Assembly (NCBI GenBank): GCA_963965975.1
Contig: OZ014413.1
Coordinates: 1,800,501-1,864,500 of the forward strand
DNA length: 64,000 nucleotides
Origin: Xestospongia bergquistia
Taxonomy: Eukaryota > Porifera > Demospongiae > Haplosclerida > Petrosiidae
Reading direction: 5' to 3'
Made by a program: the position numbers and the translations under genes. This document shows positions 1 through 64,000 of the stretch, one piece after another. How positions within the stretch are numbered: the stretch's first letter is position 1; each line of letters opens with the position of its first letter. Under the pieces are notes generated by a model, which worked only from the letters and a program-made list of their open reading frames with translations, made no database searches and was not told the origin of the DNA.

Positions 1-158
1 ACTATATTCCTTAATGTACACACAAACATGTATAAATAATATTTTTTAAGGAATCACTCAAAATTGTTATTTTATCAAAATGTGTAGCTAGAATTATAGG
101 TATTAAAACTAATGGTAATGTCTAATTCACAAGCTGTATATACTTAACAAGATACGAA

Positions 159-2535
159 TTAATTAAGTCGACCTTTGATCTCTTGTATCAGATCTTTCAA
201 TAACACAAACTTCTGCAAATGTTCAATGATACAAAAGGCATTGTTAATCTTCAATACCATACCTCAGCTTGTGTTGCAACATCACGAACTTTGACTCCAC
301 CTTTTTCTTTTTCTTCTCCACCAACAATAACAACTATTGGCACACTTGCCTGCTCATTAAGGAACTTAAGATCCTTCTTGTAGGCCATTTCAGACTACAT
401 AGTGGATACGAAAAGGACTTGAGGCTAGTATATTGTGCTTACTGGGATTCCATTATCCCACAGCATGCTGCATACTCGCATTCTTTCCTCAATTAAATCC
501 TTTTGAGCAGAAGCTACCATAACTACAGTAGAGACTGTTCGGACATTACCAAGAGCACCCTCCTATATTCACAAGACTGAAAATAAATCAAGTGACATTG
601 ATATAACCTTTGCTTTTGCTTCCAAAATAGAGAAAATCCGTTCAATGCCCACACAAAATCCGACACAAGGTACTTTGCCACCTTTAGGGTTAAGCATAGT
701 TACTAGATCATCATAACGACCACCACCAGACACAGAGGCAACAATATTGTTTGAATCAGGATTGGATGGGTCACCTATGAAGGCAATCAATGTGCTATGA
801 TGATTGATTGTACTTTGTACTTAAATAACCTTTTAGATATGCTTCAAAAACAATACCAGTGTAATAATCTAGACCACGAGCAATGCTAAGATCAAAGGAG
901 AGCTGTATGATTGATAAAATGAATTGGTATAGAATATAAGAGGATTACTTTATCAGTTATTCCTAACACATTACAATATTGAAACAAAATCTTCATCTCA
1001 TCTACTGCTGTTTTGGCATCTTCAACACTCATTAGTTTTTCATCTTTTTGGAGTGTCTCAATCAAGTCTTCCCCACCTTTCAACAGGACATATTTTCCAA
1101 TGAGAGATGCTACATCATCTGTCATCCCTTTTTCAATTATCTCTTTTTTCACATCTTCCCAAGGAAGCTAACAGAGTTTTAATTTAATAGGTATATCTGA
1201 AAAAGAAGAATACCTTATCAAGTTTGTCAACTGCAGAACAAATAGTTCGAAATTTATCACTAGGGACACCACAGACTGCAAATATACCATCAAGAAGTTT
1301 ACGATGATTTATCTAAGTTAAGAAGTAGTATGATATTCTATCAGCAACAAAATAGTACCTTCACAACAAAGTCACCAATATGAAGATTTGGTAAAATTTC
1401 GGTTATTAATTTTAAGCATTCAGCATCTGGTATCATCACATCGTAATCTCCAGCAATATCAAAATCCTGTACAGAAACACATCATTGACCACAACATGTT
1501 GCTAAAACCTATACTTACACATTGACAAAATTCCCTAAAGCGTCCTTTAGTCAGGGGTGGACGGTCCCTTCTATACACCTGAGCAACATGATATCTCTTC
1601 ATTTGTTTGATATTGTTCATAGCAAGATAACGTGCAAAGGGTACCTAATTATTTATATTGTTTTAAGGAGACAATTGTAAACAAAAGAGCAGTTATCAAG
1701 CTTTATATATCAACATATACTTCATGTATCAAGCAAAGACTTTGTTGTTAAGTTCTCTGTCCAAATATCACTTGTTTACACGTGCCATGCTATCAATGCA
1801 AATATTTCCTTAATCATCAGGTTAGTTTAATTACTTTCCTCCTAATTAAGTTAGTTTACAAATCTGTTGCAATATAAAAATTAAGTTTTACAGATCTCTA
1901 TATAGTAAATCCCACATTAAATTGAGCTTACTGTGGCTAATCATAACAGTATGCTTATCAACTAGTTTTTAACATGGGAAACTGACACACCTGGACAGGC
2001 CCTATAAGTTATACCCCTGACCATAAGTACATAGTTCTATAGTGTATATCAACTAAATGTTAGAGGGCTTACTCCTATGGGAGTAAATGCTATTATTATT
2101 AATAGCAACTTTCATTACATATAGTGCAAATTGTACTTATAGGATACAGTGAGATCATAACGTAGAGAGAGTAGTTCTCCTCCTTGATCAGCCAAGTCAT
2201 AGATGAGTTTAGACTCCTCACCATACTTTCCTGTCAATGTTTCCTTCAGTTCAAAAACTGGTGTAGAAATAGTGACCGCTCCATGACGTTTGAAGCACGT
2301 TGTAATAATGTTGAACACTTTCTCACGAATAGCCATTTGAAATGGATCATAATCTCGCGTTCCCTAAGTATAATTATCAAACTTAATGTGAAAAATTAAT
2401 AACGAAGATACCTCTGGACACTTCAAGACGAATGGGACTGATCCTGGCTCCTGCATGTAAAGAATTCATGCAACCATTTAAAACAGTGTCATAGTAAGTT
2501 ACCTCGCCAGAAGTAGCAGTATCTTGGCTAGCCAT
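159..2535 (-). CDS. HARS: Histidyl-tRNA synthetase, multi-exon
   Basis: Charges tRNA-His with histidine (class II aminoacyl-tRNA synthetase). Reading the minus strand, the ATG at 2535 opens a short first exon (2503-2535, [11 protein letters not shown]), followed by a 39-bp exon (2412-2450) and then exons down to a TAA at 159-161. Landmarks in order are GTRDYDPFQ near the N-terminus, the motif-2 stretch [13 protein letters not shown] (about 1560-1610), [10 protein letters not shown] (about 1470), the HisA motif GLDYYTG (about 860-885), the HisB-like glycine loop SGGGRYDDL (about 710-740), GIERIFSI (about 630) and the anticodon-binding region ending [12 protein letters not shown]. The final intron is about 50 bp (GTATGG...TTGCAG). 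No N-terminal WHEP domain or clear mitochondrial leader is visible, so the main product looks cytosolic. Exon borders in the middle are approximate. It shares a short upstream region with the ORF at 2787. Confidence 0.93.
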
Positions 2536-2786
2536 CTTAAAGAATACAGAGTCGGGACCTTGACGGCTACTCTACGAGATGCCGCATGTGATGTAACCGC
2601 ACCTGAAAGTCTGCAAATCTGCAAAAGTTTGCGTATATATATATATATATACACAGTTTTCGGCAAACGACAATCACTTCCGATGGCGACATCGTTGAGA
2701 AGCAAAGCAAAGTCACGGAGACAATGATACGATGCTTTGTTTCTTCATCTGTTGACGATAAAATTGTCAAATTTCCAGCGTAGATA
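2536..2786. promoter_or_regulatory. Divergent intergenic region, probable bidirectional promoter
   Basis: About 250 bp separate the HARS start codon on the minus strand from the ATG at 2787 on the plus strand. It is less AT-rich than its surroundings and has CpG-containing stretches, but also a (TA)n tract at about 2635-2651. The head-to-head layout suggests shared promoter activity. No individual factor site is claimed. Confidence 0.45.
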
Positions 2787-2984
2787 ATGCCCGGGAAAAA
2801 AGTTGCTAATTTCAAGTCCATTTTGTTGAAACAACTACAAATCTCTGAAGATCCTAAAGTGTTTCAACTTGCGTTCTCTAATAACGGAATTCATTTAGAT
2901 GATGCTTGTGACATACTCCGTCAAGATGACTTTCTCATACTTTCTAAGAAATCTGAATACATTTATAGAATGAAGAAAGTTTAA
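2787..2984 (+). CDS. Short ORF of unknown function, possibly a 5' exon
   Basis: A 65-codon ORF starts MPGKKVANFK and ends YRMKKV. It includes a hydrophilic stretch with the signature HLDDACDILRQDDFLIL. I do not recognise the family. Composition and the divergent position next to HARS make it a plausible gene or first exon. It lies just upstream of the histidine ammonia-lyase relic, whose families carry a small ubiquitin-like N-terminal domain ending in a similar acidic/hydrophobic strand, so it may once have been the 5' end of that gene. That link is speculative. It could also be a stand-alone micropeptide or chance. Confidence 0.35.
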   Translation: MPGKKVANFKSILLKQLQISEDPKVFQLAFSNNGIHLDDACDILRQDDFLILSKKSEYIYRMKKV

Positions 2985-3170
2985 ATTTCTACTGATATCG
3001 GTCTGAATGGTTGTGCACACTGTTTCAGAGAGGATTCTCCTGAAAATATTGGATATTCTTACTCTGATTTGTGATATCTTTTATATGCATATATATATAT
3101 ATATATATACATTCACATCAAGACGTTGTTTTACCAAATATGGGTGTTATTATACACACATGTTAACAAA

Positions 3171-3600
3171 TACCAGTCAGCTGCAAGCGAATGAAGGAAA
3201 CAAGGAGGTTATGAATAGTACTCTATTGTAACACACAATTAATGTGTCTCGTACACTGTATAGATTGTCTGGTTGCATGGATGCTGTCTCACAAATGAAC
3301 AACTTGTAAAGATTGGTATCAAGAAATGTAGAGCGGAGGTATACAGTACTTCCTCTATAACACTACACAGTAATTAAACACTAACAAATAGATCATATAC
3401 CAGTCAGCTGCAAGCGAATAAAGGAAACAAAGAGGTTGTGGTGCTCTATTGTAACACACAATTAATGTGTCTTGTACACTGTGTCTGGTTGGATGGATAC
3501 GGTCTCACAAACGAACAACTTGTGAAGATTGGTATCAAGAAATGTAGAGTGGAGGTATACAGTACTTCCTGCATAGTAATTAAACACTAACAAATAGATC
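3171..3600 (+). repeat. Tandem duplication of a histidine ammonia-lyase exon and flank
   Basis: Two direct copies of about 200-225 bp (3171-3394 and 3398-3600) both begin CCAGTCAGCTGCAAGCGAAT and end AACACTAACAAATAGATC. Each contains the exon segment reading as LTNEQLVKIGIKKC of the lyase N-terminal region. Only the second copy keeps the LDG before it and continues into the next coding segment. Small indels separate the copies, so the duplication is not brand new. Confidence 0.8.
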
Positions 3601-5971
3601 TCTCCAAAAGCTGTTGATAAGGTTAAAAAATCACGAGAAACAATTGATAAAGCAGTTGAAGACAAGGAAGGTTGATGACACAAAATAGATTTGACTTGCT
3701 TCTAAATTTTTAACTTAGTTGTGTATGGTGTAATAACAGGTTTTGGCCAATTCAAAAATCAAGTTATTACAAAAGAACAGCTGGAGTAAGTCTGAATTCT
3801 GAAATAATTACACAACTTGCCACATTTATTACAGAGAACTACACGTACAAGAGAATCTGATTACATCACATTCAACAGGTGTTGGTAAACTACTCAGTAA
3901 ATGAAGACACACATGCTACTAGCCTTACAAATCAATGTCATTTTGAAAGGCTACAGGTGAGCTTGCTCTAAAGTTGTTGTATTATTGTATTATATTGTTG
4001 TGTTTTGCTTTTAGTGGTGTTTGATTGGAAATAATCCAAAGCATGGTAGCTGCACTCAATGGTTGGCACATTGTCTTATTGTTCATTGAAATAAAACCAT
4101 CTTGTATATAGCTGATCGCCTTTCATATGTACCTGAGAAAGGTTCAGTTGGTGCAAGTGGGGATTTAGCTCCTTTGAGGCATCTCACTCTTGGATTGATG
4201 GGTCAAGGACAAATGTGGAGTCCAAAGACTAACTGGGGACCAGCAAAAGAGGTTTTACACTCTCAGAATCTAATACTGGTATACTGTAATATTAAAATTA
4301 TAGGTCCTAAGAGTAAATGGACTGACTCCAATTGAGCTTGGAGCAAAAGAGGTACAGTAGAATACAAGTTTGTTGTATGTTATTTGCACTTTAGGGTCTT
4401 GCTCTTAATAATGGAACACAAATGATAACTGCACTTGGTGCTGAGACATTGTATTGAGATGAAATGATTGCAGTACAAGCTGACATTATTACCGCTCTCA
4501 CTAATGAAATTTTAAAGGGTGTGCCTGAACAATGTGCTAAAGGTTGATCATTACATAATGACATATTACTAACATAATACCTTTGCAGATGTACATGAAG
4601 TCTGACCACATATTGGACAAGGATTGACAGCTGCTCGCCTGAGACATTTGTTACATTATCCTGATGGACACTCAGTCTCTCAGATAATTCGTAAGATAAG
4701 TCCTTTAACTCACACTATACTTATATATGCTATATTGTATATAGAGTCTCGTATTGATGAAGAAGAAAAGACAAAGAAATACAAAGTTCAAGATCCATAT
4801 TCTTTGAGATGTATACCGCAAGTACATGGAGTGGTACATGAAACTTTAGCCTTTGTGAGACATATTATTATGACTGAACTCAATAGTGCTACTGATAATC
4901 CAGTATGATAACAATTGACCTCTAAACAACACCTCTATCTTACTGTGTATATTTAGCTTGTAATAATTGATCGTAACCCTGGCAGCACGGCATCTGCTGG
5001 TCATTTCCATGGGGAATACCCAGGAAAGGTATGTTATATGATACACAGATTATAACAACATTACAAATGTTGGATTTCCTTATAAAGGCAATGGATATAT
5101 ATACAATTGCAATACATGAGCTTGCCAATATCAGTGAAAGGAGAATTGAAAGGCTCGTACATCCTGATACAATTATATATAGTTACAAGAAAAAGGCTAT
5201 TGTTTAATGTTTTATAGATTATAATGAAAAGCTTCCACCATTTCTAGTAGGAGATGAGCCAGGATTAAATAATGGTACTAAAATAATACTGCTCCATTAT
5301 ATAGTACTTTATACATATAGGTTTCATGATACCACAGTACACTGCAGCTGCTTTGGGTTAGTATACACAAACTCATACATAAAGTCCACATAATCTATAT
5401 CTTATTGTTTCAGTCTCTGAGAACAAAGTGCTTACTCATCCATCTACTGTTGATTTCATAAGTAGAATTGAAGATCATGTCTCTATGGGGACATATGCAG
5501 CAAGACAAGCATTGACTGTTGTTGAGAATGTTGAAAATGGTAACTCAACAGTTTGTATCTTTCATTATTACACGCTCTGTTAATAATAGTACTTGCTAGT
5601 GAGCTAGTGGCTGCATGTCAAGCACTTGACTATTATCATTGTGAGTTGAATGACAAACCAAATCCACCAAAGAAATTAAAAACAACTGAGTGTTTGGAAG
5701 ATGTGTATGAATTAGTTCGCTCCAAAGTGCAGTACGTTTGCTCTTAAAAATTGAAATTATTCTGTAATTATTCAACTTAGGACATTACGAAGGGATCGAT
5801 TTATGTCTCCTGACATTGTAGCTGTTGCTAGGTTTCTTCAAGTTGGAGAGGTGAACTAGATTTTGTTTAACAGCTGACTTTTACTAATCTAATACACAGA
5901 TATATGATGTGATTAAGGAAAAAATTCCAGACTTTCCAACTGGTGTAGTGGCTGAGCTAAAGCAGAACTAA
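3480..5971 (+). pseudogene. HAL: Histidine ammonia-lyase relic
   Basis: Histidine ammonia-lyase deaminates histidine to urocanate. Recognisable pieces run in order: LDGYGLTNEQLVKIG, ISPKAVDKVKKSRETID, VYGVITGFGQF, HSTGVGKLLS, then [15 protein letters not shown] (4123-4170), which includes the Ala-Ser-Gly triad that forms the MIO prosthetic group. Further pieces are [79 protein letters not shown] and a C-terminus ending at TAA 5969-5971. Against function, in-frame TGA codons lie inside conserved exons at 4022-4024, 4455-4457 and 4603-4605. A further TGA at about 3902 is followed by a frame change before the segment LLALQINVILKGY. The splice sites and the 3' half look well preserved, so the loss may be fairly recent, or some stops may be assembly errors. 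Confidence 0.85.
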
Positions 5972-6339
5972 GAATGAGTACAATTCTCTAATTAGAAGTA
6001 AACAAACCAGCTATAGTAGTGCCTAATTAGATTAATTGTATAATACCTCCCAGTTAAGTGATTTATAGTATTTTTTGAATAGTTAGACTCTAAGCTGTTT
6101 ATAGTAGCTTATTAATTTATTTGGAACTAGTAAATGTGATTTGTGACTAATAAAAGTGCTTTTATTTGGTTTATGCTATGACACAAATTGACTGGCTACT
6201 AGTTAAATTTCACAATAATCCACCCCCTCCTATAAATATTGTTTAAGTAAATTGTTATATAGATATCATATTGCATTATAAGTAAAATATATTATGTGTA
6301 TAAAAATTGGGTAACTATTGTAAAAAATTCTTTTACGAT

Positions 6340-7385
6340 ACAACACACTCTTGTCTTGTTATCAGTTACATAATTCTATCAAGAATATGTAATCGTGCTT
6401 TAACTTCTTGCACTAAATCATTTAGGGGCACAAACTTCGAATTCTGCAAAATATTTTTTACTTTAAAAAAATATTTTTTTCCAAAGTTCTTTGTTAGTTG
6501 CAATGTTATAAAGTTCTACACTTCCTTTCTCCTTTTCTGCTTTTCCAACAATAGCAACTAATGGTACATTCATTCCTTTACATTACTGAATATAATTCAG
6601 AAGTGAATGATCTTTTTTATAGCCCATTTCAGTCTAAAAAATACATCAATCAACCAGTCTTATAGATTAGCTACATACCACAATTTTAGTATTCCACAGC
6701 ACATTACACACACTCATCAATCATATCTTCACGAGCAGAAACTGCCATAACATCAGTGGACACCTGTCGAACTCTACTAAGTATACCAGCCTATTTGGTA
6801 TATTAAAATGTACTAGTATGCATATTTTTATGTTACTGTGGCTTCCATGATAGGGAAAATACATTCTGTGTCAGCACTGAAACCAACACATGGTACTTTG
6901 CCACATTTGGGATGAAGTGTTATCACTAATTCATCATAACAACCTCCACGTAATAAAGGTTTGGTATACCTTTTAAAACAATGTGTTAAATTAAAACTAT
7001 GACATGTATATTGTTAAAGAATTGCTAGAACCTTTAGACATTACTTCAAATATGAGACCAGTGTAAAAATTAAAAGGGTGTGCATAATTAAGATAAACCA
7101 AATGACAGCTATATTATATTGTAATCGTGTCATTTTATGAAGAGGCTTAGCTCACTTGTCAGCAGCTACTCCTAACAAGACACAATACTGAAACAATATC
7201 TTCATCTCTTCTAGTGCTGTTTTGCATCTTTAACACTCATTAGCCTTTCATCATCTTTCAGTCTCTCAATCAAATTTTTACCAACTTTTAGCTGAACATA
7301 TTGTCTAATATATGATGCCACCTCTTCAGTTAACCCTTTTCCAATTACTTCCTTTTTCACATCTATCCAGGAAAGCTACATATAA
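6340..7385 (-). pseudogene. Decayed second copy of histidyl-tRNA synthetase (3' two-thirds)
   Basis: Minus-strand reading gives fragments parallel to the intact gene at 159-2535. They include a relative of the [11 protein letters not shown] region at about 7340-7380, the KTA/LFQYC region at about 7190-7240, a GIERIFSI-like segment with changed residues at about 6840-6900, the glycine-rich loop at about 6930 and a C-terminal KFVPLNDLVQEVKARL at about 6385-6450. Frame breaks and in-frame stops are frequent, and the catalytic HisA segment is not intact. The N-terminal exons are missing. It is read as a decayed duplicate. Confidence 0.8.
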
Positions 7386-8473
7386 AATAACATATCAATT
7401 TAAGATAAACAAGTACACACACATACTACCTTGTTACATGATTTGATTTTTAAACAATCTGCACAACAATAATTAATCATCTCAGCCAGTGAATTAGAAC
7501 TGAACAAATAAGATCAATAACTAGTTATTTATGTATTAACAGAAACTCTCCTATATTGTAATAACATACTATTATATAAACATAATATATGGTATATGCT
7601 AATATACAGATCACTAACAGCTAAACAGTAGCATCATTGTTCAATACTATTTCTTGTAATAGTTAGTGCAAGCAACACTTGAGACATGAAATAATGACAA
7701 AAAACTAATACAATGTATGATTCCTAATAAATGAAAATATTAATAAAAATAAACTTCTATCAGCTCTCATTAATTAAATTACTCTTGGTCTAGTGTACTA
7801 TAAATTCAGTGGCAAGGTATTGAATTAACAACAAGTCTTTCAATTGTAATTAACTAGTCCAAACTTTTATGATATTTCATTTGTAGTAATGTACTTGATC
7901 AATCACAGCAATAATAATACCACTAAGAGTATTGTCTGACTTAAAATAATCCTTGTCAATACAAAACTGACTAAGGAGCAGATTAACACTGGCTTTTATT
8001 TGCTGTGAGAAGATTTACCATACATGCATTACTATTTGCTGCTAATTTTTGACTGATATCTAAGTTAATAATCTGCATAGTGGCAACAGCATCTGGAACT
8101 AATACAATATATCATTCCAGGTACTGATAATGTTTTATTGGTTAATATAAATGTATATAGTTTTACATAGATATATAGTTGTGGAATATTTTTAGTATGG
8201 ACCAAACTAGGAATGAAAGAACAATTGGAGTTGTTAATGATTCATTCATTGTAAAAGTAAACCAGGATCAGAAGAAATTTCTAAATAGATATGATCTTGT
8301 AAATGAGTGCTCGTGTATATAATGTTTGTCAAGATAATAGTTTTAGCCAGTTAGCCCTCCAATAGTAGGAGCATTAAATGTACAATGTTTCAGGGTTATT
8401 TTTTAAAATTAATTAACTGAGGAAGTGGGTGTAACTTTACTAGAACAGTTACTGTATCTTCACTCTTTTCGAC
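7386..8473. other. AT-rich intergenic DNA, no gene seen
   Basis: No ORF, RNA gene or repeat I can support. It ends at the leader exon of gene A, and the last 70 bases before the ATG would hold the 5' UTR. Confidence 0.6.
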
Positions 8474-8699
8474 ATGATTGATATTTCTCAATGGAGAATC
8501 AGTATTGGATTATGGCATTGTCGTCATATACCTTGTAATGCTACAGGGGGAGCTGTCAATAGCGCTCCTTTGTGGGTGGAGTCATTATTTTGTTCTGAAA
8601 ATAGGGGTGTTACAAACCTGGTTTTCTCCCTGGTTGTGTTTCTTTTGTTACTTCTTATATTATCTGGTGATGTTGAACTCAATCCTGGACCTTTGACAG
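8474..8699 (+). other. 2A-type ribosome-skipping leader exon of gene A
   Basis: The exon encodes 75 residues plus one base. A conserved N-terminus (MIDISQWRIS, then GLW and AVNSA) leads to a strongly hydrophobic run (about residues 49-63, VFSLVVFLLLLLIL) and then SGDVELNPGP at residues 64-73. That matches the 2A consensus D-V/I-E-x-N-P-G-P, where the ribosome releases after Gly72 and restarts at Pro73. The donor follows at once (TTGACAG/GTAAAC), so the leader is a separate exon ending in phase 1. The hydrophobic run next to the 2A motif could act as a signal sequence, a dual role reported for 2A-like sequences in echinoderm NLR-like proteins. Confidence 0.88.
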
Positions 8700-9313
8700 G
8701 TAAACAAATGTTAAGATATTAATTCAGCCTGCAATTACCTATTCAACAAGCTATATATGTTTAAACTGTAGTCAACTACACAGACTTATATATATAATAT
8801 ATATATAGAACTTGCAAATGAAACATTTGTAACGTAAGCTTAATTAATTAGTATAGTGTCTAAGAAGTGCTTATTTTTCTGGCAGAAGTCTTACTTTGCT
8901 GCATATAGTTCTAATGTATTATGTTTAGGATTTAGTGGGTGGGGTTCAGCTAAGTATGGACTTTAGTGTGTGTGTTCAACAAAGTATGGACTTACAGCTG
9001 GATCTATAGTCACTGCCTATTTGCTATATTGGAAAGTTTCTTTAACCTACCTTTATACTAATTATTATTTAAACTCACTTGCCTAAAATGTACTAGAGAT
9101 GTATAACTGCAGACATAGTAATTCAGAGTTTATCTAAAATGAGTCATCCATATAATGTAGAATGGATTAAGCAAACTTTCTATCTTATGTGTGAGGAGAA
9201 AATAATATATCTGGTATATAACTAAAGATATATACAATATATATATAGCTGAAATTGTTCTAGAAGTTAGTTACATTTGCTTATGCTAATTATGTTCACA
9301 TAACTCACAACTA

Positions 9314-9390
<77 letters not shown>

Positions 9391-11752
9391 ATGTTTTCAA
9401 TCTTAGAGTTAACATGCAGTCATATTGTGTGAATGCACTACCAAAATTCATATTATTAATTAATGCACATATTATGCTTGATTCCCTCTTTTTCAGATAT
9501 TTCTAATATGTTAAAGGAGGCACCCAATCATGACGATCTTCTGCCTCTATTAGCAGATATCAGCAGTAAATGGTACTCTATTGGTTTGGCTTTTAAGGTT
9601 CATACCAATGATTTGGATAGTTTATCCAAAGGTGTCCAATATGATGATAAAGCCAAACTTTCTAAAGTAATCCGAATCTGGATTGATACTCAATCATCTC
9701 CTGTCATTTGGGAAACAGTTATCTCTGCCCTTGGAGGTCCTATTCTTAATAACAAGAGTAAAGTTGATGAGATACTTCAATATCTAGGCAAGTTGTTTCT
9801 TAATTCTTATTATAAACTATAGAATTCTCTACAATTGTACTTGTATGCTAAATTTATACAAATAGCAATGTAATCAGAAATGTTTTCATCTTTATAAATA
9901 TTATGAAGATGATGAACAAACATTTGGTTTGTGTTTTGTATGTGTTCATAGTAACATGATCAACCATAAAACCTGAAGCAATACAATGTTCAGTGGATTT
10001 ACTGTAATTATTATTATAGCTCTTTATCTAAAGCAAGTTATTCCATATTCTTTTGTTTTTGTACAGACCTTTCAAATTATTTCAGTCAATTTGGTTTGGA
10101 ATATATGGATTTAAAGACACAATGTGATGACAATGTCTTTATTGAAGTTGTACGGCATATTGATGATTGCATTGAAGTAGGTCGTGGCCTTAATCTATCA
10201 AGTGAAATTCTTGAGAGTATGTCAAATAAACCAAATGATATCGAAAGTAAGAATGCTGTGTTATGGACCTGGAAAAAAAAGAAAGAAAATGATGCTACCT
10301 ATATTGAATTAGTCAAGTCCTTCTTAGCAATGAAAAATGAGCCAGCTGCCAAATCCATTTTGAAATATGTTTCAATGAAAACATCAGAAGGAGATGATTC
10401 GACACTTCATATTTCTCCACAAAAGACATATGAAAACTGGAAAGAATTAACAGAGAGTGAGCAGCAGGTGGTAAGAAACAGACTCATGGATGAATATGTT
10501 GATGTAAAGAAAGCTTTTACATTTTTTGTTGGTCAGGTTATGCATTCATTTAGTGAACGTAAGGTTAAACCAGCATATGTTCAAGCACTTGCAAATTGCT
10601 TTTTTGGTAATCAAAAAGTGTTTTCTTTTTCTAAAGACGATGATATTTATATAGTGTTCTTTGAATTAACTAAACACTGCTCATGGTTCAACTATGGATT
10701 GTTTAAAGCTATCATAGAAAGCCCTGGAAATGAAGCTGAAAAGGGTTTTCTCAAAACTTATGAAGACCGACTTGTCACTTACTTAGAGCATTCAATTTTT
10801 GAGATACCATGTAGTCCTCCTGGTAATCAACCTCAGCGTACAAAACTTGTTTTCAAAGTATCTGAAGAACTCTGCTTAACTGGACGAGAAGTAAATGCTA
10901 TCCAACGAGGGCTTGCAAGATTAATTGGTTTTGAGTATGATACAGTAATCAATTTTGAAGACTACAATGATGGCTGTGTTGAGTTGGTATTTAGTCTTCC
11001 CACAGTGATTTTGGAAAGCAGTTTCACTGAATCTTCACTGTTTACATATATTGATTGGGAAAAATCAAAACAAAGTTGCAAAGTCAATATTGACCTAATC
11101 TCTCTTTTGTGAGTATTATGATTTTATAGTTTTAAAGCTGCATTTATATCCACTATAGATCTTTTTCTGATATACCTGAAGTATCAATTGTTAGCAAGAT
11201 TTTGCAGGAAAAGGAAAAAGCTTTAACACAAGTTTCTCTGTCTTTAGAAAATGAAATGAAAAAGAAAAGTTAGTTTGGTTTATTTATAAAATAATGGATA
11301 ATATTATGTCTAATTGTATTGACTTTAAAATCAATAGACATGATTACATTGTACATTGTATTTCTGCAGAAACAGTATTTGATGAAAGTGAAAAGGATTC
11401 ATATGCTAGTACTAATGAAGGTTAAATAAATCTCATGTATTGTGCTAAGATTACTATAGCTTTATATATAGATCCTATTTCTCCTGATTCATCAATGGCT
11501 ACTGAAGAAAAATCAAGTAAACATAAATTGCATGGCAGTGATATTGATATAGAGAGTCAGATCGAAAGAAAGCATAAATTAGTTGATCCTATTCAACATG
11601 AACTTAAAAAGCAAGCATATGATGATAGCAGTTCCATTATAAAGCAACAAGAAATGATTAGTTCACTAAATCTTCAATTGACAGAGAAAAATAAGATGAT
11701 TGAACAATTAGAAGAACAATTGAATATGATAGTTAAGGAAGTTACTTTTTAA
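8474..11752 (+). CDS. Gene A: 2A-leader, Death domain, Death-like domain, sponge module, coiled coil
   Basis: Predicted innate-immune/apoptotic adaptor. Exons inferred from splice consensus: 8474-8699 (2A leader), 9497-9787 (Death domain, about 95 residues, starting DISNMLKEAP), 10067-11108 (Death-like domain from DLSNYF, then the sponge module with CSWFNYGLFKAIIE and YLEHSIFEI), 11159-11268, 11370-11420 and 11472-11752 (coiled coil). They sum to 2001 bases, an open frame of 666 codons plus stop. The intron after the Death exon uses a GC donor (TATCTAG/GCAAGT), where gene B has GT. The last exon has no phase-compatible donor: where the gene B counterpart splices after CAATTGAAAG, gene A reads through to TAA at 11750. 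Either the protein ends here, or the following coiled-coil exons are joined by a donor I cannot see. The 2A motif predicts two translation products. Confidence 0.75.
9317..9387. repeat. (TA)n microsatellite in gene A intron 1
   Basis: About 70 bases of uninterrupted TA dinucleotides lie 110 bp upstream of the Death-domain exon acceptor. Length is likely to vary and assembly here is unreliable. Confidence 0.95.
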
Positions 11753-11860
11753 AAATACAGTAGAAATCATGATATGATATATTCAATGTTTTAAGATCTA
11801 TAGTGCTTTTACAATATAACAATGTTAAATATTAATAACCATGATATTATGTGTCTACAG

Positions 11861-13046
11861 AGAATTTGAAAGACTTACAAGGTGAAACAAAAGAAGAGAT
11901 AATAACCAAACTACAAACATCAGAAAGAATATGTAAAAAGATGACTCTGCAAATAGAACAGCAACAATCTGACCTCAGCAAGCAAAAAGGTATACTTCAT
12001 TTGTCATTATTAAACTTCATACAAAGTGAAATCAATGTAATTTATTTTAATAGAGATGTTAGCATCACTTAATTTACAACTTGAAGAAAAAGATAAGAGA
12101 ATTGATGAGCTAACAAAGAAGATAGAAGGTATTTGATATTACAATTGTAGTGTTAGCATCACTGATTTTATAATCACTTGAAAGTAACGTCTGGAAATTA
12201 CTGATGACATTCAGCTATAATTATACTTTCATAATATTTGTTACAAATATAATTCATGAATCTAGGAAGTGAGACAATAATTGTCAGTTATAGTCTTGTC
12301 ACACTGGCTATCTATATGATTATATTGTATATTGGTCTCATCCCCAGCCCCACACACCCCCTCCAGGAAAATGTGAAGTGTGTGGAACTGAGACTAGTTA
12401 TGCTTAGGATTGTTTCTCAGAACTTATCTGTTTTACAGGCATTGCTTTGTACAGTCAAATGGCAAAGTGCCATTCAAGTAGTCCAACTATTACTGTTTAA
12501 AATTTAAAGGATATATGTAAACATAAAACATAATGAACACAAGCTTCATGCATACTGGGCTTGTAGGCACTGCTTAAATATTATATGTCAGCTGGGAAGT
12601 TATGCATACATTACTGAGTAATAAATAACTTTCTCATAAAGAACTGACATTAATAAGCATAACTAAGTTCATCAAGTTAAATTGATCAATACAATTGCTT
12701 ATGATAAGACATATTGTATTACTAATCATATCCTTAGTAATAGAATGATTTGTAATCTTTATCAATAGGAAAGGAGTCTATAGAATTGATTACACAAGAG
12801 AAACAGGAAGATTTAGAAAAACTACAAGAAATTATAACATCTCTTACATTACAATTAAGAGAGAAAGAGAAAAGAAATATACAATTAATGGAAAAGTTAA
12901 AAGGTGCAGAGAATAATGTGATTTTATTTCAAATCTCTTATTTCATTAGAAGTAAATGATCATCTAAAAACTAATCATCCACAGTTAAGTCAAAAAATTG
13001 AGGAGGGGCTTTTAATGGATACTAATAAGGAAGAAACTCAAGAGAG
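11861..13046 (+). other. Orphan coiled-coil exons downstream of gene A
   Basis: A series of small exon-like segments with good splice sites encodes charged heptad-type sequence: 11861-11989 (ENLKDLQGETKEE, donor AAAAAG/GTATAC), 12054-12129, about 12770-12904 and about 12951-13046. They match the coiled-coil exons of genes B-D in style and phase. The preceding exon of gene A lacks a phase-1 donor, so whether they are still used is unclear. They may be the fossil 3' half of gene A, or alternative exons. Confidence 0.55.
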
Positions 13047-13119
13047 TAAGTGCACACATATATATTGATATATGTATCAGCTAGAAAAAGGTATTAAACA
13101 GTTCATTTATCAATATTAA

Positions 13120-13430
13120 GACTGATGAGAGTAAGCATATATCATGCAAATAGTACAAAATTTTAAATTATAACATGGTATGACCCTTGCAAAAATGAAG
13201 GATCAGGGCCATTGCACAAAAAGAGCTGAAAATATTCTGTAGCAAGATGAAGTGATGTTGCTTTAATTTAACCTTTTCCAAGTGCCATGGCTGACAAACC
13301 ATTAAAATATACTTTTAAATGCAGAGCAGGAAATAGAAATGTTTGCTTACCATTTTATCAAGTTTTAATTACCTATTTTGTCACTATATACTAAGAGTAC
13401 TTTAAGCATCTACCAGCATTAAAAGAACTG
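13120..13430. repeat. Intronic duplicate, copy 1 (partner at 15915-16190)
   Basis: Shares with 15915-16190 the sequence order GAGAGTAAG, AACATGGYATGACCCTTGC, GGATCAGG, TCTGTAGCAAGA, AAGTGATGT, GGCTGACAAACCATTAAAA, ATGTTTGCTTACCATTT. It marks the tandem duplication that produced genes A and B. Confidence 0.75.
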
Positions 13431-13774
13431 ATGTTGGCAACTGTGAAAGTGAGGTTAGTAACAACAAACAAATTTTGATTTATAAACTGTATGTCATTAA
13501 GTTCGCTTCCATTCACCATCAGAATAGCTCCATACTGCCACTAGGGTTCCTTGAAAACAATAAACCAAATGATTACTAATTACTAAACATGTGTACATTC
13601 TTATCTTATACAACAATGTAATATAAAATTATTACATAAGTGATCCATACTGTTATAATCATTATATATATATATATATATATATACGATTTTAACATAT
13701 ATATAATGATAAACATCAAACTTCAATTATAAAAATTCGTGCTCGATTATGAATGATTTTAATAGTCTGCAAGC

Positions 13775-13830
13775 TTTCACTTTTACATTGGAAAGGGGTG
13801 GAGAATAGCCTCCCTAGTGTAAAAGTGAAA
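13775..13830. repeat. Short inverted repeat upstream of the gene B leader relic
   Basis: TTTCACTTTTACA (13775-13787) is the reverse complement of TGTAAAAGTGAAA (13818-13830), with a 30-base spacer. It may be a MITE remnant or a transcribed hairpin. No further evidence. Confidence 0.5.
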
Positions 13831-13926
13831 ATGTAAGGTCTGCTTACCAGTCTATTTTAGTTAAGCAAGTTTGAAAATTGGTGTAGATAGGAAGTGTTTT
13901 CTGTCACCTCACTGCTTCTATTTGGA

Positions 13927-14140
13927 ATGATTGATATTGGAGGATCAGATTCGATTATGACATTGTTGTCATATACTACATAATACTACAAAGAGAGCTG
14001 TCAATTTTACTGGATGTGTTGAGTCATTGTTATGTTTTGAAAATGGGGGTATTACTAATCTGGTTTTCTCCATGGCTGTTGTTCTTTGGTACTTCTTATA
14101 TTATCAGATGATGTCAAACTCAATCTTGGGTCTTTAACAG
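13927..14140 (+). pseudogene. Decayed 2A leader exon of gene B
   Basis: Aligns by eye along its length with the gene A leader (8474-8699): ATGATTGATATT at the start, AGAGCTGTCAAT in the middle, CTGGTTTTCTCC over the hydrophobic segment and the 2A region at the end. It is broken in three ways. The reading frame from the ATG hits a stop after 18 codons. The 2A motif reads D-V-K-L-N-L-G-S instead of D-V-E-L-N-P-G-P, so the invariant Pro-Gly-Pro is lost. The donor AACAG/GT has become AACAG/GA. It can neither skip nor splice. Confidence 0.88.
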
Positions 14141-14426
14141 GATAAGCATTAAACTGTTGACATTGAATTGAATTGATTTTTAAGTTGCCATATTGTAACC
14201 ATCATGCCACATTCACACAGTATATTGTGTATTCATACTATAGCACGAGTATATTAATATAGTGTACTTATGATTTTGATAGTGATAGAGATCTAGCAGG
14301 ATGTCTGTACTTAAGTTAGTTGCTGTTCGTTTTTGTAATATTAACATCACAGTATAATTGGGGTATTGACTTCTTGCTGACCCCTGGATAATTTTTGTGA
14401 TGTAATGCTGATTTTATTCTTTCTAG

Positions 14427-17378
14427 ATATATTAAAAGAAATGCCAAGCCACTATGATCTGTTACATCTATTAGCAGATATGAAAAATAGTTGGTACGAC
14501 TTTGGTTTGGCCCTTAGGGTTTCTTCCGATTGTTTGGATGGTTTATTACGTAGTCCAGACACCCCTAGCACCAAACTATCTAATGTAATCAGAAATTGGA
14601 TGGTTTCTCAATCATCTCCTGTCACTTGGAAAACATTGATCTCTGCCATTGAAGGTCATATTGTTAATAACAAAAGGAAAGCTAATGAGATACGAGACTA
14701 CCTTGGTAAATTAATAATTATTGTCAAGTTAATAATTATAATACCTGGTAATATTTGTGACACTTTATCAGTATAATAGTTGCTACTTTATGACCAAGTA
14801 CCATAATATATAATTATAAAGATTCTGTGAACTCACTTTAAGAAATTAAGTTTTACAATATCATATTGATATTCTCACATATACATTAGTCATATATTTA
14901 CATATTAGACTTCTGCATAAAATTATTAAATATCTAATCCTTAAATTAAAGAACTAAGGAATTAACTCAGTTTTACTGGTTTGTATTTTATGCTGCTAAT
15001 ATTAAATGATATCATGACAATGTTACAAATTATAAACTAGTGAATTTATAGTAAACATTATTCCTACACTACAATGATTGTTTTTCTTGGTTTTAATAAT
15101 CTGTTTTGTTTTTATAGATCTTACTAATTTATTAAGTCAATATGGCCTACAATATGAGGAATTGGAGAAAGAGTGTGATGATGGTCTTATCATTGCAGTT
15201 TCACAAAATATAGATGACTACATAAAAGTAGGACGTGGTCTTGCTTTATCTAGAGAAACACTGGAAAGTATTTCTCGGGACATTGATAACGACATACACA
15301 GAAAAAATGCTGTTTTGTGGGCTTGGAAAATTAAGAATGGAAATGATGCAACCTATTTTGAACTTGTAAAAGCTTTCAGGAAAATGACAGATCGATTTCT
15401 TATAGTATCTGTTTTGAATTATGTCTCAAAGAAAACTACATCAAAGCAAACTTTAACACCAGTTCACCTAGTACCAGAGATGGCAAAAGACATCATGCCT
15501 ACTCTTGAAGAAAAAAGAAGTAATTAAATAACATGTTATATTTATGTGTGAAATTATTATAACACTCTTTAGTTACAGAAAGTCAAAAAAAGATTGCTAG
15601 ACTACAAGAAATAATAAGTTCACTGAATCTTAAATTGATAGAGAAAGATGACATGATTGAGGAATTAGAAACACAATTGAAAGGTACTTAATATCATTAA
15701 AAGATAATTATTCCATGTTTTATATTATTGAACTGTTAGTATATAGTATATTGCAATGTCAGGTATTAATAACTAAGATACTATATATAGTTTACTATAA
15801 TTCTCTCTATTCTATTTACTACAAAGAATCACATATATCAAGAACAAAAGTGGAACCTCGTGCAGCGATGCCCCGTCATCAGGTAGAAAAAGGTAACAGC
15901 TCAATTATCATTATTATGACTAATGAGAGTAAGGACAAATAATGCAAAAATTACAAATTGTAACATGGCATGACCCTTGCAAAATAGAGGATCAGGACTT
16001 CTATGTAAAACAAGCTGAAAACTTTCTGTAGCAAGAGGAAGTGATGTCACTTTAATTTTAACTATTCCAAGTGCTATGGCTGACAAACCATTAAAATATA
16101 CTTATAAAGCAGAGGAGGAGTATAAATGTTTGCTTACCATTTATCAATTTTTACTATATATCCTAGTGTGCCATAAGCATCTAACAGCTTCACCCAAACC
16201 TGGTACAGCCCACCCTAAGTTGTCACATCTCATGTACACAGTGGTTCTGACCCTCAGTTTTCACAAGGATCAGGCCTTACAAAATGCATCTATTATTTAA
16301 GGATAGTAGCTGATTGTAAAATAACACTTTCAATCTACTATACTATGATGCTTCAAATATTGCCATACAGACTTTTTAAAGCCTCTATATATTACCATTA
16401 TTGAGTTGTTTCAGTCACAATTAGTAACATTTCTGATATCACTTTAAAAGCAAGAATTACAACATTATTGTTAGTTTTCTTATCATGTTATTGCTTGAAA
16501 TTTTCACAGTGTCTTTAGCATTTCAAGAGTGCTTAGGAACAGCTAGAGTGGGATATATAAACATTGGCTTACCACTTTATCAATATTTCTAATTTATAGC
16601 TCAGATAAAAATAAAAAAAAATGAAAAGTACTTAATGCTGACTGAACTTTTACTATTGTATATAGTAGCTAAAAATTACATTGATTATTAGTTTTGTCAT
16701 GCCATTACTGAGAGAACTTGATTAAAAAATTATAACAAAAAGACAACAGATTTTGACATTACTACAATGGCAGTTTTGTCCTAAGACCAGACAAACATGA
16801 CAACAGTTTATTATCAATGTTCTGTTATCTTAGATGCCAGATTATACGAATATATAATAGTTTCTAGAATGGGTTCTAAATTCCCATCCAAGTAAGGTCT
16901 GTCAAGATTGTTGCTTGTAAATAATTTATATGTTGACACAGCCACGTTTATTACCTGTCCTTTTCTCACTAGTCTTGCCATCAATATGTGTGTATGACAA
17001 TAACAATGACATTCATCTTATTGTTTAACATATAAAATACATTTTGTTACATCAATACAAACATGTCCTTATATTTATTTTTATAATATAACCGAAGAAG
17101 TATCACATATGCCAGATCTGCTCTTGGATGTACAACCTCCCATTATGGAAATAGCTACACATGCTAGAACTGCAGAGTGGCATCATTTGGGCACGCAACT
17201 AGAACTGAATGATGTGGATTTAGCTGAATGTCATAACTGTACCAAGATGTATCAGTTATGGATTATGGAGAAAGCTGAAAATGCAACTCGCAGGCAATTA
17301 ATATCTGCTTTAAGAGCAATTAGACAAAATAATGTAGCAGATATTTATGAAGATTTTCTAAAAAGAGTTTCTATGTAA
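14427..17378 (+). CDS. Gene B: Death domain, Death-like domain, coiled coil, terminal Death domain
   Basis: Tandem relative of gene A. Exons: 14427-14705 (Death domain, DILKEMPSHYDLL), 15118-15519 (Death-like domain, DLTNLLSQYG, KNAVLWAWK), 15573-15683 (coiled coil), 15827-15892 and the terminal exon 17098-17378 (Death domain, stop TAA). Every internal exon enters and leaves in phase 1, and the terminal exon completes the frame, so the body is intact. The sponge module that follows the Death-like domain in gene A is missing. The 5' leader next door is destroyed. Because all junctions are phase 1, the intact gene A leader could in principle splice onto these exons and would give an open frame of 455 codons including stop. 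Independent start sites are not obvious; the Death exon lacks a well-placed ATG except MLKEM-like internal ones. Confidence 0.65.
15915..16190. repeat. Intronic duplicate, copy 2 (partner at 13120-13430)
   Basis: Second member of the direct repeat described at 13120. It lies downstream of the gene B coiled-coil exons just as copy 1 lies downstream of those of gene A. It contains an ORF starting MADKPLKYTYK that is not conserved in copy 1, so it is not called as a gene. Confidence 0.75.
17098..17378 (+). CDS. Terminal Death-domain exon 1 of gene B
   Basis: An exon of 281 bases entering in phase 1 after ACCGAAG and ending at TAA. It encodes a six-helix Death-fold pattern: EIATHARTAEWHHLGTQL, LNDVDLAECH, MYQLWIMEKAEN, TRRQLISALRAIRQN. 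The W-x-x-L-G-x-x-L and T-R-R-x-L-I-x-A-L signatures are typical Death-domain helices. Its acceptor has a poor polypyrimidine tract. Confidence 0.75.
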
Positions 17379-18017
17379 ACCTATGGTATATTTCAAATTC
17401 CTCCATAATATAAACTTTGTCTGATCGCAAACCTTTTCCATTTAGACTAAACCATATGCATTTTCCTATACTATCTTTAATTTGATTATTTTTATTTACT
17501 GTTTGAGTAATATCTTTGCATTTTGATTTGTAAATTTGACCAATCAATTTGTGCTTTCCTCTTTTAGTTTTATTAAAGTTGGTTATTTTGTATACCAATG
17601 TAATATAATATATATGTACATCTGACTTAGTTTTTTAATTCTAGTCATTAATTGACCTTCGTTGATTATTAACAAGTTTTCTATTATAATGAACTAGTTT
17701 ATTTTCTAATTAAGAGTGTGAACTTTTCAAATTTGATTACCTTTGTAAAAGTGTGAATATTTTCATAGAAGACATTTTTTCAATCAGTATTACTGAAACA
17801 TATATCATTGTACATATCACAAGTACTACATACATACATAATATATGTATGTATGCATATATGTGTGTGTGTGTGTACTCTAAGGAGTAATATAATTTAT
17901 ACTCTTATTTTATTGATGTAAATTTATAGGCATTGCTCTAATTATGTATAAATTTTGTTTGGATTAGTATATTCATCCCTCTGACCATGTTTCTTTATTT
18001 CATCCCTTTACTGTAAT

Positions 18018-18095
18018 AGAAGGTATACAATTTCATGTTACCATGACTTCCATAGTAGAGAAAATACATTCAATGTCCACACTAAAACACTGATT
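18018..18095 (-). pseudogene. Histidyl-tRNA synthetase fragment (GIERIFSI region)
   Basis: ATGACTTCCATAGTAGAGAA, then a short AAATACATTCAATGTCCACAC stretch, matches the minus-strand HARS exon at about 600-655 and its decayed copy at 6840-6880. Only about 75 bases remain. It lies inside the gene B 3' region. Confidence 0.6.
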
Positions 18096-18819
18096 GTAAA
18101 ATGATGGCTACTGCTTTCAATCTACTAACTATGATGCTGCCGTACAGACTTTTTAAAGCCTCTATATATTACCATTCTTGAGTCTTTTTAGTCACAATTA
18201 GTAACATTTCTCAACATATCATTATCAAAGCAAGAATTACAAAATTATTGTTAGTTTTCTTATCATATTATTCCACGAATTTTTTATAAAAACAAGTGTC
18301 TTTAGCATTTTAAGAGTGTTTAGGAACAGATTTAGTGGGATATGTAAATGTTGGCTTACCATTTTATCAATATTTCTATTTTATAATTCAAATTAAAATA
18401 AATGAACTAAATGATGAACCTTCACTATACTGTATATAGTAACTAAAACTTACAATGATTATTGGTTTGTCATACCACTACAGGAGAACTTGCTCAAAAA
18501 ATTATAACAAAGCAGATTATTACACAAAATTTTCACTTTCCCTATAGTTTTTCAAGAGTGCATAGGAACAACTAGAGAGAGATGTATAAATATTGGCTTA
18601 CCATTTTATCAATATCTTCAATTTATAATTTAAATTAAAATAAATGAATGAAAAGCATTAAAATACTGAACCTTCACTACAGTGTATAGTAGCTAAAAAT
18701 TACAATGATTATTAGTTTGTCATACTATTACTGAGAATTTGCTCAAAAATTTGAAGTTATAACAAAATAAACAACAGATTTTGTTTTTTCTTGGTATTGC
18801 TACGATGGCAGTCTTGTGC

Positions 18820-19050
18820 CAAGTCCACTATTTTAATTAAGCAAGTTTGAAAGTTGGTAGGCTTGAATTATTCTCAGTAACCTCACTGCAGGCACGTCAT
18901 CAGTATGATATATTTACCTAGTTATCAAGTACCCTAATATATAATTGCAAAGATTGTGTGAATTCACTTTAAGTAATAAGTTTTACAATATCATACTGAC
19001 ATTCTGACATACATATTAATCACCTTGATTTTTATTTACATTTATTATTG
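18820..19050 (+). pseudogene. Collapsed third copy of the leader-to-Death-exon interval
   Basis: The first part (AAGCAAGTTTGAAARTTGGT to CCTCACTGC, about 18840-18895) matches the sequence just upstream of the decayed leader at 13862-13912. The second part (CAAGTACC, AATATATAATT, AAAGATT, TGTGAA, TCACTTTAAG, AAGTTTTACAATATCATA, about 18928-19010) matches intron sequence downstream of the gene B Death exon at 14797-14870. The 2A leader and Death exon that should lie between are missing, so this is a duplicate with an internal deletion at about 18895. Confidence 0.65.
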
Positions 19051-19114
19051 CAGGCTCTATCTTCATGAATTTATTTATTCTTTAAAATTTTCATTCATTT
19101 GCTTTGTGCTTTAG

Positions 19115-19395
19115 GAAGCAGAATGAATCTTATTCGATTACTATCACCTATTGAATATAAATGGAGACAATTAGGACAAGCTTTGAAGATTAGTCACGGA
19201 GATCTAGAGAATATGCTAGTCAAAAGAAACCGTAATTCTGACAGACTTGCAGATGTTATTCAGTTCTGGATTGACAAGCGACCTAGTGAAGTTACTTGGC
19301 ATACTATAATAACAGCAGTGGATTTACCTCCAGTTCATGAGCCTTCTATAGCAAAACGTATTCTGGATATGTGTCTTTCTATAACTAGTGAATGA
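19115..19395 (+). CDS. Terminal Death-domain exon 2, alternative 3' exon
   Basis: Also exactly 281 bases, entering in phase 1 after GCTTTAG and ending at TGA (19393-19395). Encodes NLIRLLSPIEYKWRQLGQAL, LENMLVKRNRNSD, ADVIQFWIDKRP, EVTWHTIITAVDLP, a clear Death-domain pattern (W-R-Q-L-G, I-Q-F-W, T-W-x-x-I-I-x-A). Because the exon at 17098-17378 already carries a stop, this would be an alternative last exon for gene B, or the end of the collapsed third copy. Same length and phase make them interchangeable. Confidence 0.75.
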
Positions 19396-19963
19396 ATAAT
19401 GTTATCTCTTTTATCTGATATTGTCATTGTACATGCATACACAATTAAACTAACTGATGATTTTTATTTTACTTTCGTAATAGTTTTTAACATATAGTTT
19501 TGCTTTAATATAAGAATGTTTAGACTTTTGTTCTACATAATTGTTTAATGTTTTTACACATTTTTTAAACATAAATCATCAATTACATTAGGTTTGTACT
19601 TGGACTTCTGCTTAATTAACAAAATCAATTTAGTTCTAAAATGTTTAGACTTCAAGTCCCTTGGATACATCATGAAAACAACTATATATATGGTATAATT
19701 TATTGAGACATGTGGCTGATTATGGTAAAGTAATTACTGGATGATATTATCAGCGAAGATGAAGTGTTTAACCTTTCATCAAACAATTGGCTAAAAGTAG
19801 CCAATTATAAGAATAACATTTATTATTTTAATAACTGTTGCTGTTTTTTCTTGTGTCATCAGATCTTACGTTTTTCAAGTGGAGACTTGAAACTTATGTT
19901 AGGAACTTTTTTTTACAAGGGTCCAGACATAGTTTATGTGAATACTTGTCCCAGTTGACATCC

Positions 19964-19993
19964 TATATAGCTATTGTTTACAATAGCTATATA
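19964..19993. repeat. Hairpin, 14-bp perfect arms
   Basis: TATATAGCTATTGT (19964-19977), loop TT, then ACAATAGCTATATA (19980-19993). A further partial direct copy, TAGCTATTGTTTA, follows. AT-rich cruciform; no known element recognised. Confidence 0.8.
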
Positions 19994-20016
19994 GCTATTG
20001 TTTAGATAATGTTAAT

Positions 20017-20105
20017 ATCCTCACCGTATATCCCAGACTTTACAAGTATTTCTCTCAATTCAAAGAGTGACGTTGAAATATTTTTTGCTCCATGACATTT
20101 AAAGG
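20017..20105 (-). pseudogene. Histidyl-tRNA synthetase fragment (N-terminal exon)
   Basis: The plus-strand text CCTCACCRTA, CTCAATTCAAA, GTTGAAATA, GCTCCATGACRTTT parallels HARS exon 3 at about 2217-2295 (CCTCACCATACTTTCC, TTCAGTTCAAA, GTAGAAATAG, GCTCCATGACGTTT). On the minus strand this is the [17 protein letters not shown] region. It is heavily decayed and runs into the hairpin at 20106. Confidence 0.6.
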
Positions 20106-20148
20106 TTCTGCTAAGTCATAAGGAACATTTCCTTATGACTTAGCAGAA
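20106..20148. repeat. Hairpin, 20-bp perfect arms, 3-base loop
   Basis: TTCTGCTAAGTCATAAGGAA (20106-20125), loop CAT, and its exact reverse complement at 20129-20148. The arm resembles HARS sequence (CAGCCAAGTCATAG at about 2190), so it looks like a fold-back duplication inside the decayed HARS fragment. Confidence 0.9.
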
Positions 20149-20655
20149 TGAGTAACCTAGATCTTAAAGCAAATTAGCAGTCTAGATAATATGATTTTAT
20201 TAACAGTACTTTATTATGACTACATGCATGTAAACTATAAACGATGCACTAATCATCACATGAATTATTATGCCTCTGTTTCAAGAAATCTGAGGAATAT
20301 ATTTATTAGGTAATAACTATTAAAGTTAATATTTATAATTGTGGGGATAGTCTGAGCGGGACCTACAATTGTTATGTCAATTTGCACGTAGGGTACGTCA
20401 TTCCGTAAAGCTTGTAAAAAGTTTTTGGTAATTCTTGAACATAACACGTCTTTTTTTAAAGTTGGACTTGTATTACAAATGTTAATACTCTTTAATTCAA
20501 TATTATTATAATCTATTATTAAAAAGTTGTATACGTCATAACAATAGCTCGATCAGGTGGTTTACAGGAAATTCCATTCACATTACATTTTTTTCCCGCC
20601 CCTTTATCGTTGAGTCTTCAGCTCGCCCCAGCTTCATCAATTTCTTACTTTAATC

Positions 20656-20875
20656 ATGATTGACCTCTGCCAGTGGAGAGCCACTGTTGGGTTGTGGTGT
20701 TCTTGTCAGGTACCACTTACTAAGGGAACTGTCAATTCCGCTGGATGGACAGAGTCACTATGGTCTCATTTAGAAGATTGTGAAGTCGGCGGTAACCTGA
20801 CATTTTCTCTGGTTGTGTTTCTTTTTCTTCTTATAATGTCGGGCGATATTGAACTCAACCCTGGGCCTAAAACAG
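20656..20875 (+). other. 2A-type ribosome-skipping leader exon of gene C
   Basis: Encodes 73 residues plus one base. It starts MIDLCQWRATVGLW, conserved with gene A, then a hydrophobic run LTFSLVVFLFLLIM (about residues 48-61) and SGDIELNPGP (residues 62-71), a perfect 2A consensus with release expected after Gly70. The donor follows immediately (AAAACAG/GTATGC), phase 1, and fits the phase-1 CARD exon at 23397. That intron is about 2.5 kb, long for this window. A TTTTTCCCGCCCC stretch about 65 bp upstream of the ATG may be part of the promoter. Confidence 0.9.
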
Positions 20876-23800
20876 GTATGCATAATAAATAATTTACTAA
20901 AATCAAGTAAAATTTGCCATTATATTTTTGATTGCCTTTACAAACTCGATAAATACTCCTTCGTTTATCACTTCTTAAACATTTCAAGTTTTCCCAAGTG
21001 TCCAATCTCAATCAAACTTTTATTGTAATTGTTATAAGCTAGATGAAATATAAACAAATTTGCTGGGGTTAGCTGGTATCATGAGCCAGAACCAACCCAT
21101 AGCTTTAGATTGGGTAAGGCTTGTGAGACTAACGATTAGCATGATCAACCAATTAAGTACTCATTATTTGTAAATTGATTTGTGTGTACGTGTATACAAA
21201 TCAATTTTAAAAACAATATCAAGCATCCTATAAGATAGTTTTGCTGATTCTTCTATTTGAGAATCCTACTAAGATTCATATTCTAAAACAAAGAATATTC
21301 GTTTAGTCACACCTAATTCATAACGAATCCTATTATGCAATGGGAATGGATCGAAATCCATGGCAATAAAGTAATATTTGTAACTAAGTGTACTTTGCAT
21401 ATGAATATTATTGAAAGCTTGTATTAATTTAATTTAATGTTTAAGATGGTAAAAAGCAGTGAGCAGTCTTCCTTAGGTAGATGTACAAGTATAGGTTGTT
21501 GGAGGTTTCTACGGTGAATTGAGCATATACGGAAGCCAAAGGCAGACATTCCAATTCCAATTCTACTTTCCATCGCTCAATGAAGTGAAGCAAAGAGCGT
21601 AAGCTGTCTCTTAGAATGAAGAGAAGCAACATGTTTCTGGTTAGGGTGGGGCTATAGGATTTTAGCTGTTAAATATTCCATTGAAAGATAGAAAATAGAA
21701 TTGGAATTGGAATATTTTTGGAAAAGTTCAAAGCAGAATATGAAATTACAAAGTAGAATTGGATGTCTGCATTCAGCTTTCATAAGCATGAGTACACTTC
21801 TGTAGTTTGTGTAGTAACCTCAATCCATTATGAAAATTCTTTTAAGCCACAAGGCCAACCCCAAGCTAACCCAGTCATGCCACAAGTCCAACAAAAGTGG
21901 GCAGAATTCTGAATAGTTAATGTTAATAAGAAACATGAGTTATCTATCTAAAAATGAAATAGATACCTCATGTTCTTATTAACATCAAAAGAAAATATAT
22001 TCATAAATTACAATTGTCTCGCATGCTTTAACATGGAATTTGTCGTCATATTAATTTTACAGATTTAGTGTTTTACAAGGCATATAGTGGATCATATTCA
22101 TTGAGTTACACATCTTACTACATTGCCATGAATCACAATCTACTCCCATATACAAGATCCATTATATTTCATTTGTCATATTGGAAAGTCACATACAAAA
22201 ATACTATAAAATTTTGAAAGTAGACTTTATAGTTAACAGATGGTCCAAACAACTTTAGCTGGAGCTCCTGGCACATAAAGCATGTCAAGAAAAGTAATTA
22301 TGAATTAATCAGCCAAAACTACTTGATGTTAGCAAAGAAGTAAATGATGAATAAAGAAAATAATGATGACAAATACTCACATATGAAGGCTCGAATACTT
22401 TCTACATTATTTACATTATTTTCATAGCATATACATATCACTGTAAAATCTAATCAGTTAATCAGCAACCAATTCCTTTCTTTTGCCTTATACTATGAGA
22501 ATTCATGTGAATTACTTATGTATCATTGTTAAAATAGATTGCTATTTTCACCTGTTTATGCTCAATTTGATTGTATACAGTTTTGACATTTATGGAATTG
22601 ACATATACTAACAACTTCTTAGAATGTATGTAGTATGTGGGACAGCCCTGTTTTTAATTCACATAAAACACCTATGTGTTTTAGGCCTATGTTTGTGTGA
22701 AAACACACACAAATAGGCCCAGAATCTACATAGCTCTGACTATTAATTGCAAAAGCTGTACAAATAACATCCTTTGTGTGGACAAATGATATCTTACACT
22801 TATACATAAACATTTATGGCTGTCTTTCATCTAAATTAAATAGTGGTGACCTGCTGAACCCTCTTTTGAATCCAGTTAATAGGTGCAATAAAGTGGATGT
22901 TCTTTTGTTAATTTTAAATTTAAATGTTATTTTATACCTAGTAATGATGGCTAAAACTTATACTTCTTTAGTCACCATTTTATAAAAATTAACAAAACAA
23001 GTGAACTACATTTACTAAAGCCAGTCTTTTATAAAGAATGCAAACAAGATAGTAGGGACGCCAGTTACATCATTCCTACACAACAATTAAAAGATGCTTA
23101 ACACTTCAAAAATAAGTTCTCAAACGCATCAAAATTAATAATATTATCCAATTCTTTCCTGTGCTATTATGTAGGGAAGGTGCAATTCGCATCCGTAAAA
23201 TCTTTGCATTCTTTGTAAAGGACTGACATTAGTCATTCCAACATTTACTTCATTTTGAGTAAATTTTTTGTATTAACTTGTTATAGATGCGACATAAATA
23301 ACCATAGATCAGTTAAATAAATAATAATATATGTGCAGATATATGCATGTGTTTGCAGTTTAAATTACTTGTTATTTTCATGCATTTATTTTGAAGAATT
23401 GTCTACTACACCCTGCAAAATGCTACAAAAACACCTCGACAAGCTCTCAAAAGTTCAATTTCCAATGCAGATTTTTCATACTTTGCTTATGGAAAGTGTA
23501 ATCACTAAGCAGACATTTGATGAAGTCAATAGATCAGGAGATGTTCTAGTTGAAGAAAGTTTTTTAGCATTGTGTAATATGGTATCTGAAGATCATAACA
23601 AGATAAAAGTGTTCGGTAGTGTCTTACTAAAATTTGAGCAAACAGTATTGATTGCTAAAGATATTCTCGAGGAATATGGTAAGCATAAGATAAATCTGGC
23701 AACATACACTTACAGATTAACTTTAAATTAATTTTTGTTTGTAATAATCTTTTGCCATCTATTTTGTAGACCATATATTTCCCATGACCATTCAAGTCAA

Positions 23801-26800
23801 TGAGCCAACATGTCACCAACAATTTGTTCAAATGAGACAGACCTATAGTTCTTTTCTTGACAATGTTAAACCTTATATTTTAGCTGGCATTTCTTCACTA
23901 GAGGAACTGAAACAGTATCTTCAAAGACATTTCCAAGAGTTACAACCTCAAATGGTCATAGCTGAATCATTTGATGATGTTATGTATCTTATTGAAGATA
24001 AATGTACTATTATCAATGTATACTGTATAGAGAGTATTGTCAATCAATATAATATCACAGATGCTAAACTAGTAGTTAAGAAGTTCAAGACAGAAGTTGA
24101 TATATTTTGTGACGCAGTAAAACTTAGCATATGTTTTCAAGAAAGTTTTAAGAATGTTTCTTCAGCTCATCATCTCATCTGTGAAACTATTGAGTTTGTT
24201 TTGGGGTCACAGGCTAATAATTACACTCTCACTGACATCAAAAAGCTGCTGTCAACATCATTTGAAAGCGAAGTAAATTATGTTCAAATTAGATGTGTCA
24301 TTGACAATGGCAACTGCATAAATTTAACCTGCTATGCTCCACAAAATCTGTTGGACATATTACAAAGAACAGCAGAGGAGAAACTTGACTTAATCAAAGA
24401 AATGGGAGTAATTCAACTGAAAATCGGTTATCATACCATTTTTGATAAACTGAAGAGAGAGGAGGTACATGATGACTGAATAGTATGCTGATTAAGATAT
24501 TTTGTTGTCATTAATCATAGGAAGTTAGAACTATTATAGAAGAAAACACAATGGAGTTAAGAAGTCAGCTAGAAATGCAACAAACAATCAGTAGAAAGAA
24601 GACTCTGGAAATTGAGTCTGTTTCCAGAGAAAAAGATGGTAGCTATACTTGTATACATATTCTACTACTTTGAGTAATATCACTATGTCATGTATGGTCA
24701 TTATAATAGCTGTGAATTATTTGAAAAATTACAACTCCATCTAATCAAAACTAAATATTTCTTTGTAGAACTAAGGATAATGAAAGAAAGAGAAATTGAA
24801 ACTTTGTCATCAGAACTAACTGGTATGTGATAATTATTATGTTTTCATAATTTTGCTCTGCAACAACTGTTAATAGTTGTAAGTATTGAAATAGTTTGAA
24901 ACGTAATTGCTTCTTTTTAATTGTTAGTAATCCAGGAGAAGTTACAAATTCATACTTCGGTCAATCAAAAGGAGAAAGAGGAGCTACAGGAAGTAATCAC
25001 ATCTTTGACTTTACGTTCACAAGATAGTGATAGAAAGTATGAAGAATTAAAAACATTAATGAAAGGTATAATTAATACTTTCGGTGTCAATTTATGATCT
25101 CAATGCTCAGATCCAGCTTATTTAAAAAAAGCAGTCTTAGCTAGCCAAAGTTTTTCAATGCCAACAAATCAAAGTAGGTATTGTTGTTAATGGTTTATCA
25201 GTACTCTAGGGTTTGATCAACAGGCATATTGTTCAACATGTATGTAGACACCATATGCTACTATCATTGCTATATATAATCATAATGCTAAATTTCACTT
25301 TAGTTGTCTAGTAAACCCTTTTGTAGCAAGGTCACCTCCTCTCAAGTATAAATCTAAGTAGACATGAAATTGCTTGCTTTAAGCCTTTGGCATGGTACAT
25401 ATATCATACATATAGAGCTATGTTAGTTGTAGCTTCCACAAATTTATTATATGTGTTAAAAGGCCTACTTTAATTATGAATGTGCCATGAAGTTGTCATG
25501 CAAGCAACATTGAGTCTGGCATTTGGTAATAATTTTGTAATTGAAAAGTATGATATACATGCATATCAGTTAGTTATTGTGTATGCATAGTTATTATAAT
25601 TCTATCTTCTACCAATTAGCTAAGAGAAAAGGTTATAAAACTGTTAAATGGACCAACCTCTTTTTCTTTGGCCCTCCTATGAGTGGCAAATCATCCCTTC
25701 TGAGATTGCTTCTTGATGAAGTTCCATGTAAAGAGTATAGTAGTACTCCAATTGTTGCAGCACCAATAATAATTATGACAAAAACATCAGAATCAAGTGA
25801 ACAACCAAACCAGTCATGGTACAAAATGGATTGTAACTCTCTAAAAGCTCTCATTGAAAAAGAAACTGATTCACAAATACACTTGATTTATGCTATTGAC
25901 ACTGGAGGTCAGGCTGTATTTCTAGATATCGCTCATGCTTTGCTACAAGATAATTCTGTTAGCATAGTCACTCACAACCTGACTGAAAGTCTTGAAGACA
26001 TTCCTAAGTTTTATTTTACTGTTAAAGGAAAATCAGTAAGTGTGCCTGTAAAACAACGAATCAATAATTTCAATATCTTGAATCTTCATTTCGTTCATTA
26101 CATTCTGTAAAAAAAGAGGTTCATGAAATTCATAGTAAAGCTACATTAAATATATTGGGAACCTTTTTTAAAGAGAGAATATATTCTGAAGAGTCTATAA
26201 AAAAGAAGAATGAAGTGCTTTGGGGAAAGGTTGAACATTTTGAAATGGTGTCTCGCTATCAAGTATCAACAGAAGAAGTAATATTTCCAATTGACACAAC
26301 CATAAGAGGGGATGATGACATGATAATGGCTAATCATTTACGCCATAGAATATGTCAAAGTTATAGTCAGAAAGAAGTTCCTGTTAAATGGCTCTTGTTT
26401 CAGATGGAGCTAGAAAATCTTCAAGAGACCTCTCCAACAAAATTGATGAGCTTAGACAAATGCTTAAACATTGGTATTACTCTTGATATGAAGGTTAATG
26501 AAGTTAAAGATGCCCTGTTACACTATCACGAGTTAACCATTTTTCAATACTTTCCTCATATCTTTCCCAATGTAGTATTTCTTCATCCACAACCACTTTT
26601 AGAGAAACTGTCTGAATTGATTGCTGTATCAATTCCTGAGGCTGTTGATCTTTTAGCTAAAGAATATGGTATCTACATTCCATATGAAGATCATAATCTA
26701 ATGAAGAGATATGGTGTTTTTAAAGATCACCTGTTAACTGAACACTTATCAGAAGGCTTTGACAAAGAAAATTTTACTGCAGAAAAATATCTGGAGTTAC

Positions 26801-28587
26801 TAAAATATTTGAAAATAGTCGCTCCACTCCCACATGCAGGAGAATACTTTCTACCGACTGCTCTCCCTATTACCAAAGACTTAGATTCATTAACTGTATT
26901 GTTTGGAAACGAAGTCGATCCTCTCGTTCTGACATGGAATTTAAAGGTTTTTTCTAGAGGTCTCTTTCCTGCATTGATTGTTCAGCTTCTCCAACTCAAA
27001 TGTCCAGCCAGTCCATCAAATATTCAGTTTGACATGAGACACTGTCTGACAATAGCAGACAAACAACAACATCGGAATGCCATTCATTTAAAATGTATTG
27101 ATGAACCAACTCTTATTCTCTTAATCGATTGTGTGAATTCAATTGAGATATATTGTTCTGGTCCAAGTGCTATATGCTATTTTATACGAAATACAATTCG
27201 AAGTGTCATCGAAAAAGAACTAACAGAATCAAGTCCCCAGGATTGCTTTAATTGCTCTTGCTCTCATAATCAACGAAAACACTATTGTTGTGTTGATAAG
27301 GGAAAACTCACATGTAATAAAATGTATCCAGCAAGAGAGATGACACTAAAACAACAAACATGGTTTAAAGGTATTTAATAAACTGTTATTGCTCTAAAAA
27401 TATTATTTTATGTACATGTTTTCATTTTTATAGCTCCACCTACTTCTGATGTCTTATGCACTTCTAGCATACAACCTAACCAAGGTGAGCCTTGTACTTG
27501 TATTATATTTTTTATGTAATTAAATAGCACATACATGTAGGTGAATATAATAATATTCTATTGAGCAAATTTGAATGAGTGCATTTAATAATCTGGTATG
27601 AATTGTATATATTCTTTTATTGTGCTCCATCAAATTTAAATATGCATTCTATTATCCAAATTATCTGCACTTCTTGCCTTCACTATTATTATTTGTCAAT
27701 TATAATAACTTTTAATATAACTTTAGAATTAGGATTTGGGTTTCCATATTGTACACAATTTGATAACATAAACAACCACTTTAACAGTGAGCGCATTAAT
27801 GAGTGTATCTTTTAATTTTTTTAATTACAAATAACATCATAATATAAATATCGTATTAGGATGATTTTTACAATATATTGCTCCTGCTATAAGACTGGAC
27901 TATTGCTATAAGTTAATAGACAGAAACATTTGTAGAAGTTATAGAACTGCTTAAAGATGTTTTAATTTCTTAAGTTACAGAAGCAGAGGTTTTAATCAGT
28001 CGTGCCTAATTCAAAGCTCTTTCAGTAAAAATATTCATTGATAGCTATACATATACATCATGGTGGTTACTTTAGGCAGGATAATCTTGTTTGTTTGCTC
28101 TTGAAATTAAAGTCACATACAAAAATAGATTAAAATTCCAAAATGGACATGTCAATATATATGTATACATATACATACATATACTCTACACACATGGTCT
28201 AAGTAGTGTGTCATGCAGTAGTGTATTATATGTATTCTCACTTTTATAGGGAATAACATTGATGAAGTTCTAGGAAAGAAACCTGACAAGAGACATGTAG
28301 TTGAACTCTTAGCTCAAAATGCACATGAATATAAAAAGTTAGCCCTTGCACTTGATATTGATGACGGATTTGTAGAAGGATTGAATAGCAATGATAATGA
28401 TATAGTAAATTTAGACAAAATTATACGACGATGGATGCAAACATGTTGCTCTCCTATCACCTGGAACGTTATCATAGAATCTGTGGAAAGCGTCATTTTT
28501 GGGAAGAATTTACAACTTGGAATGAAGATAAGGAATTGGCTAAAAGAAGATGAACATTTTGCATATTACAAGAGAAAAGATAACTAA
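20656..28587 (+). CDS. Gene C: 2A-leader, CARD, sponge module, coiled coil, Roc-COR-like GTPase, Death domain
   Basis: Predicted cytosolic sensor/adaptor with an NLR-like plan but a Roc-type GTPase. Exons: 20656-20875 (2A leader), 23397-23678 (CARD-like, about 94 residues), 23770-24464 (sponge module), 24521-24638, 24769-24822 and 24928-25065 (coiled coil), 25620-27370 (GTPase-COR), 27434-27484 and 28250-28587 (Death domain, stop). All junction phases agree. The GTPase exon has the P-loop GPPMSGKSS (about 25670-25696) and switch-II DTGGQ (about 25898-25912). A GTFFKER segment sits where Roc proteins have the base-binding GTxxD, so nucleotide specificity may be weakened. COR-like helices follow, then a Cys/His-rich cluster (CFNCSCSH...CC) near 27245-27310. 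One frame change lies between about 26036 and 26118 (see separate entry). If it is repaired by one base, the model is 1216 codons including stop. Confidence 0.8.
20876..23396. other. Large first intron of gene C
   Basis: No coding exon is supported here. It contains two fold-back structures. TGTTAATAAGAAACATGAG (21921-21939) pairs with CTCATGTTCTTATTAACA (21967-21984). TTCTTTTGTTAATTTTAA near 22898 pairs with AAAAATTAACAAAACAAG near 22984. A GGCCTATGTTTGTGTG / CACACACAAATAGGCC pair lies at about 22685-22720. These look like decayed MITE-type elements. Confidence 0.5.
26036..26118 (+). other. Frame change in the gene C GTPase exon
   Basis: Upstream the frame reads FYFTVKGKSVSVPVKQRI and soon ends at TAA 26108-26110. 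Downstream the open frame begins by 26068 and reads QYLESSFRSLHSVKKE into ILGTFFKER. Joining them at AATCAATAATTTCAA needs one added base, which fits a single-base deletion or assembly error. The alternative is an 83-base intron with donor CA/GTAAGT at 26036 and a purine-rich acceptor AAAAGAG at 26118, which also restores the frame but would delete plausible coding sequence. I favour the single-base explanation. Confidence 0.6.
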
Positions 28588-29958
28588 CTAACTGTTTGAA
28601 ACCTTAACACTTTATATCTTACATTACGTTTTAAGACTCTATTATACTACAATGAATACAAACACATTGTTCTCCTGTCATAGTGTAGTTCATGCTTTTT
28701 GGTTCAAATGGTCTACAGTAACATTGTAAACACTTGCACGTACTTATAGAAATTTTGAAAAATGTTTTGCTCACTTATTCATATAAATAACTGTTACAAA
28801 ATGCATTGCGCTATTTTTTGAAATTTCGCGAAGAGAAACGTTATGTTAATTTAATATGGCGAACAGGAACAGGAAGCGATCACGACAAAATTAAATCACG
28901 TGCAAACTTCTGTAATAATAATAATAACAATAATAATAATAAATTATAGCAAATAAGGGTTTGTAATGCCAAAATGAACAGAGCAAAGGTGAACAATTAA
29001 GAAGTAATATAAAAAGTCAACAAAATTATAGATTGGGATAAGAAAAATAAATAAAAAGACTAGATAAACAAATCTTTAATGTAGTGCTCAATACATTGTT
29101 GTTACTTGGACTCAATCCACACTTCCAGTCTCATGCAATGGAGGTATTAGTGTTACTGTATGTAGTAGAGCTGTCTATAGCTAGCTTGCTTCTTCAAGCT
29201 TATTGATCTTGCCCACTAGTCTATGATCTCATATTGTACACCCTATTCTCTCTGACAGATTGCAAAATATAGCTTACTCAGCCACTACCATCATGACCCA
29301 TAACAAGTGGAATTATTCAGTACGCACTTTTGTGACCAAAGTTGAGATATCATGGTAAAGTTAGAATTGTAATACACTAAGTTTCACTGAATTAATTATA
29401 TGTTTTCATGGAATTTTCAAAAACAGATAAAGAGAGAAAGAGAACTAGAGAGAGAGAGAGGGAGATTGGTGTTGTGCTTTACAAATTATCTAAGTACTGT
29501 TAATGGATTAATTATGAAGTCACTTCAAGTTTTTAAGATTAAAGGGAATAAAGCGAAAACCAACGTGAATGAACATTTCATTCCAGGTGCTGCCAAGTTA
29601 CTGGATTTAAAATAAAGTCATCTTGCTTTTGAAAATTATAATAACTATACAATAACTGAAACAATATAACAAATGTACGTATATTTGTAGCCTTTACTCC
29701 AATGATAACAATTTTGTTTACAATAATTATTTGTATACCTTATGATGACCTGACAAGTAATGTACTAAGATCATACTATTAATATGAAAGTGAACTAACA
29801 GTATTAAAATGAGTTCATATCATATCATTAGGAATGCATATTTTAAAAAAGAACTGACTCTGGATTCTATTTTATCATACACGACACGTCACAAGTGTTT
29901 AATAGAAATCTTGATAATTAGAAATTACGGCATTAATTGGGAGAGGCCAAGACAAATT
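28588..29958. other. Intergenic region between genes C and D1
   Basis: Contains a TAA/ATA microsatellite (about 28915-28948) and a GA-rich tract (29425-29462). A run near 28800-28910 is richer in CpG (TTTCGCGAAG, ATGGCGAAC, GCGATCACGAC) and could be a promoter. No ORF is convincing; the one from 29400 overlaps the GA tract and shows no family features. Confidence 0.5.
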
Positions 29959-32900
29959 ATGGCAGAGGTCGATTTGGAGGAGTTCTTAAATGGCAAACCA
30001 ACTGTTAATGAGTTATACGAGCATGTCAGAGTTGGTACTAACTGGCACAAACTTGGTGTACTCCTCAAGTTAGGTATTACTAAGCTAAATGATATTAGAC
30101 TGTTACCTGAGGATAGTGATTTCAAAGCTTTGAAAATGTTCGAATTGTGGCTTAGTTCCAATCCTAATGCTACAAGGAGAGAGATTATAGAAACACTTCA
30201 GAAGGACGCTCTTAAAGAAAACACAATTGCTGAGGAATACAAAAAGGCATCAACCAAAAGTAAGAACAACTGATCATAAGATGACAAGACATGTTTTATT
30301 AATGTATTGTTATTATTACCATTTATATCTTTGTTAACAGTTGTTCAAATAGAGCTTACCAGTCGTATATTACAGAAACACTCAGAAAGAGTCTGGCAAC
30401 TTATTCTTCCAACAAAGATAGTTCACCTATTGTATACAGAAGGAGTTATCTCTAAGGAGACATATGATGATGTCAAGATATTGAGAGACTCACCAACTGA
30501 TTGTGTTTTAAAACAATTACGTACTACAGTATCTAAAGACCCTAACCAATTGAGGGTTTTTGCAAGCATCTTACTGCGTTCTAGAAAAACAGTACAAATT
30601 GCTCAGGATATGCTCAAAGAGTATGGTAAGCATGTAGATATAATCATATGAAATAATTTTTTAAAATTTTTCCTATTTTTCAGAGGATATATTCCCTCCA
30701 ATTTTACCTGAAATACCACAGGATAACATGGAACTACTTTTGTCAACAGAGCATAATACAATATTACCTTTTCCAGGTACAATGTAGAAATCTGTTTAGC
30801 ATATAATAAATTTATTTGCTGTTATAAACAGGCTCTGTTACTAACACTATGTCACCAATTGAAGTGACAGGTAGTATTACAAATTTAATATTTGATGACT
30901 AAATTATTGTTTATTTTATTTAGTACCAACAGTTAATATTCAGTTCGATCAAAAATGTTATTTTACACGGATGCGTATATACTATGGTACTCTTATTAAG
31001 ACTGTTACTCATCTCATTAAAGCTAAGGATTCTTCTTTGGAAGACCTCAAAAGCTATCTCCTATTATGTTATAGTGAACTTAGACCACAGCTTGAAAATG
31101 CTCAAACATTGACAGATATTATGATTATCGTCAAAGACAAAAACACTATTATTGATATTGAATACTTGGAAGCATTTGTTGATTATTTCAATATCCAAGA
31201 AGCTAAAGATCATATAGTAGCTTACAAGATTGCAATTGAAGAGTTTTGTGAAGAGATAACACTTAATGTTTGTTTTAATGAAAGCTTTGCTATAGTTTCG
31301 CCTTCACTTCTAAAATGTGACACTGTCGAGTTTGTTCTAGATTGGAAAGCTGATGATCACTCTCTTTGTGATATCAGAGTTTTACTACGAAAGGCATTCA
31401 ATAAATTGGCTAAAAATGTTCATGTCAGAGGATTAACAGAAGAATACTCGATCACTGTAACCTGTTATGCTCCACAAAATATAATGGATATTCTACTAAT
31501 GGAAGCAGAACCAAACCTTGACCTACTGAGGAGTGTTGGATTAATAAAGCTGACAATTGGTTATCACACTCTTTGGGATGGCCTTAACAGAGATCAGGTT
31601 AGAGACCAATGGTATTAATTTTCATTTTTGAACATCTTATATATAGGAATTAAGAATTCTTGACAAAGAGCTTGTTCTACTGAAAGAAAAATTAAATGAT
31701 ACAACCAGGACAAAAGTTTTTAAAAGTAAACTCTATACTTTGAATAAATAATGTTTATTAAATGTTTTAGTTGCAGTTGAGGAAGAATTGGAGTCAGTAT
31801 GTCACTTTCTAAGAGAGAGAGAAGGAGAAATACAGAAATTGAAGTCTACTCTTTTTGAATCAAAAGGTAGATATCATAATAACTATTACATGTACAACAT
31901 CTATTGTTTTAATAGTATTCAGCACTGCTGATGTACATGTAGATGTCCAAGAACAGTCGTTATCAGGTATGTACCCTTGAAGAAGTATATCATGATCATA
32001 ATTTTCTATAGCTAATTTAATACCTTTATTCATATGTCCATAAATAAACCAATTACACTTTAATGGAGGTATTAACTTAAGAGAATTACATTACAGCACC
32101 AAACATTCTATAATCATCTACTAGTACTCAATAGAAAAAACCTTCATAAAATCATAGGACAATTTTAACTATTAGAATTATAACATGTTTGTCCACTTTA
32201 TTAGAGTCAGAATTACATATGCAATTATCAGTTCAATCTAAAATGAGTAAAGCAAAGACATTGGAAATTGAGAAGTTCACCAGAGAGAAAGAAGGTAAGC
32301 TATAATATTGTTAGTAGTACATACCATATATGGTCATGTTCTATAGCTACTGATAAAGTATTAGTAAAGAAACAAGATGAGATTGAGAAGTTGACCAGAG
32401 AGAAAGAAGGTAAGCTATAGTACTGTTAGTAGTACGTACCATATATGGTTATGTTCTATAGCTACTGATAAAGTATTAGTAGAGAAGCAAGAAGAGATAG
32501 AGAAGTTAACCAGAGAGAAAGAAGGTAAGCTATAGTATTGTTAGTAGTACATACCATATATGGTTATGTTCTATAGCTACTGATAAAGTATTAGTAGAGA
32601 AACAAGAAGCGATAGAGAAGTTAACCAGAGAGAAAGAAGGTGAGCTATAATACTGTTAATAGTACATATTATGCTACAAATTATTATAGACACCAAAAAA
32701 GAAATGGAGATGCCAAAGGAGAAGATAACATCGTTAACTTTACAAGTGAGAGAACAAGAAGAAAGGAGTAGTCACTTAGAGGCAATGGAAAGTGAGTAAT
32801 ATAATTATAGACCAAATAAAATGGATTTTCTAAAAACAAGTATGTTACACATACTATATAATCTAACATTGACTTAATTGGTATGTGTATTGTGCTATAG

Positions 32901-34818
32901 TAAAATATTTTATTTAGCATAAAAGTATCCGATGTTGTATTATTTAAATAAAGATTTGCTTAAACTAACTACACATCTTTAGAGCACACAATGTAGCTAT
33001 TGGTAGCCTATTAAATCAATGAATACAATTGATGAATAATGTTCTCATTGTATGTGTAGGCCTTTCTTCATCAGATTCAAAAACAACTAGTGACTTTAAA
33101 AGTTGGATGCCAATGCTAAATGGTTCTATGGTATGTGTCATTACATTCATGTTGTTCTATTTGAAGTATTTTAAATGTATAGCGTCTAAAAGGCTATAGA
33201 AAAGCTGTTATTGCTGTTTTTGATTCCCACTTTGACATACTTAACACAGTGCTAGAGGGATATATCACATCATTTATTGAGAAAGTACTTGAAGCTCGAT
33301 TAATATCTAGATTTCCAGATGAAAACTATGGTGGTGTATATGCTGAGATTAAAGCTAGATTGGAGTTTCCAAGTAGTGCTCAAAAACTACAAACATATTA
33401 CCAACATTTTCTTGGAATTCTGGATAATCTTGGAAAACCAACAGCGCTTGTTGGTAAAAGAATTGGTGCACAACTATCAACTCTTACTGGTAAGATATAC
33501 ATGTACATAGAAAGGATAGGAGACAACGTCTTTTTCCCTAGACATATTAGCAATTGTGGCTGGGCCCCCCTCTAAATGAATCAGTTCAATGTAGTTTGTT
33601 GTAATGATTGTTACAAGTAATAAACAGTAATTCATTTGCTACTTTTCAGTTAGTGCAGTTAAACTTAAAACATTTTTGAAATAACCTGTATATAATGTAA
33701 TAATGTAAGCTACAATGTAAAGACTTTCATACCTTTTACATAAAAGTACATGCACAAAGTTTATGGTTACTGTTAAGATGTGATGTATATATTTATTATA
33801 TATATTTTACATCTTTATTGTAGATATTTTAAATCTTACAAGTCAATATGACCTACAGTTTGAGAGTTTAGAGGAGGAGTGTGATGATGACCTTATTACT
33901 GACATTGCAAAATGTATAGATGACTATAAGAGAGCTGGTCATGTTCTCGGTTTATCAGAACAAACACTGGATAGTATTTCACAGAGTAAACAAAGTGATG
34001 TTGATAAAAAGAATGCTGTATTTATGGTGTGGAAAAGAAACAATGGCACTGCTGCTACTTCCATGAAACTAGTGAAAGCATTCTTAATGATGAAAGATCA
34101 ATATGTCACCGAGACTATTTTCAAGTACCATTCAAAGAAAAGTACATCATTGCCAGAGATACATCCAATAATACCTAACTGGGATGACTTGATAGATAGT
34201 GAGAAAGAGGCAGTAAGAAAGATTCTTATAGATGAAAATCGTAGTGTACGTGAAGCTTATGCTATTTTTGTTACTCAACTTATGGAATCATTTATGGAAC
34301 GTAATATTAAACCTGGTATTATTTGGTCTCTTATACATAACTATGGTGGTTTCAAACATAGTCGGCAATATCTTAGTGATACTCGTAGTCAGCAACATCC
34401 TAGTGATGACAGTATCACAGCAGTGTTTTCTGAGTTATCCAAGCGTTGCACATGGTTCAATTATGAGCTATTTCAATTTATCCTTAAAGTGAAAGGCAAT
34501 GAAGCTGAAAAAATGTCTTTAAAGATATATGTAGATGAACATTTCATCCCTTACTTGAAACATTCTGTTTTTGAAGGGAAAGATATTCGTAGACAGGGCT
34601 TATATGTACGTCAACATCACCTTCAACGTGTAAGTAGTCATTTCAAACTTTTAGTGCCTAAAGATCTCTATGAGGCTGGACGTGAATCAAAAGCTATTAA
34701 GCAAAACATTACCCAATTGCTGGATTTTAAAAATGATACTCTCTGGGATTTTGTAGATTACAATGAACCACATGGACTTAGAAGCCATTATTATGAAGAT
34801 ATGCCATATGATATATAA
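29959..34818 (+). CDS. Gene D1: Death, CARD, sponge module, coiled coil, helical domain, Death-like, module
   Basis: Exons: 29959-30259, 30341-30625, 30684-30776, 30832-30870, 30924-31597, 31647-31725, 31771-31866, 31943-31966, 32205-32294, 32347-32409, 32462-32524, 32577-32639, 32690-32791, 33060-33130, 33183-33489, 33824-34818. They total 3345 bases, exactly 1115 codons with stop, which strongly supports the model. Domains: Death 1-100 (WHKLGVLL, ATRREIIETL), CARD about 101-195 (LLYTEGVISKETYDDV), proline-rich linker, sponge module about 240-465 (VCFNESF, CYAPQNIMDIL), coiled coil about 465-655, helical domain about 680-780, Death-like about 785-890 (KNAVFMVWK) and a second module (CTWFNYELFQFIL, YLKHSVFEG). 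No GTPase and no 2A leader. Probably a cytosolic oligomerising adaptor. Confidence 0.85.
32205..32639 (+). repeat. Tandem coiled-coil exon array in gene D1 (three 63-bp exons, 115-bp period)
   Basis: Exons 32347-32409, 32462-32524 and 32577-32639 are near-identical. Each encodes ATDKVLVEKQEEIEKLTREKE or a close variant, 21 residues, in phase 1, with its own acceptor (TTCTATAG) and donor (GTAAGC or GTGAGC). The repeat unit is exon plus 52-base intron (115 bp). The preceding exon (32205-32294) ends in the same LTREKE-type sequence and donor and is likely the founder. Confidence 0.92.
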
Positions 34819-34974
34819 ATTAAATGACATCTTTTTGCAGACATTTATTTTAGTTTTATATTACAAGTCTAAAAATTGTTTCTATCAAATGTTTTTTTGG
34901 GTATTGTTACTTCAGTTTGTTATGACAGTATATAAAAATTTGACATTTTATAAACAAGTACATTAAGCATGTAA

Positions 34975-35160
34975 TTAAAGTCCCCTGTAGTTACTGTGGG
35001 ATGTTTCTCTAAAGTTGTCAATAGTTGTGTAACTACACCCGTTGGATGAATAACAAGACGTTGTACACCCTCTCCATTGAGGTATGTTAATTCAGAAAGA
35101 TGAGAAGAGGCCGTTAAAGGCTGAGTAAGGAAGCTGGTCTACTTGATTCTTGATTTTTGA
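34975..35160 (-). pseudogene. NF-YC 3'-exon fragment 1
   Basis: Matches the last coding exon of the intact NF-YC gene (about 45185-45362): CCTGTAGTTACYGTGGGATG, AATAAGACGTTG, ACACCCTCTCC, CAGAAAGATGAGAAGAGG and CTGGTCTACTTGATTC. Only about 185 bases are retained and the frame is not maintained. It lies 3' of D1 in the same orientation as the intact NF-YC lies 3' of the D3 relic. Confidence 0.85.
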
Positions 35161-35264
35161 TTTTGTAACTATTTACTTGTAAATAGTTACAGTCAGTACC
35201 ACATGTTTAGTAAATTTTGATAATTAGAAATTACGGCATTAATTGGGAGAGGCCAAGACAAATT

Positions 35265-38200
35265 ATGGCTGCTGAAGGAGATATGGATTTGGAGGACTTC
35301 TTAAATGGCAAACCAACTGTTAACGAGTTATACGAGCATGTCAGAGTTGGTACTAACTGGCACAAGCTTGGTGTACTCCTCAAGTTAGATATTACTAAGT
35401 TAAACGATATCAAACTGTTACCTGATGATAGTGATTTCAAAGCTTTGAAAATGTTCGAATTGTGGCTTAGTTCCAATCCTAATGCTACAAGGAGAGAGAT
35501 TATAGAAACACTTCAGAAGGATGCTCTTAAAGAAAACACTATTTCTGAGGAATATAAAAAGGCATCAACCAAAAGTAAGAACAACTGATCATAAGATGAC
35601 AAGACATGTTTTATTAATGTATTGTTATTATTACCATTTATATCTTTGTTAACAGTTGTTCAAATAGAGCTTACCAGTCGTATATTACAGAAACACTCAG
35701 AAAGACTCTGGCAACTTATTCTTCCAACAAAGATAGTCCATCTATTATATACAGAGGGAGTCATCTCTAAGGATACATATGATGATGTCAAGATATTGAG
35801 AGAATCACCAGCTGATTGTGTTTTAAAACAACTACGCACTACAGTATCAAAAGACCCTAACCAATTAAGGGTTTTTGCAAGCATCTTACTGCGTTCTAGA
35901 AAAACTGTACAGATTGCTCAGGATATGCTTAAAGAGTATGGTAAGCACATAGATAAAATCATATGAAATAATTTTTTAAAATTTTTCCTATTTTTCAGAG
36001 GATATATTCCCTCCAATTTTACCTGAAATACCACAGGATAACATGGAACTACTTTTGTCAACAGAGCATAATACAATATTACCTTTTCCAGGTACAATGT
36101 AGAAATCTGTTTAGCATATAATAAATTTATTTGCTGTTATAAACAGGCTCTGTTACTAACACTATGTCACCAATTGAAGTGACAGGTAGTATTACAAATT
36201 TAATATTTGATGACTAAATTATTGTTTATTTTATTTAGTACCAACAGTTAATATTCATTCCGATCAAAAATCTTATTTTACATGGATGCGTATATACTAT
36301 GGTACTCTTATTAAGACTGTCACTCATCTCATTGGAGCTACCAACTCTTCCTTGGAAGACCTCAAAAGCTATCTCTTATTATGTTATAGTGAACTTAGAC
36401 CACAGCTTGAAAATGCTCAAACATTGACAGATATTATGATTATCGTCAAAGACAAAAACACTATTATTGATATCGAGTACTTGGAAGCATTTGTTGATTA
36501 TTTCAATATCCAAGAAGCTAACGATCATATAGTAGCTTACAAGATTGCAATTGAAGAGTTTTGTGAAGAGATAACACTTAATGTTTGTTTTAATGAAAGC
36601 TTTGCTATAGTTTCGCCTTCACTTCTAAAATGTGACACTGTCGAGTTTGTTCTAGATTGGAAAGCTGATGATCACTCTCTTTGTGATATCAGAGTTTTAC
36701 TACGAAAGGCATTCAATAAATTGGCTAAAAATGTTCATGTCAGAGGCTTAATAGAAGAATACTCAATCACTGTAACCTGCTATGCTCCACAAAATATAAT
36801 GGATATTCTACTAATGGAAGCAGAACCAAACCTTGACCTACTGAGGAGTGTTGGATTAATAAAGCTGACAATTGGTTATCACACTCTTTGGGATGGCCTT
36901 AACAGAGATCAGGTTAGAGACCAATGGTATTAATTTTCATTTTTGAACATCTTGTATATAGGAATTAAGAATTCTTGACAAAGAGCTTGTTCTACTGAAA
37001 GAAAAATTAAATGATACAACCAGGACAAAAGTTTTTAAAAGTAAACTCTATACTTTGAATAAATAATGTTTATTAAATGTTTTAGCTGCAGTTGAGGAAG
37101 AATTGGAGTCAGTATGCCACTTTCTAAGAGAGAAAGAAGGAGAAATACAGAAATTGAAGTCTACTCTTTTTGAATCAAAAGGTATATATCACAATAACTA
37201 TTTGTAGTATATAGCACTGTTGATGTACATGTAGATGTCCAAGAACAGCCATTATCAGGTATGTACCTTTGAAGAAGTATATCATGTTCACAAATTTCTA
37301 TAGCAAATTTGCATACCTTAATTTTAACTTAAGAGAATTACATTACAGCACCAAACATTCTATAATCATCTACTAGTACTCAATAGAAAAAACCTTCATA
37401 AAATCATAGGACAATTTTAACTATTAGAATTATAACATGTTTGTCCACTTTATTAGAGTCAGAATTACATATGCAATTATCAGTTCAATCTAAAATGAGT
37501 AAAGCAATGACATTGGAAATTGAGAAGATGACCAGAGAGAAAGAAGGTAAGCTATAATATTGTTAGTAGTACATACCATATATGGTTATGTTCTATAGCT
37601 ACTGATAAAGTATTAGTAGAGAAAGAAGAAGAGATTGACAAGTTAACCAGAGAGAAAGAAGGTGAGCTATAGTACTGTTAGTAGTACATACCATATATGG
37701 TTATGTTCTATAGCTACTGATAAAGTATTAGTAGAGAAACAAGATGAGATTGAGAAGTTGACCAGAGAGAAAGAAGGTAAGCTATAATACTGTTAATAGT
37801 ACATACCATATATGGTGATGTTCTATAGAGAAACAACAAGAGATTGAAAAGTTGACCAGAGAGAAACAAGGCAAGCTATAATATTGTTAGTAGTATCATT
37901 TATGTAATTGTTACTACAAATTATTATAGACACCAAAAAAGAAATGGAGATGCCAAAGGAGAAGATAACATCGTTAACTTTACAAGTGAGAGAACAAAAA
38001 GAAAGGAGTAGTCACTTAGAGGCAATGGAAAGTGAGTAATATAATTATAGACCAAATAAAATGGATTTTCTAAAAACAAGTATGTTACACATACTATATA
38101 ATCCAACATTGACTTAATTGGTATGTGTATTGTGCTATAGTAAAATATTTTATTTAGCATAAAAGTATCCGATGTTGTATTAGTTAAATAAAGATTTGCT

Positions 38201-40098
38201 TAAACTAACTACACATCTTTAGAGCACACAATGTAGCTATTGGTAACCTATTAAATCAATGAATACAATTGATGAATAATGTTCTCATTATATGTGTAGG
38301 ACTTTCTTCATCAGATTCAAAAACAACTAGTGACTTTAAAAGTTGGATGCCAATGCTAAATGGTTCTATGGTATGTGTCATTACATTCATGTTGTTATAA
38401 TTAAAGTATTTTCAATATATAGCGTCTAAAAAGCTATAAAAGAGCTGTTATTGCTGTTTTTGATTCCCACTTTGACAAACTTAACACAGTGCTAGAGGGA
38501 TATATCAAATTGTTTGCTGAGAAAGCATTTGAAGCTCAATTAATATCATTTTCATCTACAAGATTAAAGTTCAATAGAATATATGATGAGTTTAAAGCTA
38601 GATTGGAGTTTCCAAGTAGTGCTGAAAACCTACAAACGTATTACCAACGTTTTCTTAAAGTTTTGGATAATCTTGGCAAACCAGTAGCACATGTTAGTAA
38701 AAGTATTGCTACACAACTATCAACTCTTACTGGTAAGATATACATGTACATAGAAAGGATAGGAGACAACGTCTTTTTCCCTAGACATATTAGCAATTGT
38801 GGCTGGGCCCCCCTCTAAATGAATCAGTTCAATGTAGTTTGTTGTAATGATTGTTACAAGTAATAAACTGCTACTTTTCAGTTAGTGCAGTTAAACTTAA
38901 AACATTTTTGAAATAGTCTGTATCATGAGCTACAATGTAAAGACTTTCATACCTTTTACATAAAAGTACATGCACAAAGTTTATGGTTACTGTTAAGATG
39001 TGATGTATATATTTATTCTATATATTTTACATCTTTAATATAGATATTTTAAATCTTACAAGTCAATATGGCCTACAGTTTGAGAGTTTAGAGGAGGAGT
39101 GTGATGATGATCTTATTACTGACATTACAAAATGTGTGGATGACTATGAAAGAGCTGGTCATGTTCTCGGTTTATCAGGGCAAACACTGGATAGTATTTC
39201 ACAGAGTAAACAAAGTGATGTTGATAAAAAGAATGCTGTATTTATGGTGTGGAAAAGAAACAATGGCACTGCTGCTACTTCCATGAAACTAGTGAAAGCA
39301 TTCTTAATGATGAAAGATCAATATGTCACCGAGACTATTTTCAAGTACCATTCAAAGAAAAGTACATCATTGCCAGAGACACATCCAATAATACCTAACT
39401 GGGATGACTTGATAGATAGTGAGAAAGAGGCAGTAAGAAAGATTCTTATAGATGAAAATCGTAGTGTACGTGAAGCTTATGCTATTTTTGTTACTCAACT
39501 TATGGAATCATTTATGGAACGTAATATTAAACCTGGTATTATTTGGTCTCTTATACATAACTATGGTGGTTTCAAACATAGTCGGCAATATCTTAGTGAT
39601 ACTCACTTCATGCATAGTCAGCAACATCCTAGTGATGACAGTATCACGGCAGTGTTTTCTGAGTTATCAAAGCATTGCACATGGTTCAATTATGAGTTAT
39701 TTCATTTTATCCTTAAAGTGAAAGGCAACGAAGCTGAAAAAACATCTTTAAAGACATATGTAGATGAACATTTCATCCCTTACTTGAAACATTCCGTTTT
39801 TGAAGGGAAAGATGTTTTTCAGCACATGCTTTATCAACGTCATGGTCAACACGCAAGGAGTCATCTCAAAGTTTTAGTATCTAGAGATCTCTATGAGGCT
39901 AGCCATGAATCAAAAGCTATTAAGCAAAATATTGCCCAATTGCTGAGTTTTAATAATGACACTGTGTGGGATTTTGAAGATTACAATGAAGCACATGGAC
40001 TTAGAAGCCATTTTTATGAAGATATGCCATATGTAGTATATTCACCATATAGAGATTCAGATTCACCACCATATAGAGATTCAGATTCGTCTGATTAA
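35265..40098 (+). CDS. Gene D2: tandem paralogue of D1
   Basis: Same architecture as D1. Exons: 35265-35574, 35656-35940, 35999-36091, 36147-36185, 36239-36912, 36962-37040, 37086-37181, 37235-37258, 37457-37546, 37599-37661, 37714-37776, 37829-37870, 37930-38031, 38300-38370, 38423-38732, 39044-40098. Total 3396 bases, exactly 1132 codons with stop. Differences from D1: three extra residues in the N-terminus (MAAEGDMDLEDFL), a coiled-coil array of 63+63+42 instead of 63+63+63 bases, a changed helical domain (KLFAEKAFEAQLISFSS), an inserted HFMH in the second module, and a longer C-terminus with a duplicated PYRDSDS repeat before the stop. The 42-bp exon uses a GC donor (AACAAG/GCAAGC). Confidence 0.85.
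37457..37870 (+). repeat. Tandem coiled-coil exon array in gene D2 (63, 63, 42 bp)
   Basis: Exons 37599-37661, 37714-37776 and 37829-37870. The third has lost the 21 bases that begin CTACTGATAAAGTATTAGT, leaving 42 bases (14 residues, two heptads), so both frame and heptad register survive. Introns are again about 52 bases. Confidence 0.9.
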
Positions 40099-40130
40099 AT
40101 AACATCTTTATGCAGACATTTACTTTAATT

Positions 40131-41455
40131 CTATATTACAAGTGTTTGTATCAACTGTTTTTGAACTATTTCTATTTCAAATTCACTTTGTTGTGAATGG
40201 TTATGTAACCACACCCCCTGGATAAGACGTTGGCCACCCTCTCCATTGAGATGTGTCAACTCAGACAGATGAGAAGAGGATGTGAGAGGTTGAGACGTGT
40301 GGAGCTGGTCTACTTGATTCGAAGTAAGTAGAGTTACAAAGTCAGCACCAGGTCCATCATGAGGTTGATAGTGATCTGTAAAGAGAGACAGAAGTATTAA
40401 CAAATAGATCAATATTCTTACTAGGATGTGTTGTTAATCCTAGGAGATTACTATCACTAGGAGCTATGTTATGTGGAACTGTTGTTTCCATAGAACTAGG
40501 AACATTAAGTTCTGTAAAATGAGAAGTCTGAATATCTGAAACAGACTGTGTGTGTGTGTTTGCGAGTGTGTGTGTGTGTGTGTGAAAGAGAGAGAGAGTT
40601 ACAGAGTTAGCATGAAATCTGCTTCTTACATTTGTGGGTTGCTAAGGAAGAGAAGTTACTGGTACTTGAGGTGGCAGTTGTTGTTCTTGAGTTTGTTGAT
40701 GATGTTGTATCTGAGCTAACTGTTGAAGTAACTGAACTTGCTAAAGAAGAGACACATAACTCTAATGCTAATACACTATATAGCTTTATACTAATGTATA
40801 TTACACAGTAACAAACCTAATAGAGTCTACATCTAATAACATTACTACTGTATAATAATGTATTATATACTTGTTGCATTAAAGTGGAAGTAGCTGCTAA
40901 ACTAGCTAGAGCTGGGTCCGATGCTAGTCCTCCTCCTTCTGCCTCCCCTTTAGCACTATCACCACTCTCACTACTGGCAGCTTCTGCTTGTTGCGTGAGG
41001 AGTTGAAGATAGCTTTGAACGAATTAATTTGAGGAGTGGGTGTTGGTGTCTCTGAAGGAACATCCTAAAATAACAAAAATAGTATTTGATTTCTTTATAC
41101 ATCCATCCATTCTTTATTTCATCTATCTATCCATTGATCTATCATCCATCCATTCTTTAATTCATTTGTCTATCCATTGATCTACTATCCATCCATCTTA
41201 CCTTTATTGTTTTAGTACGAGAATGGATCTCTTCTCTTAGTACCAAACATGCCATTCCTAGCAATAGCTATTGCTATATCACTTCTCTATATAGAAAAAA
41301 TATATTAAATGATAAATCTCATTGTGACCACACCCAACTAAATTTTAAGGTGCTTAGAGTGGGTGTGTATAATAGCCTTAATAGGTGTGGTCACTGTGTT
41401 ATTCTCTTAGTTTCCTCAGTATGGGTCCATCCATGCTGATCTGATCTACATTAGC
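40131..41455 (-). pseudogene. NF-YC 3'-end fragment 2 (several exons)
   Basis: Duplicate of the C-terminal half of the intact gene at 45046-46880. The last-exon remnant at 40131-40412 still reads [19 protein letters not shown] but carries a deletion and a different ending. Exon-like segments follow at about 40430-40540 (THPS side, SSMETTVP), 40640-40740 (Q-rich), 40890-41065 and about 41210-41290. The histone-fold exons are mostly absent: the VPREE-type exon is damaged and sequence similarity ends at about 41455. The intervening TG repeat and the 43-bp CCATC-type minisatellite are shorter than in the intact gene. Confidence 0.85.
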
Positions 41456-42385
41456 TGATGACCACCGTAAGTTATATCTGTTATAATAATATAGATATCC
41501 CTGTACTAAACGTCTGTTTTAATTGTTTAGAGGGACTTTGATCTACTATATAGGTGTACATATGTTCTCTGATAAGTTTTTAAAGTAGGTTTGATCTATC
41601 ATTAATTTTACAATTTAGTGAGGATCTCTAATAACTACTCAATACAAGATAGATCATCTTTTATATAATTAATAATTATTATCTAATTGATCATCTTATT
41701 CTGTAGTTATTCTAATTGAGTGTTCTTTAATTGTTGGGGATGATAATAATAATCTCATGTATTATATATACAATACTAGTAACTATTTTTTGTCTCATTA
41801 ATAGGTTTTCTATAATGCTGGACATAACTGCTTGTGTCTTGAGGATCTGGAGAATTATTCAATATTGATTACTGGTTGTTGTTCTGCTTTGAATCATGAG
41901 GTTGATTGGCTTTGATTCTGTTTTGTGAGTGGTTGAGGATCAGTTTGTGGGTTGTGCATATGGACATTGTAATGTGATTGTAAATGGTTCAGTAGTCTGA
42001 GACATCAATGGGCGAATTTCAACATGAAGCAACAGGTTATATATTGTCTTGTCATTACTTTCTAATAATCATATAGTCCTCCTTGTCTTATGTTACCTCA
42101 CATTTTATTCATCTTTGTCTTTTTTGTAGCTATATACAAAACTACACCTAACTTCCTATAAAAGTTATCTATTGTCTAGATACTAAAGATGATGTCAGAC
42201 TTTTCATACATATTAACTCCTTCATCATCCTTCAAACCCTTTGAGGGTATGTGTGTGTCATAGTAATCCTGAAATGTTCCCTTTATGTTTGTATTGAAAT
42301 GTTCTATATCTTTGTCTGTTGTAAAAACTTTAACCTTGTTTCATATAAAAGTAATTATTAAACATAAATTAAACCACGTTGGCTA
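41456..42385. other. AT-rich intergenic DNA, no gene seen
   Basis: Lies between the NF-YC fragment and the GC-richer block at 42.4 kb. No supported ORF, repeat or RNA gene. Confidence 0.5.
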
Positions 42386-42460
42386 GGCGGGAAAATATCA
42401 TGAGCACATGTACACACCTAGCAAGGAAACGCGTGACAACAATTATGGCGGGAAAATATC
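42386..42460 (+). promoter_or_regulatory. Paired E2F-like sites, possible orphan promoter
   Basis: The 14-mer GGCGGGAAAATATC occurs twice (42386-42399 and 42447-42460). GGCGGGAAA is the reverse of the classical E2F consensus TTTCCCGCC. CpG-containing ACGCGTGAC lies between, and CCATATTTTGG follows the second copy. The segment stands out from the AT-rich surroundings. No downstream gene is recognised, so this may be a displaced or dead promoter. Confidence 0.4.
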
Positions 42461-42654
42461 CATATTTTGGACACGCCTAACGAGCCAAAAATTTTAATTA
42501 GAGTTTTTCACGAGTTTGTGCCATGTGTTTGCCAAAATGAAGCATGAAAGAAATGTCTTGAAAACATATAAGAATTTCATGTTACAACCTTATACTAGGT
42601 CTACAGACCCCCGTGGGTCTTCGTCGCAACGACTCGTCGTTGATTGTTCTCAGT

Positions 42655-43115
42655 TCTTGGTTGGCAGTTCTCTGATATTTTATTGGTTGGCAGTTCTCTG
42701 ATATTTTTATTGGTTGGCAGTTCTCTCAGATTTTTATTGGTTGGCAGTTCTCTGACAGATTTATTGGTTGGCAGTTCTCTGACAGATTTATTGGTTGGCA
42801 GTTCTCTGACATTTTTATTGGTTGGCAGTTCTCTGACAGATTTATTGGTTGGCAGTTCTCTGATATTTTTATTGGTTGGTAGTTCTCTGACAGATTTATT
42901 GGTTGGCAGTTCTCTCATCATATTTTTATTGGTTGGCAGTTCTCTCAGATTTTTATTGGTTGGCAGTTCTCTCAGATTTTTATTGGTTGGCAGTTCTCTC
43001 ATATTTTTATTGGTTGGCAGTTCTCTGACATTTTTATTGGTTGGCAGTTCTCTCATCATAATTATTTTTATTGGTTGGCAGTTCTCTAATGGATTGATTG
43101 TTCTCAGTTCTCTGA
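42655..43115. repeat. Minisatellite, 16 copies of a 27-33 bp unit
   Basis: Unit TTGGTTGGCAGTTCTCTGAC plus TTTTTA, repeated 16 times by count, with variant tails (GACAGAT, GATATTT, CAGATTT, CATCATATTT). Nearly all unit lengths are multiples of three, so long ORFs exist on both strands: LLVGSSL repeats on plus and RELPTNK repeats on minus. These are most likely a by-product of the repeat, though a repetitive protein cannot be excluded from sequence alone. Confidence 0.9.
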
Positions 43116-43270
43116 TGTTCTCTGGATGAAAAAGATGAGTCACTCTCCTGCCTTGTCTCTTCTGTCTTCCTTCAAGCCTTCTTTCCTCTTCTTTTAATTT
43201 TTTTTTTAATTTTTTTTGGGCCATTCAGCCCATACATTATACACACACTCATACAAACTCTATTAATCAT

Positions 43271-43343
43271 CTTCCCCCCTGCCACCTGGTGGCCTAAAAA
43301 AATTTTTTTTTAATATCCAAGGCCGCCAGGTGGCGGGGGGAAG
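43271..43343. repeat. GC-rich inverted repeat around an A7T9 core
   Basis: CTTCCCCCCTGCCACCTGGT (continuing GGCC) at 43271-43294 pairs with GGCCGCCAGGTGGCGGGGGG (continuing AAG) at 43321-43343, with one or two mismatches. The loop, TAAAAAAATTTTTTTTTAAT, is itself self-complementary. It is by far the most GC-rich hairpin in the window. Confidence 0.85.
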
Positions 43344-44122
43344 CTCTGATCTTCTAGGGTGCGTGTGTGTGTGCTGTGTATGTGTGTGTTGATGGTCCCT
43401 TTTCACTTCCTCTGTCTCTCTTCACTCTCTATCCATTCTTTCTTTCACCATCAGTTCATGACTACTCTCTTTTTCTTTCCCTGCAGGAGCAGCACTGGTG
43501 AAAAAGGTGAGCTGTCTCTCCATCCATCCATTCATTTCTCATCCATCTTTTAGTAATGCAGTTGTTATTCTTCTCTTTCTTCCTCTATGTTCTCAACTTG
43601 TGGACTGACTGGACTCTTGGGAACTCTCTATCTTATCTATTCTACAATTGTTGGATTGGAGACCTTCAGTGGACTTCTTGGGGACTCTTCAACTACAGAG
43701 ACTCTTATCTTTTTTTTAAATATTTTTTAATTGTCATTTTCTCTAATATTTTTTTAGTTTGTTTTTCTTTTTAAAATTCTTTTTTTTTGGCTTACTTGTT
43801 TTTTTCTAAATTTTGTTTTTTTAAAAAATATATATATATTACGTTTTGTACTAAATTTTGATTTTAAAAAAGTATATATTAGAAGTCAATTCATATTTTA
43901 AAAATATAAGTCAATCTTAACATTAGTTTCAATTGTTGTTTTCAAAGTTTTCTAGTCAGTTTTATAATTTTTTTTCCTAGTTTGTTTTTTTAAGGTTTTT
44001 CCTTTTATATTTTTTAAAATAATTTTATTTAGTTTTTTTAAAAAAGTTTGTTTGAACAGTTTTTATTTCTTTATTTTTTTCAAGTTTGTTTAGTTCAAAC
44101 AATAAATATAATTATTATATAT
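43344..44122. other. Low-complexity T-rich and pyrimidine-rich DNA
   Basis: A TG-rich and CT-rich stretch is followed by about 400 bases dominated by poly-T and TTTTAAAA tracts. No gene can be supported. It separates the minisatellite block from the D3 relic. Confidence 0.6.
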
Positions 44123-44963
44123 TAAACAAAGTGATGTTGAAAAAAGGAATGTTGTACCATATGTGTATGGAAAAGAAAGAATGGCAGTGCTGTACTATGG
44201 AACTAGTGAAAACGTTCTTAGTGAGATGGAAAATCAATATGTTACTGAGGCCATTTTGAAATGTGTTTCAAAGAAAAGTACGTCATTACCAAGACACATC
44301 CAATAACACTTAACTGGGACGACTTAAAGAACAGTGAATAAGAAGCAGTAAGAATGACTCTTATATAGATGAAAATCGTAGTGTACGTGAAGCTTATGCT
44401 ATTTTTGTTACTCAACTTATGGAATCATTTATGGAACGTAATATTAAACCTGGTATTATTTGGTCTCTTATACATAACTATGGTGGTTTCAAACATAGTC
44501 GGTAATATCTTAGTGATACTCGTAGTCAGCAACATCCTAGTGATGACAGTAGTGTTTTCAGTGTTATTAAACCGTTGCACATGGTTTAATTATGAGCTAT
44601 TTCAATTTACCCTTAAAGTGAAAGGCAATGGAGCTGAAAAAATGTTTTTAATGACATGTGTTGATGAAACATTCTGTTTTTGAAGAGAAAGATATTCGTA
44701 GGCATTATCCACCTCACAATCAAAACATCACCTTCAACATGCAAGTAGTTGTCTTAAAAGTTTTAGTATCTAAAGATCTCTATGAGGCTAGCCATGAATC
44801 AATAGCTATTAAGTAAAATATTGCCTAGTAGTTGTTCAGTTTAACAATAACATTGTCTGGGATTTTGAAGATTACAAGGAAGCACATTCACTTGAAAGCC
44901 ATTTTTATGAACATAGGCCATAAGTAGTATATTCAACATATAGAGATTCACATTCTTCATGAT
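44123..44963 (+). pseudogene. D3: relic of the last exon of the D genes
   Basis: Aligns with 39200-40130 of D2 from AAACAAAGTGATGTTG to the 3' UTR. It retains NGSAV-type Death-like sequence, the segment SVREAYAIFVTQLMESF at the DNA level (44375-44440) and CTWFNYELFQF. It has frameshifts near 44200 and 44365, a stop where the other copies read SRQYLSD (GGTAATATC at 44502), an internal deletion at about 44660 and a stop in AGTAAAATATTGCC at 44812. All upstream exons are missing. The region just 5' is the T-rich block. Confidence 0.88.
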
Positions 44964-45045
44964 TAAATAACATCTCTATACAGACATTTATTTTAGTTCT
45001 ATATTATAGAAAGTTGACACTTTATAAATAAATACATAGAGTTGA

Positions 45046-45599
45046 TCAAGTATGTATATCACTAGTAGTGTCTGTAAATACTAAAGCTGTTGGTCCCAAA
45101 CTAGATCCAGTTACAAAATGATCTGTTGTAAACTCATCTGTAGATGATCCAACTTGTAGACCTGATGAGTGATGTGGGAATAATGACTCTCCTGTAGTTA
45201 CCGTGGGATGTTCCTCTAATGTTGTGAATGGTTGTGTAACCACACCCCCTGGATGAATAATAAGACGTTGGACACCCTCTCCGTTGAGATGTGTCAACTC
45301 AGACAGATGAGAAGAGGATGTGAGAGGTTGAGACGTGGGGAGCTGGTCTACTTGATTCGAAGTAAGTAGAGTTACAAAGTCAGCACCAGGTTCATCATGA
45401 GGTTGATAATGATCTGTAAGGAGAGACAAAAGTATTAACAAATAGATCAGTATTCTTACTAGGATGTGTTGTTAATCCTAGCAGATTACTGTCACTAGGA
45501 GCTATGTTATGTGGAACTGTTGTTTCCATGGAACTAGGAACATTAAGTTCTGTAAAATGAGAAGTCTGAATATCTGAAACAGACTGTGTGTGTGTTTGC

Positions 45600-45653
<54 letters not shown>

Positions 45654-48600
45654 GAGAGAGAGAGAGAGAGTTACATAGTAAGATTGAAATACTGCCTCTT
45701 ACATTTGTGGGTTGCTGAGGAAGAGAAGTCACTGGTACTTGAGGTGGCAGTTGTTGTTCTTGAGTTTGTTGATGATGTTGTATCTGAGCTAACTGTTGAA
45801 GTAACTGAACTTGCTAAAGAGAGACACATAACTCTAATGCTAGTACATTATATAGCTTTATACTAATGTATATTACACAGTAACAAACCTAATAGAGTCT
45901 ACATATAATAACATTACTACTGTATAATAATGTACTATATACTTGTTGCATTAAAGTGGAAGTGGCTGCTAAATTAGCTAGAGCTGAGTCCGATGCTAGT
46001 CCTCCTCCTTCTGCCTCTCCTTTAGCACCATCACCACTCTCACTAGTACCAGCTTCTGCTTGTTGTGTGAGGAGTTGAAGATAACTTTGAACGAGGTCAG
46101 AATTAATTTGAGGAGTGGGTGTTGGTGTCTCTGAAGGAACATCCTAAAATAACAAAATAGTATTTGATTTCTTTATACATCATTCATTTGTCTATCCATT
46201 GATCCATCATCCATCCATTCTTTAACACATCTGTCTATCCATTGATCCATCATCCATCCATTCTTTAATTCATTTGTCTATCCATTGATCCATCATCCAT
46301 CCATTCTTTAACACATCTGTCTATCCATTGATCCATCATCCATCCATTCTTTAATTCATTTGTCTATCCATTGATCTATCATCCATCCATTCTTTAACAC
46401 ATCTGTCTATCCATTGATCCATCATCCATCCATTCTTTAACACATCTGTCTATCCATTGATCCATCATCCATCCATTCTTTAATTCATTTGTCTATCCAT
46501 TGATCCATCATCCATCCATTCTTTAATTCATTTGTCTATCCATTGATCTACCATACATCCATTCTTTAATTCATCTGTCTATCCATTGATCAATCATCCA
46601 TCCATCTTACCTTTATTGTTTTAGTACGAGAATGAATCTCTTCTCTTGGTACAATATCAATGAGAAAATCAAACATATCATTCTTAGCAATAGCCATTGC
46701 TAAATCACTTCTCTACAGAAAAATACATTAAATGCTCAACCACACCTAACTAAATCTGTCACTTTATAAGGTCTTAGAGTGGGTGTGTCTAATAGGTGTG
46801 GTCACAGTGTTATCTTACTTGTACTGTTCTTCTCTTAGTCTCCTCAGTATAGATCCATGCTCTCAATGTTAATTCAGTCACAAATAATTCAATAGCTTTA
46901 GAAAACAATATAGGAACCTGTAATAAGACCAATCATGTGTTATGTAATGACCACACCCCCTATCATAACGTACCTCACCACTTATCATCTAGAGTAAATA
47001 TTAAAATATATTATTAAACTGACTGTTAGTATTTTTAGTATAATACCTTGACATCTTCATCCATTCTCATAATCTTCTTTATTCTAGCTAATGGATACTC
47101 AGGATACTTCCAATGCTCCTATAATAAGGAGATATATGATATACCAAGATTATATTACCTACCAATATTGTGTATACCAACTATTATACAGTAGCTCATT
47201 TATTTACTTCATGACTATAACTTAAAACAGTGAAGTTAACACTACAGCAAACATTATAACATTGTGCAGTAATACTGTACTATTAACCAGATATGTAACT
47301 ATAATATACATATTATATTATATATATTACTTCCTAGTCTATTATCATAACTTAAAGTTATTATATTACTCAATACACTGTACTATTAAACAGACATGTA
47401 ACTGTAATATACCTACTATTACATAATAGGCTATCTACTTCCTAATATATTATCATAACTAGTTATTATATTACCTCAATACACTGTACTATTAACCAGA
47501 TATGTAACTGTAATATACCTATTATTACATAATAGGTCATCTACTTCCTAATGTATTATCATAACTAGTTATTATATTACCTCAATACACTGTACTATTA
47601 ACCAGATATGTAACTGTAATATACCTACTATTACATAATAGGCTATCTACTTCCTAATGTATTATCATAACTAGTTATTATATTACCTCAATACACCGTA
47701 CTATTAACCAACTATAATATAAGAAGCTAGAGTTAAAACAAATTGAATGTAATTAAAAGACAGTAGTACTTAATAACTTAGTCCAGATTAATAACTTGTT
47801 AGACAATCTATGTATGTTTTCAAATAAAGTGAATATCATAATTAATGTGGGTGTGGCTTACATCAGGTAGTGTCTCTGTTTTCTCTTTCTCGTCTTCAAA
47901 TAAATTGTTTAGTCTTTTTTGAGCAGCTGTCATTAATGGACCAGTTGGTTGGAGAAGAACTGAACTGAATGATGTATGAGTGACTGAACTAAGATCAGTG
48001 AGCTGAGATACCTAATAAGGAAAATACATTACAATAAAAGTATTATCAGTAAACAATTCTTAGCAATTTCCTATCATACTTTTAAACAGCATATAATGTT
48101 CCTGAATAATATAATTTTACATGTAGTTTAGTGAGGTAACTGTTTGACAACGTCATGTGACATAATAGGTAACTTGTGCCACTAGACATTAGTATTCTTC
48201 AGGTAATATTGTGTGTCAAACAACCTTCCCATCATGGAAGCTAAATATGAAGTTAAAATATTCTATGTTGAAATAAAAATGTCTGATACACGAATAGTTT
48301 GTCTATATGTCTCTACACTATTTGGTTTAGAGATCAGTAAATGTTAAAATCATAATGAAATCAATGAAGCCTTGTACATCATTCTGCCACATGTCAGGCT
48401 CCACCCCTGCCACATAATTAAATTATACATTAATGAGTAATAAAAACATTACATTCTTAGAGTTTCAAGAATTACTTTATCATTAAAAGTATTACTTCAA
48501 TACAGCCTCTCTATCAATGGCTAACTATGATGAATTTCATTAGTCATACATGTAACATTATATATTACCAATTCAACACTAGTTTCTGCTCCACTAGTCT

Positions 48601-48781
48601 CAGCTGACAACGACACTCCACCTCCTGCCATAGTCTGAAGTAATCCGTCATTTTCTTGACCAGGTTCGACATGCAGGAGATCAGGTATTGGATGATTTGA
48701 TGCTAGAGAAGATGTCAGAACATTATTGACGTCGTGAACAGTCTGTAAAGAGGAACTTGATGCCAAAGAAGTTGGTAACAT
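45046..48781 (-). CDS. NFYC: Nuclear transcription factor Y subunit gamma
   Basis: NF-YC pairs with NF-YB through a histone fold and, with NF-YA, binds CCAAT boxes in the nucleus. Reading minus: exon 48569-48781 ([10 protein letters not shown] start), about 47870-48012 ([15 protein letters not shown]), about 47050-47117 ([17 protein letters not shown]), a 15-bp micro-exon 46974-46988 (MISGE), about 46827-46917 ([30 protein letters not shown]), about 46610-46714 ([25 protein letters not shown]), about 45945-46143, about 45702-45815 (Gln-rich), about 45463-45585 and the last exon ending at 45046. The histone-fold core closely follows the conserved metazoan NF-YC pattern. The C-terminus is Gln/Ser/Thr-rich, as expected of its activation domain. 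The 5' end faces the PDZ gene across 119 bp. Confidence 0.93.
45583..45671. repeat. (TG)n and (GA)n microsatellite filling a short NF-YC intron
   Basis: TG dinucleotides (about 45603-45649) then GA dinucleotides (about 45652-45670). On the coding strand this is a CT then AC tract between donor 45701 and acceptor 45586, so most of the intron is repeat. The partial gene copy at 40549-40598 has a shorter version. Confidence 0.92.
46180..46605. repeat. 43-bp minisatellite in an NF-YC intron, ten copies
   Basis: Unit contains TCTATCCATTGATC, CATCATCCATCCATTCTTTAA and either TTCATTTG or CACATCTG. Ten copies of TCCATTGATC are countable. The duplicated fragment at 41100-41200 has two. Confidence 0.9.
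47268..47710. repeat. Tandem repeat of about 115-125 bp in an NF-YC intron
   Basis: Four tandem copies of a unit containing ATATGTAACTGTAATATACC, TTACATAATAGG, CTACTTCCTAATGTATTATC, ATAACTAGTTATTATATTAC and CAATACACTGTACTATTAA. The last three copies are nearly identical and the first is diverged. Confidence 0.85.
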
Positions 48782-48900
48782 TTTGATTTAGGGGCGTGGC
48801 TTTTGGTATTGACCACACCTGTTGCAAGGTAGGGTGGGGCTCGTTTAGTGCTGCAGCAAAGGGGCGTATCCTAGCTAGTCACTAAGTGAAAAGACACAAG
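48782..48900. promoter_or_regulatory. Bidirectional promoter between NF-YC and the PDZ-WW gene
   Basis: The start codons of NF-YC (minus, 48781) and the PDZ-WW gene (plus, 48901) are 119 bp apart. The interval is GC-richer than its neighbourhood and carries paired GGGGCGTGGC / GGGGCGTATC GC-box-like elements (48791, 48861). Confidence 0.6.
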
Positions 48901-51900
48901 ATGAGGTAAGACTACAGCACAAGAAAGAGTGAGAATATTTCTGTCAACCATTGGAGTTCGTCATTATTACTTTAAGAAAGTATTCCTACCAGACTATTAG
49001 CAAATATAATTGAGGTCTTGTGTTAGCACCATATTGTACTACAGAATTGAGATTTCTTCATAATGGATTCTGAAAGTCTCTTTAGGTGTCCTTAATACAG
49101 GGAACACTATCTACAGTAGCTAGTAGCATAAGATAAATTTAATGTGTACACCATTGTACTTTCTGCCTTCTATGGACTAAGAGATTTCACTCCAAGATAT
49201 AGTCTATTTTAATTTCAAGTACTGTTGTTTACTTCTTTAGTGCTGCTGTAGACAATACTATAGAGCAACTGGAGAGTCCCTCGCCACGTACACGACGGAG
49301 TAATGCTATCAGTGTACGACTCACTGGTACCAGAGGAGGACTAGGGATCACCGTGGTAGGAGGGAGAAATGTCCGCTATTCAGATGACAACAACTTTGGA
49401 GTATATATTAAAGAAGTGACACCAGGTCAACTAGCAGATCAAAATGGTAAGTAGCTGTCAATGAATATATCTATTTAGTTATAAAGTGCAAGTTATGTAA
49501 AATCTGCTCCCTTTCAAACACCACGGCTATCCTCTATAAATGCACTTTTATATTACCTTATATGTATATTATTCACTTTTTTTTATTTTATTTTATTTTA
49601 TTTATATTCCTGTGCTACATGTACATATATTATATTGTATTTTTCACTACAGTAATCATTAATTCTTATTATACATATATATACCTACTGTTACATTACA
49701 GGTCATTTGCTGGTTGGTGATCAGTTACTTGAAGCTAATGGTTTTAGTTTAGTCGGAGTATCAAATGAAAAGTATATTGTTATAAAAACAATGGATGGAC
49801 AGATTGACAAATCAAATAAATGAATGGATGGACAGACAGATGAATGGGACAGACTGATGAATGGATGGATGAATAACTGGCAGACAATAGATAAATATTT
49901 GGAGATGAATGGATTGTAGGTGTCGACATAATGCTTCAAAGGAAAAAATGAATGCTGAATATGTACTTGTATACGAGTTGAATGGTATATGCATTTCTCT
50001 CTTTTTAGAGCAGTGTCAATATTGCGTTCTTGTGCTTCCACTGACATTATCGATTTACTTGTTGCTAGAGACATCACAGCACAAAACGAGTTTAAAAGAT
50101 TATCTTTTTCTATACAGTCAATCCCAGGACAATCAAGTAACAACTCCTACAAACATATATTGCATTAATTATAGTATAATAAATGACTATTGTAGTAACA
50201 TGGGAATAAAGAAATATAGTTATAAACATAGACCCAAAAAATCTTAATTTACTATATTATGTTTACCCTTCACACCTTATAAAGACATATTTCCACCCAC
50301 CATCCATCCTTCCATATAATTAATGATATCATTAATTGATTCACTTATTTTTCATCCCACACATGTATGGTCCATCTATCTATGCAATCCTTTTTTGTTC
50401 TTTTAGCAGCTCTTGTTCCGCCACAATCTCAAGAACAATCACCATCACGTCCGGTTACTCAAGAGTTTGTTCCCCTCAATGACATAGAAGAAGATGATAT
50501 ACCTATAAACAATAAAAGAAATTCAGCCTCTTCTAGTGACCTCACTCAAGTGTCTGATACTAGTGATGCTAGTACACAAGAAGGTGGAGACTTGGAAACA
50601 GTAAGATATGATACATGTACACAAAAAAATAAAAAATATAAAAGTAAAAAGTTATACAAAAAAAAAATAAAAAGGTCAAATAATGAAACAAAAGTGCACA
50701 GATCATATCAGCTCAAATCAATTAATAATGTTGTATAAAGTAATATTAATGTTATGTATAATTAGTTTTATATAATATTATATTATTAGTTTTAAAATTA
50801 ATTATAATAATGATCAGTTCCTAGTATACAAAATAAAAAGACTATACTTACATGTAATATATATAATTCAAATTGAACTGAAATAAAAGTTGATAATTAT
50901 ATTAATTTATTACACTCTTTCATTATATCATTCTCATTTTAGCAACCTGTTCATCTCAGTGATGTCAATGTCTTTTTAAGTGGAAGGCCTCTTTCAGCAA
51001 CATCTGGAGACCACCCTCCTCCACTACCCACGTCACTTCCTCCAGGAATTGAGGAAGACGAAGACGAGAAGGAGAAATCTAGTCCACTCAAGAGAGAACC
51101 CTCTCCTGCTGAGACAAGTATGTCAATAGCTGGTAGTACAGTAGCTGCTATAACACAGAGGTAAGTAAAAATTGGATAAGCTCTTTTATTAATACAATCA
51201 TCATCAATTCAATCCTATCCATATGTCCACTTGTTAGTTGTCAATTAATTTATGCCAATCTATTCATAAGTCCATATCCATTAGACAGGGCCAATGTACA
51301 ATGACAGGTTTTATTTATATTTAGGAAACAACAAACTGATAAATCTTTTGGTCCACTTGAGAAAATCACATTTTCAAAATCTAGCGGTCTTGGTATTGGT
51401 ATTACAGGTGGCACCAATCGCATCGATGGACCCTTTATCATCATAAATAAATTACTACCTGGTATGGATGCTGCCAAGGTACATAAGTTATTCTTAGAGT
51501 TTTCATAAGTCTAATGTATTTGTGGGCAAACATACATGGAAATTAAGATTTCTATGTATATGAATCATTTTTATAAGTCTATCATATTTCAAAAAAATTA
51601 TGATTTGTAATATGTAGTTAAATGATAACTTATTCTTTAAATGTAGGATGGCCGTCTTAAAATTGATGACAGAATTGTTTCAATTAATGGAGAATCATTT
51701 AAAAACTTGACACGTGAAAGGGCACTTACTCTCCTCACACAGATCAAAAACAAGTACAAATATCATACATATGCATTGATGTAATATTGTATAGCAAACA
51801 TTGTAGTTAATAGTATAATGTCAATAATTGATTAGTACATAGATAATCACTAAAATTTTAATACAACTTAGACATTTGTACATGTAAATAGTAGTAATTT

Positions 51901-52436
51901 GGAATGTACTACATTTTTTTAATTCTTGAAGTGCCTCTTCCTACACTATTGAATACAAACGACCAGGAGCTAACCCTCCCTCTGATGAACAACCAACAAC
52001 ACCCCCTCCTACCACACTGCCTCTAACTGAAGTTCCCAGTCTCAAACACCCTGTGGAGTCAAGTCCTGAGCCTCCTCTTTCAGTGACAGTACCTCCTGTT
52101 GCAGCAAAGGTTTCACCTTCTCTTCACTCTCCTGCAGAAAATGCTACTGGGTTACCATCTATTCGCTCACCAGCCACTAATGTCCCTAGTGTGTATTATT
52201 CAACTTCAACAGGAGGAGAGAACAAACCCATTGAGAAAACAATCACTCAAAAAGACATTGAGAAATTAACTAAAGAGTCAATTCCTGTTAAAAGAGTACA
52301 CTCACCATCAAGTCAAGTAGCCAAGAAGAAAGGGCCTCACGTTGATCCTTATCAGAAGAGACTGTCTGTTGATCCTCAAAACAAGTTTAAACTTGACAAA
52401 CTGATATGGGTATGCATAAGAGTTAACTGACTTTCA

Positions 52437-52489
<53 letters not shown>

Positions 52490-55400
52490 GCTCTTGGTTA
52501 CATTGGCTATATCCTTACTGATGAACAACGTGCTGAACTTACTGCTAAACTTCGTCCAGATCAAAGTGGAAAGGTCTATAGAGACAATTATTAAATGATC
52601 AATTTTTTATATCACACATTTAAGGTGATTTTTGCTGACTTTGTTCGTGTTGCTCAAGAAATGTGCTCTTTCAAACTAGAAGACTCAAACTCTCAAACTA
52701 AATTACTGGAAGCTCTAACTCAGAGAACAACAATTGGATTGTCCAAAATGCCTCCAACATCAACTATACCATCACAAGAGAGAGTAAGTAATATTGCTAT
52801 GGAGCTAATATAAATCAGATTGGTATTATTGTTTTTAACATTCAAACAGATATTTGATTAATAATCATTGTTTAATTTCAAACTTGTTGGGTATAATGCC
52901 AAAACCTACTTGATATTTAATGAATATATATCATTCAATTTGTATACATAATTGGTATGTGTCAAGTATATTGGTATTGGTATTATATTGGTATTGGTAT
53001 TGGTATTATATTGGTATTGGTATTGGTATTATATTGGTATTGGTATTATATTGGTATTGGTATTGGTATTATATTGGTATTGGTATTATATTGGTATTGG
53101 TATTGGTATTATATTGGTATTGGTATTGGTATTATATTGGTATTGGTATTGGTATTATATTGGTATTGGTATTATATTGGTATTGGTATTGGTATTATAT
53201 TGGTATTGGTATTGGTATTGGTATTATATTGGTATTGGTATTGGTATTGGTATATGTACATAAAATTCCCAAATCTTTCAGAACCTTGTAATCCATGCAA
53301 AAAAATAAGACCACATATATGTATAGTTTTACTACTAGACATACGTATACGCAGTGTAGAGCCTCGCGCAGTGAATTGCATACATTTTTGTATGCAGATA
53401 TTATTTTTATCTTTCTGTTAAAATAGCTGGGCCAGGGAAGATAGCACACATGATTCCATGCACAGCTGGAGAATAATAGCAACAGTGCTATTTCAGGAGC
53501 ACGTGAGCATATGTTTGCGGTTTGGGCTGAAATAATTGCATTCTCAAGCGTGACACATACATACATACATACAAACTATCTGCGAGATGCGATGCACCAT
53601 TATTTGCCTCGCGCTAAGGCGTTCGGCAATTAATACTGGTAGGAAAATATGTGTAACTAACATAAAATCTATATTGTGTAGTTATTATTAATGCATCACC
53701 ATAACAACAATTACCATAGCAACATTAATAATTATTATTGATGTATCTACCTAAACAGTAAGTTTAAATATTTTAATTAATGCTTTTATTTATAAGATAG
53801 ACGTTTCAAACTCTTATGCTTTTTTTATTTCATAGGCTACTCTGCCCATAAGCTCACCTCCAGATAGTTTGATGTCATCAATACAAGTATCTCCAACTAC
53901 AACAGGTAAATGGCAACAATGTATTAATGATATCATTGTGTAAAATATAAAGCATTCATCAATACATAATTGATCCAAATTACAATATTATATATTATAT
54001 AGGAGGAGGTGATGCTGATGCTAGGCTGGAGGAGATGAGACGACAACTCCGCGAATTGACACATCAGAGAGAGAAAGAGAAAGAGATGGAGAGAGAACAA
54101 CAGAAGAAAAGAGAGAGTGAAGATTTGTTGAGGACTAAGAGAGATACAGCAATAAAGGAAGTAGAATACCTGAGGGTATGTATGGACAATGGACTGACAT
54201 GTGGATTGATGGATAAACCAAACAGTTGAAGAAATAGATGCATGGATGGATAGGTGGATTACCTGACAGATAGATGGATGGATGGATTGATGATGAACAA
54301 AAAGAAGAACAAGATGGACACATAGCAGATGAATTATAAGATAGACAAAAATTAAGTACCATTAATGGAATGAAAGATGAATTGATGTACATGTACATGT
54401 ATTGGATGAAATGTAGATGGATTTTAAAACAGTCAATTAAGTAATTTAATTTTTAGGAACTTTTAATGCAAAAAGACAAAGAGAAGCAGTTACTACAAGA
54501 ATCATTGCAACAATTGGAAAATGTAAGTTCAAGTATAAACACATTGAGTTATTTGATCATGACTCTAGGAACATCAAAGAAGTCAAGATGAGATTGCTTT
54601 ATTAAAGAAACAAAGGGTAAGATATAAAGACAATTATTACATAAATAAGAAAAGCTTGCTTATATGTTAACACTAACATCACATTACATTCTACTAAATA
54701 GTACATTTAGTTCTACTAAAAATATTCATTACAAATATGAATTCCATTAAGTTCAGTACTATATAATAAGATGACATTAATAATGAAGACTTATTATGTC
54801 TTTTGTAGACTGGTAATGATTTAAGTAAAAAGTTAGCAGTGAAAGATTGTGAATTGAGAAAGAAAGAAGCTGCTCTGAGACGATATCAAGTAGCAACAGA
54901 GAGACTGTCCCAATATGTTGAAGTAAGTACCAGAACATTAAAACATAGCATGATAGTCTGACAGTATAATTGTACTATATTCTTTTCTATAGAATTGTCA
55001 TGACTTGTTGGTCAATTCGGCTGACTTAAGTCGAATTGTGTAAGTGGTTGAATACTCCTTCCAACACACTCTAAATCCTATCCATATTATTTTATATTTG
55101 CTTCAGATTCCATCCACAAGGAAAAGGAGGATCTGTTATACGAGGTGATCCCGTTACCGGTAACCCACGTCCTCCACTGTACTTGTCTCAACATGCTAGA
55201 AAAACAGGCAGTAGTTTGGTACAAGAAGCTAAAGAGACTTTAATAGCCGTGAGACAAATACTTAGTGTTGATAGTAAGTAACAATACATACACTATGTAA
55301 TGGAATGTGTTATAATAATATTACCTGCAGTTTTACCACATGGCTGGGAAGAAGAATACAGTGAAGATGGACGCAAATATTATATCAAGTAAGTACACAA

Positions 55401-55998
55401 TTTAATAGTATAACTAATGTTAAAGTATATGCATTATTAAAGCTATCACGCTTAGTACTACAATGTGAGATGATAATGACTTAATGTACATGTACAAAAT
55501 AAAAGACAAATAATCAACTTTACCTACATTATATACATGTACAACATATTTGTGTTAAAGTTAAGATCAAAGAAATTTGTGTTTATTCATTAATTTCTTG
55601 CCACCCTTTTTCTATAGCCATCAAGAGCAGGTCACATCATGGGTACACCCCCTTACAAGAGCCCCACCTCCATCCAACAAGAAGGTTCAGCAAGAACCCT
55701 CTCCTGCTGAGACAAGTATGTACATAGCTGGAAATGCAGTAGCTGCTATAACACAGAGGTAAGTAACAATTGGATAAGCTCTTTAATAATACATTCATCA
55801 ATTCATTTAATGCTATCCATATGTCCACTTGTTAGTTGTCTATTTATACATTAACAATCCATTAATATGTGCCTATTCATTAGGCAAGGCAAATGTACAG
55901 TGACTCCATCCAACAAGAAGATTCGTCCAAGCACAAGAGAACTACCTGTGACACGAGCCTCACCAAAATCCAGACGAGAGGTTTCACCAACTACATAA
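48901..55998 (+). CDS. PDZ-PDZ-coiled coil-WW scaffold, STXBP4-like
   Basis: Start codon is split across an intron: ATGAG/GTAAGA at 48901-48905 joins TGCTGCTGTAGAC at 49241, giving MSAAVDNTIEQLESPSPR. PDZ1 (exons 49241-49446, 49702-49771, about 50009-50136) has the GLGITVVGG loop and AVSILRS helix. PDZ2 (51324-51478, 51648-51751) has GLGIGITGG and IDDRIVSINGESF. Next come a proline-rich linker, an EF-hand-like helical pair (52490-52781, LRPDQSGKVIFADFVRVA), a coiled coil (54002-54921), the FHPQGKGGSVIRGDP region and a WW domain (55330-55650: LPHGWEEEY, GRKYYINH, TSWVHP). PDZ, coiled coil and WW in this order match syntaxin-binding protein 4; two PDZ domains are one more than in vertebrate STXBP4. 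Likely a junction or trafficking scaffold. Confidence 0.82.
51091..51306 (+). repeat. Intragenic exon-intron duplication, copy 1
   Basis: The exon end EPSPAETSMSIAGSTVAAIT plus its donor and about 140 bases of intron (GTAAGTAA, ATTGGATAAGCTCTTT, TATCCATATGTCCACTTGTT, GGCCAATGTACAATGAC) recur at 55691-55906. Confidence 0.92.
52441..52483. repeat. (CT)n tract serving as a polypyrimidine tract
   Basis: About 43 bases of CT repeat end six bases before the acceptor ATTTAG at 52489. The tract makes up most of this 80-base intron of the PDZ-WW gene. Confidence 0.9.
52966..53252. repeat. (TTGGTA)n satellite with ATA interruptions
   Basis: TATTGGTATTGGTATTATAT-type repeat of about 290 bases within an intron of the PDZ-WW gene. 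The six-base period keeps several frames open; those ORFs (IGIGI/LVLVL) are artefacts of the repeat. Confidence 0.95.
55691..55906 (+). repeat. Intragenic exon-intron duplication, copy 2
   Basis: Second copy of the unit at 51091. Here the exon end reads EPSPAETSMYIAGNAVAAIT, downstream of the WW domain, and the last coding exon (from 55885) begins in sequence that was intronic in copy 1 (CAGGGCCAATGTACAATGAC versus CAAGGCAAATGTACAGTGAC). Confidence 0.9.
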
Positions 55999-56427
55999 CA
56001 GTTGTCATATTATTAACTTATAACATCACTATATAAAAGTTTTACTTTTTATCTCATTTAACTTGGCATGTGTCTTGTATATTATATATTTGTAATGTTA
56101 GCTCTAGTTTTGTATAAATATTTTTCCTTTCACCAATATTATATATATATATAACATTTTTATTATGATATGCCCGTTGTCATGGAAACAGGAGCTACAT
56201 ATGTGTTAATATAATATAATTGGATATAATAAAATCCTACCACGTGTAGAATTAAATATTAATATAATAATCATTTTTTTAATACATACATGTGACAGTA
56301 CATAATTTAAAATAATTTATCTCCGAACTAAGTTAGTAATTAAGTTTATGCATAATACATAAGTGAACTGGTTGATATGACATTAGATAATTGATCAGAC
56401 ATAGCAAAGTAGCAAAGTGTCAGTGTT

Positions 56428-58388
56428 TTAGTTACTTGGATTTCCAATATCATTCATATAATCTAAAAAATAGAATAGTTGGACAAAAAGCAACTCTTAT
56501 TATGTTCATTTGCTAATTAACATAAAATATTATATTACCTCTTATGATACGTCTCCTCTCTGGGAATATTTTTAATGCTTCTTCTAAACACTCAGTAGCC
56601 TATGAATAATATTTAAATTAGAACTTTAGTAAATGGTGTCTTTACTTCATTATATCTCTCTAATATATTAAGTGACTTTGCTTTGTGTAGATAGCCCTTT
56701 AATGTCTTAACATTTAACTATAGAATAAAATCAACATTACAACATAATAAATACTAAACAGTGCGTGTTCAATTCAAACAATATCTTATATTGAAAAGAC
56801 ATTATGCAAAGACATTATGCAAAGATCTCAAGCAATATCACTTGCATACCTTGATAGCTAGATCACAATCTTTTATGGCATCTTCATATTGTTCTAGTCG
56901 CATATGTGTCTATAAGAAGAATATAATGTAGACGACAATGGTATGCAACCTTACAATGTAAGTGATATTTGTGAGTTATATAATACATTAGAGCACATTA
57001 TATAACTTTGGTACTGGAATCAAACTCTTATCACAATTCTGTATTGAATTATCAGTTAAAACAATATAATCTATAATGCACTATATAGTAGATTTCTGAT
57101 ATTTCCTGAATATTACTTATACAGACACCAGTATAATATTTATGTACAGGTATAACTTACTAATGCTCTATTAGTATAAAGTTGTATATCATCTGGGATA
57201 TCCTGTATTGCTTCAGTATATAATGTAAGAGATTTAGTGTAGTCTTCTGATCTAAAAGCTTCATTGGCTTCTTTTTTCTTTTGTTTTCCAACTCTTTGTC
57301 GTTGCTCCCTTTCTTTTGCTCTTTCTTGTGCGTCTTCTTCTAAAGCCTTGCAAAAAGACTCTAGAAAATGGATGGACAGACAGATTGATGGACAAAGAGA
57401 AAGATCTATAGACACACACACACACACGCAATTACTATGGATTCCAGAAACAATGAATAAATGAAATAGATAAATAAATAAACTTGCAGACAGAAAGAAG
57501 ATGAACAATCAGAATTAACGAACAGATAGACACAAAAATGATGACAGGATAAAGAGATGGTCCAATAGATAAAGTACCAGCTTCTGTATTCATGTTAGGA
57601 TTATCTTCTCTTTCCGTGTCTCTACTTGTGTTGATTACAGTTCTATTAAATCCTTTTTCTTCCTCATCATGAGCCATTTGACTTTTAAGATAATCATCAT
57701 CAGTTTTAAGAGCTTCAGTAACAGATTGATCATCAGCTACAGCCAAGTTGTGTACTAAGTCGCCTACACATGACAACCACTCATTACAAATTATAACTGT
57801 TAACTAGAATTCAGTAAGTAACATAGAGTAACATTACATTGAAAGAAAGTAATTGTACTCAGAGATTAAGTATTAAGTTAACAAAGAGCGAGACCTCTTT
57901 ATAATAGAGATGTTAGAACATCACAAATGATCTTTATTATGTACTTGTCCTCCTTCTATTTTGGCTTCAAATAATAAAAACTATAAAAAGTCTATTGAGT
58001 CTGGCAGTAAGTTTGCTACATACATTGAATAATAGTATTAGGGTGTGGTAATCAGTATATACCACAGAGGCTGGGAGGGTGTGGTAATCAGTATATACCA
58101 CAACGTAAATTGAAGTGAGGATTTCATACCTAAACTATGAGACTGGGCAAGTGATTTAAAGAGAAAGGTCATCTTTAATACAGCTTCTTCAATAAAATCA
58201 ATGTACATATCTTTGGCCAATCTTTCATGAAAATATAATTAATTCCTCAATAGTATCAATACTAGAGTGTAGTTCTTGGATCAAGAGTCCTCATATAAAA
58301 GTCTAAGTATGAATTCTTTAGTACTGTACTTACCAACTTGATCCACCTTTGATAAAAAGTCTTCTAGCCCTTTGTTTTCTTCTCCCAT
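56428..58388 (-). CDS. TPR protein, TTC12-like
   Basis: Start MGEENKGLEDFLSKVDQV at 58388. Further exons are about 58130-58221 (EEAVLKMTFLFKSLA, less certain), 57578-57763 (DDYLKSQMAHDEEEKGFNRT), 57160-57361 (basic stretch QERAKEREQRQRVGKQKKK then the first TPR, ANEAFRSEDYTKSLTLYTEA), 56851-56910 (RLEQYEDAIKDCDLAIK), 56647-56718 (TLKGYLHKAKSLNILERY), 56540-56599 (ATECLEEALKIFPERRR) and a last short exon to the stop at 56428. The N-terminal KVDQV motif, the KGFNRT segment and a lone three-repeat TPR block resemble TTC12, a cytoplasmic dynein-arm assembly factor. Human TTC12 has a long ARM-repeat C-terminus that is absent here. It could also be another TPR co-chaperone of the TTC family. Confidence 0.7.
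58039..58105. repeat. Short direct repeat, about 42 bp
   Basis: GGTGTGGTAATCAGTATATA plus CCACA occurs at about 58039 and 58079, joined by GAGGCTGGGA. It lies in an intron of the TPR gene. Confidence 0.8.
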
Positions 58389-58587
58389 TGCATTTAAAAG
58401 TGGGTGTTCTTTCAAGTATCACACCCACAAAATATTGACAATATAATTAAGTTATTCATACTCTGAAGTTGGGGTCACATGTGGTCAAGCATTGTTATGT
58501 CAACAAACAAGAAGACAATAGATTTTGAAACTAAAGATGAATTATATATTAATATTTGAAAGTAATGAATACAATGAGAAAGTACAT

Positions 58588-60363
58588 TTAGTTATCACAA
58601 CTGGAACAATCGCTATCATCACTATTTTTATCTCTCTCTTCTCTTGAGTTAATACACAGATACTTGTTATAATGGTTCTCAGCTAAAATATGGAAATTTA
58701 TTGGACAGTCACGAACACGCATTGTATAACGATAAGCCAAATAGATAAACAATACCAGGAAGACTACACTTATTATGGTTTTGATAAAATAGTAATAGAA
58801 AGTACAACTGGGCTGTGCTGTGTCTGAGATAGCAGTGAAGAGATAATGAAGGTTGAGACATATCAATTCTACAAATCCATAAAAGGCAAACCACAGTCCA
58901 ACCATAAATCCTTTCATTGGACCAGGTGTTTGAGCTACAATAAATTCTACTGCAAAAGGTACAATAACCATTTCACCAAGGCCAGCAAGCACAACAGGAG
59001 GAAATGACCAACGATAGTCTAGAGACAGACTTACTGTTGTATTAGTAAATAAGCACACATCAGTATGTGTAACAGTATGAGCTACTGGATCTAATATGAC
59101 ATAATAAAAGACACTTAATGTACAAAGACTCAGACCAAAACCTATCCTTTTCATGAGACTGGGAATGTAGTTATAGAAACAAGGATAGATGAAGATATTA
59201 TATATGGCTATAAAAACTACCATATAAATTGAATAATGAAAGCCTTTACTCTGTAGTAAATGATGTACTAACTTGTTAAAATTGCCTTGAATTATTGGAT
59301 GTTGAAGTCGTTCTATGAATACTATTGGACTTATTAAAATACCATATCCAACAGAAAGGAAAGAAATTGGTAGTAGTCTTAATGTAGTCTTAACATCTTC
59401 TACCTGCTCCTCTGAAAATGGCCCACCATATTTTCCTTTACCTAGGTTCAGTCGTGAAGGGTAGTCCTCCTCCCAGTAAGTCAAAGAACTACGATTCCTT
59501 GGGTGTTTGTTCTTTCTTGCATAGTTGAGTACTTTAAAAATTAGTCTGATGGGGTTGGTAATCTGAGGGGTAGTATCCAGCCAGTGCTCACAGAAAGCAA
59601 TAGTGACAATAATAATTCCAATCAGGAGTATATGAATGAGAAGTATTGTCATTGTGAAATACTGACTTCTAAGTATTGAAGACATTTCATTTAAGATGAT
59701 GTTAATGATTTCAGCTAGAGCACTCAACCAAAAATGCCAGTGGATCAATGCACTTAACATTTCTCCAGAGGCTCCTTGAACTTGATCTGTTAAAAAGGGA
59801 ATAACATTAGCATCAAAACAAGCAAATCCAGCTATATTAAAGAAAACACTTATACCAAGAATAATCATGACTATAATTTGAACCGAGAACTGTTGTCCAT
59901 CAGCATAGATATGTATGAGATATCCAATGGACATTAATATAGAAGCAATAAATATACTAAATATACTGTATATTATAGCTTTATAACGACCAATTTTAGC
60001 ATCAGCTAACCAACCCATCAGTGGGTACAGGATAAACAAAGCTCTGTAGAGGTTTACATGAATACTTTCAGGAACTTTGTGATGGTAAGCTAGCGCCAGT
60101 TGAAGAAGATGTACTGAAATATAAAAAGGGATAAAAGCATGTGTTAAGAATCCCCATAGTAGAACAAGAAGTGCTCCTTTAGAGAAGACACACTGAATAC
60201 GATATTTATGGCCATAGCAACTGTTAGCTTTACTGATAACACTATTGTCTCTTGATGAATTACAAACTGAATGGACAAAAGGTCCTGAAGTTTGTGAAGA
60301 TTCAGATATATCTGTACCCCATGATTTGGTAGATATAAGAGAAGTTTCTATCCTGGCAGCCAT
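58588..60363 (-). CDS. POT/SLC15-like transporter, copy 1, intronless
   Basis: A 591-codon single exon. Predicted major-facilitator membrane protein with about 12 hydrophobic segments, resembling proton-coupled oligopeptide transporters. Signs are YPLMGWLADAKIGRYKAI (the P-x-x-G-x-x-A-D-x-x-x-G-R-Y-K-x-I motif, about residues 113-130), CFDANVIPFLTDQVQG with SALIHWHFW (about 180-210), a long central cytosolic loop (SSLTYWEEDYPSRLNLGKGK, about 290-310) and late GPMKGFMVGLWFAFYGF (about 480-500). The C-terminus is Ser/Asp-rich (DDSDCSSCDN). The E-x-x-E-R motif of classical POTs near the start is not visible, so proton coupling and substrate are uncertain. First of three tandem copies; lack of introns in an intron-rich window suggests an ancestral retrocopy. 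Confidence 0.8.
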   Translation of the reverse strand: MAARIETSLISTKSWGTDISESSQTSGPFVHSVCNSSRDNSVISKANSCYGHKYRIQCVFSKGALLVLLWGFLTHAFIPFYISVHLLQLALAYHHKVPESIHVNLYRALFILYPLMGWLADAKIGRYKAIIYSIFSIFIASILMSIGYLIHIYADGQQFSVQIIVMIILGISVFFNIAGFACFDANVIPFLTDQVQGASGEMLSALIHWHFWLSALAEIINIILNEMSSILRSQYFTMTILLIHILLIGIIIVTIAFCEHWLDTTPQITNPIRLIFKVLNYARKNKHPRNRSSLTYWEEDYPSRLNLGKGKYGGPFSEEQVEDVKTTLRLLPISFLSVGYGILISPIVFIERLQHPIIQGNFNKLVHHLLQSKGFHYSIYMVVFIAIYNIFIYPCFYNYIPSLMKRIGFGLSLCTLSVFYYVILDPVAHTVTHTDVCLFTNTTVSLSLDYRWSFPPVVLAGLGEMVIVPFAVEFIVAQTPGPMKGFMVGLWFAFYGFVELICLNLHYLFTAISDTAQPSCTFYYYFIKTIISVVFLVLFIYLAYRYTMRVRDCPINFHILAENHYNKYLCINSREERDKNSDDSDCSSCDN

Positions 60364-60445
60364 TTAGATGGATTAAGTCTACTAGTATTATGATAACAGT
60401 CACTGTGAAGGTTAATAACTGGTGAGATATTCTGATTTGTTTTTA
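60364..60445 (-). promoter_or_regulatory. Conserved upstream block of transporter copy 1
   Basis: The block TACTAGTATTATGATAACA, CACTGTGAAGGTTAATAACT, GGTGAGATATTCTRATTTG is shared almost exactly with 62764-62845 upstream of copy 2. It covers the 5' UTR and probably the core promoter, and the conservation stops soon after. Confidence 0.6.
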
Positions 60446-60984
60446 TAACTTGGTGCAAATGTTTTTCCTAATAGAGTATGGTTTCTTTTTAAGTGTATAT
60501 CCAAACAGTGAAAGTGAATCAATGACATTTTCTTTTGCTCCTAAAGTTATTTTTATAGTGTTATTGCAACTGTCATCAATGCTTCATACAATCATAATCA
60601 TACTAGTACCATTGACTCAATCCCAAACCTGTCCCAATTCATGATACTTTGCCCAATCCTATAATGAATCCAACTCTAGCCCAACACTCAAACTAAACTA
60701 TATTTAAAATATTGAGCAGAGGATATACATTTTAAGCTCACAAATTTAATAGTCTCCTAGTTACTCTCAACCAAACTACAACAATGTCTTGTGGTCAACA
60801 TTGGAGTATATGAAGTAAATAATACCTTTATGAAATAACTGTTTGTATATTACAAATACAATTATTCATGTTTACCAATAACATGCATAGTTGATGTGAC
60901 AAACTCTTACTGATTTTGAAACTGAAAGTAAAAAGGTTTAATAAAACTAACAAAAAAGCACTTCAAACAACACTGTACATGTAG

Positions 60985-62763
60985 CTATGGGGAGTTCTCA
61001 CAACTGGAACAAGCACTACTATCACTATCATTATCTCTTGAATTAATACACAAATACTTGTTATAATGGTTCTCAGCAAAAATATGAAAATTTATTGGAC
61101 AATCACGAACACGCATCGTGTATCGATGAGACAAATAGATAAACAAACCCAGGAAGGCTGCACTTATTATAGTTTTGATAAGATAGTAATAGAAAGTACA
61201 ACTAGGCTGTGCTGTGTCTGAGATAGCAGTGAAGGGATAATAAAGGTTGAGACATATCAATTGTACAAATCCATAAAAGGCAAACCACAGTCCAACCATA
61301 AATCCTTTCATTGGACCAGGTGTTTGAGCTACAATAAATTCTACTGCAAAAGGTACAATAACCATTTCACCAAGGCCAGCAAGCACAACAGGAGGAAATG
61401 ACCAACGATAGTCTAGAGACAGACTTACTGTTGTATTAGTAAATAAGCACACATCAGTATGTGTAATAATAGTATGAGCTACTGGATCTAATATGACATA
61501 GTATAAGATACTTAATGTACAAAGACTCAGACCAAAACCTATCCTCTTCATGAGACTGGGAATGTAGTTATAGAAACAAGGATAGATGAAGATGGCAAAA
61601 ACTATGATAAAAGCAATCATATAAATGGCATTATGGAAACTATTGTCTTCAACTAATTCTTGGGCAACTCTTCTCCAATTACTATTCAATGTTGGATGTT
61701 GAAGATGTTTTATGTATTGGATGGAGTCTGTTAAAATTCCAAACCCAGTTGAAAAGAAAACAATTGGTAACAATCTTATTGTAGTTTTGACATCTTCTAC
61801 CTCTTCCTCCAAGAAAGGTCCACCATATTTTTCCTTACCTAAATTCAATCTGGAAGGATAATCCTCCTCCCAATAGGTCAAGGCACTACGGTTTGTTGGG
61901 TACTTATTCTTTCTAGCATAGTTGAGTACTTTGAAAATCAATCTGACTGGATTGGTAATTACAGGGGTAATGTCCAGCCAATCTTTATACCAGACAGAAG
62001 TAATGAAAACAATACTAACTAATAAGACATGAATCACTAGTATTGCCAATGTCAGATATTGACTTTGTAATACTGAAGAAGTATATAACATGATTAGGTT
62101 AATAGCTTCAGAGAGAGAGTTCAACCAAAAATTCCAGTGGATTAATGCACTTAACTTTTCTCCTGAGGCTCCTTGAACTTGATCAGTCAAAAAAGGAATA
62201 ATATTAGCATCAAAACAAGCAAACGCAGCTATATTAAAGATAATACTTACGCCTAGGATAGCAGTAAATATAATTTTAAGTGAGTCGTACTGTCCCCCAT
62301 CGTAGATATGTATGAGATATCCAATGGACATTAATATAGAAGCAATAAATATACTAAATATACTGTATATTATAGCTTTATAACGACCAATCTTAGCATC
62401 AGCTAACCAACCCATCAGTGGGTACAAGATAAAGAGAGCTCTGTAAAGGTTTCCATTTATATTGTGGAAAGGAACTTCATGATGATATCCCAACACAAGA
62501 TGGAGTAGATGGAATGATGTGGAGATAGGGAGAAAAGCATGTACCAGAAATACCCACAGAAGAAGTAAATATGCTCCTTTAGAGAAGACACACTGAATAC
62601 GATAGTTATGACTACAACATCTGTGAACTTTACTGGTAGCACTACCATCTCGTGATATTACACTAACTGAATGGACAATAGATCCTGAAGTTTGTGAAGC
62701 TTCAGATATATTAGTGCTCCATGATCTGGTAGATATAAGAGAATTTTCTATTCTGGCAGCCAT
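60985..62763 (-). CDS. POT/SLC15-like transporter, copy 2, intronless
   Basis: 592 codons, tandem paralogue of copy 1 with the same landmarks: YPLMGWLADAKIGRYKAI, CFDANIIPFLTDQVQGASG, ALTYWEEDYPSRLNLGKEK and GPMKGFMVGLWFAFYGFVQL. The C-terminal third is nearly identical to copy 1. The first extracellular loop (YHHEVPFHNINGN), the segment around residues 150-170 and the middle (FHNAIYMIAFIIVFAIFIYP) differ more. The mosaic pattern suggests gene conversion of the 3' half. It ends DNDSDSSACSSCENSP. Confidence 0.8.
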   Translation of the reverse strand: MAARIENSLISTRSWSTNISEASQTSGSIVHSVSVISRDGSATSKVHRCCSHNYRIQCVFSKGAYLLLLWVFLVHAFLPISTSFHLLHLVLGYHHEVPFHNINGNLYRALFILYPLMGWLADAKIGRYKAIIYSIFSIFIASILMSIGYLIHIYDGGQYDSLKIIFTAILGVSIIFNIAAFACFDANIIPFLTDQVQGASGEKLSALIHWNFWLNSLSEAINLIMLYTSSVLQSQYLTLAILVIHVLLVSIVFITSVWYKDWLDITPVITNPVRLIFKVLNYARKNKYPTNRSALTYWEEDYPSRLNLGKEKYGGPFLEEEVEDVKTTIRLLPIVFFSTGFGILTDSIQYIKHLQHPTLNSNWRRVAQELVEDNSFHNAIYMIAFIIVFAIFIYPCFYNYIPSLMKRIGFGLSLCTLSILYYVILDPVAHTIITHTDVCLFTNTTVSLSLDYRWSFPPVVLAGLGEMVIVPFAVEFIVAQTPGPMKGFMVGLWFAFYGFVQLICLNLYYPFTAISDTAQPSCTFYYYLIKTIISAAFLGLFIYLSHRYTMRVRDCPINFHIFAENHYNKYLCINSRDNDSDSSACSSCENSP

Positions 62764-62845
62764 TTAGATGTATTAGGTTTACTAGTATTATGATAACATA
62801 GTCACTGTGAAGGTTAATAACTGGTGAGATATTCTAATTTGTTTG
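62764..62845 (-). promoter_or_regulatory. Conserved upstream block of transporter copy 2
   Basis: Partner of the block at 60364-60445, with one small insertion (ACATAGTCACTGTG versus ACAGTCACTGTG). Confidence 0.6.
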
Positions 62846-63429
62846 TATAAAGTGGTGTAAATGTTATTCCAAATTGAGTACAGTGTATTTGTCAGTGGAT
62901 GTCAAAACAGTGAAAGTGAATCAAGACATTTTCTTTACTCATGAAGCTAGCTATTGTTATATTGTCATTACAGTTGTCATCAATGCTTCATACAATCATA
63001 ATCATGTTAATATCCATTACTCAATGCTTAAACCTGTCCTAATTCATAGCCTCTTGATTCTGATCAAACAGCAGTCCTATACTAATTCCATTCCTAATCC
63101 TGACCCAATAATGCTAGCCTTGACCCTGACCCAGAACTCAAACTCGAAAATATTGAGCAAAGATTACATAGTTTTAAATTACCTATGTTAATAATTAACT
63201 TCTTGTTTATTACTCAAGAACATACTACATAATGTCTTAAGATCAGCATTGGAGTATATAAAGCGAATAATATTTCTCTGGTGCATATTTGCTGCAGCAA
63301 ATAGATTCTTACTGATTTTGAGACTGAAAGTAAAAGTCTCATGTAACTTGACAAGAAAAGGACTTTAAACACCAATGTAAATGTTAGCTATGGAGAGTTC
63401 TCATAACTTGAAGAAGTACTACTATCACT

Positions 63430-63521
63430 ATCATTATCTCTTGAATTAATAGACAGATATTTATTATAGTGGTTCGAACCACTATAATAAATATCTGTCT
63501 ATTAATTCAAGAGATAATGAT
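63430..63521. repeat. 92-bp perfect palindrome without spacer
   Basis: From ATCATTATCTCTTGAATTAA (63430) to the dyad centre GGTTCGAACC (63471-63480), then an exact reverse complement ending TTAATTCAAGAGATAATGAT at 63521. Each arm is 46 bases, with no loop and no mismatch. The left arm is ancestral C-terminal transporter sequence, as in the other copies; the right arm is a fold-back copy of it. Confidence 0.97.
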
Positions 63522-64000
63522 CTCAGCAAGAATATGGAAATTTATTGGACAATCACGAACACGCATTGAATAACGATGAGCCAAATAGATAAACAATACC
63601 AGGAAGACTACACTTATTATAGTTTTGATAACATAATAATAGAAAGTACAACTAGGCTGTGCTGTGTCTGAGATAGCAGTGAAGGGATAATGAAGGTTGA
63701 GACATATCAATTGTACAAATCCATAAAAGGCAAACCACAGTCCAACCATAAATCCTTTCATTGGACCAGGTGTTTGAGCTACAATAAATTCTACTGCAAA
63801 AGGTACAATAACCATTTCACCAAGGCCAGCAAGCACAACAGGAGGAAATGACCAACGATAGTCTAGAGTCAGACTTACTGTTGTATTAGTAAATAAGCAC
63901 ACATCAGTATGTGTAATAGTATGAGCTACTGGGTCTAATATCACATAATATAAGACACTTAATGTACAAAGACTCAGACCAAAACCTATCCTCTTCATGA
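63507..64000 (-). CDS. POT/SLC15-like transporter, copy 3, partial at window edge
   Basis: The C-terminal part of a third tandem paralogue enters from beyond 64000 and runs to a TGA at 63507-63509. It shares RYSMRVRDCPINFHILAE with the others but then reads IIIS and stops, because the palindrome at 63430-63521 replaces the normal YNKYLCINS tail. About 30 C-terminal residues are lost or displaced. The rest of the visible reading frame is intact, so a truncated protein may still be made. Confidence 0.8.
   Translation of the reverse strand, partial: MKRIGFGLSLCTLSVLYYVILDPVAHTITHTDVCLFTNTTVSLTLDYRWSFPPVVLAGLGEMVIVPFAVEFIVAQTPGPMKGFMVGLWFAFYGFVQLICLNLHYPFTAISDTAQPSCTFYYYVIKTIISVVFLVLFIYLAHRYSMRVRDCPINFHILAEIIIS

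Follow-up and report, generated by a model that had tools for sequence, protein, structure and literature searches.

A recurrent 2A-type leader exon precedes Death-like, NACHT and other genes in the sponge Xestospongia bergquistia

Can a ribosome-skipping motif on an exon of its own influence where a sponge Death-domain protein goes? The question is raised by a gene in a 64,000-nucleotide stretch of the X. bergquistia genome, referred to here as the window (C3:1800501-1864500), and was pursued across all 146.5 Mb (21 contigs) of the genome. With moderate confidence, we favor the reading that a shared StopGo (2A) leader, carried on a phase 1 exon, yields a free, membrane-prone peptide of 72 residues together with a cytosolic protein, while a minority of the product would stay fused and be bound for the membrane or for secretion.

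The leader exon and its gene

The leader exon (8474-8699, + strand) extends from an ATG to SGDVELNPGP-LT plus 1 nt and ends in a phase 1 donor. Its peptide starts MIDISQWRISIGLW and runs as MIDISQWR...LLLLLILSGDVELNPGP-LT; the full translation of the exon is MIDISQWRISIGLWHCRHIPCNATGGAVNSAPLWVESLFCSENRGVTNLVFSLVVFLLLLLILSGDVELNPGPLT. The frame holding the ATG at 8474 opens at 8444 and closes with a stop that ends at 8722, and retention of the first intron would end translation at that stop, giving a leader-only product. The NPGP codons end at 8692 and are followed by TTGACAG, with the GT donor at 8700. Beyond NPG, the exon codes for P-L-T plus one base, which is phase 1.

A pattern scan of the window placed the 2A octapeptide DVELNPGP at 8669-8691 (+ strand). 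Searched without mismatches, the pattern occurs twice in the window (8669-8691 and 20845-20867) and in none of 100 shuffles. The preceding LLILSG resembles the "LLLLSG-like" class of viral StopGo sequences, as described in the available part of a survey of such elements (PMC12846837). According to the same source, one class of viral StopGo sites is L-rich and has (A/S/C)G ahead of the D, and the related motif 6 is among four viral upstream motifs active in vitro, at 92.7% to almost 100% across the four. In both systems, D[VI]ExNPGP is preceded by an L-rich stretch that ends in SG. However, the viral elements lie in viral ORFs (PMC12846837, as far as available), whereas here the sequence forms the N-terminal leader of chromosomal genes. 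When viral_contigs was scanned once with the leader alignment, 22 pattern matches came up, none of them a relative; a viral origin was rejected on this basis. By its octapeptide and, through likeness, its upstream context, the exon would carry a 2A/StopGo element.

The inferred first intron (8700-9496, + strand) is of the GT-AG type and is supported by the sequence and by the phase test described below. An AG precedes 9497, and donor and acceptor of the 8699/9497 junction are both phase 1 and join in frame; the spliced product would read ...NPGP-LTDISNMLKEAP... The next exon (9497-9787, + strand; limits set by eye) is of phase 1-1 and is predicted to adopt the Death fold. A GC-type donor, AG-GCAAGT at 9788, seems to end it. 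The exon had no match in Pfam. An alignment of 30 of its relatives, compared with the PDB, gave 10 distinct sequences at an E value of 0.1 or lower, all of them FADD, the best being weak (E 0.0014). AlphaFold2 predicted six helices with a mean pLDDT of 92.5. Foldseek with this model returned nothing at an E value of 0.001 or better (best, 0.14); its top eight matches were all Death domains (probability 0.96-1.00, TM 0.64-0.75). The first-pass annotation had proposed a 2A motif closing a 72-residue leader (counted to the G of NPG) that is joined to a Death-domain exon. Our reading of the exon agrees on the motif and the length, the in-phase junction favors the joining, and the predicted fold and weak FADD matches are in keeping with the Death assignment.

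Further downstream, a putative exon (10067-11108, + strand; limits by eye) would carry a second Death-like domain (matched by Pfam Death at E 0.00097, which falls short of the curated cut-off) and an unnamed module. It is followed by a putative exon of coiled-coil character (11159-11268, + strand), likewise delimited by eye.

The window holds two more leaders. A decayed one (13927-14140, + strand; C3:1814449-1814598 in the leader search) has lost three things together: its frame is broken, its octapeptide has become DVKLNLGS, and its GT donor is gone. The Death-like exon 3' of it (14426-14704, + strand) is still open. The other leader (20656-20875, + strand; MIDLCQWR...SGDIELNPGP-KT plus 1 nt) is intact. 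No known module was found in the 4 kb 3' of it, and a ROC-like GTPase stretch (25622-25852, + strand; E 3.5e-15) lies 4.7 kb 3' of it, with a Pfam Roc value of 0.0033, below the cut-off. Elsewhere in the window, the minus strand carries a frame of tandem RELPTNK-type repeats (42601-43224) and two tandem frames of 591 and 592 amino acids (58588-62763) that are much alike and have, by eye, the look of membrane transporters.

A leader family across the genome

A protein search of the genome with the leader gave 150 scored matches among 184 candidates; two of the 150 overlap and represent one leader. No internal stop was present in 142, while 135 cover the query from residue 4 or earlier to residue 73 or later, and 130 do both. 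In the first-pass annotation, the combination of leader and downstream exons had looked undescribed. It is no isolated case: the leader belongs to a set of about 150 matches, and 99 of these stand before four named gene families.

The pattern D[VI]ExNPGP occurs at 161 sites in the genome, and the backwards pattern, used as a control, at none. Octapeptides and leaders were compared over the first 100 of these sites, and hence for 89 of the 150 leaders (contigs C1-C8, and C10 up to 5548784). The octapeptide was kept in 78 of these 89 matches (77 distinct sites). Among the remaining 11, four have stops, five are short or do not reach the octapeptide, and two (C4:754043 and C4:785469) are full-length, open leaders without the canonical octapeptide pattern, which we count against the StopGo reading. 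Another possibility is that the leader works as a plain signal anchor and that its NPGP is inactive or there by chance, as the hydrophobic run described below could by itself target a protein. We hold this to be very improbable, given the octapeptide retained in 78 of 89 matches compared, an upstream context of fitting class and the parallel in sea urchin NLRs.

From 58 octapeptide sites, 12 were set aside: three leaders missed by the start rule (L032, L045 and L046) and nine further sites (L051 and L053-L060). A divergent leader, MIDIGVWRARIGLF...AGDVEVNPGP, was seen at L052:114-299 (C1:2174800-2175200). As it falls outside the 150 matches, the leader family is wider than these matches. Extra in-frame ATGs occur upstream of some leaders (L003-L006, C4), so that a longer N-terminus is possible there.

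The leader as a protein

A hydrophobic run occupies residues 49-63 of the window's leader (LVFSLVVFLLLLLIL; 8618-8662, + strand) and ends 9 residues before the release point. In all 43 distinct leaders, the last residue of the hydrophobic core lies 8 or 9 positions ahead of the G of NPG; the core starts at residue 39-51, and the length to NPGP is 62-74 amino acids. The best 17-residue sums, calculated on an insertion scale, ranged from -6.2 to about 0 among the 43 leaders, and the copies are therefore not all equally hydrophobic. The run had been suggested to double as a signal sequence. The run itself is borne out, and a cleaved signal is one of three options, the others being a signal anchor and a tail anchor. 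At residues 49-63, 9 before release, the run is placed more like a signal anchor or a tail anchor than like a classical N-terminal signal peptide. Its distance of 48 residues from the N terminus is unusual for a signal peptide, and we count this against our main reading. AlphaFold gave a weak model of the leader (pLDDT 62.8), with helices at 4-18, 33-40 and 46-64, the last being best supported; at this pLDDT, the model is too weak to interpret.

Invariant in the 43 distinct leaders are M1, W7, L60 and most octapeptide positions, the last of these through selection of the set, and nearly invariant are I2, D3, Q6, R8, I11, G12, L13 and W14, residue 3 having been fixed as D or E by the start rule. 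The hexapeptide LLILSG is present in 36 of the 43. The leader is under purifying selection. Pooled over all pairs of 44 leaders, dN/dS was 0.22 for residues 1-17, 0.84 for residues 18-48 and 0.21 for residues 49-64; both ends are therefore kept while the middle drifts. The value for the octapeptide segment was not used, the copies having been chosen by their octapeptide. Compared with Pfam, 43 leaders had no family match (best E, 0.018), and a leader profile gave a single PDB match at E 9.3. A known domain was rejected as the identity of the leader on these grounds.

The constraint on residues 1-17 seems stronger than a mere signal would need. It raises an alternative in which StopGo is real and targeting is not its point: two products would be made, the leader would be a small membrane peptide with its own job, made of the conserved MIDxxQWRxxIGLW and an anchor, and the fused protein would be noise. 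The four viral upstream motifs, which skip at ~93% to almost 100% in vitro according to the available part of the viral study (PMC12846837), fit such a peptide. However, the natural sea urchin NLR leader tested was recoded at ~80%, its unskipped form being exocytic, as stated in the accessible part of that report (PMC4981915), and the lack of any Pfam or PDB family match speaks against a peptide with its own job as well. We regard this alternative as possible but rather unlikely.

Genes downstream of the leaders

A partner was counted when it shared the strand of the leader and lay no more than 12 kb away, without another leader in between. Under this rule, 47 of the 150 leader matches precede NACHT (NLR-type) matches, 33 precede ankyrin modules, 14 ROC-like GTPases and 5 guanylate-binding-protein (GBP) GTPases; the other 51, which include the leader of the window's own gene, have none of these four partners. 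The family lists contained the best 103 of 156 NACHT, 125 of 2132 ankyrin and 150 of 395 ROC candidates. Among the 95 NACHT matches listed, 47 have a same-strand leader 0.7-3.8 kb upstream (within 6 kb); a leader on the opposite strand, whether before or after, comes within 6 kb of 1 of the 95. These 47 are all among the 66 listed matches outside contig C2; none of the 29 listed on C2 has an upstream leader. The latter form a cluster at C2:8.8-9.15 Mb in which no upstream leader was found and which provides a natural comparison group.

For the ankyrin module, 41 of the 123 listed rows, some genes being represented by two rows, have a leader within 6 kb (opposite strand, 1). A leader within 12 kb was present for 7 of 27 listed GBP rows and 14 of 118 listed ROC rows (opposite strand, 0 in both cases), the 118 ROC rows being a hand merge of listed rows among 201 matches. 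Among the matches listed, a leader in range is lacking for 104 of the 118 ROC rows and for 82 of the 123 ankyrin rows. In Pfam, pieces behind leaders matched GBP (E 1.1e-33 and 1.7e-34), NACHT (5.3e-23) and ankyrin repeats; COR-A was found behind a leader at 5.7e-7, below its cut-off. Of ten pieces taken from behind other leaders, two (L043 and L048) had no Pfam match, and the same was true of L030, the first exon of a NACHT gene.

The phase of the first junction was examined for 48 leaders, with the duplicates L001, L031, L042, L048 and L049 left out; 10 had no known module in the DNA examined. In all 38 that could be tested, the best-scoring acceptor of the next module is in phase 1 and matches the leader donor. 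These modules are a Death-like domain, a second Death-like type and a helical domain of NACHT genes, which has no Pfam match and is taken here for CARD-like. The 38 copies are related rather than independent; the three module types agree. That splicing does not join the leader and the Death exon at all, and the gene models are wrong, is barely credible in view of this agreement across three module types, two of them Death-like, and of the NACHT strand bias of 47 to 1 among the matches listed. Past the first junction, linkage of leader and gene is presumed from position.

A tree of the leaders groups them broadly by downstream family, which fits few acquisitions followed by duplication. ROC leaders fall into two groups, several nodes have low support, and the ankyrin label of the C14 leaders was assigned by contig.

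PHD-type 2A sites and the origin of the leader

The genome contains a second type of 2A site, in which a hydrophobic run, the octapeptide and a PHD finger share one frame (L055 and L058; contigs C1 and C4). Pfam PHD_5 matched L055 at 2.1e-8 and L058 at 3.7e-5, the latter below cut-off. L053, L056 and L057 resemble this type by eye. Fourteen copies at 95% identity or more, one of them in two rows, lie within C4:8.60-8.91 Mb, where Death-like exons occur too. The stretch from PGP onward had 70 matches; in three of the four places compared, these lie 2410-2411 nt before a reverse transcriptase. No canonical octapeptide was listed for the PHD places on C1 and C6. This spacing links the PHD-type 2A to retrotransposons. 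Cellular 2A sequences in non-LTR retrotransposons have reportedly been described, in work attributed to Odon et al. in 2013, and this genome is similar in that one of its 2A types precedes a PHD finger whose family also occurs next to reverse transcriptase.

A 2A before a PHD finger, and PHD matches at 2410-2411 nt from reverse transcriptase in three of four places, would suit a further alternative, namely, that the 5' end of a retrotransposon became the leader exon and that the 2A is a relic without a present role. But the leader copies examined have a fixed phase 1 donor followed by Death-like or NACHT exons, and leaders cluster with gene families and are under purifying selection. Reverse transcriptase was found within 10 kb downstream of a same-strand leader for 0 of the 43 rows compared, among 150 listed of 1023 candidates. 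Ten frames behind leaders likewise gave no reverse transcriptase in Pfam, and, unlike in the non-LTR elements, neither a PHD finger nor reverse transcriptase was noticed, by eye and by coordinates, behind the MID leaders read. We consider a relic improbable and, because of the fixed donor phase, the clustering with gene families and the purifying selection, rejected it as the main reading. The MID leader may nevertheless be of mobile origin.

A proposed route from leader to location

Under our preferred reading of a StopGo leader with two fates, the leader would serve this genome as an N-terminal exon shared by many intracellular genes, often of immune type. Ribosomes translating it would be stalled by the L-rich run together with D[VI]ELNPG. 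Most of them would then let the 72-residue leader go at NPG and continue from the Pro, so that the product made next would be a cytosolic Death-domain (or NLR, GBP, ROC-like or ankyrin) protein starting with Pro. The ribosome exit tunnel holds roughly 30-40 residues. For this reason, the hydrophobic run would still be inside the tunnel when skipping occurs, and the choice would therefore be made before the membrane machinery can recognize the run. Where skipping fails, the run would emerge and the fused protein would be sent to the membrane or into the secretory route. The released leader, which ends 9 residues past its hydrophobic run, could insert like a tail-anchored protein.

We expect the leaders to be active in skipping and to leave some fused product. 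In proteins that are translocated into the endoplasmic reticulum, the sequence immediately preceding a 2A can inhibit it (PMC2978324), and the efficiency here is therefore not predictable from viral sites.

Comparison with sea urchin NLR leaders

A parallel with echinoderm NLR leaders, drawn in the first-pass annotation, holds up, as the SpNLR2A leaders of Strongylocentrotus purpuratus work on the same principle: an N-terminal D[VI]ExNPGP and a hydrophobic tract stand before NACHT-type immune genes (PMC4981915, in the part accessible). About 35% (85/241) of sea urchin NLRs have a 2A-like sequence at or near the N terminus, and another count in the available portion gives 14 of 87 NCBI entries with a 26-residue one (Roulston et al. 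2016, PMC4981915). By position, an N-terminal 2A before NACHT genes would recur in the sponge, but not in the window's own gene. The sea urchin leader of 26 residues is reported for NLRs (same source), whereas the leaders here have 62-74 residues, begin with a conserved MIDxxQWRxxIGLW, occupy their own phase 1 exon, and precede NACHT, ankyrin, ROC-like, GBP and Death/coiled-coil genes. Dual targeting was demonstrated with reporters for SpNLR2A (PMC4981915, as far as accessible), whereas for the sponge leaders it is a prediction from the sequence.

In the literature searched, neither a sponge 2A leader nor a printed leader sequence was found; an earlier mention is possible, for example, in Rao et al. 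2025 (Cell Reports) or Odon et al. 2013. In the available text of a 2026 paper on sponge NLRs, the term "signal peptide" is absent (PMC12909245). The principle is known from sea urchin NLRs, while neither a leader of this length and conservation nor its occurrence before several families turned up in the literature searched.

Implications

StopGo is described as rare in cellular genes in the available part of the survey cited above (PMC12846837). If active, the roughly 150 leader matches of this genome, of which 99 precede NACHT, ankyrin, ROC-like or GBP domains, would be the widest cellular use of StopGo that we found described. Through the leader, one mRNA may supply a protein to two cellular locations. 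The NACHT, ankyrin, ROC-like and GBP families often, although not always, serve immunity. The occurrence of the leader in a sponge, and of a shorter form in sea urchin NLRs, poses the question of whether the location of innate immune receptors is set at the ribosome. As a tentative and rather doubtful extension, a single StopGo leader family would act as a common translational valve for a large share of the intracellular immune repertoire (NLR, GBP, ROC-like, ankyrin and Death genes) in an early animal, freeing a conserved membrane microprotein with its own role, and a change in skipping would shift the whole set between the cytosol and the membrane or the outside.
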